DNA of 64,000 nucleotides from Acetivibrio alkalicellulosi (GTDB lineage Bacteria; Bacillota; Clostridia; Acetivibrionales; Acetivibrionaceae): NCBI GenBank assembly GCA_008125075.1, contig VLTH01000002.1:893688-957687 (forward strand), in the 5' to 3' direction. Below, in pieces: positions 1-64,000 of the stretch. The position numbers and the translations under genes were made by a program. The stretch's first letter is position 1. The number at the start of each line of letters is the position of its first letter. Under the pieces are notes generated by a model. It was not told where the DNA came from. It did no database searches and saw only the letters and a program-made list of their open reading frames with translations.

Positions 1-1
1 A

Positions 2-538
2 ACAGGCTTTGGAGCTGGCCGTGTAGTAGTTTCACTTATGGAGTTTATGAAAAATAGTGGCTTAAAAAATGTTTCAATAGAATATAACTCAGTTGAAATG
101 TATCCTATGGGTCCAGAAAGAATGCTCAATATTCTAAATGGATTTAAAGAAAGAGTTGGTGCTGAGATAGATGCACTTTTAGAGGCATATAAAAGCATTG
201 ATATCACTGTGGGCGGCTGGCATTCAATGAAAATACAGCAATCCTTTGGAGAAATTCATCTAAATATCTGGATAGGTGAAGCCCTTGAAATGGTAAAAGT
301 CTTGGAAAAACCCTGTGATGTCTGGTTCCTTGATGGGCACAGCCCCAAAAAAAATCCTTCAATATGGAGACCTGAGCTACTTATGGCTATTGGAGAAAAG
401 ACAAAATCAGGAGGTACATGTGCCACTTTTACTGTAGCAGGCGCTGTAAAAAATGCTCTCGTAGAAGCCGGCTTTACTCTTAAAAAACATGAAGGATGTG
501 GAGGAAAAAAGCAGGTACTCCAAGGGATAAAATGTTGA
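2..538 (+). CDS. mnmD: MnmD-type tRNA (mnm5s2U34) methyltransferase, 5'-partial
   Basis: The reading frame is open to the left edge of the window (first codons read TGFGAGRVVVS), so the start lies outside and the ATG at 38 is internal. The C-terminal half carries the hallmark of the MnmC N-domain/MnmD family (Methyltransf_30): DVWFLDGHSPKKNP, then WRPELL and GGTCATFTVAGAVKNAL, then a Gly-Gly-Lys-Lys near the end. These enzymes use S-adenosylmethionine to methylate the aminomethyl group on wobble uridine of tRNAs. No FAD-dependent MnmC2 domain follows, so this is the stand-alone form usual in Firmicutes. Family assignment is from motifs only; the N-terminal SAM-binding loop is mostly cut off. 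Confidence 0.85.
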   Translation, partial: TGFGAGRVVVSLMEFMKNSGLKNVSIEYNSVEMYPMGPERMLNILNGFKERVGAEIDALLEAYKSIDITVGGWHSMKIQQSFGEIHLNIWIGEALEMVKVLEKPCDVWFLDGHSPKKNPSIWRPELLMAIGEKTKSGGTCATFTVAGAVKNALVEAGFTLKKHEGCGGKKQVLQGIKC

Positions 539-858
539 TTCACTCAAGTTTATCAAAAGGATTTTAATTTTACCCATAATTTAGAAGAATGTGAAGACTA
601 ATTGCTAATATCTATAAAAGAATCATATGATAAAATAAATTTTGAATTTGTCCGATACATATTGTAAGGAATGTATAAAACATTACTTTACTCCTTTTCA
701 CAGGGCCTATTTGGCATCAAAAAAAGCCAGGGGCATCGAGACCCGACCTTTGTTGCAAGACTTTTAATTAGGCCTTTAGTGAAATAAAATATATTGATGA
801 GATGTTTTGCTCATAAATCTAACATAATCATAAATGCCTTATGAAAGGAAAAGTTATT
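539..858. repeat. Intergenic region holding a copy of dispersed repeat family C
   Basis: About 320 bases with no credible gene. Bases 729-780 hold a copy of a short dispersed repeat (GGGGCATCGAGACCCGACC, a stretch, then CAAGACTTTTAATTAGGCC). Related copies are at 11459-11515 and 46009-46068, and part of one is at 9910-9940. The GGGGC...ACCC portion can form a hairpin. No promoter for the downstream kinase gene could be fixed with confidence. Confidence 0.5.
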
Positions 859-2529
859 ATGTCAGAAGGGTTTTTTAATATTGGAGTTGTTACCATGTAC
901 GTGGAAAATTTTTACTTTGGATCTTTGCTAAAAGGCATACTAAGTAATGTAAAGAAAGAGAATGGTAGGCTTTATATATTCAATACATATATGATGGATA
1001 AATTTAGAACAAATGTGAAAGGTGATGAAGAGTATTATTCTTTTTCCTTTAACCATATTGATGGGTGGATAGTTTTTTGTGTTGGTGTAAAAGAGGAATA
1101 TTTAAATATGGTTGTTAATACAGGTAAGCCTGTTGTTCAAATTGGGAGTAGAAAAAATTATTATAACTCCGCAATAGTAATTGATGACAGCTATAATGGG
1201 GCTAAGCAGGTTGTAGAACACCTTTTATACCATGGACATAAAAGAATAGCTTATGTAGGTGATAATAATGTGGATGATATGGTGGAGAGATGTTTAGGAT
1301 ACAAGGAAGTACTTGATGCACATGGGTTTTTTGATAAAAGTATCGTTTATAATGTACAATCACCTATGCCTGAGTATGGTAAATTATTTCCTTACATGGT
1401 TGACAATTATTCTTGGGAATGTATAGGTTTTTGGGAGAATGAAAAGTCAGGGCATGAAACATTTAAAGTAAAAGATCTATATGATATATGTAGTAAAGAA
1501 AAAAGTATTGATTTAGACTGCAGCATTAAAAACTTCCCCCCATTAGAACTTATACCAAAAACAATATATAAGAGTAATGATGATATTATATGGATAATGC
1601 CTATATCTTCAACAACAAAAAACTGGGGAGTAATTGCATATAGCAGCCCTTTTAATGAAGCTACTGCTATGATAAAGTATAATATTTTTGTACTAATAAC
1701 TGCTCTTTTGGCAATAGCAATGGATCGTGAAGTAGCTAAAACTGATTTGTTAGAAGCATTAGAAACTCTTAAGCAAACACAGAATCAGTTGATTCAATCG
1801 GAAAAAATGGCTGCATTAGGAGGGCTTGTTGCAGGAGTAGCTCATGAGGTTAATACTCCTATAGGAGTTAGTGTAACGGCAGCATCCTACCTTGATGAAA
1901 AAAATAAAGAAATATTAAAACTACTAGAAGCAGGCAAATTAAAAAGAGTAGATTTGGAAAAACATATAGATACCACTATTGAAACAGTTAAAATACTTTC
2001 GGTCAATCTAGAAAGAGCTTTAAATCTTATAACAGGTTTTAAGCAAATAACTGCTCATGAGTCTATGGAAACAAAAAAGAAATTCTTTATAAAAGATTGT
2101 ATTGAGGAAGTTTTTCTAGGTCTTAATTCTAAGATAAAGGAAAAAAAACATACCATATATGTTAATTGTGAAGATGATATGGAGATATATGCATGCCAAG
2201 AGGGAGTAGCTCAAATTATAACCAATCTTGTTTTAAATTCTTTTGTTCATGGATTTGAAGATATAAAGGAAGGAATAATTTCCATAAATGTATTTAAACA
2301 ATTTGAAGAAACGATAATTGAGTATAATGATAATGGAAAAGGAATAAGTGAGAATGATATAAAAAAAATATTTGAACCATTTTTTACAACAAGAAGAGGA
2401 AGAGGTGGAACTGGCTTGGGCCTTAATATTGTTTACAATATTGTAAACAATGAATTAAAAGGAAATATAAAATGCAAAAGCGCATTTGGCAATGGAACAA
2501 CATTTATTATCACAATACCTACGGAATAG
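859..2529 (+). CDS. Sensor histidine kinase with an N-terminal LacI-type ligand-binding half-domain
   Basis: Predicted 556 aa. The ATG at 859 is preferred over the one at 841 because AAAGGA at 844-849 sits 9 nt upstream of it. Residues ~1-160 resemble the periplasmic-binding-like sugar-sensor fold of LacI regulators (FNIGVVTMYVENFYFGSLLKGI; VIDDSYNGAKQVVEHLL; GHKRIAYVGD; GYKEVLDAHG) but the second half of that fold appears to be missing. A short GAF-like region and a helical linker (KTDLLEALETLKQTQNQLIQ) follow. The kinase core has the phospho-acceptor His329 (AHEVNTP), an N box (NLVLNSF) and G boxes (DNGKGIS; GGTGLGLNIV). No transmembrane segment or signal peptide is obvious, so it is probably cytoplasmic. 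No response regulator is adjacent on the same strand; the receiver protein at 5.1 kb is the nearest. Confidence 0.8.
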   Translation: MSEGFFNIGVVTMYVENFYFGSLLKGILSNVKKENGRLYIFNTYMMDKFRTNVKGDEEYYSFSFNHIDGWIVFCVGVKEEYLNMVVNTGKPVVQIGSRKNYYNSAIVIDDSYNGAKQVVEHLLYHGHKRIAYVGDNNVDDMVERCLGYKEVLDAHGFFDKSIVYNVQSPMPEYGKLFPYMVDNYSWECIGFWENEKSGHETFKVKDLYDICSKEKSIDLDCSIKNFPPLELIPKTIYKSNDDIIWIMPISSTTKNWGVIAYSSPFNEATAMIKYNIFVLITALLAIAMDREVAKTDLLEALETLKQTQNQLIQSEKMAALGGLVAGVAHEVNTPIGVSVTAASYLDEKNKEILKLLEAGKLKRVDLEKHIDTTIETVKILSVNLERALNLITGFKQITAHESMETKKKFFIKDCIEEVFLGLNSKIKEKKHTIYVNCEDDMEIYACQEGVAQIITNLVLNSFVHGFEDIKEGIISINVFKQFEETIIEYNDNGKGISENDIKKIFEPFFTTRRGRGGTGLGLNIVYNIVNNELKGNIKCKSAFGNGTTFIITIPTE

Positions 2530-2554
2530 CTGAAGTACACTTTTAATGGGGTCA

Positions 2555-2580
2555 TGTAATAAATGTAAAGAAAAGTATTC
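2555..2580. repeat. Left copy of an inverted repeat flanking the CotH-like gene
   Basis: The 26-mer at 2555-2580 (TGTAATAAATGTAAAGAAAA...) is repeated in inverted orientation at 4657-4682 with one mismatch, so the pair brackets the CotH-like gene. Looser relatives (ATATTTTTCTTCACATTTGC) occur at 46100-46130. Confidence 0.7.
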
Positions 2581-2606
2581 CAGTAACTTAAGTTACTGAA
2601 TACTTC
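2566..2606 (-). terminator. Intrinsic terminator downstream of the CotH-like gene
   Basis: AGTATTC-AGTAAC/GTTACT-GAATACT forms an almost perfect stem around a TTAA loop. On the minus strand it is followed by TTTTCTTT, which fits termination of the leftward CotH-like gene. On the plus strand it lacks a clear U tract. Confidence 0.6.
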
Positions 2607-2617
2607 TCGGAACCATT

Positions 2618-4615
2618 TTACTCAAATACAGCTTTTAATGTTATGTCTCTATTTAGTAAAATACTTATTGTTTCATCAGTTTCTTGGATGCTACCTTCCC
2701 ATCGAACAAAATTATATCCTTCCATAGGTATAGCAGTTATATTAATAGGCACATTATTAAAGTATGTTCCGTTCCAAGGGTAAACTGGACTTTCAATACC
2801 ATGACTTCCATCATTAATGTCAATAGAATTTATTTTTATATATCCTTTACTTGTATCTGAAACGTTTAAAGTAATTTCTGAATCTCCCTCTAGATCAAAA
2901 AATGATATTATTTGATGACGTTGTATTTGGGGTCTATTAATGGCGAATTGAAAGAGAGTATCTACATTCTCCTCCCAACTAGGTTTGCTTGGCCATCTAA
3001 GTCTGTGTTCATCTATTTCTGGTTCAAGTAGACTTTTAAACTCATGTATTCTTTTAACTACTGTTTCAGTTTTAAAGGATGTATTTAAATGGTCAGCATA
3101 TCGGTTTATAAATTGGTTTTTAAAATTTTCATTTTTTAGTAAACTTCTGAATGTTAAAGTTGACCAGTCAGGGTTAGGCCATTGGGGTCCGTCGGTTTTG
3201 GTAGCATGTATTAATGTGTTGTTATCATATCCACCATGATAGGGGTAAAGACCAAAACCAAAGTCAGTATCAAAAAGTAGCCATCGCCATCTGCCATCAT
3301 GACCATAAGGGCTATCAGGGTCAAAACCATCTTTTCTAACTCTCCAAAAGCGATTGTTATTGCCTGGCCAATCAGTGTTGTCAAAAAAGATTTGGGATAC
3401 ATAGTAATCAATATAATTATCAATGTCTATAAGGCTACTAATATATTGGTAATGTATAGAGTCTTCCATAGAATTATTAGTGATATAATCAATCATTTTT
3501 CTATAATGCTCTTCATCCTCAGCAATACCTTCGTACAATTCTCCATCATTTTCGAGTATTACCAGTTGGTTTGGATCAATACCATAATAGGATGCAAAGT
3601 AATGTTTATCAAATCTCTCTCTAATATTGTAAATTCCCCAGTATTCACCATTTAGAAAGACGATTACTGGACTATATGCCTGTATATCCAATGAGGTATG
3701 CTCTACAAGGCTTTGCATCATAGCATCTCTAAACATAGTGCTGTAAGAGTCGTTTCCACTATTTCTCAATACAACGGTTTTAAAAGCATCTGCCACATGG
3801 TTTTCTTGCCATACCTTTCTTCCCTGGAAAAATGGATACTCAAAAAACTCATTTCCATATTCTTCTCTTGCATAGAGGCGCAAACTTTTTTGATTATAGG
3901 TTCGAGTTGCTCCTCCGTGTATGCGTACACCTGCATTTTGAGAAAATGCAAGTTTATTGTCAGAATTAAAGTATTCTATATGAACATCTCTTTCCCAATC
4001 CCGACCTCTTTGTGAAAAGTTTCCCTCCCGTTCCCAAGCTTGCTGTCTACGATCATACAATTCATCATAATATTTTCCCTTTACATATATGCCATTGTTA
4101 TAGTCAAATAAATTATAAGGGTCAGATACTAAAGAAATAACAGGTAATGTATATGGGTCTTTTTCTTCAGATCCTATAAAATAAGTACTGGTAATAATTT
4201 GGCTAGTGGGTATATCGCCATTAAAGGCTCTTGCTCTTACGATAACAGCTTTATTTACAGGTTGTAATGGTGGGTAAAAAGTGTCAGATGTTTGATCTAT
4301 TAGTGAATAAAAATCTGGATCATTATCCCTTCTTTTAATTTGAATATGTTGTTCATATAGGTGAGAATCAGTTGTTGGTTCCGAGCCATCTAAAGTGTAA
4401 TATATTTTAACATCTTGATCTTCCATGTTTATATATAGAGGGAATTCTTCCTCATAAAATCCGCCTGAGTGAGAAAAAGTAATAATGTCACTCAATTCAA
4501 TATCGCCGAAGTCAACATTTGGAAAGTTTATTTTTTTATTTGAGCTACAGGATGTAAAAATTGCTCCTGATATTAATAGTGAAATCAATAATAGTGAAAT
4601 TTTTTGCTTAATCAT
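2618..4615 (-). CDS. CotH-kinase family surface lipoprotein
   Basis: Predicted 665 aa. The ATG at 4615 is chosen because AAAGGA lies about 9 nt upstream; the frame extends to a TTG at 4636. The N-terminus is a lipoprotein signal with lipobox (ISGAIFTSC), so it should be anchored outside the membrane. Residues ~40-150 look like a chitobiase/hexosaminidase C-terminal-type beta domain (YYTLDGSEPTTDS; IVRARAF). Residues ~190-560 carry the CotH kinase signature: VRIHGGATRTYNQKSLRLY, FRDAMMQSL, YWGIYNIRERFDKHYF, WRWLLFDTDFGFGLY. CotH proteins are atypical protein kinases that phosphorylate coat or secreted proteins. The C-terminus (GYNFVRWEGS...DITLKAVFE) resembles the bacterial repeat found on many surface proteins. 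In clostridia such proteins are common near cellulosome genes, but this one has no dockerin. Its substrate is unknown. Confidence 0.8.
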   Translation of the reverse strand: MIKQKISLLLISLLISGAIFTSCSSNKKINFPNVDFGDIELSDIITFSHSGGFYEEEFPLYINMEDQDVKIYYTLDGSEPTTDSHLYEQHIQIKRRDNDPDFYSLIDQTSDTFYPPLQPVNKAVIVRARAFNGDIPTSQIITSTYFIGSEEKDPYTLPVISLVSDPYNLFDYNNGIYVKGKYYDELYDRRQQAWEREGNFSQRGRDWERDVHIEYFNSDNKLAFSQNAGVRIHGGATRTYNQKSLRLYAREEYGNEFFEYPFFQGRKVWQENHVADAFKTVVLRNSGNDSYSTMFRDAMMQSLVEHTSLDIQAYSPVIVFLNGEYWGIYNIRERFDKHYFASYYGIDPNQLVILENDGELYEGIAEDEEHYRKMIDYITNNSMEDSIHYQYISSLIDIDNYIDYYVSQIFFDNTDWPGNNNRFWRVRKDGFDPDSPYGHDGRWRWLLFDTDFGFGLYPYHGGYDNNTLIHATKTDGPQWPNPDWSTLTFRSLLKNENFKNQFINRYADHLNTSFKTETVVKRIHEFKSLLEPEIDEHRLRWPSKPSWEENVDTLFQFAINRPQIQRHQIISFFDLEGDSEITLNVSDTSKGYIKINSIDINDGSHGIESPVYPWNGTYFNNVPINITAIPMEGYNFVRWEGSIQETDETISILLNRDITLKAVFE

Positions 4616-4656
4616 TATACAAATTCCTTTCGTCAAACGAGTTTTATAATATTGGT

Positions 4657-4682
4657 TGAATATTTTTCTTTACATTTATTAC
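4657..4682. repeat. Right copy of the inverted repeat flanking the CotH-like gene
   Basis: Reverse complement of 2555-2580 with one mismatch. It lies just upstream of the gene's start, about 40 nt away. Confidence 0.7.
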
Positions 4683-4746
4683 ATACACCTTTTGCTATTT
4701 ATCTCAATTTTTTACTATAAAATTATTATAACCTAAGGGTTATAAT

Positions 4747-5108
4747 AAACTTTTTGAGAAGATATAGTTCCTATATTATATCAGTGGAATATCTTACTCT
4801 AATTATACATTTTTAAAGATGAATGTTCAATATTTTACTTGGAAAAATAATATAAAAATTTCCGATATGAAAGAGGTGGAAGTAAAACAAATTTAAAGGC
4901 AGAGACATTCATGCGCACTATACTGTTTATATTATATTGACGAGTTTTATGCTCATGAATGTCTATTCTGAAAATACTTTTCAGAATAGAACCTTTGACT
5001 TAATGCGCGTGCAATTTGTTTGCTTCGCAAACATGCACATGCGCAGAGACATTCATGAGAACAACACTGTTTATATTATATCGATGAGTTTTATGCTCAT
5101 GAATGTCT
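4747..5108. repeat. Cluster of palindromic dispersed repeats (families F and B)
   Basis: Between the divergent flanks of the CotH-like and receiver genes I see no gene. 4747-4772 (AAACTTTTTGAGAAGATATA then GTTCC) recurs inverted at 37431-37459 and in part at 10841-10870. Two copies of a ~62-bp unit with ends AGACATTCATG/CATGAATGTCT lie at 4903-4964 and 5047-5108. Between them are a hairpin ATTCTGAAAA/TTTTCAGAAT (4965-4987) and a palindrome with core TTTGTTTGCTTCGCAAACA (about 5004-5045). A related copy is at 27715-27820. Confidence 0.75.
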
Positions 5109-5116
5109 AGTTGTAT

Positions 5117-5599
5117 TCAGTTTAATATTTGAGGAGATTGAGAAAAAGCTGTTTGTTCTAATATAAGATTTTTTTCGGTAAGCTCCTCTATTATAAATTT
5201 AAGTTCCAATTGTGCTTGTATTTGCTTCCTTTGAATATTGATACGAGCTAAAAGTTCTGGAAATTCAAATGGTTTTGTTATGTAGTCATTTGCACCATGT
5301 AAAAATGCATATACTTTTGAATTAACATCAGAAAAAGATGACAACACTATAAGTGGAATACCCGAGTAACTTTTTTTATGATTTAACTTTGAAATAAAGT
5401 CTTTACCATCTAAACCTTTCATACTTAGCTCAAGTATGATTAAAGAGGGATTTCCAATATCAATTAAGTTTTGAGCTGTTATTTCATCATTTGCACAAAG
5501 CATATCAAGCCCCACACCACTTAGCCTGTCCGATAATTCATCAGTAAGAACTTTATCAGGATCAATAAGTAAAATTTTGTCTGTATTATGTTTTCTCAT
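5117..5599 (-). CDS. Stand-alone response-regulator receiver protein with Glu in place of the phospho-Asp
   Basis: Predicted 160 aa. The ATG at 5599 is preceded by GGAGGAGG; the longer frame to 5653 has no ribosome site. It is a CheY-like receiver: KILLIDPDK at the first strand, LSSFSD at the Thr/Ser position and YITKPFE with the conserved Lys. At the slot where the phosphorylated Asp normally sits the sequence reads LIILELSMKGLDG, so Glu57 replaces Asp (codon GAG), and the acidic pair near residue 13 is D-P-D. A ~35-residue helical tail (IEELTEKNLILEQ) follows and no DNA-binding domain exists. It may be a constitutively active or phosphorylation-independent pseudo-receiver. The partner is unknown. 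Confidence 0.75.
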   Translation of the reverse strand: MRKHNTDKILLIDPDKVLTDELSDRLSGVGLDMLCANDEITAQNLIDIGNPSLIILELSMKGLDGKDFISKLNHKKSYSGIPLIVLSSFSDVNSKVYAFLHGANDYITKPFEFPELLARINIQRKQIQAQLELKFIIEELTEKNLILEQTAFSQSPQILN

Positions 5600-5650
5600 G
5601 CGTATTCCTCCTCCCGAAAAATAGTAAATAAAACAACCTCTAGTCTCTAA

Positions 5651-5692
5651 CATCTAACATCTAACATCTAACATCTAACATCTAACATCTAA
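5651..5692. repeat. Tandem 7-bp repeat, six copies of CATCTAA
   Basis: Six perfect copies of CATCTAA plus a partial preceding copy. The array lies about 52-93 bp upstream of the receiver gene start (minus strand) and about 110 bp upstream of tex on the other side, that is, in the shared promoter region of two divergent genes. Confidence 0.9.
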
Positions 5693-5801
5693 TCTATACC
5701 TACCCTTTTTTAAAATTTACAATCATCATACTTGATATAATTTATACTTTAAATATATAATAAACTATAGTATTTTATGTTTGCTAAATGGAGGATTATT
5801 A

Positions 5802-7958
5802 ATGGCAGAAATTATTTCTAAACTGATTAATGAATTTAATTTAAAAGCTTTTCAAGTTGAAAATACAGTAAAACTAATAGATGATGGAAACACCATTCCT
5901 TTTATTGCAAGATATAGAAAGGAAATGACAGGAGAACTAGATGATCAAGTTTTAAGAGAGCTTCATGAAAGATTGGTATACCTAAGGAATTTAGAGTCTA
6001 GAAAAGAAGAAGTTAAGAGACTTATAGATGAGCAGGGGAAGCTTACAGAACAAATAGAGAAAGCTCTTATAAATGCATCTACTTTACAAGAGATTGACGA
6101 TATATACAGACCATATAGGCCAAAAAGAAGGACAAGAGCTACAATTGCAAAAGAAAAGGGACTAGAGCCATTAGCGAAAATTATATTTGATCAGGAGCCA
6201 CTAAATGCTTCTGTAGAAGATATAGCAAAAACATTTATAAACTCTGAAAAGGAAGTTAATTCTATTGATGATGCACTAAAGGGTGCAATGGACATAATTG
6301 CTGAAGAAATTTCAGATAATGCACAATACAGGAAAGATATACGTAAGTTATTTGTTGATCTTGGCATTGTCGTATCTAAAGCAAAAAAAAGCGAAGAAGA
6401 TTCTGTTTACAGAATGTACTATAATTTTTCTGAATCTGTTGCTAAGATTGCCAGACACAGAGTTCTTGCTATAAATAGGGGAGAGAAGGAAGATTTTTTA
6501 CAGGTGAAACTTGAAGTGCCTGCTGATAGGGTGATTAGCTATTTAAAGGGAAAATGCATAAAAAAACCCCTTGTTCCAACATCTAAATACGTTGAAATGG
6601 CTTTGGAAGATTCATATGAGCGATTAATATTTCCATCAGTTGAGAGGGACGTTAGAAATGAGCTAACTGAATTATCTCAGGAGCAAGCGATGAAGGTTTT
6701 TGCATTAAATTTAAAAAATCTTTTGCTCCAACCTCCTGTAAAAGGAAGGACAGTTATGGGGCTTGATCCTGCATATAGAACAGGATGCAAAATTGCAGTT
6801 GTTGATGATACCGGAAAGGTTTTAGACACAACTGTAGTTTATCCTACACCTCCACAAAACAAAGTTGATGAGGCAAAAAAGGTATTAATTAATTTAATTA
6901 ATAATCATAAAGTTGATTTAATATCTATAGGTAATGGAACGGCGTCAAAAGAATCAGAAATATTTGTGGCAGATCTTATTAAAGAATTGGACAGAAAAAT
7001 ATATTATATGGTAGTAAGTGAATCAGGTGCTTCTGTTTATTCTGCTTCAAAGCTTGCAGCAGAGGAATTTCCACAGTTTGATGTTTCATTAAGAAGTGCA
7101 GTATCAATAGCAAGAAGATTGCAAGATCCTTTAGCAGAGCTTGTTAAGATAGATCCTAAGGCAATAGGGGTAGGGCAATATCAGCATGATATGAACCAAA
7201 AAAGGCTTGGAGAGTCACTTAAAGGTGTAGTAGAGGATTGTGTAAATAGTGTAGGTGTGGATCTTAATACAGCATCTATGTCTCTTTTATCATATATTTC
7301 AGGAATTAATTCTACAGTTGCAAAAAATATTGTTGAGTATAGAGAAACGTTAGGAAGGTTTAAAAGGAGAGAAGAACTAAAAAAAGTTAAAAAACTTGGA
7401 GGCAAGGCCTACGAACAATGCGCCGGTTTTCTAAGAATCCCTGATGGAGAAAATGTTTTAGATAATACCTCTGTTCATCCAGAATCTTATGATGCAGCTA
7501 AAAAGCTTATTGAGAGTATGGGATTTACACTAGAGGATGTTAAACATAAAAAACTTTCTGAATTAAAAGCAGAAGTTGACAAAAGGGGAAGGGATAAGGT
7601 TGCAAATGATATAGGAGTTGGAATTCCTACTCTACAAGATATTTTAAATGAAATATTAAAGCCAGGAAGAGATCCTAGAGACGAACTTCCAAAACCGATA
7701 CTTTTAACAGATGTTTTAGATATTGAAGATTTAAGGCCAGGAATGGAACTGACTGGAACAGTTAGAAATGTTGCTGATTTTGGAGCTTTTGTTGATATTG
7801 GAGTTCACCAAGACGGACTTGTTCACATATCCCAATTAAGCGATAAATATGTAAGGAATCCTATGGATATTGTTTCAGTAGGAGATATAGTAAAGGTAAG
7901 AGTACTTGAGGTTGATGCGGTAAGAAAAAGAATTTCATTGAGTATGAAAAGTGGTTAG
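5802..7958 (+). CDS. tex: Tex family S1-domain RNA-binding/transcription accessory protein
   Basis: Predicted 718 aa; the ATG at 5802 follows TGGAGGATT at good spacing (the in-frame TTG at 5781 has none). The full Tex architecture is recognisable: N-terminal helical region with IPFIARYRKEMTG near residues 27-40, a YqgF/RNase H-like domain starting at GLDPAYRTGCKIAVVD (~320), helix-hairpin-helix segments (LLSYISGINSTVAKNIVEYR; FKRREELKKVKKLGGKAYEQCAGFLRI), and a C-terminal S1 RNA-binding domain (GTVRNVADFGAFVDIGVHQDGLVHISQLS). Length is typical for the family. Tex is a cytoplasmic nucleic-acid-binding protein implicated in transcription. It appears to be transcribed alone. Confidence 0.95.
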   Translation: MAEIISKLINEFNLKAFQVENTVKLIDDGNTIPFIARYRKEMTGELDDQVLRELHERLVYLRNLESRKEEVKRLIDEQGKLTEQIEKALINASTLQEIDDIYRPYRPKRRTRATIAKEKGLEPLAKIIFDQEPLNASVEDIAKTFINSEKEVNSIDDALKGAMDIIAEEISDNAQYRKDIRKLFVDLGIVVSKAKKSEEDSVYRMYYNFSESVAKIARHRVLAINRGEKEDFLQVKLEVPADRVISYLKGKCIKKPLVPTSKYVEMALEDSYERLIFPSVERDVRNELTELSQEQAMKVFALNLKNLLLQPPVKGRTVMGLDPAYRTGCKIAVVDDTGKVLDTTVVYPTPPQNKVDEAKKVLINLINNHKVDLISIGNGTASKESEIFVADLIKELDRKIYYMVVSESGASVYSASKLAAEEFPQFDVSLRSAVSIARRLQDPLAELVKIDPKAIGVGQYQHDMNQKRLGESLKGVVEDCVNSVGVDLNTASMSLLSYISGINSTVAKNIVEYRETLGRFKRREELKKVKKLGGKAYEQCAGFLRIPDGENVLDNTSVHPESYDAAKKLIESMGFTLEDVKHKKLSELKAEVDKRGRDKVANDIGVGIPTLQDILNEILKPGRDPRDELPKPILLTDVLDIEDLRPGMELTGTVRNVADFGAFVDIGVHQDGLVHISQLSDKYVRNPMDIVSVGDIVKVRVLEVDAVRKRISLSMKSG

Positions 7959-8014
7959 ATTTGCAGCTGACCATTCAATGTGTTATAATTAGCTTGGTTT
8001 TTTAAAGCATATGA

Positions 8015-8057
8015 GATGAGTGTATATTTTTATTAACATTTATTAAATGCACTCATA
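8015..8057. repeat. Palindromic repeat (family D) downstream of tex
   Basis: The ends GATGAGTG and CACTCAT are inverted, enclosing an AT-rich core TATATTTTTATTAACATTTA. It is similar in design and sequence to 46091-46138. It may act as a terminator-like structure for tex, but there is no clean U tract. Confidence 0.5.
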
Positions 8058-8149
8058 GCAGCTAGTAAATTTAAATTTTTAGAAACGTATATATAACATG
8101 TATTAATCTAAAGATTATGTGTTAGATAGAACATGGGGAGAATTGCATT

Positions 8150-9022
8150 ATGAAAAAAGTGATGTTTTTTATTAAGCCGTTTATAAAACGCTATGATTTA
8201 CTTATAATTTTTGGAATATTGTCACTGATTTATTGTATAGTTGAATATTATTTTTTCTTTCCTATTGTTTTAGGTGCTTCTTTTATTAGAGGGGGAAGCG
8301 TATTAGAAAGTATTATATATATTATTCAGCTTGTGATTAATAATTTTTTAAGTGTTAGATATCTTTTGTATGGAGTTATAGCCATTATTATATCCGGACT
8401 TGTTTTTGGATTTGTTTTTTCAGGAACTTTTTATACTTTAAATAATTTTTTGTTAAAAAAGGCAAAAATGAAGTTTGAGTTTTTAAAAGGCGTGAAATTA
8501 CACTTTTTAAGGGTTTCATTAATTTCAGTTTGTGCTATTTTGTACGCTGTTTTATTTGTTATTTTTATGGTTATTGTATCTATTCCTGCAATAGTTGTAA
8601 CAATAGCGTTTATTGATGGTGACTTTAAGCTTTTAGGTGTTGCGGTTGCATTTGTTATTATTACATTTATTATATTGTTTTTTGGAAGTATGTTTTTTAG
8701 AATGTATGTTATGTTTTGGTATCCATCAGCCTTTAGCTTCAAGGGAAAAATTTTTGCCATAGGAAAAATGGCGGCTGACACATTTTTTTGGAAAATTGTT
8801 GTTGTGTTTATGATGTTTGATATTGTCTTTTGGTCATTTCAGTTTTTATTAATATACTTAAATTCTTTAATGGCTGGTAATTATAGTGCAGGATTTATAA
8901 GGTTTTTAGTGCTGATTTTATTAAATTGGGTATTTAAAACAATATATTTTATTTCACTATCAACATTTGTGTTTTCTAGATTCTTAATATTTAAAAAAAG
9001 AATAGTGAGTGCTAAGGATTAA
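8150..9022 (+). CDS. Uncharacterised polytopic membrane protein
   Basis: 290 aa starting at an ATG with GGGGAG 8 nt upstream. I do not recognise a family by motif. About six or seven strongly hydrophobic segments are visible (roughly residues 14-40, 50-92, 118-150, 157-180, 210-235 and 250-283), with a short Lys-rich tail. Aromatic residues, especially Phe, are abundant. It stands alone between tex and the convergent sleB, so context gives no functional clue beyond location in the cytoplasmic membrane. Confidence 0.7.
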   Translation: MKKVMFFIKPFIKRYDLLIIFGILSLIYCIVEYYFFFPIVLGASFIRGGSVLESIIYIIQLVINNFLSVRYLLYGVIAIIISGLVFGFVFSGTFYTLNNFLLKKAKMKFEFLKGVKLHFLRVSLISVCAILYAVLFVIFMVIVSIPAIVVTIAFIDGDFKLLGVAVAFVIITFIILFFGSMFFRMYVMFWYPSAFSFKGKIFAIGKMAADTFFWKIVVVFMMFDIVFWSFQFLLIYLNSLMAGNYSAGFIRFLVLILLNWVFKTIYFISLSTFVFSRFLIFKKRIVSAKD

Positions 9023-9057
9023 AGTATTAAAAAATTGACCTCACAATAATTGTTGTA

Positions 9058-9747
9058 TCAACCAGCGAAATTGTGCCGTCCGATAGTTTTAATAATTGGT
9101 CGTGTCCATATCCAGCGACTTGTTGAAGTTGCTGGGTTGTAATAATATAATGCTCCTCCCGAGGGGTCCCAACCATTTAAGGCATCTCTAGCGGCTCTAA
9201 ATGCTGTATCATTAGGTGGAAGATTAATCTGACCATCGGCAACAGCATCAAATGCTCCTGGTTGATATACAACTCCTGCAATAGTATTTGGGAATCTGCT
9301 ATCCCGTACCCGATTTAAAACAACTGCTCCAACAGCTACCTGACCTATATAGGGTTCTCCTCTTGCTTCCCCGTGTATAATGTGTGCCATAAGGTTTACA
9401 TCTCTGTTTCCAGATGCCCGAGTTGTTGTACCTGTGGGAAGCCCTAAAGCTCCTAATGTTTGAGGTCCAACTATTCCATCAACTGTTAAGCCATTGTTAG
9501 ATTGAAAATGTCTGACGGCTCTGTAAGTTTGAGGTCCAAAAATTCCATCAACTCTCCCATGGTAATATCCCCAATTTGCAAGACGAGTCTGTATTTGTAC
9601 AACTTGTTGACCTCGCGAACCATAAGTTGATACTACCGCACGGCTATATCCATATATTTCTGTTAATTGATCTCTAAAAATATATGATCCGCCTGCTAAT
9701 AATGAAATAATAAGTAGTGATATTATTAAATATTTTTTTTTACGCAA
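9058..9747 (-). CDS. sleB: Spore cortex-lytic enzyme SleB
   Basis: 229 aa from a TTG start; AGGAGG lies 7 nt before it, and no in-frame ATG fits better. Residues ~1-25 are a signal/anchor sequence. Residues ~40-100 are a peptidoglycan-binding domain with two repeats (GSRGQQVVQIQTRL...GRVDGIFGPQTYRAVRHFQ). Residues ~112-229 are the hydrolase_2 (SleB/CwlJ) catalytic domain, with AHIIHGEARGEPYIGQVAVGAVVLNR, where the Glu of GEARGE is the expected catalytic residue. SleB degrades muramic-lactam-containing cortex during spore germination, so the organism makes endospores. No ypeB partner gene follows; the upstream neighbours are small unknown proteins on the same strand. Confidence 0.93.
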   Translation of the reverse strand: MRKKKYLIISLLIISLLAGGSYIFRDQLTEIYGYSRAVVSTYGSRGQQVVQIQTRLANWGYYHGRVDGIFGPQTYRAVRHFQSNNGLTVDGIVGPQTLGALGLPTGTTTRASGNRDVNLMAHIIHGEARGEPYIGQVAVGAVVLNRVRDSRFPNTIAGVVYQPGAFDAVADGQINLPPNDTAFRAARDALNGWDPSGGALYYYNPATSTSRWIWTRPIIKTIGRHNFAG

Positions 9748-10015
9748 GATATATCCTCCTTTTTACAAAAATCTTAAATAAACAAAACCATTAAAGTAAG
9801 ATTTAGAGTTTAATATAGTTTTATTTTGTCTTTTTTAAGGGAAATTATTATAAGGTTTTAAAAGGTTAATTTTACATGATAAAATGTGAACGTGAACAAA
9901 AGTTGAGGACATCACTTTGTTACAAGACTTCTAACAAAAAAAAAGGGCTGTTGTAAAATGAATAAAAATCCATAGCACATCAGTCCTTTTTGTATTTTTA
10001 GAGTAGAGAAATAAT
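9748..10015. other. Intergenic region with a partial family C repeat
   Basis: Nothing coding seen. 9910-9940 (ACTTTGTTACAAGACTTCTAA) matches the right half of repeat family C. An A-rich stretch follows, then AGGGCTGTTGTAAAATG. No terminator with a clear stem was identified for the operon ending at 10016. Confidence 0.4.
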
Positions 10016-10360
10016 TCAATCCATTCCAGATATCAAAAGATAAATGAGTATTATCAACAAATAGTCATCATGTGTTTTTTCCTCCAACAATAAAAATATC
10101 AATCCTAAAAGTATTACTTCGTCAGTTTTAAAACGTTTTGACAATATATCTTTTAAAGAGGCTCTTTTGCTTTGATTAAAATTATCTGAGGATTTCTTGT
10201 TAGTATCGTCATTTGAATTACTTATAGTATCAATTTCATTTGGAAGAGGAATATCCTCAATTTCTTTATCCCTATCAGAATCATTTCTTGTATTATTAAA
10301 GTTTCTAGAATTATTATTTATAAAGTATTTTCTTCGTCTGGGAACCATACCATATATCAT
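10016..10360 (-). CDS. Small clostridial protein with hydrophobic C-terminus
   Basis: 114 aa; the ATG at 10360 has AAAGGGGG just upstream. The N-terminal half is hydrophilic, rich in Asn, Asp and Ser (NNNSRNFNNTRNDSDRDKE) and probably disordered. The C-terminal ~40 residues are an acidic-flanked hydrophobic stretch (ILLGLIFLLLEEKTHDDYLLIILIYLLIS). I recall this LIFLLLEE/DD-LLIILIYLL pattern from short conserved proteins of spore-forming clostridia, but I cannot name a function. It is the third gene of a leftward trio (10772, 11195, 10360) next to sleB. A role in sporulation is an inference from context only. Confidence 0.65.
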   Translation of the reverse strand: MIYGMVPRRRKYFINNNSRNFNNTRNDSDRDKEIEDIPLPNEIDTISNSNDDTNKKSSDNFNQSKRASLKDILSKRFKTDEVILLGLIFLLLEEKTHDDYLLIILIYLLISGMD

Positions 10361-10373
10361 TTTAGTCCCCCTT

Positions 10374-10772
10374 TCATACGCTTTTTTCTATATCAGTCAT
10401 TAAATTGGTTATATGAAACATTTGGAATAATTTAATACAATCACCAACCTTTTTTTGTCTGGTATTGTTTAAAAATGGTCTTATTGCAGTTAACAGATTA
10501 ATTCTAGGATCATCAACTAAGTTTTCATCATTCATAATATTTTTTACTTTGCGAATAAATTCTATATTTTTATCAAACCCATCTTCTGATTTATTCTTTT
10601 CTGTATTTTTTGTACCACCCTCAGAAGTGGCTTTATTTGTGTCAGGAGGAGGTTCTTCTTTTTTTGCCGAGTTTGCCAATAAGGATAATACATTGGTTAA
10701 ATTTTCAGACATATTTTCATTACCTAAAAGATCTGCAATTTGTTTTATCTTTTCAGTTAAATCTTCACTCAT
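10374..10772 (-). CDS. Small conserved clostridial protein, function unknown
   Basis: 132 aa. The ATG at 10772 is chosen; AGGAGGTGA lies 11 nt upstream, and the upstream GTG at 10784 would overlap that site. The first third predicts short helices (SEDLTEKIKQIADLLGNENM), then a Pro/Thr/Lys-rich low-complexity linker. The C-terminal half has the most conserved-looking stretch (DDPRINLLTAIRPFLNNTRQKKVGDCIKLFQM). It has no signal peptide and no recognised domain. It lies 13 bp upstream of the next gene in the same direction, so the two are probably cotranscribed. Confidence 0.65.
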   Translation of the reverse strand: MSEDLTEKIKQIADLLGNENMSENLTNVLSLLANSAKKEEPPPDTNKATSEGGTKNTEKNKSEDGFDKNIEFIRKVKNIMNDENLVDDPRINLLTAIRPFLNNTRQKKVGDCIKLFQMFHITNLMTDIEKSV

Positions 10773-10868
10773 AAAATAAATCACCTCCTAAAAACGCCTA
10801 CGCTACAAGGTTTTCATCATAAAAGTTTTCTAAAAAATACAAACTTTTTGAGAAGAATAGTATAACTT

Positions 10869-11195
10869 TTATATTTTTTGCAAGAGAGCTTTAAATTTTT
10901 CTGTTAGTTCGTTTCCTCTTTCGCCAAGAAGAGCTGCTAGTCTATCAAGGTCTGCATTATTTATTCTCTTTTTTATTTCATTTTTATCTACATTTAACTC
11001 TTTTAATTTTGACTCATCAAAGTTATTTATTTTTTCAATTAAGTCATCTTTATCCATTTTGTTAATTCTTCTTGCAAGCTCTTCTATATTTCCACTATTA
11101 AGCATATCTAAAGCGGATGCAATTTTTGCCTGCACAATTCTCTCGTCCATTTTTCCAAATAGTTCTGATATTCTTTTATTAAATGAATCGCTCAT
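10869..11195 (-). CDS. Small helical protein, function unknown
   Basis: 108 aa; the ATG at 11195 is preceded by AAAGGG at about 8 nt. The sequence is highly charged and predicted to be almost all helical, with a repeated pattern (INKMDKDDLIEKINNFDESKLKELN; INNADLDRLAALLGERG). No known motif is recognised. It is the first gene of the leftward trio; about 97 bp separate it from the next gene, and that gap contains a family F repeat fragment. The group lies upstream of sleB in the same direction. Confidence 0.65.
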   Translation of the reverse strand: MSDSFNKRISELFGKMDERIVQAKIASALDMLNSGNIEELARRINKMDKDDLIEKINNFDESKLKELNVDKNEIKKRINNADLDRLAALLGERGNELTEKFKALLQKI

Positions 11196-11221
11196 ATAAT
11201 CAACCCTTTCATAATTTTTCA

Positions 11222-11571
11222 TTTATGAGCATATAGCTCACCAATATATGAAGAAACACAATGAAAATGAATGTCTCCTATTTTAATATATGACAGCAAT
11301 AATAGAAGAAACTCTAATTACTTTATTTATATTTAGAATATTTAACAATTAGAACTTAAAAAATAAACTGTGCAGTAAGCGGTGTATGTAAGTTGAGCTA
11401 AGAAAAATATGGAAGAAACATTGTGAAGCAAGTAGTAGAGCCTGTTATAATAAAAGCTTGGGGCATCGAACCTCTTCGATTTTAAGTCTTTCACTTCGTT
11501 CCAAGACTTCTAATACGACGAGGAAAGGGAGAGCACCCGCGATAAGTAGAAGAAATTGGCGCTGATAAATT
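11222..11571. repeat. Repeat-rich intergenic region (families B, C, E nested)
   Basis: No gene. 11222-11280 has a partial family B end (AATGAATGTCT). 11399-11450 and 11517-11535 are the two halves of a family E sequence that is continuous at 15803-15871 (GGAAG...TTGTGAAGCA...GAGCCTGTTA and GAGGAAAGGGAGAGCA). The halves are separated by a family C copy (11459-11515), as if C had inserted into E. Confidence 0.7.
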
Positions 11572-12285
11572 ATGTTTGAAATTAAAATTTTGTGGTATAT
11601 AAAATTAATATTGATTGATAAAAGGAGAGGGATAGATATTAAACTTTATATCTTTAGCTTTTTAGAGGGGATTGTTACTTTTATATCGCCATGTGTGATC
11701 CCAATTCTTCCTGTATACTTTTCTTATTTAGCAGGATCTGATAAAGGCGATAAGAAAAAAAGACTACTAATTAACTCATTAGGGTTTGTACTTGGATTTA
11801 CATTGGTATTTACTGCATTAGGAGTTGCTGCTACATCAATTGGGGGATTTATAAATAATAACAGTGATATTTTGCGTAAGGTAAGTAGTGGTTTGATAAT
11901 TGTTTTAGGATTATATTATATAGGTATATTTAAAGTAGGTTTTTTGAATAGGGAAAGACGATTTGAGTATAAATTTGAAAATTTAAAGTTTATTCATTCG
12001 GTAATATTTGGGTTTGTTTTTGGTTTTGGATGGACTCCTTGTATAGGACCTATTTTAGGTGCTGTCCTGGTAAAGGCTGCAAATTCAAATAGTATGACAG
12101 AAGGCATATCTTTATTACTTGTATACTCTATGGGTGTTGGATTACCTTTTATAATGTCCGCAATGGTATTTGACAGCATTAAGGGGGTATTTACATTTAT
12201 AAAGAAAAATAATAGAGTAATAAGAATAATATCAGGGATATTATTAGTGCTTTCTGGAATGGCTATGTTATTTAACTTTATTTAA
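11572..12285 (+). CDS. ccdA: CcdA-type thiol-disulfide transport membrane protein
   Basis: 237 aa as an ATG-initiated frame. The hallmark residues are SFLEGIVTFISPCVIPILPVYFSYL and GFGWTPCIGPILGAVL, the two Cys-Pro or Pro-Cys pairs that form the reactive disulfide of the DsbD gamma/CcdA family. About six transmembrane helices are evident. CcdA moves reducing equivalents from cytoplasmic thioredoxin to extracytoplasmic thioredoxin-like proteins; the next gene encodes such a partner. The start is uncertain: the best ribosome site (AAAGGAGAGGG, 11621-11631) lies just before an in-frame ATT at 11638, which would give a more typical ~215-residue CcdA. Confidence 0.88.
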   Translation: MFEIKILWYIKLILIDKRRGIDIKLYIFSFLEGIVTFISPCVIPILPVYFSYLAGSDKGDKKKRLLINSLGFVLGFTLVFTALGVAATSIGGFINNNSDILRKVSSGLIIVLGLYYIGIFKVGFLNRERRFEYKFENLKFIHSVIFGFVFGFGWTPCIGPILGAVLVKAANSNSMTEGISLLLVYSMGVGLPFIMSAMVFDSIKGVFTFIKKNNRVIRIISGILLVLSGMAMLFNFI

Positions 12286-12455
12286 AGTAAAATAGTAATT
12301 GAAGTTATATTTTAAGTGTTCCTTAGTATAGAAATTATTAAAAATCAGAATTTATAAAAATTTTCATACTGGGGTTTACAGAGGAGAATATGGGGCTTAT
12401 ATTAATAAATATTTTTGGTTTTAGAAGGATATTTTAAAAATGAAAGGAAGATATT

Positions 12456-13043
12456 ATGAGTAACAAAATAAAAGCAATCTTATGGACGGCTTCTTTAGTA
12501 CTTCTTATAGGTGCTTCTTATATTATATACAATAATATGGATGTTAGCAGTGAGATTAGGGATATTGATTATGGGCAATCACAAGAGAGTGAAGAAAATA
12601 AATCTAACGCTTCAAATAGAATGATGGCACCTGACTTTACACTTACTGATTTTGAAGGAAATGAAACCTCTTTGTCAGACTACAGAGGTAAAATAGTAAT
12701 TTTAAATTTTTGGGCTTCCTGGTGTCCTCCTTGTATAGCCGAAATGCCTGATTTTGACGATGCAAATAAAGAGCTTTTACAGGGAGATGATGCAGTTATT
12801 TTGACAGTAAATTTGACGAATGGCTTTAGAGGTGAGACGGAAAAAACAGCAAAAGACTTTATTGATAGGAATAATTTTACTTTGCCTGTTTTACTGGATA
12901 AGGAAGGCGTTGCTGCACAAAAATATAGTGTTAGAAGCATACCGACAACATATATTATTGATAGAGAGGGTAAAATAATAACTTATCATATTGGGCAAAT
13001 AGACAAAAAAACAATTATAGACACAGTAGAGAATTATAAGTAA
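12456..13043 (+). CDS. Membrane-anchored TlpA/ResA-like thioredoxin
   Basis: 195 aa; GAAAGGAAG lies 7-8 nt before the ATG. One N-terminal transmembrane anchor (residues ~7-26), a polar linker, then a TlpA/ResA/AhpC-TSA-type domain from ~residue 52 (APDFTLTDFEGNETSLSDYRGK) with the active site FWASWCPPC and the cis-Pro loop IPTTYIID. Extracytoplasmic proteins of this kind are kept reduced by CcdA, encoded immediately upstream (170-bp gap). The function is reduction of protein disulfides outside the membrane. The precise target is unknown; there are no cytochrome c genes here. Confidence 0.88.
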   Translation: MSNKIKAILWTASLVLLIGASYIIYNNMDVSSEIRDIDYGQSQESEENKSNASNRMMAPDFTLTDFEGNETSLSDYRGKIVILNFWASWCPPCIAEMPDFDDANKELLQGDDAVILTVNLTNGFRGETEKTAKDFIDRNNFTLPVLLDKEGVAAQKYSVRSIPTTYIIDREGKIITYHIGQIDKKTIIDTVENYK

Positions 13044-13253
13044 AATTAAAGCACACAAAAATTGACATTTTAAATCAAGAATAGCTATAATATTAATTTC
13101 ACCTTTTAATAAAGCCTGTAGTGAAATTGTAGTTTAAGCATTCATAAGCTTTATCTCTACTGTATAAAAGTTTTAATGTAACTTAATATATAAAGTATAA
13201 GTATAATAAGAATAACTATAATTTTTAAAAAGGTCTATATTAGGAGGTAGCTT

Positions 13254-14531
13254 ATGAGTGAAAATATCCTTTATTCAAATTCTAATGATTTTGAAAATGA
13301 TGTACTAAAAAGCCATTTGCCTGTTGTTGTATATTTTTATTCTGACGATTGCCCACCCTGTTCTGCTTTTGCACCCATATTTGAAAGATCTCAAGAAAAA
13401 TATTCAGATCAAATGAAATTTGTTAAAATATATCGTCAGCAAAATAGACAACTTGCAGAAAGTTTAAATGTAAAAAGTAGTCCTACTCTTCTTTTTTATA
13501 GGGACGGAAAAGAAGTTTGTTCAAGATTAAATGGTTATATTAGCAATCCTGAATTCAAAAAGTCAATTGAACGTGTTATTGGTGGATTTTGCGTAAGAGC
13601 AGATAGAAAGAAAGTTCATTGTGATGTCCTTATATTAGGGGGAGGTGCAGCAGGTTTATCAGCAGCAATATACACATCTCGAGCTAAATTATATACTGTG
13701 GTTGTTGATGAAGGTCTTACTGGTGGACAGGTGGCATCTACTTTTCATGTGGCAAATTATCCAGGTACTAATGGGGTTGTAAGAGGAATAGATTTGATGG
13801 AAAACATGAGAAAACAGGCTGAAGATTTTGGTACTACAATAGATGATATGATGGAAATCTCCCAAGCTGATTTTGAAGGAGAAGATAAATTTATATCAAC
13901 TGAAGATACAGATTACTACGCAAAAGCTATTATAATTGCAACAGGGGCTACACCTAGGAAGCTTCCAGCAGAAGGAGAGCGAGAATTTCGTGGAAGAGGA
14001 GTACACTATTGTGCTACATGCGATGGAGCCATGTATCAGGATGCTAATGTTCTTGTGATAGGTGGTGGAAATTCTGCTACTGAGGAAGCAGTGTTTTTAA
14101 CTAGATATGTAAAACATGTTACCATTGTTCATCACTTAGATCATTTTCAAGCGACAAAGGGTGCTCAAGAAGAGGTTTTTAAAAATCCAAATATAAGTGT
14201 TATGTGGGATTGTCAAGTGAAAAAAGTTATTGGTGAAAACTTTGTAAAAGGTGCAATAATAGAAAATGTTAAGACAAAAGAAACTACTGAAATTGAAACT
14301 GATGCATTGTTTGTATATATTGGAATGGAACCTAAAACAGAGCTTTTTAAAGATAAGATAGAGCTAAATGAATATGGATATATTATTACAGATGAGGATA
14401 TGAAAACAAATGTACCAGGTGTTTTTGCTGCGGGAGATGTGAGAGACAAAAATGTTAGACAAATAGCTACTGCTACTGGAGATGGAGTAATAGCAAGTAT
14501 TACGGTGGAGAAGTTTATCTCTGGTAGGTAA
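13254..14531 (+). CDS. Thioredoxin-thioredoxin reductase fusion
   Basis: 425 aa; TAGGAGGTAG precedes the ATG. Residues ~1-105 form a thioredoxin domain with active site C33-P-P-C36 and cis-Pro (SSPTLLFY). Residues ~122-425 form a flavoprotein like bacterial thioredoxin reductase: FAD motif GGGAAGLSAAIYTSRA, redox pair C253-A-T-C256, pyridine-nucleotide motif GGGNSATEEA and the C-terminal FAD motif FAAGDVRD. The usual HRRxxxR that binds the NADPH 2'-phosphate is replaced by HHLDHFQ (residues 293-299), so it may prefer NADH or another donor. The fusion (thioredoxin at the N-terminus) is unusual, as most fused forms carry it at the C-terminus. It belongs to the thiol redox cluster. Confidence 0.88.
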   Translation: MSENILYSNSNDFENDVLKSHLPVVVYFYSDDCPPCSAFAPIFERSQEKYSDQMKFVKIYRQQNRQLAESLNVKSSPTLLFYRDGKEVCSRLNGYISNPEFKKSIERVIGGFCVRADRKKVHCDVLILGGGAAGLSAAIYTSRAKLYTVVVDEGLTGGQVASTFHVANYPGTNGVVRGIDLMENMRKQAEDFGTTIDDMMEISQADFEGEDKFISTEDTDYYAKAIIIATGATPRKLPAEGEREFRGRGVHYCATCDGAMYQDANVLVIGGGNSATEEAVFLTRYVKHVTIVHHLDHFQATKGAQEEVFKNPNISVMWDCQVKKVIGENFVKGAIIENVKTKETTEIETDALFVYIGMEPKTELFKDKIELNEYGYIITDEDMKTNVPGVFAAGDVRDKNVRQIATATGDGVIASITVEKFISGR

Positions 14532-14663
14532 AAAACCATTGAAAAAGATATCTATTAAATATACAATAGACTAAAGAAAATACTATGAAAGTATATCTTG
14601 GGATATTCATTCTAAAGCTATATTTTTATAAAAATAAAAACACAAACAAGGGGAATAATACAT

Positions 14664-15536
14664 ATGTATGATGTAATAATAATTGGAAAAGGGCCAGCAG
14701 GTATATCAGCTTCTTTATATACTGTTCGGGCAAATTTGAAAACACTTGTAATAGGGAAAAATGACAGCTCTCTTTGGAAAGCCGAAAAAATTGAAAACTA
14801 TTATGGATTTTCACAAGTAATAAGAGGTCAGGATCTTTTAGAAGAAGGAGAAAAACAGGCAACCAGATTGGGTGCAGAAATTCTTAATGACAAGGTTATT
14901 TCTATTGAGGGAAATGAGCATTTTGAAATACTTACTTCAGATGGAAAGTTTGCAGCTAAAGCTGTACTTATTGCTACCGGGCAGCCATTAAAAAAAGTAA
15001 GAGTGGAGAATTTAGAATTATTTGAAGGAAAAGGCGTGAGTTATTGTTCTACATGCGATGGGTTCTTTTACAATAATTTAAAAGTAGGTGTACTTGGATA
15101 TAGCGATTATGCTTTGCACGAAGCAATAGAGCTAGAAGCATTTACAAAGGACATAACAATATACACAAATGGAAAAGAACTTGAAATTAACAGTCAGTTT
15201 GAAAAAGATGTTGAAAGGTTTAATGTTGTAGATAAACAGGTATATAGAATTGATGGTGGAGAGTTTTTACAGAAAATATTCTTTAAAGACGGTACAAGTG
15301 AAGACATAGATGGGTTGTTTGTAGCATATGAAAGTCCTTCAAGTGCAGACTTTGCTAAAAAACTAGGTATTGTGACAGATAATAATGCTATAACTGTAGA
15401 CTCAGATCAAAGGACAAATATTCCAGGTGTTTTTGCGGCAGGTGACTGTACAGGAGGTTTCAAGCAGATATCAACAGCCGTGGGACAGGGAGCTGTTGCA
15501 GGCAAGAAAATAATAGAATATGTCAGAAACTTATAA
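14664..15536 (+). CDS. Second thioredoxin-reductase-like flavoprotein, without NADPH motifs
   Basis: 290 aa; AAGGGGAA precedes the ATG. It has the FAD motif GKGPAGISASLYTVRA, the redox-active pair C128-S-T-C131 and the final FAAGDCTGG. In the pyridine-nucleotide domain the expected Gly-x-Gly-x-x-Ala loop reads GVLGYSDYALHEA and the HRRxxxR segment is absent (TIYTNGKELE). This matches the description of ferredoxin-dependent flavin thioredoxin reductases (FFTR) known from clostridia, which do not use NADPH. I infer an electron donor other than NADPH, most likely ferredoxin. It lies between the fusion reductase and the glutaredoxin-like gene (26-bp gap). Confidence 0.82.
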   Translation: MYDVIIIGKGPAGISASLYTVRANLKTLVIGKNDSSLWKAEKIENYYGFSQVIRGQDLLEEGEKQATRLGAEILNDKVISIEGNEHFEILTSDGKFAAKAVLIATGQPLKKVRVENLELFEGKGVSYCSTCDGFFYNNLKVGVLGYSDYALHEAIELEAFTKDITIYTNGKELEINSQFEKDVERFNVVDKQVYRIDGGEFLQKIFFKDGTSEDIDGLFVAYESPSSADFAKKLGIVTDNNAITVDSDQRTNIPGVFAAGDCTGGFKQISTAVGQGAVAGKKIIEYVRNL

Positions 15537-15562
15537 AACTAAAATTAAAGGAGGATTTAACA

Positions 15563-15790
15563 ATGGAAATTAAAGTCTATTCAACGCCAACATGCCCGTA
15601 TTGTATACAGGCGAAAAAGTATTTGGAATCTAAAAATGTTCAGTTTCAAGAATTTGACGTATCAACAGATAGGGAAGCAGCAAGTGAAATGATAGACAAA
15701 TCAGGACAGAGAGGAGTTCCTGTAATAGATGTAAACGGTGAAATAATAATAGGTTTTGATAAGGGAAGGCTAGACAGTTTAATTTCTTAG
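15563..15790 (+). CDS. Glutaredoxin-like (NrdH-type) redoxin
   Basis: 75 aa; AAAGGAGG before the ATG. The thioredoxin-fold active site is C11-P-Y-C14 (TPTCPYCIQAK), with the cis-Pro motif GVPVIDV and the Gly-Phe-Asp end (IIIGFDKGRL). Its size and sequence fit the NrdH/glutaredoxin-like family that is reduced by thioredoxin reductases rather than by glutathione. It is the last gene of the thiol redox cluster and probably cotranscribed with the FFTR-like gene. Confidence 0.9.
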   Translation: MEIKVYSTPTCPYCIQAKKYLESKNVQFQEFDVSTDREAASEMIDKSGQRGVPVIDVNGEIIIGFDKGRLDSLIS

Positions 15791-15795
15791 TTTGT

Positions 15796-16010
15796 GAATG
15801 TGAAGAAAACATGGAAGTAACTTTGTGAAGCATGTTGTTGAGCCTGTTAATGTGAAGAGGAAAGGGAGAGCAGTGTTTGAGCGAAGTGAGTTTTGCTCTA
15901 CCCCGAGGAGCATTTACAGGCTCTAGACAGCGTAACTTAGGTTTCTTCAATGTTTTTTTCATTAAAGAATATGCACCCTATAATTCCTTATAATAAGGGT
16001 GCGATTAAAT
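15796..16010. repeat. Family E repeat and hairpins between the redox cluster and the IS remnant
   Basis: 15803-15871 is an uninterrupted copy of repeat family E (compare 11399-11535). GAGCAGTGTTTGAGCG...TGCTCTACCCCGAGGAGC and AGCCTGTTA...TTTACAGGCT can fold back. 15978-16004 is a hairpin GCACCCTATAA/TTATAATAAGGGTGC, and 16014-16038 contains CCACATTATTT/AAATAATGTGG. No gene. Confidence 0.55.
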
Positions 16011-16021
16011 ATTTTGCCACA

Positions 16022-16414
16022 TTATTTAAATAATGTGGTATTGACTCTGGAGGATGACCTTGCACACATGGTTTTACCAACTCCAGTAGGCCCAAGCAGG
16101 ATTAAATTATAACCCTGCTCTATCCAGCTAAGTTCCTTAAGCTGGTTGAATTGTCTTTTACTTAATGATTGTTGCTCTGTTAAATCAAATTCATCAAGAG
16201 TCTTGTATTCAGGAAAGGATGCCTGCTTTATATTTCTTTCAAATCTTTTTTCTTGACGTCCCTTTATTTCACATTGAAGAAAGTTTTCCAAAAACTTTTC
16301 ATATGACATGGATTCTTTTAAAGACTCATTTAAAATTTCTTCTATTTTTTCTGCAACAGTATAAAGATTAATTGTTTTTAACATTGCCCTAACATTTTCA
16401 ATTGTCATTTGCAT
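16022..16414 (-). pseudogene. istB: Truncated IstB-like ATPase of an IS21-family element
   Basis: 130 codons from the ATG at 16414 (GGGAGG 9 nt upstream), overlapping the end of istA as is usual in IS21 elements. The N-terminal helper domain is recognisable (MTIENVRAMLKTINLYTVAEKI; YKTLDEFDL) and the Walker A motif LLGPTGVGKT is present. The frame then diverges after residue ~118 (MCARSSSRVNTTLFK) and stops. Normal IstB proteins are about 250 aa, so the AAA+ core after the P-loop is deleted. The gene cannot make a functional transposition helper. Confidence 0.85.
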
Positions 16415-17981
16415 TATTATAACCTCCCAAAGCACTTATATATTCAGACATATCACGTATTTTAGGACTGATTTTTATTTTTTCAACATCTTCTTCTTTT
16501 AGACATATCTTTTTTTCACAAGAATTATTAATTTGAATTAGGTTTTCTTTTTGATAATGACTTACTGCATCTTGGAAATCTGTTGCTCTATAAAGTTTAT
16601 TTTTTAAACAAAACTCCAAAGCCTTATCTATGCTACTTAAAGAGGTTTCCTCTATTGCTTTTTGAATTAGCATAATTTGGTCTCTTATATATCTTGGCTT
16701 CTCCTTTCGAATAAGTTCCATAAAATTTTTTGCTGTATCAGGATTAGAAAATTTAGTAGCTGTCTTATTTATAATGTCTATGATTTTGCCTCCTTTTTCT
16801 CTTTTGTGATCATTGTTTTTTAGTAGATTTCCTTTATCCACAGGTATTCTAAATCTGCCTAATACTTTATCTGTATCAAGTTCTATAATTACAAGTTCAT
16901 TATCATCTGTATAATTTACTTTGACATATGTATGAGGGCCTTTATAAGTTCCTCGTGGAACAGAATATCTATTTCCTTTTATGGGAACGGTATTGTCTTT
17001 TCTTACTTGATAAGTTACACTTAATACAGGATAATTATGTTTAATTTTATCAAGTACCGGTTTTAAGTATTTTCTTTCTTCTATAAATACTTCAGCTGGT
17101 ATTTTTCTTGTAGTTCCATGCATTTTACCGTTTCCACGTCTTTCAAGCCAGTCTAGACATCCTTCATTCCACTTATCAATATTATAAAAAGTGCGATGTT
17201 TAGCATAATTACTCTTGACATAATCTACTACCTTTTCAATTCGCCCTTTACTTTCAGGATCTGCCTTTCGACACATATATACTTTGTATTTTCGTTTTTT
17301 AATATATTTAGAAAATGCTTTTGTGTATATTAAATCACCATAGTTTTCACTTACTAAAAATAGATGATCTTGATCATATACTATTTCTTCAGCTATTCCA
17401 CCATAATACTCAAAAGCATTTTCATGTATTCTTATAGTATCATCAGTAGTAAAAGGCCTGTCTAGCCATTCACAATATTTATATCGTGAATGTGATAATA
17501 TAAAACACATAACATAAAGTCTTATATACTTTCCATTTGCATCGGGCACTTTTATGGTTCCAAAGTCTACCTGAATTTGCTTACCCATTGGTATTTCATC
17601 AACTGCACTATACTGCCTTGGAGTTGCTGTCTTTGGTATATTATATTCCTGTCTTAGGGTACGAATATATCTCCTTAATGTACCTTCTTTAAAGGGGAGT
17701 ACTTGAAACTTTTCTTCTAACCAATCAAACATCTGTGACGCTGAAATTTCTGGAAATTCTTTCAACCAACATACAATATCTTCTTTGAATGAATCTGCTT
17801 TTTTCCGACGTTCTCTGACTTCACAAACATATGATTCAAATTCTTCTGGAGACATATTGAGATATTTGTTCAAAGTTGGTCGGCTAATTAGCAATCTTCT
17901 GGCAATTTGAGATTTATTGAGTCCCATATTCTTAAACTTATTTATTTCTGTGTACATAAGCCACCCTTCTTCTTTTTTCAA
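16398..17981 (-). CDS. istA: IstA-type transposase, IS21 family
   Basis: 527 aa. It has an N-terminal helix-turn-helix (NKSQIARRLLISRPTLNKYL), a retroviral-integrase-type DDE core with Asp in QVDFGTIKVP, a second Asp in VYDQDHLFLVSENYG and Glu in PESKGRIEKVVDYVK, then a C-terminal beta domain (VPIKGNRYSVPRGTYKG). Length matches full-size IstA. A downstream start (MYTEINKF) is possible. The transposase looks intact, but its partner IstB is truncated and no matching right end was found, so the element is probably immobile unless helped in trans. Confidence 0.92.
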   Translation of the reverse strand: MKKEEGWLMYTEINKFKNMGLNKSQIARRLLISRPTLNKYLNMSPEEFESYVCEVRERRKKADSFKEDIVCWLKEFPEISASQMFDWLEEKFQVLPFKEGTLRRYIRTLRQEYNIPKTATPRQYSAVDEIPMGKQIQVDFGTIKVPDANGKYIRLYVMCFILSHSRYKYCEWLDRPFTTDDTIRIHENAFEYYGGIAEEIVYDQDHLFLVSENYGDLIYTKAFSKYIKKRKYKVYMCRKADPESKGRIEKVVDYVKSNYAKHRTFYNIDKWNEGCLDWLERRGNGKMHGTTRKIPAEVFIEERKYLKPVLDKIKHNYPVLSVTYQVRKDNTVPIKGNRYSVPRGTYKGPHTYVKVNYTDDNELVIIELDTDKVLGRFRIPVDKGNLLKNNDHKREKGGKIIDIINKTATKFSNPDTAKNFMELIRKEKPRYIRDQIMLIQKAIEETSLSSIDKALEFCLKNKLYRATDFQDAVSHYQKENLIQINNSCEKKICLKEEDVEKIKISPKIRDMSEYISALGGYNNANDN

Positions 17982-18145
17982 AGTTCGATTCTCCTTTCAG
18001 TATTTTTTAAATATTATACCGAAAGGATTAATACATTTCATTATCTAATAGTTCTTTTTATAAAATCAGTGTACTTGTTGAGAAAAATCATCTGCAAATA
18101 TTTAAGAAAAATTATCAACTTTTACATTATAGTCATGTGGATTTG

Positions 18146-18297
18146 ATGGATAATCTGCCAGGAACTGATGGATAAGCAGTGGAAAACTTGCCGCTGTGCT
18201 TGAATTATGCGTGGACAACAAAAACCATGTTGACCACACATAATTCACAAGTTTACCACAGCTTAACCACAGTTCCTAAACGGCAGATTACCCACAA
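18146..18297. repeat. Long imperfect palindrome at the transposase-proximal end of the IS21-like element
   Basis: Bases 18149-18221 and 18232-18297 are imperfect reverse complements: GGATAATCTGCC pairs with GGCAGATTACCC, GGAACTG with CAGTTCC, AAACTTG with CAAGTTT, GAATTATG with CATAATTC, and GTGGACAACA with TGTTGACCAC at the centre near 18226. Several TTNACCACA-like words recur in one arm. Multiple internal repeats near the ends are characteristic of IS21 elements as transposase-binding sites, which is my interpretation. Confidence 0.65.
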
Positions 18298-18380
18298 GCT
18301 CCACAAGACCTACTATTATTGCTGATTTTATATTATTTTAAATAAATTAAGAAAATAGAAATACATATAGTTTTAAAAAA

Positions 18381-18692
18381 TTATATGTTGATGTTTTCTT
18401 CAGATAACCTATATAGGGCTGTAGCTGCTGTAATTCCATCAGCTTTTCCAAGAACAGATATTAATTTTTCACTATTCCAAAATATATCCTTAAAATCTAC
18501 AAGATGACAACCAGCTCCAAAATCAGGTGCACACGCAAAACCTCCACGAGATGTTTTACCAAACAATAACATAATGCTGGATCTGCTTTTAATAAAAATC
18601 TCATGATGACTACCATAATCAGTAATATTGGCAATTTTACCTTCCCATATTTCTTTTTCTTTTCTATTTTTCATTTCACAAGTAAAAAACAT
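18381..18692 (-). CDS. Small protein, possibly DUF6618 family
   Basis: 103 aa; the ATG at 18692 follows GGAGGTCGTT, while the frame upstream to 18746 has no ribosome site. Sequence features are EIWEGKIANITDYGSHHEIFIKSRSS, an FGKTSRGGFACAPDFGAGCHL segment and WNSEKLISVLGKADGITAATAL. This pattern fits my memory of DUF6618 proteins, which have no known function. There are no signal peptide or membrane segments. It lies at the left border of an accessory region with decayed genes and next to the IS21-like element. Confidence 0.6.
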   Translation of the reverse strand: MFFTCEMKNRKEKEIWEGKIANITDYGSHHEIFIKSRSSIMLLFGKTSRGGFACAPDFGAGCHLVDFKDIFWNSEKLISVLGKADGITAATALYRLSEENINI

Positions 18693-18775
18693 AACGACCT
18701 CCGAATGTAAATATAATTTCCAGTACTTTGACCACCTGATTGACAATTACCGGTAAATGTCGTAAAATCTTATTG

Positions 18776-19085
18776 ATCGAAAACTGTTAATTTTATTATA
18801 CCATTCACAGAAGCTAGAATAAGTTGGGGATATAATGTTTATAACATAAACTACAATACATTACTAGAAGATAAAAATAATAATATTATGGATAGTGCAG
18901 AAAAAACAAATACTTGGGAATTTATAGTCATCTCTAAAGAAAAATCAGTGTCTTTTATAACTGTTGAACAAAATGGTAGTGATTATATAACCACTGGATT
19001 TGGAGGAAGTTCAAATAATTTAAATGAAATATACAATAAAGTAATTAGAAATAAAAATGTTATTAGTCCCATTATCTTAGCAGAT
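18776..19085 (+). pseudogene. Possible decayed coding remnant
   Basis: The frame is open from a stop near 18773 and reads sensible polar protein (FTEARISWGYNVYN...SAEKTNTWEFIVISKEKSVSFITVEQNGSDYITTGFGG...LNEIYNKVIRNKNV), then runs into TA-dinucleotide repeats (19149-19173). It lacks a plausible start and ribosome site; the ATG at 18888 is internal to the readable part. I do not recognise the family. I treat it as the leftover of a gene whose ends are lost. Confidence 0.35.
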
Positions 19086-19103
19086 ACCCAATGTTATAAA
19101 AGC

Positions 19104-19132
19104 TTGACATGTATATATATTTATGATATTAT
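19104..19132 (+). promoter_or_regulatory. SigA-type promoter of the secreted protease gene
   Basis: TTGACA at 19104-19109, a 17-bp spacer, and TATTAT at 19127-19132; the protease ATG is about 80 bp downstream. A (TA)n tract follows within the transcribed leader. Confidence 0.7.
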
Positions 19133-19213
19133 TTACATATGTTGTCGATATATATATATATATATATATATATTGAATTCAATAAATTAAGTTTAATTTA
19201 AGGAGATGAAAAA

Positions 19214-20452
19214 ATGTTTAGAAAAAAGTTTTTGTCTATTATTGTAGTATTATGTATTTTGAGTACATTGTTTTTTGGTGTTAATGTTTTAGCAAATTAT
19301 CGTGAGAATAATTCAAGAAATAATTTTTTTAATAATCAAGAAAAGTCTTTAGAGATTCATGAAAAAATATTAACTGAATACAAAGAAGATAATTTAGATT
19401 ATTTTGGTGGATTCTTTCTTGACGATGAAGGCGTTTTAAACATTAATTTGGTAGAAGATAATAAGCAGAAAGCAGAAAATAACAAACAGCGCAACGCAAA
19501 AGAGCTAGTCAAAGGTGATAATGTTAAATTTCACTATGTAAAGCATAGTTTAAATACACTCAATAATACTGCAAATGTTTTAGCAAATGAAATGTTATCA
19601 TTAGGCATAAACGCAGTTGAAGTTGATGAAATAAATAATGCTGTTATTGTTTATTTAGATTCATTAAGTAAAGAAGTTGAGATTAAAAATAAAATTGATT
19701 CATTAAGTAAAGAAGTTGAGATTAAAAATAAAATTGATGTTTCGACTGTAATTTTTAAGGAAACAGATTCTCGTTTGACGATTCAAAAGACATATAATGT
19801 TAATGTCATAAATGGAGAAGAAATGACTTTTCCAATTGGTGGTAATCAGCATTTTGCATATACAATTGGTTTTGGAGCTAGATGTAATTCTACTGGTAAT
19901 TATGGTTTCTTAATTACTGGTCATGGTGCTTATAGCTCAGGAGATCAAATATTTTATAATGGTGATCATTTCGCAACAGTAAGAAGAAAACACTTTGGGG
20001 GGGCTGTTGATGCTGGATTTGCTGAGCGTGTGACAAATACGTGGTTTTGGCAACCTACTTACAGACCTACTAATAGTCTTCAAGGAACAGATGTATGTAA
20101 TACCTATGCTTTTTCGTATAGTTATCCTATAAATACAGTTATATATTGTTATGGTGCTGTGTCTAGGAGGCGAGGAGGAGTGATACTGTCAAATAATTAT
20201 AGTTTTATTGCAGATGGTGTTTCAATGAATAATATGGTTAAAAGTGACTATGTTGCAGTTATAGGGGATAGCGGAGCACCTGTTGTGACGAGGCACTTAC
20301 AAGATGGAATCCCTGCCCATAATTTAATAGGACTTCAAAGTTCATCGAAACGAGTGCTTCAATGTCTGCATTTGAAATTAACAGAGCGAGGTAATGGATT
20401 TTTCTTTCGTAAGTTAACACTGCATTTTCTGCTACATATAACCACATATTAG
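19214..20452 (+). CDS. Secreted trypsin-like (S1) serine protease, 3' end lost
   Basis: TTAAGGAGATG precedes the ATG. Residues 1-27 are a signal peptide, then a hydrophilic pro-region (~30-195). The chymotrypsin-fold domain follows: His237 (FLITGHGAY), Asp266 (GAVDAGFAE) and Ser353 (GDSGAPVV), in the order and spacing of streptogrisin/alpha-lytic-type proteases. From about residue 378 (after GLQSSSK) the frame reads the antisense of the YobI-like gene, so the native C-terminus is replaced by ~34 foreign residues (KRVLQCLHLK...). The pro-region contains a perfect 39-bp tandem duplication (19658-19735; DSLSKEVEIKNKI twice). The protein is probably inactive or unstable, since the last barrel strands are lost. 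Confidence 0.75.
   Translation: MFRKKFLSIIVVLCILSTLFFGVNVLANYRENNSRNNFFNNQEKSLEIHEKILTEYKEDNLDYFGGFFLDDEGVLNINLVEDNKQKAENNKQRNAKELVKGDNVKFHYVKHSLNTLNNTANVLANEMLSLGINAVEVDEINNAVIVYLDSLSKEVEIKNKIDSLSKEVEIKNKIDVSTVIFKETDSRLTIQKTYNVNVINGEEMTFPIGGNQHFAYTIGFGARCNSTGNYGFLITGHGAYSSGDQIFYNGDHFATVRRKHFGGAVDAGFAERVTNTWFWQPTYRPTNSLQGTDVCNTYAFSYSYPINTVIYCYGAVSRRRGGVILSNNYSFIADGVSMNNMVKSDYVAVIGDSGAPVVTRHLQDGIPAHNLIGLQSSSKRVLQCLHLKLTERGNGFFFRKLTLHFLLHITTY
19658..19735 (+). repeat. Perfect 39-bp tandem duplication inside the protease gene
   Basis: Two identical 39-bp units (19658-19696, 19697-19735), each encoding DSLSKEVEIKNKI, in frame. The identity of the copies at DNA level implies a recent duplication. 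Confidence 0.95.
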
Positions 20453-22610
20453 ACCATTTAGACGCTAGCAATTTGATGAAATAACTTTGATGTTCTGTTA
20501 AATCCACGAATTCTTCAATAAACTTCCAACTTTCCTCATCCTCATCAGTCAACTGACTCATGAAAGCATTTAGCTTTTCACTATGGCTATCGGAGGATAG
20601 TATACATTCCAGAAGATCAAAATTATAAATTGATTTTTGTCCAAACTCATATGTTTGCAGTCTTTGAGCAACCATGGAAATTTTGGTCAGACTATAATTA
20701 AAAGGCTGTGGCTCCATGTTTTTCACTGCAAGAATAAAATTCATATCTTCTTTGGTAATACTGTTGCCCTTGAAGTAGTTGATATAGTTCGCATACTTCT
20801 CATCTATATATCCTCTACGGAGCAGGAACACCAGCAGCTTGTTTTTTCTTACCTCACTAGACAGTACTTCTTCGACATCATTTTGCTCAATGAGTCGTTT
20901 AAGTGACCAGCCAGAAATATTGTGGATTTTTATTTTAAGTTGTGCAACTTTTTTCTGTTCTTCTGCAATGCGGTTTTCTTCAATCAACTTGATTCTTTTT
21001 TCTCGTTCTAAGTAAGATGCACATATTTCTGAAAGTCTATCACAAGAGAAACTGCAATTCCCATGTCCATACCAATTATTATAAGAACCATTGCAGTAGT
21101 TAATATTGTTCCATTTTGTTAAGTCAAAATTGTCTTCAATGATTTCGTTTGCATAAGTAGTATTCCGATTAAGGCTAATTTGATTGACCATACCCTTCCA
21201 GTCAGTTATTTCGCATAATAACACGATTTTTAATTCTTGGATATTTTTAAGTGTTTCAGACTGTATTCCCTCCAACACTACTGTTGATTTGTCTATTTCG
21301 CTCTGGATTTTTGTCTGCTTCGGTCTCAAATATTCTTGATTATCAATAAACGCCTGCTTAATAATTCCTCGCTCCATCTGAATATCAGCAAAGTCACAAG
21401 GATAGAGATTCTTGAAAATAATCAGGGCAAGCATGGGCTCATCTAACAACTTTAATTTCTGTCCTGTACGAAGAGTTTTCTTATAAACAATGAATTCATT
21501 ATAAATATTTTGGAGGATTCTCATATCCGATATATATGGAGAAACGTCCAATACAAAGCTCTGAGATATTTCATGTGTTATATGTATATTTTTTGAATTA
21601 TTAAGCTTTTCTAAAAGAATTTCTCCAGAATTTGTTGAATTAATGACTGGTATTACGGGTACAATGAAATCAAAAAACTTTGTTCTGTCTGTGGATGAAA
21701 AAATATCATCTTTAACAGCATAAACAAATACAATCGGTTCTTTTATAACATTATAGTTATTTAATAGTGTATTTAATTCACGAAGATGAATAAATATCGA
21801 AGAGTCTTCTAAACGGTCAAGATCCTCGAAGAATATAAGCCGATATTTTGTTTCTTCAAAGAAGTATACAATTTCATCCATATTCTTATCAAAAACAGTT
21901 TCTTTTAAGCCTTCTTCACATTTTACAGTAGAATATACTGGGAGTCTTATTTCTTTAACTTTGAAATGAGATAAAATCTGGCGGTAAATATTAGCAGCAA
22001 CTGCAAGTATCCCTAAAACCAGACCTCCAAATAATAGTAAGGATATTACAGATGTCAATTTAATAGAAGAACCAGCAGTAATTATTTTATCTATAGAAGA
22101 ATTAAACACCTAAGGTAAGAAAATGTATTTCATCACAGAAATTATGGTGCATAATACAATCAAACATCCCCAGATGCGTATCCGTTGAATTTTATGGAGC
22201 TTTCTATATCTACTTTGAGGTATTTTTTTATAGTCCACTTTATAAAAAAGCTGCTTAAGAATACCAAGCTCAATTTCGTCCTGTCCAATGTCAACCTTTT
22301 TGCAAGTTCCATCTTCATTGGCAGCGTTCTCTACAAAAGTAGCCATTGATATACGGAGAGACTTTTCTTTTGTGGTCGGATGCTGCTTTAAATAAGTCTC
22401 AATGATACTGCTTTTACCTGAACCATAAGGACCGGCAAGAGCTATGTTTTTTACTCTTTCGTTGCTTAGTGCCCATTCCAAAGAATTCAGATACTCATCG
22501 CCATTTGTAATTTCATCAATAGGAGCTAAGTCAGTATATTCTGTTTTAGCTTTCTTTTTATGCCTTCTAAAAGACAACCGAGAATGTATCTTATCAAAAA
22601 TAGATTTCAT
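20340..22610 (-). pseudogene. YobI-like/KAP P-loop NTPase, broken by an in-frame stop and truncated
   Basis: From the ATG at 22610 (GGAGAAAA upstream) the frame encodes TEYTDLAPIDEITNGDEYLNSLEWAL and the Walker A AGPYGSGKSS, then a transmembrane segment (WGCLIVLCTIISVMKYIF). It meets TAG at 22110-22112. The same frame resumes directly with a second membrane segment (VISLLLFGGLVLGILAVAANI), Walker B RLIFFEDLDRLED and a long helical C-terminal part. So one gene is interrupted by a single nonsense codon. Near 20340-20350 it runs into the antisense of the protease gene, so the natural C-terminus is also missing. YobI-like NTPases are large KAP-related ATPases of uncertain role, often found in accessory or defence-like regions. 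Confidence 0.8.
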
Positions 22611-22747
22611 ATTTTTTCTCCATTTCAGTGTACTTATCATTATTCATAGACGTAAACTAAACTTGCTGCTGCATAAGCTTCTAGAACTTCTTGTTATTAG
22701 CCAAATGTGTAGTTCTAAATCTCTCCAGAAATACTAACTCAAATATT

Positions 22748-23119
22748 TTATTGCAAGATTTCAACATAAAAAGGATCTCCAGCCTTACCGTTGCCACATA
22801 TCCCATTCTTCAATAATTTAAGATAATCTAATATAATAAAAATAAATGTACAATGACATCCGTGACCATTTCCGCCAGAACAAAAAACTCTAGGATTTAA
22901 TGTTTTTATGTCATTTGTAGTACATCTTTTACCTGCAAACTTTTCATATACATCAACAATATCCTTTATTTTGATATATAACTTTGAATTACGCCGTCTA
23001 TAAACAATTCTTTCATTTGAAACTGAGACTATTTCAGATGTCCCTCCTCCTGGATTATCAAATACACTACCTGTCGTAACTTTATCTTGTATGGAACATA
23101 TTAATTCTGTTCTTAACAT
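22748..23119 (-). CDS. Conserved hypothetical protein with Cys/His-rich GHGCHC segment
   Basis: 123 aa; AAGGGAGGA lies before the ATG. Features are TGSVFDNPGGGTSEIVSVSNERIVYRRRNSKLYIKIKDIVDVYEKFAG, then NPRVFCSGGNGHGCHCTFIFIIL and GNGKAGDPFYVEI. I recall similar proteins or domains as uncharacterised neighbours or parts of accessory systems, but I cannot assign a function. It lies 137 bp upstream of the broken YobI-like NTPase in the same direction, so the two may once have formed an operon. Confidence 0.65.
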   Translation of the reverse strand: MLRTELICSIQDKVTTGSVFDNPGGGTSEIVSVSNERIVYRRRNSKLYIKIKDIVDVYEKFAGKRCTTNDIKTLNPRVFCSGGNGHGCHCTFIFIILDYLKLLKNGICGNGKAGDPFYVEILQ

Positions 23120-24084
23120 TTTGTTAAGTCCTCCCTTAATGAACTATTTTAATACTTGTTATGCTGTAATATATTAATTACCTATTATTAGCCTTCGACG
23201 AAGTTTGTTTCATTACCTTAGCGACTGGATGATAGGAATTTTAATTAAACATATATCCATTTTGCGTGCTAAACGAAAAGTCAACTGGTACTCGACAAAA
23301 GAGACTCCCGGTAATTTGAGTCTTTCAGCTAATCAGTAATGTATTTTTCAATTGCATTTTTTATTATTAAATCATTAACCTTATCAACCTCATCAACCTC
23401 ATCATCATTTAACTATTGAAACTTAATCACGGTAGCTTAACTTCACGCTATAAACAAAATGTATCTTATGTAATCTCTTTGAAATGCTTCTAATATTAAT
23501 TTTACATATTAGACTTATGTATTTCAACAGTTTTTACTTAACTTTAAATAAAAGTTTAATTTCTATAACAAGACATTCTTAGAGTACAATTTTATATAAT
23601 TTTTATAAAGATAATAAAGAAGCAAAGGATTACTTAAATCAAATAGAAAGTTTTAAAACAAACTCATTATTTAAATATAACAAATTTTTTCACATGCATT
23701 ATATTAAAATAAATCAGATTGAAAAAAACAAGGGTATATTTAGCTATTTAGAGATTATACTTGTATATTAAAGTTTATTAAAAAATGATATATATTCGAT
23801 AAATAAATTATAAGTTTAGGAACGTGTTAAACAATAAATTTCATGAAGCTAAATTGTAAAACCAAGTTGATGTAGAAGCATAATAATGTAAAAAAACCTG
23901 CTAGTATATTTGTATCCAAAATAAAGCCTGACGGTTTTTGTGCAAGCAGTTTTGCAGACAGGTATACAAAAGCTATATAAATTAAATAAATTGATTGATG
24001 CTAAGTATTGGGGCCACAGGTGGAGTAGAGTGTACACCTGTAGCCCCAATTTTATTAAAGATTAAAACTTTGTGCAGTAAACTT
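23120..24084. other. Long non-coding stretch with gene remnant and a strong plus-strand terminator
   Basis: About 960 bases without an intact gene. 23586-23771 reads on the plus strand as LYNFYKDNKEAKDYLNQIES...NQIEKNKGIFSYLEIILVY then stop; this looks like the C-terminus of a helical (TPR-like) protein whose beginning is lost. 23820-24007 has no clear ORF but ends in a strong intrinsic terminator (next entry), which suggests a short plus-strand transcript. The rest shows nothing I can support. Confidence 0.4.
24008..24057 (+). terminator. Strong intrinsic terminator without an assigned gene
   Basis: TTGGGGC-ACAGGTG (24009-24023) pairs with CACCTGT-GCCCCAA (24035-24049), followed by TTTTATT. 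The U tract is on the plus strand, so it terminates a rightward transcript; no complete gene precedes it. It could also block read-through into the antisense of asnB. Confidence 0.8.
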
Positions 24085-25926
24085 TTATATTATCCATACA
24101 TGATTTTCTCTAAACCATAAATCTACCTGTATAAGATATGCAAACATTTGTGGTGTTGCCATCAATTGACCAAACCAGGGTTTTCCATAGTCTGATTTTC
24201 CCTCTAGCATGGAGTTTATTTCTTTAATATTTAAAAGTTTATGAAGTATAGAGTTTCTGTCATTTAATATTTCTAAAAGCCATTTACCAACAGCCTTTTC
24301 GTATGATGGATTGTGAGTTTTGGGATAGGGGCTCTTTTTTCTGTCGATAATATAATCAGGCAGTATTCCCTTTAAAGCTTGACGTAGAAGGCCTTTTTCT
24401 CTTCCATCCATCATCTTTAATTCCCATGGAACATTCCAGACATACTGAACTAGGCGATGATCACAAAAAGGCACTCTTACTTCTAAACCTGAGGCCATAC
24501 TCATACGATCCTTGCGATCAAGTAGTGTAGACATAAACCAGTATATATTTAAATAAAATATTTCTCTTCTTCTAGCTTCAAGTTTGTTTTCACCTTTTAA
24601 ACGGGGAACTTCATCAAGAGTCTCTCTATATCGCCTGTTTATATATTCTACAGGTTTTATCAGGTTTAAAATCTCAGGAGATAGTATTTTAGTACGCTCA
24701 TTAATAGAGGCGGACCATGGAAAAGTATCCAGTAATAACATATCTTTATTGTGAAACCAGGGATAGCCACCAAATATTTCATCTGCACATTCACCTGATA
24801 ATGCAACAACCGTTTCTTTTTTTACTTCTTTACAGAACAGCCAGAGAGATGAATCTATATCTGCCATGCCAGGAAGATCTCTGGCTTTTACTGCATCTGA
24901 AAGTGCATCTACCAACTGAGGAGTATCAAATTTAATGTAATGATGATGTGTATCAAATTCTTTAGACATTTTTTCTATCCATGGCAAATCAGAATTAGGT
25001 TGAAATAAACTGGATTTAAAATACAGTTCATTATCAACGTAATCAACTGAGAAAGTTTTAAGAGGATCTTTGCCCTCCTTTTTGAAAGTATTTGCAGCAA
25101 TTGCAGTAATGGCACTTGAATCAAGGCCACCAGACAAAAATGTACACAGTGGGACATCAGCTACAAGCTGTCTATATATAGAGTCTGATACAAGTTGACG
25201 GACTTTTTCTATCGTAATATTAACTCCATCGTCATGAGGATAGCTTTGCAAACTCCAGTATTTTTTTATATGGATTCCACCTTCGTTAAAGATCATACTG
25301 TGAGCGGGTTTTAATTCAAACACATCTTTAAAAACACCATGACCAGGAGTGCGAGCAGGGCCAAGGGCAAACAATTCTGCAAGACCTTCAGCATTTATTT
25401 TAGGTTCTATAAGGGGGTTCTTTAGTAATGCTTTTATTTCTGAAGCAAAAATCAAAGAGTTTTCTCTCATAGCATAAAATAATGGTTTTACTCCAAACCT
25501 GTCTCGAGCCAAAAATAAGCTTCGCTCCTTTTCATCCCATACACCAAAAGCGTAGATACCATTTAAGTGTTCTACGCATTTTGGCCCCCACGCAATATAT
25601 GACATTAAAAGAACTTCCGTATCAGAACTGCTTTTAAAATCATATCCCTGGCCTTCAAGTTCTTGCCTCAAATCAAAGGTGTTATAGAGTTCACCGTTGT
25701 AAGTTATAACATACCTATTATCTCCCATTTTACGTTCCATAGGCTGGCAACCCCCAGCAGGGTCAACCACAATAAGCCTCCTGTGTCCAATAAGCGCATT
25801 GTCAGATATCCACCTTCCACTTGCATCGGGGCCTCTATATGTAAGCGCCTCAATCATTGACTCCAATAAATTTCTCTTTTCTGAAAGATTTTCTTTTAGG
25901 TTTATCCAACCAGCTATACCACACAT
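24085..25926 (-). CDS. asnB: Asparagine synthetase (glutamine-hydrolysing)
   Basis: 613 aa; GGAGTTGATTTAGT before the ATG. It is a class II glutamine amidotransferase with Cys2 as nucleophile (MCGIAGW), the RGPD and NGELYN motifs, then the ATP-pyrophosphatase domain with the P-loop SGGLDSSAI (~residue 265) and GECADEIFGGYPW. It makes asparagine from aspartate, glutamine and ATP. Length matches AsnB. It is a single gene; a hairpin with a U tract lies in the leader between the probable promoter and the start, suggesting attenuation or a terminator of an upstream unit. Confidence 0.95.
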   Translation of the reverse strand: MCGIAGWINLKENLSEKRNLLESMIEALTYRGPDASGRWISDNALIGHRRLIVVDPAGGCQPMERKMGDNRYVITYNGELYNTFDLRQELEGQGYDFKSSSDTEVLLMSYIAWGPKCVEHLNGIYAFGVWDEKERSLFLARDRFGVKPLFYAMRENSLIFASEIKALLKNPLIEPKINAEGLAELFALGPARTPGHGVFKDVFELKPAHSMIFNEGGIHIKKYWSLQSYPHDDGVNITIEKVRQLVSDSIYRQLVADVPLCTFLSGGLDSSAITAIAANTFKKEGKDPLKTFSVDYVDNELYFKSSLFQPNSDLPWIEKMSKEFDTHHHYIKFDTPQLVDALSDAVKARDLPGMADIDSSLWLFCKEVKKETVVALSGECADEIFGGYPWFHNKDMLLLDTFPWSASINERTKILSPEILNLIKPVEYINRRYRETLDEVPRLKGENKLEARRREIFYLNIYWFMSTLLDRKDRMSMASGLEVRVPFCDHRLVQYVWNVPWELKMMDGREKGLLRQALKGILPDYIIDRKKSPYPKTHNPSYEKAVGKWLLEILNDRNSILHKLLNIKEINSMLEGKSDYGKPWFGQLMATPQMFAYLIQVDLWFRENHVWII

Positions 25927-25980
25927 ACTAAATCAACTCCTTAATTATTTATTTTAGTATTACTTTCAGCATTCCTAAAC

Positions 25981-26020
25981 ACAAAAAAAGGTGCCATTAA
26001 TTAAGATGGCGCCTTTGCCA
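25981..26020 (-). terminator. Hairpin with U tract in the asnB leader
   Basis: On the minus strand AAAGGCGCCAT/ATGGCACCTTT forms a stem with loop CTTAATTA, followed by TTTTTTTGTG, about 55 nt upstream of the asnB start. Upstream TTGCAA-N17-CATATA is a possible weak promoter, so this may be a leader attenuator. I could not see T-box conserved sequences. Confidence 0.6.
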
Positions 26021-26193
26021 GTTTGTTAGCTTGCTACATACACTAAGTAAAACTTTCATACAACTAATATATGATTAAATATATACTTTGTTGCAAATAT
26101 TTTTTGTAAAATGAATTATTGACCCTTAAAAAAAAATATTTTTCGAAGTATAATACGTAGGGTATTTCATAAAAAAGAAAGGATTTGAAAACT

Positions 26194-27015
26194 ATGATTA
26201 AAAGATTAAGATTAATGACTTTTCCTATGTTAATGTTGTTGTTTGTGTCATGCTTTTTTATAATGGCTCATTCTTCACCATTTACCTATGGGGATGTTGA
26301 TGGAAATGGGAAGATAGATTCTACAGATTATGTGATTATGAGAAGGTATGTGTTAGGAGTAATAGATTCTTTTCAATATGAGTATGCAGAAAGGGCAGCC
26401 GATGTAAATGGAGACAATATGATAGACTCAACTGATTGTGTATTAATGAGAAGATATCTATTAGGTATAATAACTGAGTTTCCAGTGGCTACGCAACCTA
26501 CACCTTCACCAACACCAGTGCCTAGCGGAAATATTACATATACATTGGTTAGGGCAGCAAATCCCACTCAAGATCAACTAGATGCTTACACAAGGATTGA
26601 AAGTGCAATGGATACAGCAGTATCATATTACAACACATATACTACAATAACCAAGGAACTAAGAGTATTATATGAGCCTTCTGTTCAAACAGCTGATGCC
26701 AATATAAATGGAACAATGCGATTTGGTTCAAACAGAAGTTACATGAATCATATAATTGCAATGCATGAAATTGCACATACTGTTGGTGTTGGAACTTCTT
26801 CTGCATGGAGAAACATAATAGTTGATGGTGTTTATACTGGAACCCACGCTACTGAAGAATTGAGGGCGATTACAGGAGATAGAAATGCAGTATTAAAAGG
26901 TGACAGGCAGCATTTTTGGCCCTATGGTTTAAACTATGTAAGTGAAGTTAAATCTGAACAAGATCTTATAAATCACTGTAGGATAGTAAATGCAATGAAG
27001 AAGGATGGAATTTAG
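26194..27015 (+). CDS. Secreted dockerin-containing zinc metallopeptidase-like protein
   Basis: 273 aa from the ATG at 26194; the frame also has a TTG at 26185, but it is only 2 nt from the AAAGG. Residues ~1-28 are a signal peptide. Residues ~32-92 are a type I dockerin with two Ca-binding repeats (DVDGNGKIDSTDYVIMRRYVLG; DVNGDNMIDSTDCVLMRRYLLG), so it should dock on a scaffoldin cohesin. A Pro/Thr linker follows. The C-terminal ~170 residues contain H191-E-I-A-H195 in AMHEIAHTVGVG, a zinc-peptidase HExxH motif. I do not recognise the peptidase family. The N-terminal position of the dockerin is unusual; in most cellulosomal enzymes it is C-terminal or between modules. Confidence 0.82.
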   Translation: MIKRLRLMTFPMLMLLFVSCFFIMAHSSPFTYGDVDGNGKIDSTDYVIMRRYVLGVIDSFQYEYAERAADVNGDNMIDSTDCVLMRRYLLGIITEFPVATQPTPSPTPVPSGNITYTLVRAANPTQDQLDAYTRIESAMDTAVSYYNTYTTITKELRVLYEPSVQTADANINGTMRFGSNRSYMNHIIAMHEIAHTVGVGTSSAWRNIIVDGVYTGTHATEELRAITGDRNAVLKGDRQHFWPYGLNYVSEVKSEQDLINHCRIVNAMKKDGI

Positions 27016-27029
27016 AAAGGATGAAAAAA

Positions 27030-27716
27030 GTGAATATTAAAGAAATGGTTTCTAGGGCAATTGATCATGCCATATTAAAACCAGATGCTACTGATAAAGA
27101 CATTGAAAGAGAAATAAAAAGTGTTATTAAATATAATATAGCCACTGTTTGTGTAAAACCATGTCATGTTTCATTGGCATGTGGTATTTTGAAGGATTCA
27201 AATATATTAGTAAGTACTGTTATTGGATTTCCACATGGTGCCAATACTACTGAATGTAAAGCTTTTGAAGCTGTCAACGCATTAGAAAACGGTGCAAAAG
27301 AGCTGGACATGGTTATAAATATTGGAAAGCTTATTTCAGGAGACTATAATTATGTAAGAAACGATATAACTAAAGTTGTAAATTGTGCCCATGAAAGAAA
27401 TGCTATAGTTAAAGTAATAATAGAAACTGCTATGCTAGATGAAAACCAAAAGACAAAAGCTTGTATAATTTCAGAAGAAGCAGGAGCTGATTTTGTAAAG
27501 ACCTCTACAGGATTTAATGGCAGGGGGGCTTCATTAGAAGATATTATACTTATGAAAAAGGTGCTCAATTCAAACATTAAATTAAAGGCTTCAGGTGGGA
27601 TTAAGACTTTAGAACAGGCAGTAGAGTTTATAAATGCAGGATGTTTAAGACTAGGAACAAGTTCAACAGTTGCTATTTTAACTGAAGGTATTGATAAATC
27701 TGAGGGTAGTTATTAG
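27030..27716 (+). CDS. deoC: Deoxyribose-phosphate aldolase
   Basis: 228 aa from the GTG at 27030, which has AGAAAGG 9 nt upstream; the ATG at 27021 directly abuts that site. Class I aldolase motifs: LDMVINIGKL, VKVIIETAML and the Schiff-base lysine K157 in FVKTSTGF, then KASGGIK. It converts 2-deoxyribose 5-phosphate to acetaldehyde and glyceraldehyde 3-phosphate in the cytoplasm. It begins only 15 bp after the dockerin peptidase gene, so the two may share a transcript despite unrelated roles. Its stop codon lies within the edge of a family B repeat. Confidence 0.93.
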   Translation: MNIKEMVSRAIDHAILKPDATDKDIEREIKSVIKYNIATVCVKPCHVSLACGILKDSNILVSTVIGFPHGANTTECKAFEAVNALENGAKELDMVINIGKLISGDYNYVRNDITKVVNCAHERNAIVKVIIETAMLDENQKTKACIISEEAGADFVKTSTGFNGRGASLEDIILMKKVLNSNIKLKASGGIKTLEQAVEFINAGCLRLGTSSTVAILTEGIDKSEGSY

Positions 27717-27825
27717 ACATTCATGAGCATAAATCTCATTATTATAGAAAAAAAGTAAAATGCGAATGAATGTCTCTGCACAAGTGCCTGTTTGCGAAGC
27801 AAACAAATGGCACGAGCATAAAATC
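27715..27825. repeat. Family B palindromic repeat beginning at the deoC stop codon
   Basis: AGACATTCATGAGCATAAA at 27715 and AATGAATGTCT ending at 27775 are inverted ends. They are followed by a segment with TTTGCGAAGCAAACA that is the reverse complement of the module at about 5004-5050. It shows that the two modules travel together. Confidence 0.75.
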
Positions 27826-27927
27826 AAAGGTATGTCCATTATATTAAAGGACAAAAAAGATAGAATACTTAAGTTATGACCGGCATAGAAATATCTTATA
27901 AAGAATTTTTAGTGAGGTGGCCGGTTG

Positions 27928-28683
27928 ATGAGAAAATTATTGTGTATTTTTTTAGTATGCATTATGATAATAACTTTTATGTCAGGTTGTTCTTCTGATA
28001 AACAAAGTTTAGTAGAAGATGAAGTATTCCCTGCAAGTAGTATATTATTAAGCGAAGCGGAAGCAAGTAAGATTTCAGACAAAGTTCCAATACACTTGTA
28101 TTTTGCAAATGAGGATTATACAAAGCTAAAGTTAGAAATCAGATATATACCAATAAGTGAAGCCAAAAAGAGTGTAAACCACTTGGCTGAAATTATTGTA
28201 AATGAATTGATAAAAGGTCCTAAGGTTTCTGGATTAAAGCCTACTATTCCAGTTGAAGCAAAGCTTCATGAAGATATTAAGATAGATGGTGATGTTGCAA
28301 TTGTTGACTTTAACAGTGAATTCAGAGATAAGCATCCAGGTGGGAAAGCCCAGGAGAAGATGACAATTTACTCAATAGTAAACTCTTTGACAGAGTTAAA
28401 AGAAATTAATAAGGTAAAGTTTTTAATTGACGGTGAATCAGCTAAAGAATTCAAAGGTAATTTTAGATTTAATAGTGCTTTCCCACGAACTATGTCACTT
28501 ATATCAATGGAAATTCAAACTTCAGTAAGGGACACAGATGAGGATGCAGATAATAAAAATGATAAGGATAAGGAATCTAAAGATACTTCTAGTGAATTTG
28601 ATTTTATAATAGAAGAGGAAGATGTATTTATAGATATGAAAGAGGACAGTGGAATTGAATCTTTTATAGATGTAGAAGAGTGA
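27928..28683 (+). CDS. GerMN-domain lipoprotein
   Basis: 251 aa; the ATG at 27928 follows GAGGTGG. Residues 1-21 are a lipoprotein signal ending in FMSGC. Residues ~50-195 match the sporulation/germination GerMN domain: IHLYFANEDYTKLKLEIRYIP, LAEIIVNELIKGP, VDFNSEFRD and INKVKFLIDGE. The last ~50 residues are acidic and low in complexity (DTDEDADNKNDKDKESKD). GerM-type proteins sit in the cell envelope; in sporulating Firmicutes they work during engulfment. A hairpin ACCGGC/GCCGGT (27879-27925) would place the ribosome site at the foot of a stem. Confidence 0.83.
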   Translation: MRKLLCIFLVCIMIITFMSGCSSDKQSLVEDEVFPASSILLSEAEASKISDKVPIHLYFANEDYTKLKLEIRYIPISEAKKSVNHLAEIIVNELIKGPKVSGLKPTIPVEAKLHEDIKIDGDVAIVDFNSEFRDKHPGGKAQEKMTIYSIVNSLTELKEINKVKFLIDGESAKEFKGNFRFNSAFPRTMSLISMEIQTSVRDTDEDADNKNDKDKESKDTSSEFDFIIEEEDVFIDMKEDSGIESFIDVEE

Positions 28684-28693
28684 ACTCTAATTA

Positions 28694-28722
28694 AATCCTA
28701 CCTGCTTTAGGTAGGATTTTTC
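28694..28722 (+). terminator. Intrinsic terminator after the GerMN gene
   Basis: AATCCTACCT/AGGTAGGATT stem with a 4-5 nt loop and TTTTTCT on the plus strand, 10 nt after the stop codon. It overlaps the end of the convergent kamA gene. Confidence 0.88.
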
Positions 28723-30038
28723 TAGTGTTCATTTTCTCTTCTACTTATTCTCTCATTGTCTTCAGGTATAAGTGAAACAGTTTTGTCCCAATCCAACAAG
28801 AGCTTTTCAATTCCTATAGCTTTGTATTCTGAAGCGTCATCAAGTTCTGTATTAAGTTTGCAAGTGTCGCAATTTCTGTCGCAGGTTATACTATCATAAT
28901 CTGTAGGCTCTGTGTAACTAGTTATAACACCTTCATAATTTCTAAGTATAACCTTATTTGTTGACCAGGAAATTAGATATTGGGGCATTACACGTATTTT
29001 ACCACCGCCACCTGGAGCATCAATTACATATGTGGGCACTGCGAAACCACTTGTATGACCTATAAGTCTCTCCATAATTTCAACACCTTTCCCAACAGGT
29101 GTTCTAAAATGGTCAAGTCCTTCGGATAAATCGCACTGGTAAAGATAATAGGGTCTTATTCTGTTTTTTACAAGTTGATGAACAAGCTTTTTTATTATTT
29201 CAGGGCAATCATTAATTCCTGCTAGTAAAACAGTTTGGTTTCCAAGAGGAATACCTGCATCGGCAAGCTTTCTTACAGCTTCTTTAGAAGACGAGGTTAA
29301 TTCTTTTGGATGATTAAAATGAGTGTTTATCCATAAGGGAGGATGTTTTTTTAATACATCAATTAAACTGTCAGTTATCCGATAGGGAAGTACTACAGGA
29401 ATTCTTGTTCCTATTCTGACTATTTCAACATGAGGTATATTATGGAGTTCGGTAAGAATCCAGTCAATATTTTCATCGGACAGTAAGAGTGGATCTCCAC
29501 CAGATAAAAGAACATCTCTTACAACAGGAGTTTTTCTAATGTAATCTATTCCTAATGAAATTTCTTCTGTACAGGGGATTGAATCCATGTCGCCAACTTT
29601 TCTTTTTCTTGTACAGTGTCTGCAATACATTGCACATGTATTACTTACCTGTAGAAGTACCCTGTCTGGATAACGGTGTGTTACACCTTTTACAGGACTA
29701 TCTTTATCTTCTGCCAGTGGATCTTTCATTTCATGATCTGTAATTAAAGTTTCAGATATTACAGGAAATGATTGCTTGTATATTGGATCATTTTTATAAT
29801 CATCAGTATCTATTAGTGATAAATAGTATGGAGTTATTGAAAGAGGAAATTTTGACAGAGTTTTAATAAGTGTAGATTTTTCATCATGGTCAAACTGGAC
29901 TCCTAGTAGCTTTTCAAAAGATTCAACACTTCTTACAGTGTGGCGTAACTGCCACTTCCAATCTCTCCATTGAGAAAGAGATGTATCTGAATTGATTGTT
30001 TGAGCTATTATCTTTTGCTTACTATTGTATTGTAACAT
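28722..30038 (-). CDS. kamA: Lysine 2,3-aminomutase (radical SAM)
   Basis: 438 aa. Radical SAM cluster motif C135-x3-C139-x2-C142 ([14 protein letters not shown]), the GGDPLLL motif, and the PLP region [13 protein letters not shown]. The two aspartates that mark lysine as substrate in clostridial enzymes are present (YQCDLS and VIDAPGG); glutamate 2,3-aminomutases have other residues at these positions, by my recollection. It converts L-lysine to beta-lysine, used in fermentation or, as acetylated beta-lysine, for osmoprotection. No acetyltransferase (ablB) neighbour is present. A late Cys cluster ([10 protein letters not shown]) is seen near the C-terminus, as is usual. Confidence 0.88.
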
Positions 30039-30365
30039 TAATCACACACCTAAATATTAAGTATTTTTTGTATAACCATTAAATCCCATTGGGTCAAATA
30101 ACTCTCTCACAGGTCGGAGTAATTTAGTAATAGTATTTGTAGTAATAGATTTAATTATTCGATGAATGTGGCTGTTAGGTTTATTTAGTTAAAACTTACT
30201 AATTACTCTTTACATTGTATATTTTAATGTTGTATGATATTTATATAATAATTTCTTCACAAAAGTATCAATTGATACAATAATATAGAAATAGATGTTT
30301 TGTTTACTAAAAGTTTGTTAAATGTATAACAATGGTAACTAATATTATAATTACAGATAACATGT

Positions 30366-30459
30366 TTAGGATTGCTGAAAAATAACTTCCACTACTATTA
30401 CAATAGATTCCAAATAGGTTTCGTGAAAAGTGGAAGCAATATTTCAAATTAATCCTTAA
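30366..30459. repeat. Family A palindromic repeat upstream of the ABC exporter genes
   Basis: The ends TTAGGATTGCTGAAA and ...TTTCAAATTAATCCTTAA are inverted, with inner arms AACTTCCACTACTATT and AAAGTGGAAGC. It lies directly before the ATPase gene and fills part of the 450-bp gap after kamA, where nothing else is recognisable. Confidence 0.65.
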
Positions 30460-30486
30460 GTGAAAGGGGGAGCTGAGAAAAAGGAT

Positions 30487-31200
30487 ATGGATTCAATTAT
30501 TAAAATTACTAATCTCAGTAAAATTTACAGAGTGGGAAGTGAAAAGGTAGTTGCATTGCAAGATGTAAACTTAGAACTCAAAAAGGGTGAGTTTTGCTGT
30601 TTTCTTGGAACTTCTGGTTCGGGAAAATCAACTCTTTTAAATGTTCTTGCTGGGCTGGAGAAGCCAAGCAAGGGGAGTATAAAGATTAAAAATGTTCCCG
30701 TTGAAAAACTAAGTGAAAAAAAGCTTGCTGAATTTCGTCAAAAAAACATAGGTTTTATTTTTCAATCATACAATCTTGTAAATTACCTGAATGCAGTTGA
30801 AAACGTTAGTCTGCCACTGGTGTTTAAAGGAGCTTCAAAGAAGGAGAGGATTAAAAAGTCTATTGATATTTTAAAGGCAGTTGGGCTTCCAAGACACTTA
30901 AGGCATAAACCAACTCAAATGAGTGGAGGGCAGCAGCAAAGAGTTGGTATAGCTCGGGCTTTTGTCACCAATCCCGATATTGTGTTTGCTGATGAGCCAA
31001 CGGGAAACTTAGATTCTAAGACATCTAAAGAAGTTTTGGATCTAATGATTAGCTTATCAAAGGAAAATGATAGAACTTTGATAATGGTAACACATGATAT
31101 AAATATTGCAAAAAGAGCAGATAAAATAGTTTATATTTTAGACGGTAAAGTAGAGAGAGTAGAAGAGAGAAATGTGGAGGGTACATATGAACAGAATTAG
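30487..31200 (+). CDS. MacB/LolD-type ABC transporter ATPase
   Basis: 237 aa if begun at the ATG at 30487 (AAAAGG close upstream); a GTG at 30460 in the same frame is an alternative. Walker A GTSGSGKST, Q-loop FIFQSYNL, signature MSGGQQQRVGIARAF, Walker B IVFADEPTGNLD and H-loop MVTHD are all present, so it should be active. It is the first gene of a three-gene set: its end overlaps the next gene by 14 bp, and the MacB-like permease follows. MacB-type systems drive export or mechanotransmission of peptides and envelope substrates. Confidence 0.92.
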   Translation: MDSIIKITNLSKIYRVGSEKVVALQDVNLELKKGEFCCFLGTSGSGKSTLLNVLAGLEKPSKGSIKIKNVPVEKLSEKKLAEFRQKNIGFIFQSYNLVNYLNAVENVSLPLVFKGASKKERIKKSIDILKAVGLPRHLRHKPTQMSGGQQQRVGIARAFVTNPDIVFADEPTGNLDSKTSKEVLDLMISLSKENDRTLIMVTHDINIAKRADKIVYILDGKVERVEERNVEGTYEQN

Positions 31201-33595
31201 ACTTAAAGGAATTTTGGTTTTACTTGTAATTTTATTAAATATATTTAGTGTAAAGGTATTTAGCACACAAAGCACAGATATTATTATTTCAAATTACAGT
31301 CAATCTGTAGCTACTGTTAATAACAACAATCCTTTTGAATTTTCAATGGTTATAGAAAACTCTTCAGGTCATTCATTGGAAGATGTTTTTATGTCAGTTG
31401 ATAGAAGTTCGGCTTTTTATATCGTTCAAAATCAGCCTCAGGTGATAGCATTAGATAATTTAAAAATAGGAAAAAGTCAACAAGTTAGATTTAACCTAGT
31501 TTATAAGGGTTCAGGAAATGAATTAACACTGTCTTTTAATTATAATAAAGATGAACAGTCCTATCAGACACAACATACAGTTTATCTTAATGCTTCAGAG
31601 AGAAGGGAGCCATCATCAGCTGGAACTCAAATTGATACTTCAAAACTAAGACCAAATTTTGTAGTTAATGACAAAGTCAAAACTAAACAAGGAGAATCAG
31701 GAAATCTTTTAGTAGAAATTCCTATAAAAAATTCATCTTCTCACAGTGCTAGAGATATTACAATTACTATGGCAGCAGATTCAGCTGACTTTCCTTTTAT
31801 GGCAAATAGCAGCAATTTGACTATTCAATTAGATGAGCTAAAAGCTAATGAGGAAAAAAAGGTAATTCTTGACTTGATTGTCAAACCAAACACTAGAACG
31901 GATACATATCCATTAAAGCTTGAGTTTAGATACAATAATTTACATAGAGACTATTTTACATCAATGGAAAATGTATTTATAAAGGTTGAAAACAATGAAA
32001 AGACTCCTGTGTTATCCTTAAAAGATATAAAATTTGATGTTGAGACACCTTCGGCAGGTGAAAAATTTAAAGCTTCTTTTGAGTTTGAAAACAGGGGAAC
32101 TCTTGAGGCAAAGGATATAAAGGTAACTTTAAAGGGGTTTAATGAAAAAGGGATTATTCCAGAGTTTACAGGTGTAAAGTACATAAATTCCATTCAAGGG
32201 GGAAAAACTGGGAAAGTAGACTATAACCTTATTGTATCAAATGACATAGGTGTAGAAAACTATCCTCTTGAAGTAGTAATTGAATATGAGGATGAATACA
32301 GAGATTCATATACTGTAAGTTACACCCATTATGTTTCTATAATGCTAAAGGAAGTTCAAAAGTCATCAGTTAGGGTTGATAATATAACTTCTCCTAAGAG
32401 CAAAATACTACCTGAAAAGGACTTTAATATAGACTTTGACATTATTAATGATGGGCCTTCAAAGGTTTCAAATGTAAAAGTAACACTTTCTTCTGGAAGT
32501 GAGATAATTAATAAATCTCAAAGCATAATTATGATAGAAACATTACAGCCTGATGAAGCGAGAAGAATACAACATATTTTATATCCAGTATCAGATGCAG
32601 CAACTAAAAACTATCCAATTGAAATTAGTATTGAATATAAAGATGGAGAAGAAATGCAAAGAATTACCCGATATGTAGGGGTATTTGTAGAGAACAATAA
32701 AAGTGATGAGACTAATTCTTCAATTCCACGTCTAATAATAGACCGTTACAGTGTTTCAACGGGGCAGGCTGTTGCAGGGCAGAGTTTTGATATAGATATA
32801 GGAATATTAAACACTCATAAAAATATTACAGTAAGCAATATAGGGGTATCTTTCCTAGGGGAAGAAGGAGTGTTTATTCCATCTGCTGGTAGTGGAAGCA
32901 CAATTTTTATTAGTGAAATAAAACCAGGAACAAGAACTGAAAGAACTCTGTCCTTTGACACAAAATTTAGTGCAGAACCAAAGAGTTATTTACTAAATGT
33001 TAGTTTTGAATATGAAGATGAAAATCAAAGGCAGCATACTCTAAAAGAGAGTATTAGCATTTCGGTGGTTCAGGAACACAAGCTTGAAATGAGTGATATT
33101 GAAATAACTTCAAATGTTCAAATAGGTCAAAGGATACCCATAAAACTTGACTTTTACAATATGGGAAGATCAACTCTTTATAACATGATGGTTAAATGTG
33201 TTGGTGATTTTGACATTATTGACGGCAATTATTTTGCAGGCAATTTTAATTCTGGCAGAAGCGATTATTACGAAGCTACAATAATTCCCACAAAAGAAGG
33301 TCAGATAAAAGGAGCTGTTGTTTTTACATTTGAAGACAGTATGGGAAACAAAGTGGAAGAACAGAAGGAATTTGAATTATCTGTTGATGAAGCTAGAGAT
33401 ATGGGAGATATGTATGACTTTCATGAAGGCATGATAGAGCATGAATTTACAATGCCAGGTAGTGGGCTAAACATGAAAGCTATACTTTTAATGCTTTTGA
33501 TTATACCAGTTGTAATAACTGCTATTATTGTTACAGTAGTTATTATTGTAAGAAAGAGAAAGAAAGCGAGTGCTGATTTATATGAAAATTTCTGA
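31187..33595 (+). CDS. Large extracytoplasmic protein with repeated CARDB/NEW3-like domains and C-terminal membrane anchor
   Basis: 802 aa; the ATG at 31187 follows GTGGAGGG. Signal peptide at ~1-27. About five or six tandem beta-sandwich units, each ~110-120 residues, contain motifs such as NPFEFSMVIENSS, VEIPIKNSSSHSARDI, FKASFEFENRGTLEAKDIKVTL, INDGPSKVSNVKVTL and FYNMGRSTLYNMMV, and each ends with a YPL-x-IEYEDE-type strand. This is the pattern of CARDB/NEW3-type adhesion domains (COG1361-like). A C-terminal transmembrane helix and a Lys/Arg tail (VVIIVRKRKK) anchor it. Tight overlap with the ATPase and permease suggests it is a periplasm-like adaptor or substrate-binding partner of the exporter. 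Confidence 0.82.
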   Translation: MNRIRLKGILVLLVILLNIFSVKVFSTQSTDIIISNYSQSVATVNNNNPFEFSMVIENSSGHSLEDVFMSVDRSSAFYIVQNQPQVIALDNLKIGKSQQVRFNLVYKGSGNELTLSFNYNKDEQSYQTQHTVYLNASERREPSSAGTQIDTSKLRPNFVVNDKVKTKQGESGNLLVEIPIKNSSSHSARDITITMAADSADFPFMANSSNLTIQLDELKANEEKKVILDLIVKPNTRTDTYPLKLEFRYNNLHRDYFTSMENVFIKVENNEKTPVLSLKDIKFDVETPSAGEKFKASFEFENRGTLEAKDIKVTLKGFNEKGIIPEFTGVKYINSIQGGKTGKVDYNLIVSNDIGVENYPLEVVIEYEDEYRDSYTVSYTHYVSIMLKEVQKSSVRVDNITSPKSKILPEKDFNIDFDIINDGPSKVSNVKVTLSSGSEIINKSQSIIMIETLQPDEARRIQHILYPVSDAATKNYPIEISIEYKDGEEMQRITRYVGVFVENNKSDETNSSIPRLIIDRYSVSTGQAVAGQSFDIDIGILNTHKNITVSNIGVSFLGEEGVFIPSAGSGSTIFISEIKPGTRTERTLSFDTKFSAEPKSYLLNVSFEYEDENQRQHTLKESISISVVQEHKLEMSDIEITSNVQIGQRIPIKLDFYNMGRSTLYNMMVKCVGDFDIIDGNYFAGNFNSGRSDYYEATIIPTKEGQIKGAVVFTFEDSMGNKVEEQKEFELSVDEARDMGDMYDFHEGMIEHEFTMPGSGLNMKAILLMLLIIPVVITAIIVTVVIIVRKRKKASADLYENF

Positions 33596-34946
33596 TATAT
33601 TTAGTATGTCATTTAAGAATTTAATGAGACGAAAAATCAGGACACTGCTTACATTAATAGGAGTTTTAATTGGTACAACATCAATTACAGTTATGATGTC
33701 AATAGGTGTTGGTATGGATAAATCCGTCAACGAACAATTACGTAGTTTTGGAAGCTTAAACACAATACAGGTGTATGGTTCTAGCTTCTACTTTTACTCT
33801 GACGATGGAGAAAATAATGAAAAACAAAAACTAGATGATGATGCAGTTTTAAAGTTTTCACAAATAAAGGGAGTTGAAGCTGTATCTCCAGAGTTAGAGG
33901 CTCATTTGAGAATAACTTCAGGAAATTATGAGGCACATGTTTCAATGGTAGGAATAGATCCTTCTATAATGGAACTGTTTGACTATAATATTGAAAAGGG
34001 AAGACTCTTAAATGAAAATGACGATGGGGCTATTGTATTTGGAAGTAATGTGCCTAATTATTTTTATAACCCGAGGGATTCTGGTGAAATGGGGTATAGA
34101 ATGTTTATGATTGATGGAGAGCCTCCGGTAGATGTACTAAATGATAATCTAAAAATGTTCTATAATTCATACCATTTTGGAGAAGAAGTGGGACGAGAAA
34201 GAGGTTATAATGTTTACGGAGTAGGAGTATTAAGACAAAACTGGGAAAATGACTACAGGGCATATATCAACATAGATTATCTAAAAAAAATAATGAAGGA
34301 TAATGATAGAAAACAACGGCAGCAAGCCCAGTCAGATGAAGTGTTTTCACCTATGGGACGTTCATCTAATTCTCAATCTGATGAGTATTCTAAAGTACTT
34401 GTAAAAGCAAAAGACTTAAATGACGTAGAGAGAATTCAGCAAGTAATAAAAGATATGGGCTACAATGCTTATAGCTTAGCAGAAATGAGAAATGAAACCA
34501 ATAAAATAATGATGATTATACAGGCTATATTAGGAGCTTTAGGGGCAATATCTCTTTTAGTTGCTGCATTAGGAATAACAAATACAATGTATATGTCAAT
34601 ATATGAAAGGACTAAAGAAATAGGGGTAATTAAGGTTTTAGGATGTTATTTATCAGATATTCGAAAAATATTTTTAGTAGAGGCTGCTTTGATTGGTTTA
34701 ATTGGAGGAGTCATTGGAATGGCTTTAAGTTATATTATTTCAAGCACTATTAATTTTGCGGCATCATATTTTATGGGATCTATGGATCCAGGTCAGGAGC
34801 AAATAAAGATTTCAATTTCAATAATACCAATTTGGTTAGTCTTTTTTGCAATTGGTTTTGCCATACTTGTAGGTGTTGTAGCCGGATATTTTCCATCTAG
34901 AAGGGCTATGAAGATAAGTGCCTTAGAGGCTATTAGAAATGAGTGA
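33582..34946 (+). CDS. MacB-like ABC transporter permease (FtsX family)
   Basis: 454 aa from the ATG at 33582, overlapping the preceding gene by 14 bp. One N-terminal helix (TLLTLIGVLIGTTSITVMMSIGVGM), a ~240-residue extracytoplasmic MacB periplasmic-core domain, then three C-terminal helices in the FtsX pattern (AILGALGAISLLVAALGITNTM; TKEIGVIKVLGCY; VEAALIGLIGGVIGMALSYII; PIWLVFFAIGFAILVGVVAGYFPSRRAMKISALEAIR). The topology matches MacB-like permeases. It works with the ATPase encoded two genes upstream. The sensor kinase gene follows after 100 bp on the same strand. Confidence 0.92.
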   Translation: MKISDIFSMSFKNLMRRKIRTLLTLIGVLIGTTSITVMMSIGVGMDKSVNEQLRSFGSLNTIQVYGSSFYFYSDDGENNEKQKLDDDAVLKFSQIKGVEAVSPELEAHLRITSGNYEAHVSMVGIDPSIMELFDYNIEKGRLLNENDDGAIVFGSNVPNYFYNPRDSGEMGYRMFMIDGEPPVDVLNDNLKMFYNSYHFGEEVGRERGYNVYGVGVLRQNWENDYRAYINIDYLKKIMKDNDRKQRQQAQSDEVFSPMGRSSNSQSDEYSKVLVKAKDLNDVERIQQVIKDMGYNAYSLAEMRNETNKIMMIIQAILGALGAISLLVAALGITNTMYMSIYERTKEIGVIKVLGCYLSDIRKIFLVEAALIGLIGGVIGMALSYIISSTINFAASYFMGSMDPGQEQIKISISIIPIWLVFFAIGFAILVGVVAGYFPSRRAMKISALEAIRNE

Positions 34947-35046
34947 TTTTATTTTATTTATTGACATTGGGAAAACTTCAAAAACAATGTATTACAGGGG
35001 AGACACCTCTGGGATACAGAATATTGTATAAATGAGGTGATATCCA

Positions 35047-36981
35047 ATGAAACTACAGACGAAAATGATTTTAATTTTTTCTGCTTTAATTATGATTATG
35101 GCATTAATCTTAAGTATGTACATATATACAGAATCTATTGAATTAATTACAGAATCATTAGGTGTAAAAACTGTAGGAATTTTAGATGTTGTAATAGAAA
35201 AAATAGAAACAGATGATTTACAAATAGTAATAGATAAAGTTAAAAAGGTACAAGAATCTAACGGTGATATGTCTGATATTTTAACTATGGAGGAGTATGT
35301 GAGCCTTAGACAGAAGTTATTTGACTTTAGAGATGTCTATGGTATTAAGTATTTATACATTATGACAAGGGGACATGATGATGAATTAATATATGTAGTA
35401 GATGGATTCCCGTTAGATTACAAGGGTAAAGATATCTCAATGCCAGGGGATGTTGAGAAAAATAATTATGAGTATTTAGAACTTACATTTGAAGAGAAAA
35501 AGAGTTTTATAGGTGAGATGACAAAAGACGCAAAATGGGGGGCAAACTACACATCCTATACTCCCATATTTAATGATAAGAATGAAATGATAGGTGCGTT
35601 AGGTGTTGACGTAGAAGCAGAGGACGTGTTTGAACTTATGACTAAGAATAAGCATAAGGTAATATCTTTTACCATACTTGCTGTGGTTCTTACTATTCTT
35701 GTATCCTGGATTTTTTCAAGAGTTATTTTTGCGCCCCTAAAAAATCTTGCTCTTAAGGTTAGAAAAGTTAAAGAGGGTGATTTGTCTGCGAGGTTTGACA
35801 GGGAATCAAATGATGAAATTGGTGAACTAGCAGATGTGTTTAATAATATGGTAAGTGTTTTTTATGACAATGAACAAAGCCTCTATAAAACTCTTGTAGA
35901 TTTATCTAAGTCCCGAACAATTAAAGATTTAGAGAAAAAGATAGTGGAAAACATTAAACACACAGTTTCTTTTAGTGGAGCTGAAATTTTAGTATTTGAT
36001 GGTGAAAAGTTTTTGAGTGACGTTAAGGATTTAAATGTAAAAGACAATGAAATTATAGAAACATTACAACAGATTGCTTACAACAAAAGAATTGGTGATA
36101 TTATAGAATATGATGATAAACATTTATCTTTGATAGGTTTGGTAAATGGCAAATATAGTTTTCTTCTGATGAATACTAAAGGCATTGAACTAAGTCAACG
36201 AGATAAATTTACAATAAGGCTTATTTCTAGATATACAGCTATATTTTATGAAAATCTATTATTAATTGAAGAGTTATCAAATAAGATTATGAATTATCAG
36301 AATGAAGGTAGCGTACCACCTTGGATGAGCAAACTTTATTTACAGATGTCTGAAAAGGAGAGAAAGAGACTGGCATCAGATTTGCATGATGAGCTATTAC
36401 AGGACATTATAAAAATGAAGAGATCTGTAGCTAATTTACTAAACAATGAATCTTTTTATAAAGACGATAATATAAAAGCATTAAAGAGTTTAGAGGATGA
36501 ATTTGATAGTGTAATAGCACTGATAAGGGAAACATGTAATGATTTATTGCCCTCTTTTCTTTTAGAGAAGGGTGTGGTAAGAGCAATAGAACGGTTAATT
36601 GAAAAAGCTCAATTAAAGCACAATATAAATATAAATTTTGAATCAATAAACATAAGAACGAAAATTGAAAGCCTTGAATATGAAGAAGTGTTGACAGTAT
36701 ACAGAGTTGTTCAGGAACTAATAAACAATGCTGTTGCACACTCAAAAGCTACTGATGTTGATATAATGCTAAGGCAGGACAAAGATATGTTTTCAATATA
36801 CTACAATGATAATGGAGTAGGTATGGAGTTTGAAGCAGAAGTTGACCTCTCTAAACACCTGGGATTTTATGGCATAAAAGAAAGAATCAAACTTTTAAAT
36901 GGAAGAGTAGCTTGTTATTCTAAGGCAGGCAAAGGTCTTGAGGTATCATGTCAATTCCCTATAAAAAGAAACATTGCATAG
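35047..36981 (+). CDS. Membrane sensor histidine kinase, HisKA_3 (NarX/DegS) type
   Basis: 644 aa. Transmembrane helix 1 (~8-28), an extracytoplasmic sensor of ~170 residues resembling a Cache domain (FDFRDVYGIKYLYIMTRG; NYTSYTPIFNDKNEMIGALGVDVEAEDVF), transmembrane helix 2 (~201-220), a HAMP linker (LKVRKVKEGDLSARFDRESNDEIGELADVFNNM), a GAF-like middle, then the dimerisation/phospho-acceptor domain with His447 (SDLHDELLQD) and an HATPase domain (ELINNAVAHSKA; NDNGVGM; GFYGIKERI). Its type pairs with NarL-family regulators, and such a regulator is encoded 0.6 kb further on the opposite strand. The location after the ABC exporter suggests sensing of an exported or envelope-related signal. Confidence 0.9.
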   Translation: MKLQTKMILIFSALIMIMALILSMYIYTESIELITESLGVKTVGILDVVIEKIETDDLQIVIDKVKKVQESNGDMSDILTMEEYVSLRQKLFDFRDVYGIKYLYIMTRGHDDELIYVVDGFPLDYKGKDISMPGDVEKNNYEYLELTFEEKKSFIGEMTKDAKWGANYTSYTPIFNDKNEMIGALGVDVEAEDVFELMTKNKHKVISFTILAVVLTILVSWIFSRVIFAPLKNLALKVRKVKEGDLSARFDRESNDEIGELADVFNNMVSVFYDNEQSLYKTLVDLSKSRTIKDLEKKIVENIKHTVSFSGAEILVFDGEKFLSDVKDLNVKDNEIIETLQQIAYNKRIGDIIEYDDKHLSLIGLVNGKYSFLLMNTKGIELSQRDKFTIRLISRYTAIFYENLLLIEELSNKIMNYQNEGSVPPWMSKLYLQMSEKERKRLASDLHDELLQDIIKMKRSVANLLNNESFYKDDNIKALKSLEDEFDSVIALIRETCNDLLPSFLLEKGVVRAIERLIEKAQLKHNININFESINIRTKIESLEYEEVLTVYRVVQELINNAVAHSKATDVDIMLRQDKDMFSIYYNDNGVGMEFEAEVDLSKHLGFYGIKERIKLLNGRVACYSKAGKGLEVSCQFPIKRNIA

Positions 36982-37004
36982 AGAAGCTTGTTTACTGCTA
37001 GTTT

Positions 37005-37095
37005 CCGAAAAAAAACCGAAAAAAGACCGAAAGAAAGTAATGTTGAAATTTTTCGGTTTTTCTTCGGTGACAGTTTAAAATACATGTGGTATTAT
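37005..37095 (+). promoter_or_regulatory. Promoter P1 with phased CCGAA/TTCGG operator
   Basis: CCGAA occurs at 37005, 37016 and 37027 (exactly 11-bp steps). The inverted form TTCGG occurs at 37052 and 37063 (11 bp). The last G of the second TTCGG begins the -35 box GTGACA (37067-37072), followed by a 17-bp spacer and TATTAT (37090-37095). The same arrangement recurs at two promoters near 38.35 kb. It would drive a rightward transcript into a region without a clear gene. Confidence 0.75.
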
Positions 37096-37099
37096 TTAT

Positions 37100-37305
37100 A
37101 TATTAAGTGAAGTTGCTAACTTAACTTCTATTGAAACTTATTGAGGATGGCGTAAAAGTAATTATTTAAAAAATGTTGATTATAAAAGGGGATTGATTAA
37201 GTAGGATATTTTGAATAAAAGAAGCAGAGGATTATTGAATTTATATACAGTATTATTTACAAATTCTTATTAGTAAGATTTCTAAAAATATCCCCTTTTT
37301 TATTA
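37100..37305 (+). ncRNA. Candidate small RNA expressed from promoter P1
   Basis: Starting about 7 nt after the P1 -10 box, the region holds no convincing ORF. AAAAGGGGA (37184-37192) can pair with TCCCCTTTT (37290-37298), which is followed by TTATTAT; this closes a domain of about 100 nt and could end transcription. A 12-codon frame with a TTG start (MNLYTVLFTNSY) behind CAGAGG near 37230 is possible but weak. Whether this is an RNA or a leader is open. Confidence 0.3.
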
Positions 37306-37381
37306 TAAATATCGATGAGGGATGGATTGTAAGTTATATCTATTCCTCATTGTATTTTAAATATCACTTATGCAAATATAT

Positions 37382-37425
37382 ATCGCAGCGGAAGCTGCAA
37401 TCGAAGTAGTAAGTTCCGCTGCGAT
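37382..37425. repeat. 12-bp perfect inverted repeat, then a family F copy
   Basis: ATCGCAGCGGAA (37382-37393) and TTCCGCTGCGAT (37414-37425) are exact inverses with a 20-nt loop. An inverted copy of repeat F follows at 37431-37459. The remainder of 37310-37570 shows nothing else. Confidence 0.75.
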
Positions 37426-37572
37426 AAACAGAGGAACTATATCTTCTGAAAAGTTTGATAAAAAAGCAAACTATTTGAAAATAATAGTATATAAAAATAA
37501 TAGTATATAAAAATATGGTTTAATGTGGTGGAATGTTGGTAGTTATATAGTACGACAAACAATTGCAATAAG

Positions 37573-37616
37573 ATAAGAAACCAGGATCCTTTTGGGTTTG
37601 GTTTCTTGTCTTTTTA
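37573..37616. terminator. Bidirectional intrinsic terminator after the regulator gene
   Basis: AAGAAACCA/TGGTTTCTT forms the stem. The plus strand continues GTCTTTTT, and the minus strand has the same stem directly after the regulator stop codon, with a weaker tract TATCTTATT. Confidence 0.65.
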
Positions 37617-38252
37617 TCAGCTTTTTATAAGATTTAGATTGAAGGCTTTTTTAATAGCATAAACCCGTGAAGTTACATTAAGTTTTTTGTAAATGCTACT
37701 AAGATGGTATTCAACGCTACGCTGGACTAATTGAAGGTTTTCAGCAATTTCTTTATTTGTTTTGCCAAGTGCAGCTTGTTGAAGGACTTCCGACTCTATT
37801 TGGGTTAAAGGCTGCTCTATGGAGTAGCTATTCCTATCAATTTCACTTTTGCATATATTTAGTTTTCTTACGAATTTTACAGGTAGCAGCATCATTTTTT
37901 CTGTTGCCATTTTAATTCCTGTAACCAATTGTTGATCAGTACAGGACTTATCAAGAATTCCGCTTACTCCAGATTCCATTAGGACATCAAAGTTATCTGA
38001 AATGTTTTCACCCGATAGAATAACAATTATGGCGTCAGGATATATTTTTAAAGTCTTCTTTGTTAACTCTAAACCATTCATGTCGGGCATTTTTAAATCA
38101 TAAACCATTGCATCAAAAGAGCGATTTTTAAGAAGTTCTAAAGCTTCAGTTCCTGAGTTACATATAGTGGCATGTATATGGTAGTTTTTAAGCAATGATT
38201 TAAATCCACTTAGTATTGATATGTGATCATCAACCATTAAAATTTCAAGCAT
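37617..38252 (-). CDS. NarL/FixJ-family response regulator
   Basis: 211 aa. The receiver domain has the acidic pair MVDDH, phospho-acceptor D52 (VYDLKMPDMNG), the Ser of LSGE and the Lys of LDKS. The C-terminal LuxR-type helix-turn-helix reads LTQIESEVLQQAALGKTNKEIAENLQLVQRSVEYHLSSIYKKLNV. It is the probable partner of the HisKA_3 kinase at 35.0-37.0 kb. Its own promoter (38319-38351, minus strand) carries the phased TTCGG repeats shared with two other nearby promoters, so autoregulation is likely. The binding motif itself is inferred, not demonstrated. Confidence 0.92.
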   Translation of the reverse strand: MLEILMVDDHISILSGFKSLLKNYHIHATICNSGTEALELLKNRSFDAMVYDLKMPDMNGLELTKKTLKIYPDAIIVILSGENISDNFDVLMESGVSGILDKSCTDQQLVTGIKMATEKMMLLPVKFVRKLNICKSEIDRNSYSIEQPLTQIESEVLQQAALGKTNKEIAENLQLVQRSVEYHLSSIYKKLNVTSRVYAIKKAFNLNLIKS

Positions 38253-38318
38253 ATTATTATTTCACTCCAAACATTTCTAATCTCTCAAGCTCCAATTATA
38301 AATCTAATATAATAATAC

Positions 38319-38362
38319 ATTATATCACGGTTTTTATTGCTAATCACCGAAGAAAAACCGAA
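38319..38362 (-). promoter_or_regulatory. Promoter P2 of the response regulator gene with phased operator
   Basis: On the minus strand TTCGG repeats at 11-bp spacing (plus-strand CCGAA at 38347 and 38358) end in the -35 box GTGATT (38342-38347), then 17 bp and a perfect TATAAT (38319-38324). The gene start is 67 bp downstream of the -10 box. Confidence 0.8.
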
Positions 38363-38382
38363 ATAGATTGTTGTTGGTTTTT

Positions 38383-38426
38383 TTCGGTTTTTCTTCGGTG
38401 ACAAAAATTAAAAAGTATGATAATAT
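38383..38426 (+). promoter_or_regulatory. Promoter P3, divergent from the regulator, with phased operator
   Basis: TTCGG at 38383 and 38394 (11 bp apart), then GTGACA (38398-38403), a 17-bp spacer and TAATAT (38421-38426). With P2 it forms a 19-bp perfect inverted repeat (38346-38364 versus 38381-38399). It points toward the 51-aa ORF at 38525. Confidence 0.8.
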
Positions 38427-38524
38427 GTGATTACTAGACAAATGGAAAAAAAGGGATATGTTATTATATCGAAGAATAAAAGGATAACTTAGGATTGATA
38501 ATAATAAGAAAGTGGGGTTCTGTT

Positions 38525-38680
38525 ATGAAAAAGTACTTACTGATTTTAGTGCTTATTGGTATATTGGCGGTTTTACTTGCAGGAAATTTCACGTATCAAT
38601 TAGGGGTTTTTAGAAGAACCTCAACTAATTATGGCTGCAACATCCACCGCATTTATGAATGTTTGGACAATCATTGTTAG
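38525..38680 (+). CDS. Putative 51-aa secreted or membrane peptide under promoter P3
   Basis: The ATG at 38525 follows GTGGGG. The sequence begins MKKYLLILVLIGILAVLLAG, a textbook signal or anchor segment, and the rest is short, with three Cys (NYGCNIHRIYECLDNHC). It is the first ORF after the P3 promoter. Its last ~56 bases overlap the 3' end of the FmdB-type gene in antisense, so the true C-terminus could have been lost in a rearrangement. The function is unknown; a peptide signal or target of the two-component system is a speculation from position. Confidence 0.45.
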   Translation: MKKYLLILVLIGILAVLLAGNFTYQLGVFRRTSTNYGCNIHRIYECLDNHC

Positions 38681-38843
38681 TGGAGTTTTTTGACTTAATT
38701 ATATTTACATTCTTAAAAATTGGCTCAAGAATATTATTAGCACAAACAGGGCATTTAATAAGATTTTCACTACGATCACTCATTTTTGCCATTATATTAA
38801 ATTCATTTCCGCATTTTTTACACTTTAGATCATAAAAAGGCAT
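38625..38843 (-). CDS. FmdB-family small zinc-ribbon protein
   Basis: 72 aa; the ATG at 38843 is preceded by AGGAGATG. It begins MPFYDLKCKKCGNEFNIMAKMSD and has CPVC, giving the four-Cys zinc ribbon of the FmdB putative regulatory protein family (CxxC...CxxC). The tail has further Cys/His residues (CPNIHKCGGCCSHN), as is common in the family. The role of these proteins is not established. It is a single gene, converging with the small peptide ORF. Confidence 0.85.
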   Translation of the reverse strand: MPFYDLKCKKCGNEFNIMAKMSDRSENLIKCPVCANNILEPIFKNVNIIKSKNSTNNDCPNIHKCGGCCSHN

Positions 38844-38909
38844 TTTTACATCTCCTCTTTTTTTAATGATCATATTATAGCATATTAAAGTATATCAATG
38901 CAATATACT

Positions 38910-39734
38910 TCAATTTCGCTTTAGAAACCCTAAGCTTTTAAGCTTTTCTTTATCTGCTGCTAAAATATAAACATTAGTTATTAGGAGTAATACAATGCTT
39001 ACTATAAGAACTGTAATAATAAGGGGGTATTGACCGCTAAAGCCTGAGGCTGAAGTGTGTTTAATCAGAATTCCTATATAAGCCCAGGTAATAACAAGTC
39101 CATAGGAGAAGTCTTGATTTTTGATAATTGTCAAGCCTCCAATAAATAGTCCAACAATCAAGACAAATATTGTCCATATCCAAGGCGCTATACCAAAGCC
39201 ATTCCAGTCTATACTAACGAGATATGTAGTTACATTAGCAATTGTAGCAACTGTTATCCATCCGAAGTAAATGCTAAAGGGAATCTGTACAAATATTTTT
39301 TCTTTTAGTGAAAGCTTATATTGCTTTAATTTATGGTTAATTATTATAAGGCAAATCAAAATAACAATTATTAATATTAATGATAAAGCAATAGCTAGGT
39401 AATGCCATGCAAATATCCAGGCAGTATTTGCAATAGACGTAATTGAAAATAGTATGCCGATTTTTTCAGGGATGCTGGGGTTAAATGTACTATCTTTGCT
39501 TATAAAAAAATTAAATTGATATATTATATAAGCTGCAAGCAAAAAATAAATAACTGCCCATATAGAAAAAGTAATTCCTGCCGGAGCAAAAAGATTAGGA
39601 AATGAATCTGAAACTTGACCTGTGGTTATTCCATTAAAGGGAATAAGGTTTGCCAATATGTTTATAACAATCATAAATATAAAAGAAACGGTAGTATGAA
39701 CCTTAGTAAAAATACTTACAGTATTTTCATTCAT
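38910..39734 (-). CDS. TspO/MBR-like tryptophan-rich membrane protein
   Basis: 274 aa; the ATG at 39734 follows AAGGAGTGC. Seven or eight membrane helices. Family-like pattern: PNLFAPAGITFSIWAVIYFLLAAYIIYQ, TAWIFAWHYLAIALSLILI, KIFVQIPFSIYFGWITVATIANVTTYL, and a Trp-rich later segment. This is the extended form found in Firmicutes, longer than the ~160-aa TspO proper, so ligand specificity cannot be inferred. Single gene, divergent from the MATE exporter. Confidence 0.75.
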   Translation of the reverse strand: MNENTVSIFTKVHTTVSFIFMIVINILANLIPFNGITTGQVSDSFPNLFAPAGITFSIWAVIYFLLAAYIIYQFNFFISKDSTFNPSIPEKIGILFSITSIANTAWIFAWHYLAIALSLILIIVILICLIIINHKLKQYKLSLKEKIFVQIPFSIYFGWITVATIANVTTYLVSIDWNGFGIAPWIWTIFVLIVGLFIGGLTIIKNQDFSYGLVITWAYIGILIKHTSASGFSGQYPLIITVLIVSIVLLLITNVYILAADKEKLKSLGFLKRN

Positions 39735-39803
39735 AATTAGCACTCCTTTTTATCTCAATTCAAGCATTCCAACTTGAAAAGGTAGATTTTCTCTTAAAAC
39801 TAC

Positions 39804-39852
39804 TAAGGATTAACTAAAATAGTAGTGAAAGTTATATTTTCAGCAATCCTAA
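39804..39852. repeat. Family A palindromic repeat between tspO-like and MATE genes
   Basis: TAAGGATTAACTAAAATAG at the left and GTTATATTTTCAGCAATCCT at the right are imperfect inverts; the right end is identical to that at 42870-42892. Confidence 0.7.
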
Positions 39853-40027
39853 GGACAATAACTGACAAAAAAAAATAACTATCGCCATACTATCATATTT
39901 TATGTTATAATACAATAATGTATTTATAACTATCAGTTCAAAACACCATGTCACAAGATGAAAATGTCTAATGTAGGTGATGAAAAGAATATCTACGGAA
40001 TAGTATATGTAGTAGTAAGGAGAAGTT

Positions 40028-41398
40028 ATGAAGACTATTATAAACACTGTATTTTGTAAAGATAATGAGTTTTACAGAAAATTTTTCAGCATTGCAATCC
40101 CTACAGCTATACAAAGTTTTATTGCTTCTGTTGTAAATATGATTGACAATATTATGGTTGGTCGTTTAGGTGACGCAAGTATAGCAGCTGTTGGTCTTTC
40201 CAATCAGTATTATTTTGTATTGCATCTTATTTTATTTGCCATAACCAGTGGAGCTGCTGTTTTTTTCTCTCAGTATTGGGGTAGTAAAAATTTAACTAAC
40301 ATAAAAAAAATAATGGGCTTATGCCTTGGCTTTACTTTTATAACTTCTTTAGTATTTTTTGTGGCGGCTTTTTTTCTGCCAGAGAAAATAATATCTATAT
40401 TTTCAGAGGATCCTCAGGTAATTGAACTTGGAGGGAGTTATCTTGTAATTGTCTGTTTTAGCTTCATAATTATGCCCTTTTCAATTACCTTTGGTACGGC
40501 ATCAAGGAATACGGGAAACATAAGGCTTCCTCTAACTGCAAATATTATAGGTATAATATTAAATGCAATATTAAATTTTGTACTAATATTTGGTATGCTT
40601 GGTTTTCCTAGAATGGGTATACCTGGTGCGGCTTTGGCAACAGTTATTGCAAGACTTGTGGAAGCCACAATTCTAATTTCTACAATATACATTAAAAAAC
40701 ACATAACAGCAGGAAGTCTAAAAGAATTTTTTTATATTCCAACCAGCTTAATTAAAAAGTTTATAAAGACATCAAGTGGAGTAATTGCTAAGGATGTTGT
40801 ATGGGTTGTTGGGGTAACTGCATATATGGCTATTTATGCCCGTATTGGGACTGAGGCTGTAGCTGCTATAAACATTGTTGACACAATAAGGCGTCTCATG
40901 TTTGTTTTCTTTCATGGTGTGGCAAGTGCTTGCCTTATCATGGTTGGAAATCAGATTGGTGCAAAATCTTATGATACAGCCTATTTATATGCTAAGAGAT
41001 TTTTAAGTATTACATTTTTATGTAGTTTAATAATATGTATTTTGACAATTTCCTTTAGATTTTTGTTCCTAATGCCATATGATATATCTCAGGATGCTAG
41101 AATGGCGGCATATAATATACTATTTATTGTTGGTATTATACTTATTTTAGATGTATTTAATATGGTATGTATTATTGGGGTTTTAAGAAGTGGTGGAGAT
41201 GTTAATTTTTGCCTATTTCTTGATATTACATGTGTGTGGCTTATAGGAATGCCAATGGCATTATTAGGTGCCTTTGTATTGAAGTTGCCGTTAGAAGGTG
41301 TTTATCTTATGGTTGTATTCCAGGAAGTATTCAAGTTTGCATTGTGTTATAAGAGGTTTGTGTCACGAAAATGGATTAATGATCTAGTAAATGTATAA
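40028..41398 (+). CDS. MATE family efflux transporter
   Basis: 456 aa; AAGGAGAAG precedes the ATG. Twelve membrane helices in two halves. The N-half shows FFSIAIPTAIQSFIASVVNMIDNIMVGRLGDASIAAVGLSNQYYF and the second half repeats the fold (AAINIVDTIRRLMFVFFHGVASACLIMVGNQIGAKSYDTAYLYAKR). These are the canonical MATE signatures of cation-coupled exporters of drugs and other small molecules. Substrate unknown. Single gene followed by 345 bp of non-coding DNA. Confidence 0.92.
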   Translation: MKTIINTVFCKDNEFYRKFFSIAIPTAIQSFIASVVNMIDNIMVGRLGDASIAAVGLSNQYYFVLHLILFAITSGAAVFFSQYWGSKNLTNIKKIMGLCLGFTFITSLVFFVAAFFLPEKIISIFSEDPQVIELGGSYLVIVCFSFIIMPFSITFGTASRNTGNIRLPLTANIIGIILNAILNFVLIFGMLGFPRMGIPGAALATVIARLVEATILISTIYIKKHITAGSLKEFFYIPTSLIKKFIKTSSGVIAKDVVWVVGVTAYMAIYARIGTEAVAAINIVDTIRRLMFVFFHGVASACLIMVGNQIGAKSYDTAYLYAKRFLSITFLCSLIICILTISFRFLFLMPYDISQDARMAAYNILFIVGIILILDVFNMVCIIGVLRSGGDVNFCLFLDITCVWLIGMPMALLGAFVLKLPLEGVYLMVVFQEVFKFALCYKRFVSRKWINDLVNV

Positions 41399-41743
41399 GT
41401 GAAAAATGTTTAATATATCAAAATATTAACATAACTGCATTATACTTATGTAGACATAAAACCAATTTAGTGATAAAATATAATTAAGATATTTTTTAAT
41501 GCATTTCATAATTTTTTAATATTTTGCATAGTTTCTCATAACAAAATCATAATGTATTTTAGTCTTTTCGTGTTTAATTCTGTAAATTTGTGTTTAGGGT
41601 ATTAATAATATTTATGCAATTTGCAGTTAATCTTGAAGTTATCGTACTTAAATAGTAAAATTAAAAATATATATTTATATGTGAGTATAGAACATAGTTA
41701 TGATTGGATATAAGATAAAACATTATGGGGGGAGAATTTTTTA
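41399..41743. other. Intergenic region upstream of the ddl operon
   Basis: About 345 bases, extremely AT-rich. I see no gene, no strong terminator for the MATE gene and no clearly spaced promoter. GGGGGGAGAA at 41726-41735 is the ribosome site of ddl. Confidence 0.4.
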
Positions 41744-42847
41744 ATGAGCCATAAAAGAAAAGTTTTAGTTATATTTGGAGGAAAATCATCAGAACATGAA
41801 ATATCTAGAATATCCGCTGCATCTGTAATAAAAAACATTGATACTGAGAAATTTGAAGTAGCTATGTTAGGGATAACAAAGGAAGGAAAGTGGCTACCAT
41901 ACAATGGTGATGTTGAAATGATTCCAACTGGTCAGTGGGAAGAACTATCACTAAAATCAAGGGTACAGGTTTTAGGTGAAAAGGACAATTTAATTAACTA
42001 CTTATCAGATTGCAAAACTAATTTTAGTGGTATAGATAACATAGATGTTGTTTTTCCTGTTCTTCATGGATGTAATGGCGAAGATGGAACAATTCAGGGA
42101 TTTTTTGAATTAGCTTCGATACCATATGTTGGATGTGGTGTTTTAGGCTCGGCTCTTTGCATGGATAAGGTATATACAAAGATGGTTTTTGAGAAAATTG
42201 GTATTCCCCAGGCAAGGCATTTGCATTTTACAAGAAAGGAAATAGAACGAGATATTTCACAAATAAGTGACAAAATAGAAGCCGAATTTGATTACCCTGT
42301 TTTTGTAAAACCTTCTAATGCAGGGTCTTCTGTAGGGGTTTCTAAGGCAAGTAATAAAAATGAACTATTTAGGGCGTTGAATTATGCTTCAAGATATGAT
42401 AAAAAAGTAATGGTTGAAGAATTTATTAATGGTAGAGAAGTAGAGTGTGCTGTTTTGGGTAATGACGAGCCAATTGCATCCATAGTTGGTGAAATAGTTC
42501 CAAGTAATGATTTTTATGATTACAAGGCAAAGTATATCGACAATAAATCAAAAATGATAATTCCTGCAGATCTTCCAAAGGATACTGTGGAAAAAGTTAG
42601 AGACTATGCAGTTAAAGCGTTTAAAGCGCTAGATTGTAGTGGATTGTCAAGAGTTGATTTTTTTGTAGATAAGGAAACAGATGCAGTATTTATAAATGAA
42701 ATTAACACTATGCCTGGTTTTACTAGTATTAGTATGTATCCTGCTCTATGGGAAGCATCGGGTATTTCTTATGGAGAGTTAATTGAAAGATTAATTGATT
42801 TAGCTGTTGAAAGATATGAAGATAATAAAAAACAAATTAATGATTAA
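41744..42847 (+). CDS. ddl: D-alanine--D-alanine ligase
   Basis: 367 aa; GGGGGGAG before the ATG. ATP-grasp enzyme: VIFGGKSSEHEIS near the N-terminus, FPVLHGCNGEDGTIQGFFEL, YVGCGVLGSALCMDK, FVKPSNAGSSVGVSK and the metal-binding FINEINTMPGFTSISMYPALW. It joins two D-alanines for peptidoglycan precursor synthesis. The stop codon lies inside the edge of a family A repeat. It is followed by murI, which provides D-glutamate, so the pair forms a cell-wall operon. Confidence 0.96.
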   Translation: MSHKRKVLVIFGGKSSEHEISRISAASVIKNIDTEKFEVAMLGITKEGKWLPYNGDVEMIPTGQWEELSLKSRVQVLGEKDNLINYLSDCKTNFSGIDNIDVVFPVLHGCNGEDGTIQGFFELASIPYVGCGVLGSALCMDKVYTKMVFEKIGIPQARHLHFTRKEIERDISQISDKIEAEFDYPVFVKPSNAGSSVGVSKASNKNELFRALNYASRYDKKVMVEEFINGREVECAVLGNDEPIASIVGEIVPSNDFYDYKAKYIDNKSKMIIPADLPKDTVEKVRDYAVKAFKALDCSGLSRVDFFVDKETDAVFINEINTMPGFTSISMYPALWEASGISYGELIERLIDLAVERYEDNKKQIND

Positions 42848-42893
42848 GGATTAGCTGAAATATTAGAGAAGGTTATATTTTCAGCAATCCTAA
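42845..42893. repeat. Family A palindromic repeat between ddl and murI
   Basis: TAAGGATTAGCTGAAATATT and GTTATATTTTCAGCAATCCT plus A are inverted ends of a minimal ~49-bp copy. The first three bases are the ddl stop codon. It would form a strong hairpin in the ddl-murI transcript. Confidence 0.8.
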
Positions 42894-42919
42894 GCTTATT
42901 TCTAATGGGGGAATTTTTT

Positions 42920-43726
42920 ATGGATAATAGACCTATTGGTGTTTTTGATTCAGGTTTGGGGGGCCTTACAGTTTTAAATGAAATAAATAACCTATTACCT
43001 TTAGAAAGTATAGTTTATTTTGGAGACAGTGGAAGAGCACCCTATGGTACAAAATCAGAAGAAACTGTTATAAAGTATACTTTTCAGGATATAAGGTTTC
43101 TTTTAAATCAGGATATTAAGATGATTGTAATTGCCTGTAATACTGCAAGTGCGTGTAGTCTTAAGCTTGTAAAAAACAACTTTGACATACCTGTAGTAGA
43201 AGTTGTACAACCTGGAGCTTCAACTGCTGTAACCAAAACAAAGAATAAGAAAATAGGAGTTATAGGAACTTTAGCAACAATTAGCAGTGGGGTTTATGAA
43301 AAGGCCATTGGTAAGTTAGATCCAGAAATAGAGGTTTTTTCAAAGGCTTGTCCCATGTTTGTGCCATTAGTTGAAGAGGGCTGGTGGGAAAATGACATTG
43401 CACAGAGAATAGTTGAAGAGTATATGTTACCCTTAATGGAACAGGGTATAGACACCGTGGTTTTAGGGTGTACCCACTATCCCCTTTTACAGCATACCAT
43501 TTCAAAAGTAATGGGGGGAAGCGTTACACTTGTAAATTCGGCCTTGGAAGTTGCCAAGGTAGTAAAGGAGGTTATAGACCAGGAAAAAATTCAAAGAGAC
43601 TCAATGATTGCACCAGTGTATAGGTACTATACAAGTGATAGTATTAAAAAGTTTGAATCTCTAGGTAATTCCATTTTAAAAGGAAAAATACATTCTGCTG
43701 AAAAAGTTGATATTGAGAGATATTAG
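42920..43726 (+). CDS. murI: Glutamate racemase
   Basis: 268 aa; the ATG at 42920 follows ATGGGGGAA. Motifs: PIGVFDSGLGGLTVL at the start, the two catalytic Cys in IACNTASA and LGCTHYPLL, and YFGDSGRAPYG. It makes D-glutamate from L-glutamate for peptidoglycan. Downstream of ddl in the same direction, separated only by a family A repeat. Confidence 0.96.
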   Translation: MDNRPIGVFDSGLGGLTVLNEINNLLPLESIVYFGDSGRAPYGTKSEETVIKYTFQDIRFLLNQDIKMIVIACNTASACSLKLVKNNFDIPVVEVVQPGASTAVTKTKNKKIGVIGTLATISSGVYEKAIGKLDPEIEVFSKACPMFVPLVEEGWWENDIAQRIVEEYMLPLMEQGIDTVVLGCTHYPLLQHTISKVMGGSVTLVNSALEVAKVVKEVIDQEKIQRDSMIAPVYRYYTSDSIKKFESLGNSILKGKIHSAEKVDIERY

Positions 43727-43832
43727 AAGCATTACTTTGAAGCAAACAATGGGTGAGAATAATGATATGTGAAAGCAGGAAGGTATTACATTATGAGGGC
43801 AATTATGCCCTACAAAAAATGGAGGAGATACT

Positions 43833-44303
43833 ATGAATAAAAACGTTATTATTTCTGTAAAAGGGATTCAAACTTCAGGAAATAAAGATTCGAATACACT
43901 TGAACTTGTTACAGAAGGTAAATACTATAAAAAAGGAAATGCTTACTTTGTAACTTATAAGGAAAGTCAGGTTACAGGTATGGAAGGAACTACAACCACC
44001 TTAAAAATATCTGATGATGGCATAGTAACTCTAATGAGATTTGGTTCTGTAAATACCCAATTTATTTTTGAACAGGGTCAAAAACATATGTCTTATTACG
44101 ACACAAAGTATGGTACATTTACAATAGAAGTTACTACAAACATTGTAAATATTGATGTTGATGACAAAGGTGGAGAGATAAGGGTTGACTATCGTTTGGA
44201 TATAGATGATAATAAATCTGGGCAGAACGATTTTCATATGTTTATAAGAGAGGCAGGGCAGTTTGATGACAAATATAGTGAAGACTATAAAGAAACAAAT
44301 TGA
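43833..44303 (+). CDS. DUF1934 family beta-barrel protein
   Basis: 156 aa; GGAGGAG before the ATG. The pattern VIISVKGIQTSG...LVTEGKYYKKGNAYFVTYKESQVTGMEGTTTTLKISDDGIVTLMRFG...FIFEQGQKHMSYYDTKYGTFTIEVTT fits the DUF1934/YwiB family (calycin-like). Its function is unknown, but in Firmicutes it is characteristically found just upstream of argS, as here; the 3' end overlaps argS by 38 bp. It is probably cotranscribed and translationally coupled. Confidence 0.88.
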   Translation: MNKNVIISVKGIQTSGNKDSNTLELVTEGKYYKKGNAYFVTYKESQVTGMEGTTTTLKISDDGIVTLMRFGSVNTQFIFEQGQKHMSYYDTKYGTFTIEVTTNIVNIDVDDKGGEIRVDYRLDIDDNKSGQNDFHMFIREAGQFDDKYSEDYKETN

Positions 44304-45966
44304 CAAGGTAGTAAGAGATTCGATTAAAAAAGCATCGGATAAAAATGAAATACCTGAAATTGGGGCTCTAGAAATAACTATTGAGACCCCAAGAGAAAAA
44401 TCACATGGCGATTTTTCAACTAACATTGCAATGCAGACAGCTAAAGTGGCTAAAAAACCTCCAAGGGTTATTGCGGATGTTATTGCTAAAAATATGGATT
44501 TTAATGGGACTTACATTGAAAAAGTTGAAATTGCAGGACCAGGTTTTATTAATTTTTACTTAAATAATAATTGGTTGTATGACTCGGTGAAGGACATACA
44601 AAAATTGAGAGATGAATACGGCAGGATAGATATTGGGAAGGGTCAGAAAGTTATGGTTGAGTTTGTCAGTGCAAACCCTACAGGCCCTCTTCATATGGGT
44701 AATGCTAGGGGCGGTGCGTTAGGTGACTGTATAGCCAGTGTACTTGAAAAAGCAGGATATGATGTTACAAGAGAGTTTTATGTAAATGACGCTGGAAACC
44801 AAATTGAAAAGTTTGGAATTTCACTTGAGGCAAGATATCTTCAGCTTATTAAAGGTGAAGATTCAATAGAATTTCCTGAAGATGGCTATCATGGCGAGGA
44901 TATTATTGAGCACATGAAAAATTATGTTGAAGCTCATGGAGACAAGCTAGTTGATGTTGAAAGTAGTGAAAGACGAAAAATCCTTGTTGAATATGCACTG
45001 CCAATAAATATAGAAAGAATTAAAAAGGGATTAGAAGACTACGGAGTGAAATTTGACATTTGGTTTTCAGAGCAATCCTTGTATGACAGTGGAGAGTTGC
45101 AAGAAACCATTGACTATTTGAAGGAAAAAGGATATACAAAAGAAGATGAAGGGGCTTTGTGGTTTAAGTCTACTTTATTTGGTGCCGAAAAGGATGAAGT
45201 AATTGTAAGAAATAACGGTGTGCCTACATACTTTATAGCAGATATAGCATACCATAGGAATAAATTTTTAAAACGTAAATTTGACAGAGTTATTAATCTC
45301 CTTGGGGCAGATCATCATGGTCATGTTTTTAGAATGAAATGTGCAGTGGAATCTTTAGGTGTTAGCCCGGACAAGCTTGACGTAGTTTTATTCCAACTAG
45401 TTCGTTTGTATAGAAATGGTGAAATTGCAAGAATGTCTAAAAGGACAGGAAGGGCAATATCCTTAACCGATCTTTTAGAGGAAGTGGGAAGGGATGCAGC
45501 AAGATTTTTCTTTAATACCAAAGCATCAGGAAATCATCTAGATTTTGATTTAGACCTTGCTGTTAAAGAATCAAGTGAAAACCCAGTTTACTATGTTCAG
45601 TATGCACATGCAAGAATTTGCAGTATGCTGACTGTTTTAGAAAGTGAAGGTGCAAAGGTTCCTCAAGTTGACAGGGTAGAGCTTTCACTTTTAGAGAAAG
45701 ATGAAGAACTTGAACTTTTAAAAAAGCTATCAGAGTATCCAGAGGAAATAAAGATAGCAGCACAGACTTTAGAACCAAGTCGACTTACTCGTTATGTACT
45801 AGATGTTGCATCTAGTTTTCATAGCTTTTATAATGCTTGCAAATTAAAAGGTGCACAAGAGAATTTATTAAATGCAAGGCTTTTACTTGTTGATAGTACA
45901 AGAATTGTCATTAAAAATGTTTTAGAGCTTTTGAGTATTAAAGCTCCAGAGAGAATGGAAAGATAA
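44266..45966 (+). CDS. argS: Arginyl-tRNA synthetase
   Basis: 566 aa from the ATG at 44266, inside the end of the DUF1934 gene. The N-terminal additional domain is followed by the HIGH-like motif PTGPLHMGNARGGALGD, then GADHHGHVFRMK, the KMSKS-equivalent ARMSKRTGRAISL, and the anticodon-binding DALR domain at the C-terminus. It charges tRNA-Arg. A class I synthetase of normal length. Confidence 0.96.
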   Translation: MTNIVKTIKKQIDKVVRDSIKKASDKNEIPEIGALEITIETPREKSHGDFSTNIAMQTAKVAKKPPRVIADVIAKNMDFNGTYIEKVEIAGPGFINFYLNNNWLYDSVKDIQKLRDEYGRIDIGKGQKVMVEFVSANPTGPLHMGNARGGALGDCIASVLEKAGYDVTREFYVNDAGNQIEKFGISLEARYLQLIKGEDSIEFPEDGYHGEDIIEHMKNYVEAHGDKLVDVESSERRKILVEYALPINIERIKKGLEDYGVKFDIWFSEQSLYDSGELQETIDYLKEKGYTKEDEGALWFKSTLFGAEKDEVIVRNNGVPTYFIADIAYHRNKFLKRKFDRVINLLGADHHGHVFRMKCAVESLGVSPDKLDVVLFQLVRLYRNGEIARMSKRTGRAISLTDLLEEVGRDAARFFFNTKASGNHLDFDLDLAVKESSENPVYYVQYAHARICSMLTVLESEGAKVPQVDRVELSLLEKDEELELLKKLSEYPEEIKIAAQTLEPSRLTRYVLDVASSFHSFYNACKLKGAQENLLNARLLLVDSTRIVIKNVLELLSIKAPERMER

Positions 45967-46008
45967 CAAGATGGCTAGCAATGTACCTATTTGTCATGAA
46001 TAAAAAGT

Positions 46009-46268
46009 TCGGGGCATAGAGCCCCGACCCTTTTAAGTATTTCACTTTGTCCCAAGACTTCTAATAAGGTCTTGTAGGTTCAGCACTCATAAGGGGGTGC
46101 ATATTTTTCTTCACATTTGCTACATGCACTCCTCATAAGGTAATGGTTTGTGTAAACTATGAATTTATGCATGTGGTGCCATTTATGAGGGTAAACTTTT
46201 TGTTCATTAAATTATTTTAGGTCTCATAAGCTATTACCTTAGCTTTACTACCGTAAGGGGTTTTATAT
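46009..46268. repeat. Repeats after argS: family C copy then family D copy
   Basis: 46009-46068 is a clean family C copy whose first part GGGGCATAGAGCCCC is a hairpin. 46091-46138 is a family D palindrome (GGGGGTGCAT...ATGCACTCCT). TTATGAGG/CCTCATAA-like words recur to 46210. No gene seen before the AraC regulator. Confidence 0.65.
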
Positions 46269-47162
46269 ATGGATGTTAAACTTAAAAAAGTTGTAGTTAA
46301 AGATGAAGAGATTTCGCCGAAAGTACTAACAGCTGCTTTGTTTTCTCAGATTGACAGTTTGCCTAAGGATTATGTTTTACAGGAGCGTTATGTATATGAT
46401 TACGAGTTTGAGTTAATTGTGGATAGTGATGGTGCTTCTATGATTATAGACAGTAATCATTATTATATAAAGCAGGGAGATATTATTTTTAGAAAACCTG
46501 GTCAATATACTCAAGGAAGGATGCCATACAGTTGTTATTTAATATGTGTAGATATGCTCAGTAATACAAATAAAGATTCTTCGGATTATTATGTATATAA
46601 TGACCAGGAGTTTCAGAATTACTATATTAATCCTCTTTTAGAGAGGCTCCCAGAGATTTTTCATCCATTAAACTTTGAAAAAAGTCGTAGCACATTTGAA
46701 TCTATATTCAAAGAATTTGTAACACCATCACCTTTATCTGAACTAATACTAAAAGCAAGTGTATTAAATTTAATTTGTTATATTTTTAAAGATTCAACTG
46801 ACCCTTTTAAAAACAGCCAAATTCCTATTTCACATCATTTTAAATCTCTTAAGGATGTTATTGAATATATTAAAAAGAATATAGATAGTAAAATGGTATT
46901 AAGCGATTTTTCTAAAATTGCAAATATGAGTCCTAGTCATTTTCATAAGGTTTTTACGAAAAATGTTGGATTAACTCCGCATGAATTTATCCTCAAAGTA
47001 AAATTAGATAAAGCAAAAAAGCTCTTAGTGGAAACATTTTATTCAGTTTCGGATATTTCAATCCAATGCGGATTTGAAAACACACCTTATTTTTGTTATG
47101 TTTTTAAAAAACACAACAATCTTACCCCTTTAGAATTTAGGAAAAAACACAGATACATTTAG
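46269..47162 (+). CDS. AraC-family transcriptional regulator
   Basis: 297 aa. The N-terminal ~170 residues look like a cupin-type ligand-binding domain (YVYDYEFELIVDSDGASMIIDSNHYYIKQGDIIFRKPGQYTQG). The C-terminal ~100 residues contain the double helix-turn-helix: LSDFSKIANMSPSHFHKVFTKNVGLTPHEFILKVKLDKAKKLL and SVSDISIQCGFENTPYFCYVFKKHNNLTPLEFRKKH. The start is uncertain since the ribosome site (TAAGGGG) is about 10 nt upstream. Its placement immediately before the xylan-degrading genes on the same strand makes it a candidate regulator of them. Confidence 0.9.
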   Translation: MDVKLKKVVVKDEEISPKVLTAALFSQIDSLPKDYVLQERYVYDYEFELIVDSDGASMIIDSNHYYIKQGDIIFRKPGQYTQGRMPYSCYLICVDMLSNTNKDSSDYYVYNDQEFQNYYINPLLERLPEIFHPLNFEKSRSTFESIFKEFVTPSPLSELILKASVLNLICYIFKDSTDPFKNSQIPISHHFKSLKDVIEYIKKNIDSKMVLSDFSKIANMSPSHFHKVFTKNVGLTPHEFILKVKLDKAKKLLVETFYSVSDISIQCGFENTPYFCYVFKKHNNLTPLEFRKKHRYI

Positions 47163-47346
47163 TGTTAATAGGCAATGGATATAATATTATCATTGTAATA
47201 TTATCAATATCTTGTTATATAATAATGAATTCTTATTATAATAAAAAAAAAGTAGCCTTAAAAAAGTTTCCCCTCGTATTGTAAGTTAAGAGATGAGGTT
47301 TTTATATTTAAAGACTTTTCTAAATATAAAATATTTCTGTCAATGA

Positions 47347-49932
<2,586 letters not shown>

Positions 49933-49963
49933 TGAGCTCGTTTAGTTAAAGCTAAGAATGTGA

Positions 49964-49992
49964 GCTTAAGGTGGAGAATCTCCACCTTAAGC
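49964..49992 (+). terminator. Perfect hairpin after xynZ
   Basis: GCTTAAGGTGGAGA and TCTCCACCTTAAGC are exact inverses around one base, 30 nt after the xynZ stop. The U tract is short (TTATAAG), so it may be a stabiliser or weak terminator. Confidence 0.6.
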
Positions 49993-50225
49993 TTATAAGA
50001 TATACTACAACTTATAGAAGGTTAATTCTTAGAATAAGAAAACCAATAAAAATAATAGAATTTTATATTTATGCATGTGCTATTAGTTTATTAGCAAATA
50101 AATAGAACAGACCCTTTTATACTCTATTTAGTAAGTTTTACACTGGCAAATTTTTATTTTTAAATACTTTTGAAATTAGCAATAGTTATTATTAAATGAA
50201 CGTAATTTTTATATGGGGTAAAAAG

Positions 50226-51296
50226 ATGAAAAAAATTATATTTAATATTACAGTTTTAATGTGTTTTACTACTTTGTTTTTGGCAAATGCACAAGCACAA
50301 ACAACTTCAGGTTCAGACTCTAGGAGTGCTTTTGCTGCAATAGAAGCACAAGGATATAATTATTTGAGTTCTTTAACTATTGAGATAATAGGTATAGGTA
50401 CTAGTGGAAGCGGTGTAGGATATGGTGATTTAAATGGAGATGGAGTTATTGATTCAAGTGATTATATATTACTTAGAAGATTTATTTTAGGAATAATATC
50501 ATCTATCAATAACATAACAGCTGCTGATTTAAATGGCGATGGAAACATTGATTCTACTGATGTTATTCTTTTAAGGAGGTATATAATGGAGATTATAAGA
50601 GTATTTCCTGTAGAAAGCATGGCGCCAACACCTACACCGATACCAACACAAGCGCCAACACCAACTGTTGATCCTAATGCTAAGCTTGTAGCTCTTACAT
50701 TTGATGATGGACCCCATGCTCAACTTACACCTCTTGTGTTAGATAAACTTGATAAGCATGGTGTTCCAGCAACATTCTTTGTAATAGGGCAGCAAATAAA
50801 CTCATCAACAAGTGCAGTTATGAAAAGAATAGCCGACTCAGGACATGAGATAGGAAACCACTCATGGGAACATCAAAATATGAACAATATGTCTGCACAA
50901 GCTATTAAGGAGTCGATACAAAAGACAAACAGAGCTATTTTTGAGCATACAGGCCAAACTCCTAAATTTTTCCGTCCGCCGTTTCTTTCTACAAACAGTG
51001 CGATGTTTTCTTCAATTGATCTGGTATTTGCTGGTGGAGTTACTGCAAATGACTGGGATCAATCAACAACTGCCCAACAGAGAGCAAGTGCTATCCTAAA
51101 TGGTGTTAGAGATGGATCTATAGTTCTTTTACATGATGTACAACCCTTGCCACATCCAACACCGGAAGCTCTTGATATAATTATTCCTGAGCTTAAAAGA
51201 CAGGGATATGAGTTTGTAACAGTATCTGATTTATTCAGGCTAAAAGGAGTTCTAATAAATCCATCAGATACTAAGATGTATAATTCTGTACCATAG
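50226..51296 (+). CDS. Cellulosomal polysaccharide deacetylase (CE4) with dockerin and a CBM6 remnant
   Basis: 356 aa; the ATG at 50226 follows TGGGG at 7 nt. Signal peptide ~1-26. Residues ~30-65 (SAFAAIEAQGYNYLSSLTIE...GSGVGY) match the beginning of the CBM6 in the neighbouring XynZ-like protein but stop abruptly and join the dockerin ([44 protein letters not shown]). After a Pro/Thr linker comes the NodB domain with TFDDGP, HSWEH, RPPF and LLHD motifs, that is, the metal-binding and catalytic residues of CE4 enzymes. Probable acetylxylan esterase. It belongs with xynZ in xylan breakdown. Confidence 0.9.
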   Translation: MKKIIFNITVLMCFTTLFLANAQAQTTSGSDSRSAFAAIEAQGYNYLSSLTIEIIGIGTSGSGVGYGDLNGDGVIDSSDYILLRRFILGIISSINNITAADLNGDGNIDSTDVILLRRYIMEIIRVFPVESMAPTPTPIPTQAPTPTVDPNAKLVALTFDDGPHAQLTPLVLDKLDKHGVPATFFVIGQQINSSTSAVMKRIADSGHEIGNHSWEHQNMNNMSAQAIKESIQKTNRAIFEHTGQTPKFFRPPFLSTNSAMFSSIDLVFAGGVTANDWDQSTTAQQRASAILNGVRDGSIVLLHDVQPLPHPTPEALDIIIPELKRQGYEFVTVSDLFRLKGVLINPSDTKMYNSVP

Positions 51297-51392
51297 ATTA
51301 GGACTGCTGAAAATATAACTTTTACTATTATTTTACCACAGCCCTTATAGGAAGCCTTGGGACAAAGTAGAAGTAATATTTCAGACATTACT
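51297..51392. repeat. Family A palindromic repeat after the deacetylase gene
   Basis: Starts at the stop codon: ATTAGGACTGCTGAAAATAT at the left, AGTAGAAGTAATATTTCAGA at the right, ~95 bp long, with ACCACAGCCC.../...GGGACAAAGT internal arms. Confidence 0.65.
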
Positions 51393-51422
51393 TAGCTTGT
51401 ATGATGTAATACTCTTTTCATA

Positions 51423-51541
51423 CTTCAAGGAGGGGGATTTAATACCCCTTCTTGAAGCTCTCACCAAATAATTAAAGAACATCTTCAAGTATTAATGCGG
51501 GGATGTTACAACAAGTTAGTTTGTAACGCCCTCTTTTTTTT
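51423..51541 (+). terminator. Two successive hairpins, the second an intrinsic terminator
   Basis: CTTCAAGGAGGGG (51423-51435) pairs with CCCCTTCTTGAAG (51445-51457). A second stem GGGATGTTACAA/TTGTAACGCCC (about 51500-51531) is followed by TCTTTTTTTT. Together they separate the deacetylase from the SLH operon. Confidence 0.75.
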
Positions 51542-51722
51542 ATCAACTTACATAATGCAAAAGAATAGACCATTTTTTAATGAATTTAGCAGTATATAAT
51601 CTCGAATCTAAATTGCCTTTTGTTCTATCCTGTAATAAATTATTAATAAAAAGCTTTTAAAAATTAGCCGATATAGAAAATAAGGCTAATTTTTTTACTT
51701 TATTCTGAAAGGTAGTGTTGAA

Positions 51723-54701
51723 GTGCTTAAGAAAAGTACATTTGCTAAATTCTTAATTTTAGTATTAACGATATCTTTAATATTATCATTTCCCACATAT
51801 TCGCAGGAGATAGCTGAAATGATTTTTGAAGGTATAGACAATGGTTCTGTTCGTTTAAACAATATAGATTTTCACGATGTTAGAAACTCGGGCACATGGG
51901 CAACAGAGGCAATATATGAGGTTGGTGCACTAGATATAATAAAAGGCTATGGGAACAGGATTTTTGGACGTACAAATCACGTAACAAAAGAACAGGCAAT
52001 AGCCATTATTTATAGAGCAGTGGGTAGAGAAGAAGATGCTCAGAGAATGGCAGAGCTTTTAGATAATGCAAGGATTGCCGATGAAAGAAATACAAATGCA
52101 CTTAGTATGTGGTCAGATGGTTATTTAAGGCTAGCAGCAGAAGAAGGACTTATAAGCTGGCAGGATTATAATGATGCCCTTAATCCTGATCAGAGTGAGA
52201 TTTTAGAAAATGGATTTTTTCGTCAAAGATCTGCAACAAGGCAAGAAGTTGCAAGGTGGATGGCAATTGCTTTAGGTATTGAACCTATATATGGTCAGCA
52301 TCAAATATTTAATAATTTTGTGGATTGGACAAGTGCAGATCCTCATAAAGTACCTTATATTGAAGCATCTCTAGTAAATGGGATGATGAGTGGAGAAGGA
52401 AATGGATACTTTAGGCCACTTGGAGTAATAACAAGAGAACAGATGGCACAGATCATTAAAAATGGTGCCTCTTCCATATTTCCATTGCTGGGATATGATA
52501 AAAAGACTGGTACTATAGAAGGCATAAGGAATGCAAGGGATTACACACAGGGTCTGGATATTTCAAGAAAGACATTTAATGTTAGAAACAGCAATGGAAT
52601 GCTTCATCAAATAGTAACTCAAAAATCAAATAATGTAAGTAGAATTAGTGAACAGGCAGGTAGACCTATAGATGGAAGTGACGTTGAACTTATTGTACAC
52701 AAAGCCGGACGGATTGGTAATAGCAGCCTTTTATCTGAAGGAGACAGGATTGAATACATAACTTCTTTAGATAATAAAGTTAAGTTTGTAAATGTCATTT
52801 CAAACACTTTAAATACCAGTTATATTGTTGGTAAAATAAATGGTTTTGATGATCAACATACAAAACTCAACCTTTCTAAAATATTTGATCTGGACTATCC
52901 TCGTGTAGACATAGAGAGTAGAAATTTTTCTTTTAATATGAAAGGCAGAGATATTGATGTAACCTATGTTGTCAGCAATAATGCAAAAGTTTATATTGAT
53001 GGAAGGTTGTCAGAAATTAAAAGTATACCTAATGGTACAGATGCTATAATAGAAATACGTGATAATATAGTTGTTGGAATAAAGACAGTAGAATTACGTC
53101 TTAGAGAACAGGGAGTTATTAATGGTATAGTAGAAGAAAATAACCCGAATTTAGGATTTATAACCTTATACAATGAACATTCTCAAGACTTAAGAACTTC
53201 TCCTTTAGAAAGGCTAACACATCTTAAAACATACAGTTATACTAATCCAAGAGATATTCAAATTTTAAGAAATGGATATCCAGCTAAAATTGAGGATATA
53301 CAATCTGGTGATTCAGCATATATAAAACTTGATAAAGATGGCAATATTGAAATAATAAGTAGTGTGGACAATTACATAGCTAAATATGGAAAAGTCATTT
53401 CTAAAAGGCCGGATCATTTATTAGTTAGGTATGATGATGGAATGGAGCAAATTTTAGAAGTTAAAGATGCTTTAGTGATATTTGATAAAAGAATTTCTGA
53501 TTATGACACTTTACGTGAAGGGGATAGGGTGAGACTGCTTCTAAATGTTACTGACAAATTTACAGATTTAAAGCAGATAACAATAGATGGAAGTGGGCTT
53601 CATGTTTCAAATATATATAAAGGAACAATGGTTGGATTAGATGATATTACCAGGAGGATGGTCATTAAAAATGTTCAGGTTTTTGAAAATGGAAATTGGA
53701 GAAGAACCGAGCAAAAAGGTTTTCATTCTGTAGAATTGGCAGAAGATAATATATTTATGTTTAATAATAACCCTCTTAATACAAATGATGTAAGAAGATT
53801 ATTTAGAGAACAGGAAGCATATATAGCTGTTTTAGAAGACTTCGGAAAAAGTGAAAAAGCGGTATTTGTATCATTTAGAAACTCAAATGACACTGAAGCT
53901 CCTGTTTTTGATGATGTTATAGCATCTAATAGACCTGGAAGTGAGGGCGAATTTACACTTGGACAAGAATATAGAAATATAATTTATAATGCAGGGACAA
54001 TAATTGTAAAAGACAACAGGCTTGTTTCGGGTAACAATATATCAAATGAAGACATGGCATATGTGGTTGCAAACAGAAGATATAACGATGGGGTTTATCA
54101 GGCGGGTGTAATTGCTATAAATGAGAGGTTTAATCCTGATTTTATTGATATATACAGAGGAAGGATATCACAGATAAATACAAATACCAGTGTAACATTA
54201 GGATCTTTTTCAAGACTTAATGGCCTAAATTGGGAATTTAATAATACGCCTAAGACACTCTCAATAACCTATGACACAAAAATAGTAGATGATAATGGTA
54301 TTGTTGGACAACGTAATTTTATAGACCATGGAGATTTAAGTTTCAAAGACAGAACAGTATATATTCTTGCACAGGGGACCGATGCGATATTAATAAGTAC
54401 TGCTCCATATGGAAATATCAATGTAAGAGGTGAAATATTCGAAATAACAGGAGCAGTTGATGGTAACGATGAAGAACAAGAGCCAAATGAATTTAGAATT
54501 ATAAATGCTAGAGTATATGATGTATCATCATTTATGTGGAAAGATAACAATGATATGACCTTTGACATATTAAATACAAGTGTAATTATAAAAAATAACA
54601 GCATTGTTGCACCTTCTGATTTAAAGAAAGGTGACAGGGTAAGGGTAATTAAGAGAGAAAGTGATGAGTCAAAAGATGCCTTAATAGTGTTTGTAGAGTG
54701 A
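51723..54701 (+). CDS. SLH-domain surface protein, large
   Basis: 992 aa from a GTG start (AAAGG 10 nt upstream). Signal peptide ~1-27. Three S-layer homology repeats lie at the N-terminus (~37-95: FHDVRNSGTWATEAIYEVGALDIIKGYGNRIFGRTNHVTKEQAI; ~110-180; ~195-255: VPYIEASLVNGMMSGEGNGYFRPLGVITREQMAQII). They attach the protein to secondary cell-wall polymer. The remaining ~730 residues are mostly beta-rich, with many VDG/NGI-type turns and repeated phrases like GDSAYIKLDKDGNIEII, GDRVRLLLNV and KGDRVRVIKR, and I do not recognise a family. The 3' end overlaps the next SLH gene by 4 bp in the raw frame, so the two are likely cotranscribed. Confidence 0.85.
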   Translation: MLKKSTFAKFLILVLTISLILSFPTYSQEIAEMIFEGIDNGSVRLNNIDFHDVRNSGTWATEAIYEVGALDIIKGYGNRIFGRTNHVTKEQAIAIIYRAVGREEDAQRMAELLDNARIADERNTNALSMWSDGYLRLAAEEGLISWQDYNDALNPDQSEILENGFFRQRSATRQEVARWMAIALGIEPIYGQHQIFNNFVDWTSADPHKVPYIEASLVNGMMSGEGNGYFRPLGVITREQMAQIIKNGASSIFPLLGYDKKTGTIEGIRNARDYTQGLDISRKTFNVRNSNGMLHQIVTQKSNNVSRISEQAGRPIDGSDVELIVHKAGRIGNSSLLSEGDRIEYITSLDNKVKFVNVISNTLNTSYIVGKINGFDDQHTKLNLSKIFDLDYPRVDIESRNFSFNMKGRDIDVTYVVSNNAKVYIDGRLSEIKSIPNGTDAIIEIRDNIVVGIKTVELRLREQGVINGIVEENNPNLGFITLYNEHSQDLRTSPLERLTHLKTYSYTNPRDIQILRNGYPAKIEDIQSGDSAYIKLDKDGNIEIISSVDNYIAKYGKVISKRPDHLLVRYDDGMEQILEVKDALVIFDKRISDYDTLREGDRVRLLLNVTDKFTDLKQITIDGSGLHVSNIYKGTMVGLDDITRRMVIKNVQVFENGNWRRTEQKGFHSVELAEDNIFMFNNNPLNTNDVRRLFREQEAYIAVLEDFGKSEKAVFVSFRNSNDTEAPVFDDVIASNRPGSEGEFTLGQEYRNIIYNAGTIIVKDNRLVSGNNISNEDMAYVVANRRYNDGVYQAGVIAINERFNPDFIDIYRGRISQINTNTSVTLGSFSRLNGLNWEFNNTPKTLSITYDTKIVDDNGIVGQRNFIDHGDLSFKDRTVYILAQGTDAILISTAPYGNINVRGEIFEITGAVDGNDEEQEPNEFRIINARVYDVSSFMWKDNNDMTFDILNTSVIIKNNSIVAPSDLKKGDRVRVIKRESDESKDALIVFVE

Positions 54702-54742
54702 AAAAGTTAAATGATATTAAAAGAGTAAAAAGGAGATTTACA

Positions 54743-56284
54743 ATGCAAAAAAAAGTACTAAATATTATTTTGATAGTAATACTATGTAGTACAATTCAAA
54801 TGCCTGTATATGGAAGACTAGGGAATTCAGGATATGAAGGTGGAATTTCATCGGGTGAAGCTCCTGGAAGGACAGTGTTTGACTATAAAGAGGTAAGTTT
54901 TGTAACGGGTGAGCCTATTGTTTTTGAGGGAACTCTTACAATTACTAAAAACTTAAGACAGGATAATGCCACAGGCAATGAGGTTATAACTTCAAATTAT
55001 ACATATAGACTCAATAATCTTGCAAAGGCCGCCACATTAAACAGAGTTTTAATATATAGCACAGTACTGACAAAAAAAGAAAATGGTCAAACAATTGAAT
55101 CAACAAGTCTCAATACAGGATATAGTGAAATAATACGAATTGGAAACACTACGTATAGACTTGAAAATTATGACTATACCAGAACTAACATTAAAGATTC
55201 AAAACCTGCTGTAGACTATTATGCGGGAAATTTGTGGGGAAGAAAAACATACCAGTCAGGGAATGGTTTAAATGGCTCAACTGTTACTATCGACGTGACA
55301 GGAGACTTTTATGGATATAATCAATTTTGGGGAACGGTTGAAACCCAAATTTTAGATTATCTTATTCAGACTCAAAACAGAATAAATGGAACAGTTGATA
55401 AATGGGGTGGAACTGCAAGTGTAAATCTTTCGTCTACAACAACTAAGAATATCAGGTACATTGAAAATGAGCCTCAAACTATAAGTTTTGAAGGAGGATT
55501 TATACAAACTCAACATAATAACAGTGTATTGCAATATACAACAAGACTTCCTGAATTTGATTCTAACGGTGTATCTACAGACAGAATTATTGAGACAAAG
55601 GACAGTTTAAAGTTAGAGACTTTTCCTGAAAGTAAAAGGCTTTTGGTACCTCAAATAAATCATTTGAGAGGTCATTGGGCTTATGGAGATATAAAGCGAC
55701 TTTATAGCCTTGAAGTATTTAAAGAAGATGCTTCAAGGTTTAACCCTCAGGAAGTTATGACAAGAGCAGAATTTGCAGATGCTTTTGTTCGTGCTGCTAA
55801 AGAAGTACCTTTAGATCCAGCACTTGTTAATCCCCGTGCAAACAGAGCTTTAAATAATACAAATAATCAAATTATATCGCCATTTTTGGATGTTCCCTCT
55901 GACAGCAAATATTTTAAAAGCATAAATAGTGCATTTGAGAGGGGAATGATTAGTGGAAGAGGAGATGGGAGATTTTCACCTGATGATTATTTGACTACTG
56001 CTGATGCCATCACAATAATAATAAGTTCCCTGGGTTTAGAGGGGCTTGCACCTGCTGGAGGTGCAATGACTACATTTAGAGATAATGGTGATATTCCAAG
56101 GTATGCAAGAAATTCAGTTTATGTTGCACAAAAAATAGGTCTTGTTTTAGGAGATGATAAAGGATTTTTAAAACCGATGGAGTATATTACTAAGGGAAGG
56201 GCTGCAGTTATAATTAATAAATATATAGATTATATGAGAGATGATTTAAAGAAGGATTATAGGGAAAGATTAATCAATTACTAA
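54743..56284 (+). CDS. SLH-domain surface protein, second
   Basis: 513 aa; the ATG at 54743 is preceded by AAAAGGAGA, preferred over 54698. Signal peptide ~1-24. The central part (~30-305) is beta-rich and unrecognised (NYTYRLNNLAKAATLNRVLIYSTVL; GDFYGYNQFWGTVETQILDYL). The C-terminal ~190 residues hold SLH repeats: HWAYGDIKRLYSLEVFKEDASRFNPQEVMTRAEFADAFVRAA; FKSINSAFERGMISGRGDGRFSPDDYLTTADAITII; ARNSVYVAQKIGLVLGDDKGFLKPMEYITKGRAAVII. It follows the other SLH protein directly and precedes a CtpA protease, a likely surface-protein operon. Confidence 0.87.
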   Translation: MQKKVLNIILIVILCSTIQMPVYGRLGNSGYEGGISSGEAPGRTVFDYKEVSFVTGEPIVFEGTLTITKNLRQDNATGNEVITSNYTYRLNNLAKAATLNRVLIYSTVLTKKENGQTIESTSLNTGYSEIIRIGNTTYRLENYDYTRTNIKDSKPAVDYYAGNLWGRKTYQSGNGLNGSTVTIDVTGDFYGYNQFWGTVETQILDYLIQTQNRINGTVDKWGGTASVNLSSTTTKNIRYIENEPQTISFEGGFIQTQHNNSVLQYTTRLPEFDSNGVSTDRIIETKDSLKLETFPESKRLLVPQINHLRGHWAYGDIKRLYSLEVFKEDASRFNPQEVMTRAEFADAFVRAAKEVPLDPALVNPRANRALNNTNNQIISPFLDVPSDSKYFKSINSAFERGMISGRGDGRFSPDDYLTTADAITIIISSLGLEGLAPAGGAMTTFRDNGDIPRYARNSVYVAQKIGLVLGDDKGFLKPMEYITKGRAAVIINKYIDYMRDDLKKDYRERLINY

Positions 56285-56364
56285 GTATTAGCTGAAATAT
56301 TACTTACACTTTTCACGGAGGTCTGTAGTGAAATAGTAGAGGATGTTATATTTTCAGCAATACA
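56285..56364. repeat. Family A palindromic repeat between the SLH gene and ctpA
   Basis: AGTATTAGCTGAAATATTAC at the left and GTTATATTTTCAGCAATAC at the right are inverted ends. It begins directly after the stop codon and ends about 25 bp before the next gene. Confidence 0.7.
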
Positions 56365-56390
56365 ATTTATGGAGAAAAGAGGGAGATAAC

Positions 56391-57872
56391 ATGAAAAAAA
56401 CACATTTTAAATATCTAGTGTCAATAGTAATGGTGTTTTGTTTGTTAATGACAGGAGTTGCCTGGGCAAACAATCAAGACTTTAATGAATATGAATTAGA
56501 TTACTTTAAGAGTGTCATGGAAATGATCAAGGAAAATTACAGTGGAGAGATAACTATTGAAGAACTTGTTGAGGGCGCATTAAAGGGTATGTTTGACACG
56601 ATGGATGATTATACAGTATATTATACAAAACAAGAAGCCGAAAGCTTTTTTAGTGATGTTAGCGGATCGTACAAGGGAATAGGAATTATGTTTTCAAAAT
56701 ATGGGCAAGAGGTTGTAGTAGTAAAAGTATTTGACTCGTCTCCTGCACAAAATGCAGGAATTGTCGCAGGTGATATAATTGTTGAAGTAGATGATGTTGA
56801 CATTACTTCAAAATCTACAGACGAAATAGCTAGTTTAATAAGAGGTGAAGAAGGGACAAAAGTTGTTTTAGGAATAAGAAGAAAAGACAGTGATAAACTA
56901 AAAAGAGTTGTTGTAATGAGAAAGGAAATTAAAATAAGTCCTGGTGAATATAGCATAGAGGGTGATATAGGCTATATTAAATTAGAGGTTTTTAATTCAA
57001 ATACAAGTGATTTTATATCTAAAGCTCTAAAAGAAATGGATAATAATAATATAAAAAAAATAATACTTGATTTACGAGATAATCCAGGTGGAGAGGTTAA
57101 TCAGGCAGTCGCTGTAGCTAGAAAATTCGTGCCAAAAGGTCTTATTACAAGACTTGAATTTAAGTCTGAAGGGTTAGTAAACCATGAATATAAATCATAT
57201 TTAGCACAGACTAAGTACAATGTTGTAGTATTGGTAAATGAAATGAGTGCAAGTGCAGCCGAAATTCTGGCAGGAGCTATACAGGACACAGAGGCGGGAG
57301 TTTTGGTTGGGACAAAAACCTTTGGAAAAGCAAAAGTTCAAAATCTTTTTCCAATTCTAAATGAAAAAGCATATAGGAAATATGAGAAGGAGTTGGGTGT
57401 TAGCATAGTAAATGGATATGAATTGTCAACAGTCCATGGGATAACACCTTCTGATGATGAAATAATAGGCTGGACTAAAATAACTACAGGAAGGTATTAT
57501 ACACCAAATGGTAGAATGATAGATGGCGTGGGAATAGAGCCTGATATTTTTGTGGATAACAATACATATGACATAGACTTAAGAAGTATTGAAAAGCTAA
57601 GGAAGACAGTTAAACCTGAGCTAAACTCAGAGAGTGTAGATGTATATAATGCAAAAAAGATTTTAAAGCTTAGTGGTTATGAAGTTGGTGATCTAGACAT
57701 GCTTATGGATGGGAAAACATTCAAATCTGTTGCAGCATTTCAAAAAGATGAGGGACTTTTTCCATACGGTGTTTTGGATTTTGCAACACAAAGGGCATTA
57801 AATAAAAAACTAGATGAGCTATCATATGGATTTGATAGACAGTACCTTAAGGCGGTAGAAATATTAAAATAA
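56391..57872 (+). CDS. ctpA: C-terminal processing (S41) peptidase with peptidoglycan-binding tail
   Basis: 493 aa; the ATG at 56391 follows AGAGGGAG. Signal peptide ~1-26. PDZ domain ~80-170 (GSYKGIGIMFSKYGQEVVVVKVFDSSPAQNAGIVAGDIIVEVDDVDI), S41 peptidase with the catalytic Ser in NEMSASAAEILAGA and Lys in TKTFGKAKVQ, then a C-terminal peptidoglycan-binding domain (KILKLSGYEVGDLDMLMDGKTFKSVAAFQKDEGL). CtpA-type proteases trim or degrade extracytoplasmic proteins. Gene order after two SLH proteins suggests a role in surface-protein processing, by inference. Confidence 0.93.
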   Translation: MKKTHFKYLVSIVMVFCLLMTGVAWANNQDFNEYELDYFKSVMEMIKENYSGEITIEELVEGALKGMFDTMDDYTVYYTKQEAESFFSDVSGSYKGIGIMFSKYGQEVVVVKVFDSSPAQNAGIVAGDIIVEVDDVDITSKSTDEIASLIRGEEGTKVVLGIRRKDSDKLKRVVVMRKEIKISPGEYSIEGDIGYIKLEVFNSNTSDFISKALKEMDNNNIKKIILDLRDNPGGEVNQAVAVARKFVPKGLITRLEFKSEGLVNHEYKSYLAQTKYNVVVLVNEMSASAAEILAGAIQDTEAGVLVGTKTFGKAKVQNLFPILNEKAYRKYEKELGVSIVNGYELSTVHGITPSDDEIIGWTKITTGRYYTPNGRMIDGVGIEPDIFVDNNTYDIDLRSIEKLRKTVKPELNSESVDVYNAKKILKLSGYEVGDLDMLMDGKTFKSVAAFQKDEGLFPYGVLDFATQRALNKKLDELSYGFDRQYLKAVEILK

Positions 57873-57913
57873 AGTTATTGAATATAATAAATAAAGTTAT
57901 TTAAGATAAAGTA

Positions 57914-57959
57914 AAGGCTTTCAATACAATGATAATATTGCATTGAAAGCCTTTTTTAT
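57914..57959 (+). terminator. Strong intrinsic terminator after ctpA
   Basis: AAGGCTTTCAATACAAT pairs with ATTGCATTGAAAGCCTT (one mismatch), and TTTTTATT follows. It ends the SLH-ctpA unit. Confidence 0.92.
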
Positions 57960-57985
57960 TCTACAGCAATAATAAAAATGAAAAG

Positions 57986-58014
57986 TTGACAAATTATACA
58001 TGTTTTTATAAAAT
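57986..58014 (+). promoter_or_regulatory. SigA-type promoter of the subtilase chimera
   Basis: TTGACA (57986-57991), 17 bp, TAAAAT (58009-58014). The ATG at 58062 lies 47 bp further, behind GGGGGAG. Confidence 0.75.
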
Positions 58015-58061
58015 GGTAATAACAAAAAATAAATTAATTTATATTCAGGGGGAGAAAAAAC

Positions 58062-61000
58062 ATGTTTTACAAAAAAAAGGATTTTACCAATAACACTGCT
58101 TGTACTTTTTATTATCAGCACGTTTCTATCATTACCAAGCGGCATTTATGGATTAAGTGAAGAAAATTTTACACAATTAAATAAGGAGTCTAACCATTAT
58201 TCAAATCAAACTGAAGGTACAGAAAAAGAGAAATTTAAAAGTATAATAGTTGTATATGAAGATCTTAGAAAGTCTGATCAGGTTATAAACCAAGTTGTTT
58301 CTGAAATGAATATAGTAAACTTTAAAACTGATAGAGTAAGTGATGCACTAAAAATGGACACTATTGAAGTTGGAGAAGATGTTTGCTTAAAGTCTTTATT
58401 AAATTATCTTAATAATCACCCAGATGTCTCATATGCACAGCATGATTATCTTATAGGTACGTATAATTTTTCAAACATGGAATACTATCATCAGCAATGG
58501 GCAATTGAAAATTATGGTCAGACGGTTTTAGAGCAAAATGGAATTCAAGGCATAGATATGAATGTAAGTGAATTGTGGGAGATTACACAAGGATCAGAAG
58601 ATGTGATAGTTGCTGTAATAGACACTGGTGTAGATATAAATCATCCTGAATTGTCAGATAGCATATTTGTTAATAATAAAGAAAGTATGGATGGAGAAGA
58701 CAGTGATGGAAATGGTTTAATTGATGATATAAGTGGGTGGAATTTTGTAGATAACACAAACGATGTATATAATTGTTCCTTTGGTGATTTCCATGGTACT
58801 CATATAACTGGTATAATTGCAGCTTCTTGGAACAAAAACGGTATAATAGGTATTGCCCCAAATGTAAAAATCCTACCAATTAAGGTTATGGAGAGAAACA
58901 GTGGAAAAACATCTGATGCCATTAAAGCTATTGAATATGCATCAAGTATGGGCGCATCAATATTCAATTGCAGCTGGGGAACAGGTTTTTATAATCAAGC
59001 ATTAAAAGATGTAATCTCGAATACAGAGGGGCTTTTTATTTTCCCAGCAGGTAATCAAGGTAAAAATACAGACAGAGTTCCAATATATCCAGCAGCATAT
59101 GAACTGGATAATATTATATCTGTTGCAGCAATAGATAACAGATGTGAACTGTCGGATTTCTCAAGTTATGGAGAAAATGTAGATATTGGTGCACCTGGAG
59201 TTGCAATTATAAGTACTGCAACTGATGGAAGATATGCATATATGTGTGGTTCATCTGTTGCAGTTCCTCACGTTGCAGGTGTAGCAGCATTATTAAAGAG
59301 TTATGATAACAGTTTGACTGAAAAAGAAATTAAAGAAAGAATAATTAAAAATGTAACGAAATCACAAAATTTAAAAGGCAAAGTGGCTTCATCTGGATGG
59401 CTAAATGCTAGTGCTGCTCTATTAAATGAACCTCCCATTTATAATGAAGAACCTGTTAAAGAAGAGGGAGTAGTGGTTTTGAGTGACACAATATGGATTT
59501 CATCACAATTAATTGAGGTTGTGCCAGATAAATATACAGCGTCGGTTGGTGATATAATAACTGTAGAGGTTAAAATTAAAGATGTATCATTTATTTCAGG
59601 ATATGAAATCAGTCTTTCTTATGATCCAAATGTTGTGAGACCTGTCAAAAAAGACTTAACTCCTTATGAGAGTGGAATAACAAAGTCATCAATTGGTATA
59701 AAAACTAATAGATTAAAAGGAGATATCAATGGAGATGGTTTAGTTAACTCAACAGACTACATATTACTCAGAAGGTATATATTGGGGATATCTGGCGTTT
59801 TAGATGATGCCAAAAAAGAGTTTTATTATGTAGCTGACCTCAATGGAGATGGTTTGGTTAATTCAACGGATTGTGTATTATTAAGAAGGTACTTACTAGA
59901 AATAATATCGAAATTTCCAGCATCAGAAGAAGAGTCTGAAGGTAACATGATTTGGTATAGAGATGTTATAACAAACGGAAAATATAGCCCAATTTCGTTT
60001 TTTCACAATGACAGTTATAATAGTAAGCTGATTTTGGGAGCTACATACATGTCAATGGAGAATTATAGAAATGATGGGATAGTCGAAAGTGGTGATATAT
60101 TAGCAAGAATAAAATTTGAGGTATTAAAAGAAAACAGAATAATAATAAGTTCGGAAGGAATTAAACATTATGATATTAATGGAAATAGAATTAGATATCG
60201 AACTCTTGATTATAGAACAAGGCAAATAAATTTTCATTTTCCTGAGTATATACCAGAGATATCAGAAATGCCAGTTATAGAGTTTCCACCTTCAATGATA
60301 GCAGGCAAAAATGACCACACTTTTTCAGGATATGTAAGTCCCTGCATATCTGAGCTTGGTAAGAATGGATTTAAAGTATCTGTAGATAATACTACACTTA
60401 CTGCCATAACTGATAGAAATGGATATTTTGAAATAAAAAATGTACCACAGGGAAATCTTAATATAACTATTTCTAAAGAGGGATACTTAAATAGAACCCT
60501 TAGAAATGTTTCAACTGTTGACATGGTTATACCAGATGGAAGTTTTATCAATTATAAGCATACAATAATGGGAACTGAGGAGTATCCAGTAGAAGTAATG
60601 GCAGGTGATATTAACTCAGATAATGCTATATGCATGAGTGATCTTATTATAATTGCTAGAGCAAATAACACTATGCAAGGAAAAACTGGGTATAACCCAA
60701 TAGCAGATATAAATAAAGATGGTGCAATTAATATGGAAGATGTAATTATTGTAGTTAGAAATATTAGCAGAAATATAAATGGCTATTATGGAGAAGTATT
60801 AGATCCAATGTTTAAGTTTCGTACAGATGTTAATGGAATAGCAAGAAGTGGATTATCACCTTTAGACTTTAATGAAGTACAATATATTGCAATACATCAT
60901 GCACTTGCTGTTAATTACAGTGCTCATAAGTGTCATAGAGATCATTATCTTAGAATAGAAAATGGAAATGAATGGTGGGGTATTGCCTATAATGAGTACA

Positions 61001-61317
61001 TTGAAAAAAATGGACGTGTATTTATTGGTCGAGGCCATTACAGAGGTGCACATGCTGGAACACGAAGGAATAACGAAATATCATATGGAATATGTGTGGA
61101 AGGAGATTATCATAACTTTAATCAACCACTTCCAAGAAAACAATTTGATGTATTGGTAGAAAGAGTCTATGAAGCTATGCTGAAATTTGAGATACAAGAT
61201 GTAGATAAAGTAGTACCCCATAAATATTTTGGAGGTACATATTGCCCAGGGGATTACTTTCCGATAGAAGAATTACGGAATGAATTAAGAAAAAAGATAT
61301 ATAGGACATCAAATTAA
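58062..61317 (+). CDS. Subtilase-cohesin/dockerin-X-dockerin-amidase chimera, frameshifted in an A8 run
   Basis: The ATG at 58062 (after GGGGGAG) starts MFYKK, then the run of eight A at 58071-58078 puts the rest out of frame. With seven A it would read on as [19 protein letters not shown]..., a perfect signal peptide, and give ~1,084 aa; the undisturbed frame from the internal ATG 58306 lacks it. Modules: S8 peptidase (Asp187 in VIDTGVD, His244 in HGTH, Asn in PAGNQG, Ser398 in GSSVAVPH); type II cohesin-like first half (~486-530), type I dockerin (~553-622: [22 protein letters not shown]), cohesin-like second half (~643-713: [21 protein letters not shown]); X-module (~750-826: [14 protein letters not shown]) plus type II-like dockerin (~845-910: [19 protein letters not shown]); N-acetylmuramoyl-alanine amidase type 2 domain (~933-1080: [25 protein letters not shown]). 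Secreted; would attach to cellulosome and cell surface. Confidence 0.8.
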
Positions 61318-61449
61318 TTTATAGAAAGCCGACCAATATATTGAACATAGTTTGTTCAATAATAATATAAAAGTATTATCTTAGAAATGAGAGATTTTGA
61401 ATTAGAAGTTTTGGAATTTTAGTATTATAAAAAAGAGGAGGATTCTGCA

Positions 61450-62556
61450 ATGTTTAACAGAAAGAATGCAATTATAAAAATTAAAACAGTAAAAATATTA
61501 CTAATGATAAAAATATTAATAGTAGGTACACTATTGAGTCATGGATGTGGAAATATGAGTTTAGATACTGAGGATAGTGAAAAAGTAGAAACACCTGTTA
61601 ATGTGACACAAATATCTGATGAAGATAGTGGAAAGGAAAAAACGCCTATTGAAGAAACACAGTCAACTGAAATAGATCATCATGTGAGAGGTAATAGTAT
61701 TGGCAATATAGTTAACCGTGGGTTAGTTGCATCACAAGGAGAATGGATATATTATACTTATGATGTTGAAGATAAATTGAGTTTACTAAAATCAAAAGTT
61801 AATGGTGAAGAACAAACAGTTTTATACAACAATGTTGCAGGAAATATAAATATAATAGATGACTGGATTTATTTTAACTCAGGAGGAATCTTTAAGATCA
61901 AAACTGATGGAAGTGAATTAAAAAGACTCAATGATACAGGCGGTGAATTTATTAATGTAGTAGGAGGGTGGATTTATTATGCTAATAATCAGGGAATTTA
62001 CAAAATGATAACAGATGGAAGTAATGAAGAGAAATTAACTGATGATAGTGCTAGAGATATGAACATAGTAGATGGATGGGCATATTATTCAAATGGAAAT
62101 GACAATTTGAGTATTTACAAAATAAGAACAGATGGAAGTGATAGAACAAAACTAAATGATGATATTTCACGTGCAATAAATGTAGTTAATGATAAAATTT
62201 ATTATGCAAGGTATGTTGATGAGCCAGGATTGTATAGAATAGATATCGATGGAGAAAACAAAATACAAATTTACAATGAAACTGTTTCAACTTTAAATGT
62301 AGTTGATGATTGGATTTATTTTTGTAAAACTGTTCTATCACCATCGATGAAAGATGGTGGATATTTGACTCATTTGGGTCAATTACACAAAATGCGTATA
62401 GATGGAAGTGAGGTTACAAAGCTAGATGACAGATTATCAAATAGTATAAATGTAATAGACGATTGGATTTACCTACAGGTACAAGAAGAAAAATCAATGT
62501 TTCTACACAGAATTAAGACGGATGGCTCTAATAAGCAAAAAATGAGTGAGCTGTAA
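61450..62556 (+). CDS. DUF5050-type beta-propeller lipoprotein
   Basis: 368 aa; AGAGGAGG before the ATG. A long N-terminal basic stretch, then a lipoprotein signal with lipobox LLSHGC. A polar Thr/Glu linker (~40-75) precedes about six or seven repeats of ~40 residues, each with (D/G)WIYY...(I)YK(I/M)(K/R)TDGS...KL(N/T/D)DD, a pattern of DUF5050 / low-density-lipoprotein-receptor-like six-bladed propellers. The propeller would stand on the outer face of the membrane. Function unknown. It follows the subtilase chimera by 132 bp. Confidence 0.85.
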   Translation: MFNRKNAIIKIKTVKILLMIKILIVGTLLSHGCGNMSLDTEDSEKVETPVNVTQISDEDSGKEKTPIEETQSTEIDHHVRGNSIGNIVNRGLVASQGEWIYYTYDVEDKLSLLKSKVNGEEQTVLYNNVAGNINIIDDWIYFNSGGIFKIKTDGSELKRLNDTGGEFINVVGGWIYYANNQGIYKMITDGSNEEKLTDDSARDMNIVDGWAYYSNGNDNLSIYKIRTDGSDRTKLNDDISRAINVVNDKIYYARYVDEPGLYRIDIDGENKIQIYNETVSTLNVVDDWIYFCKTVLSPSMKDGGYLTHLGQLHKMRIDGSEVTKLDDRLSNSINVIDDWIYLQVQEEKSMFLHRIKTDGSNKQKMSEL

Positions 62557-62749
62557 AGTGACTCAAACTACCACATATACAAGTTAAAAAAATAAACCCT
62601 TAAATAAATAATGAGTTAAGACTGTCAGGTTAAATTTTGACAGTTTTTTTGTATATTAAAAAAGTCAGTTTAAATTAAAATTACACACAAATAATGAAAA
62701 ACCCATTAGTGAATTACAACTTATATATTTTTTTTATTTTTCATATGTA

Positions 62750-62778
62750 TTGACAACCTTTTTCATTAATTGTATAAT
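62750..62778 (+). promoter_or_regulatory. Consensus SigA promoter with no gene behind it
   Basis: TTGACA (62750-62755), spacer of exactly 17 bp, TATAAT (62773-62778). This is the best promoter in the window, yet the next gene (pyrG) starts 750 bp downstream, after a terminator. Confidence 0.85.
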
Positions 62779-62784
62779 TATAGA

Positions 62785-63290
62785 TAAGAAAGTAGTTTGA
62801 TTAACACTGTATGCTTTTCAATTAGAATGTTCATATGTAATAACTTTTTGACAATTCTTAGTTTGACATTGGAGCACTTTTGTTTCTTGTTTTAGGGATT
62901 TACTGTAAATTTATTTTTTAATTTGTGTTTCAAGTAGTGCGATTTATTCAGGACATAAAGTAAATTTAATAAAGAAGGAGGAAAGAACTGCTAATTTTGT
63001 AGCCCAAAGTTCATTGATTCATTAGTTTGAATTATTAAATTTTTATTGTTTAGTTTTATAGAAAGATGTTAGTGGGAGACAGGTTTTTTGCTTTAAAATA
63101 CTTTAACTTAGATTAGAATTGCATTTGAGAGATTAAAATTTTAAAGAAGATTTGGGAAGGTTTAGGGGAGAATATATATTAGTACAATATATATTTTGTT
63201 GATCGGAATTTTTATTTGATTTTTAATGGAAGAGATAAATTATTTTATAAAAAAAGAACTTTGGGCTGCTAAATTAGCAGCTTTTTTCAT
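62785..63290 (+). ncRNA. Candidate ~500-nt structured non-coding RNA
   Basis: A perfect promoter at 62750-62778 and an intrinsic terminator at 63265-63287 bracket ~500 nt with no convincing ORF. The terminator arm and its upstream flank (63256-63280) are complementary to 62988-63012 over 25 nt with two mismatches, giving a long-range helix that competes with the terminator hairpin. AAGAAGGAGGAAAG at 62973-62986 looks like a ribosome site, but it is followed by no frame. I cannot match it to a known RNA family from memory. Confidence 0.45.
63265..63287 (+). terminator. Intrinsic terminator of the candidate RNA
   Basis: GCTGCTAA/TTAGCAGC stem with minimal loop, then TTTTTT. The left arm is also complementary to 62988-63012. 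Confidence 0.85.
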
Positions 63291-63399
63291 GGCATATGTA
63301 TGCTTTAGACGTTTTAGAACAATATCCATAGCCACATTGTAAGCATGTTTTAGCAACTAGTAGTTTAAATAATTTATGCTAACATTCATTATTTTAGTA

Positions 63400-63428
63400 T
63401 TGACACTTAATGATGTCAAATATAAAAT
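63400..63428 (+). promoter_or_regulatory. SigA-type promoter of pyrG
   Basis: TTGACA (63400-63405), 17 bp, TAAAAT (63423-63428). The leader of about 90 nt contains the hairpin described next. Confidence 0.8.
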
Positions 63429-63476
63429 AAAGACAGGCATATAATTATATATTATAGAAATTATTTTTTTGGTCAT

Positions 63477-63504
63477 CAGCCGATTGCTAATCGGCTGAAG
63501 CTGT
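63477..63504 (+). promoter_or_regulatory. Leader hairpin before pyrG
   Basis: CAGCCGATT/AATCGGCTG is a perfect 9-bp stem with a 3-nt loop, then AAGCTGTTTT. It ends about 12 nt before the ribosome site (TGGAGG). pyrG of some Firmicutes is controlled by leader attenuation, so this may be an attenuator; the U tract here is short and offset. Confidence 0.5.
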
Positions 63505-63521
63505 TTTAAGTGGAGGATTGA

Positions 63522-64000
<479 letters not shown>

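Follow-up and report, generated by a model that had tools for sequence, protein, structure and literature searches.

A predicted ComA-like regulatory circuit built on phased direct-repeat promoters at a two-component locus of Acetivibrio alkalicellulosi

Organization of the two-component locus

The window considered here, that is, the whole stretch of 64,000 nucleotides of the A. alkalicellulosi genome that was analysed, contains a sensor histidine kinase gene, the gene of a response regulator on the opposite strand and three promoter-like sequences (P1 to P3) arranged around them. The features of the locus are as follows.

35047 to 36981, plus strand: sensor histidine kinase gene, 644 aa (HAMP, HisKA_3 and HATPase_c by Pfam)
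37005 to 37031, minus strand: upstream arm of P1, three CCGAA words in 11-bp steps (sequence; the arrangement CCGAAA-N18-TTTCGG is common to P2/P3 and P4)
37051 to 37067, plus strand: direct repeat of P1, TTTCGG-N5-CTTCGG (pattern search and sequence)
37067 to 37095, plus strand: P1, with -35 box GTGACA, 17-bp spacer and extended -10 box TGG-TATTAT (sequence)
37102 to 37301, plus strand: putative P1 transcript, perhaps non-coding, both ends predicted from the sequence
37617 to 38252, minus strand: NarL/LuxR-type response regulator gene, 211 aa, with a ComA-like helix-turn-helix (HTH) (Pfam, PDB comparison, orthologs and alignment)
38319 to 38363, minus strand: P3, the regulator's own predicted promoter, TTTCGG-N5-CTTCGG, GTGATT, 17 bp, TGA-TATAAT (pattern search and sequence)
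38382 to 38426, plus strand: P2, the predicted divergent promoter, TTTCGG-N5-CTTCGG, GTGACA, 17 bp, TGA-TAATAT (pattern search and sequence)
38525 to 38680, plus strand: hydrophobic open reading frame (ORF) of 51 aa downstream of P2, doubtful as a gene (ORF list)

A sequence-only reading of the window had described paired TTCGG words at the three promoters, and its coordinates, 11-bp phasing, overlap with the -35 box, 17-bp spacer and -10 boxes were all confirmed. In particular, TTCGG starts at 37052 and 37063 and at 38383 and 38394 on the plus strand, and at 38362 and 38351 on the minus strand; the last G of the downstream word is the first base of the -35 box (GTGACA, GTGACA and GTGATT in P1, P2 and P3, respectively), and a spacer of 17 bp leads to TATTAT, TAATAT and TATAAT. 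The three CCGAA copies at 37005, 37016 and 37027 with the same period, and the location of P1 after the kinase gene, were likewise found as described. Furthermore, all three promoters present an extended -10 element (TGN directly before the -10 box), which was absent from that reading. Judged by the extended -10 consensus of sigma-A, the -10 boxes are of this type, and an ECF-type sigma promoter was rejected. The roles given to the two divergent promoters, on the other hand, had to be exchanged: P2 had been taken to drive the regulator gene and P3 to diverge from it, but since this gene lies on the minus strand, it is P3 that drives it, through a leader of presumably about 60 nt, and P2 points away.

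The ORF behind P2 has no relative at an E value of 0.001 in the other 59 genomes of our set and no Pfam or NCBIfam match at the same threshold; possibly, it belongs to a disrupted gene for a small membrane protein or is not a gene at all. It overlaps the end of an antisense zinc-ribbon gene (38625 to 38873), and within 38525 to 38693 a second frame continues the hydrophobic stretch.

Within the window, all same-strand TTCGG pairs less than 45 bp apart are spaced by 11 or 22 bp, and the exact string TTCGGN6TTCGGTGA did not occur in 60 simulated 64-kb windows with the neighbour-base frequencies of the window. Moreover, the words form a mirror-image layout: CCGAAA-N18-TTTCGG is found at P1, at P2/P3 and at a distant promoter, P4 (see below), and nowhere else in the genome, and in each case it continues with N5 and then CTTCGG or TTTGGG, with an extra CCGAA word 11 bp upstream. 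As this spacing was first noticed on these very sites, it describes them and provides no independent test. The slightly looser MCGAAA-N18-TNTCGG, whose reversed control gave 7 matches in the window's genome, was uninformative beyond that genome, with counts at or below the control in most others.

The regulator, its kinase and their counterparts in other genomes

The regulator presents a receiver domain (PF00072) and a LuxR/GerE-type HTH (PF00196), both above the Pfam cut-off. When the HTH alone was compared with 20 solved sequences, ComA ranked first and second (2krf and 3ulq), with identity at 27 of the 56 aligned residues, whereas the full-length protein found its best match, among 18 solved sequences, in VraR and its next in NarL, not in ComA. 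The domain order of VraR and NarL is that of the window regulator, and they differ from it in that its HTH alone scores ComA higher; to our knowledge, no TTCGG direct repeat has been described for either. No ComA model appeared among the 25 NCBIfam families listed of 94. As for the kinase, its sensor region matched sCache_3_3 below the cut-off (20.5 versus 28.8 bits), and the structural model of this region (pLDDT 79) gave weak matches, with TM-scores of about 0.4, to WalK, KinD and chemoreceptor PAS/Cache sensors, so that an extracytoplasmic Cache/PAS-like domain is probable.

Orthologs of the regulator were identified in 4 of the 59 other genomes (designated G008, G009, G040 and G017), with 54 to 67% identity, all remaining matches being at or below 34%. 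At the level of the order, 5 of 58 genomes, the window's own included, matched the regulator at E 1e-35; at the level of the class, at least 2 of 391 did so at E 1e-40 (its own and G008), among up to seven candidates scored per genome. Upstream of the regulator gene in all four ortholog-bearing genomes, we could notice CGGTG followed by 17 bp and a -10-like hexamer in both directions, although the P3-type sites of all four were located by eye, and those of G040 and G017 have just TAAACT as the -10 box. G008 and G009 have TTTCGG as the -35 word, G040 and G017 have TTGCGG, and in the latter two the step of the direct repeat is 21 bp.

The divergent neighbors of the four orthologs include in every case a TraB/PrgY/GumN-family protein, together with SLH matches in G008, G009 and G017. 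The TraB/PrgY/GumN-family gene comes first in G009, behind a 395-aa gene in G008 and behind a signal-peptidase-II-like gene in G040 and G017; the TraB part has no match in the window's genome at E 1e-8. The kinase gene of G009 falls into two ORFs (L048: 8897 to 9190 and 11310 to 12869), and the ORFs between them (9898 to 11197) look transposase-like by eye.

Both G040 and G017 have a P1-like promoter directly after the kinase gene, and the kinase and regulator genes of G008 and G009 converge at a distance of 8 bp or less, which leaves no room for P1. The transcript predicted for P1 in the window would end at a stem formed by AAAAGGGGAT (37184 to 37193) and ATCCCCTTTT (37290 to 37299) and followed by a T run. 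Its fold is no better than that of shuffled sequences (z = -0.43), and its sequence is not clearly similar to that of the G040 and G017 counterparts (L049 and L050). The sequence downstream of the promoter is conserved between these two, with an outer stem and a terminator, and folds better than shuffles (z = -2.5 and -4.5, respectively); since only 2 of 37 pairs changed on both sides, the structure is suggested and not proven. Rfam gave no family at its gathering score in the window or in the L050 stretch. A CsrA-sponge RNA, considered because of GGAT at 37145, 37190, 37204 and 37229, was dropped, as no such repeats were seen by eye in the G040 and G017 transcripts. An inverted repeat without a T run, TATCGCAGCGGAA...TTCCGCTGCGATA (37381 to 37426), lies between the P1 transcript and the 3' end of the regulator gene.

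Distant promoters and co-occurrence with the regulator

The genome-wide search that the sequence-only reading had proposed was carried out. The exact motif, TTCGG-N6-TTCGGTGA, occurs three times in the 5.3-Mb genome, always in this locus, and never in the reversed control; a single copy was also found in each of 4 genomes among the other 59, all four lacking a regulator ortholog. With two mismatches allowed, the repeat matched 27 places in the window's genome and 62 in the reversed control, and it follows that most of these matches are noise. P4 (C3:566451, minus strand) has a single mismatch to the repeat, a 17-bp spacer and a TGG-TATTAT identical to that of P1, and precedes an ORF of 918 aa with a signal-like start (by eye), leucine-rich repeats (LRRs) and a dockerin. 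A pattern of the -35 word and extended -10, with two mismatches, gave 381 places and 471 in controls; exact among the matches listed were P1, P2 and C3:813546 (P5), and P3 also fits exactly. P5 lies directly upstream of a second LRR-dockerin gene, of 637 aa; both P4 and P5 were found by patterns built from the window promoters. The words of the repeat are separated by N5 in P1 to P4 and by N4 in P5, so that, given this 10-bp step and the 21 bp of G040 and G017, 11 bp is not a fixed rule. The 637-aa protein has 95 matched stretches in the genome, mostly in its dockerin part and several in the LRR parts of other genes; those other LRR genes are without an exact site, and the exact promoter pattern TKSGGTGA-N16-TGNTAWWWT found no site in this genome beyond P1 to P5. 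The sequence-only reading had expected few, local targets, but the predicted targets are not confined to the locus, as two distant LRR-dockerin genes have the promoter.

P1 and P4 are 75% identical over the spacer, the -10 box and the downstream sequence, compared to 45 to 53% for the other five pairs among P1 to P4, and may therefore stem from one duplication, to which part of their likeness may be due. It could then be argued that they are copies of a single operator whose geometry reflects descent and not function, the more so as the outward arms of both resemble P3 (TTCGGAAAYTAGCAGT). However, the core is retained amid differing surroundings at P5 and in four other genomes, and duplication and function are in any case compatible, so we regard descent alone as an improbable explanation, albeit one that deserves some weight.

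The promoter pattern was then applied without mismatches to all 60 genomes. The five genomes with the regulator (26.8 Mb, the window's own included) gave 16 matches (5, 1, 1, 6 and 3), the 55 genomes without an ortholog (204.9 Mb) gave 8, and the reversed control gave 9 in the 60 genomes. None of the 16 matches of the first set falls within an open frame of 120 codons or more, whereas all 8 of the second do (the frame having 127 codons in one case). Because the pattern was shaped on sites already seen, 11 of the 16 were known beforehand; the five new ones are at C1:6254606 in G040 and on C7, C31, C39 and C60 in G017. Seven of the 16 lie away from the regulator and kinase genes, against a background expectation of 1.05 in all (P of about 1e-4 for seven). 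Most of the 20 sites that we tabulated show the extended -10 of sigma-A and a 17-bp spacer, features that the pattern itself fixed in 16 of them.

These results bear on whether a different protein, either another LuxR-type regulator or an alternative sigma factor, recognizes the sites, the neighboring regulator being one target among others. The genome does hold many other regulator-like stretches (80 first-look candidates, 51 of which were scored), but at E 1e-20 the regulator itself was the only one recovered; pattern matches outside ORFs are restricted, among the 60 genomes, to those bearing the ortholog; the -10 box and spacer are those of sigma-A at most sites, with the limit just given; and the HTH resembles that of ComA, whose literal box sits at predicted targets in two ortholog genomes. 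Hence, we consider another binder unlikely.

Most of the predicted targets have signal-like starts by eye. In G040, a target is a fibronectin-III protein. In G017, L179:253-9347 encodes a 2,706-aa protein that combines CARDB and VWA domains with a HINT pretoxin domain; a WG-repeat protein comes next, and the pair looks like a polymorphic toxin with its partner. Two related genes in G017 run off their contigs. A further G017 target (L181:540-782) is a peptide of 80 aa with a double-glycine leader, whose scores against bacteriocin models stay below threshold (19.6 of 21.5 bits for the cerein 7B type and 17.5 of 27.1 for Bacteriocin_IIc). Sequence comparison suggests that, both in this genome and in those of the four relatives, the regulator may control a limited group of proteins, most of them secreted.

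Comparison with ComA and proposed mechanism

The sequence-only reading knew of no described regulon with this motif, yet a precedent exists in Bacillus subtilis, where ComA binds a direct repeat, TTGCGG-N5-TTGCGG (11-bp step), published as a non-canonical ComA site (PMC4797271, Wolf and colleagues). As reported there, the direct repeat lies between the inverted repeat and the -35 box at most ComA targets, and position 3 of its natural second word is occupied by T, not G. ComA of the ComQXPA system shares with the window regulator the combination of a receiver and a LuxR-type HTH; both systems have a direct repeat of TT(G/T)CGG-like hexamers with a 5-nt spacer near the -35 box, and the T at position 3 recurs in the window words. 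The sequence-only reading had proposed an activator that contacts the -35 region from one face of the DNA and an autoregulated circuit with its own operator, and the conservation in four genomes, together with the ComA precedent, speaks for both.

The published ComA box, TTGCGG-N4-CCGCAA, which was chosen independently of the sites described here, occurs 11 times in the 60 genomes (1 in G040, 3 in G017 and 7 elsewhere), compared to 8 occurrences of its reversed control, one of them in G040 and one in G017, so that the count proves little and it is the placement that tells. All four boxes of G040 and G017 lie upstream of a predicted promoter, with 54 to 57 bp from the box start to its T[TG]CGGTG element, and none of the seven boxes in genomes without the ortholog has such an element within 130 bp. 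The box on C37 of G017 (L192:631) is associated with a TTTCGGTGA promoter that lacks TGN and lies about 0.3 kb upstream of a MoxR-type AAA ATPase ORF, a candidate further target. No literal copy was found in the window's genome, G008 or G009.

Different from the B. subtilis system, the window word is TTCGG, mirror-image direct repeats (N18) occupy the place of the inverted repeat, and the predicted targets of window-type regulators are dockerin, TraB-family, bacteriocin-like and pretoxin genes. Kinases of the ComP type carry a membrane sensor; the window kinase has instead HAMP and a probable single-Cache sensor. No comQ or comX was noticed by eye among the ORFs at 32000 to 43000. ComQXPA-like loci occur in some Clostridiales, according to a census (PMC4008528). 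We did not file the system as ComA because the kinase, when tested, was of another type and the inverted-repeat box was absent from its own genome, but it probably works like ComA.

In Bacillus glycinifermentans (L053), the gene of a regulator with 48% identity is flanked on either side by TTGCGG-N5-ATTCGG direct repeats. After this gene come PqqD-like, transglutaminase-like, Asn-synthase-like and ABC-transporter genes, which we take to be lasso-peptide-like; no kinase gene was noticed by eye beside it. Two small precursor-like ORFs can be seen by eye at L053:7900-9050.

Since the TTCGG word overlaps the first base of the -35 box, the regulator could also cover this box, block RNA polymerase and repress its own gene, and P1 and P2, whose GTGACA matches TTGACA at five of six positions next to an extended -10, could fire alone. 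However, P3 matches TTGACA at only three of six positions, and ComA bound to the direct repeat near -35 activates through sigma-A (type II activation; PMC4797271), so repression appears to us rather unlikely. Finally, that the repeats are transcribed hairpins or bidirectional terminators with an incidental likeness to promoters is very improbable, because, despite the inverted repeat CACCGAAGAAAAACCGAAA...TTTTCGGTTTTTCTTCGGTG (about 38346 to 38400) and the Rfam matches at 38310 to 38432, all under the gathering scores of their families, the -35 word, spacer and -10 box persist in P5, G008 and G009 without a perfect inverted repeat.

We thus favor, with a probability of roughly 0.78, a ComA-like, autoregulated and kinase-controlled class II activator that would drive P1 to P5. 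From the observed sequences, geometry, conservation, co-occurrence with the regulator and target families, we infer that the kinase, probably through a Cache-type sensor, would phosphorylate the regulator, a dimer of which would bind the two TTCGG-type half-sites, one helical turn apart, at the edge of the -35 box. The bound dimer would activate sigma-A promoters with an imperfect -35 box and an extended -10, and the mirror-image pair 18 bp upstream at P1, P2/P3 and P4 would bind further dimers. In this way, the regulator may activate its own gene (P3), the divergent transcript (P2), a possibly non-coding transcript downstream of the kinase gene (P1), and the genes of the two distant LRR-dockerin proteins (P4 and P5).

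The geometry of the repeat is already published for ComA (PMC4797271), and our literature search found no paper on the regulon itself; the main text of a study of transcription factor sites in Clostridium thermocellum (PMC8457756) contains neither LuxR, NarL nor TTGCGG. It is possible to hypothesize, tentatively and with less than even confidence, that in cellulosome-forming clostridia a ComA-type regulator rewired to a Cache-sensing kinase switches on a competition or surface regulon comprising dockerin-LRR proteins, a TraB/PrgY-family protein, a HINT pretoxin with its WG-repeat partner, a double-glycine bacteriocin-like peptide and a regulator-controlled non-coding RNA. Should this hold, the ComA type of response would extend beyond ComQXPA and would rest here on direct repeats paired as mirror images. 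More generally, the predicted sites and genes make up a regulon that can be tested in bacteria relevant to biomass breakdown. The direct-repeat ComA site of B. subtilis may also be a main type of site in a distant lineage whose kinase is of another kind.
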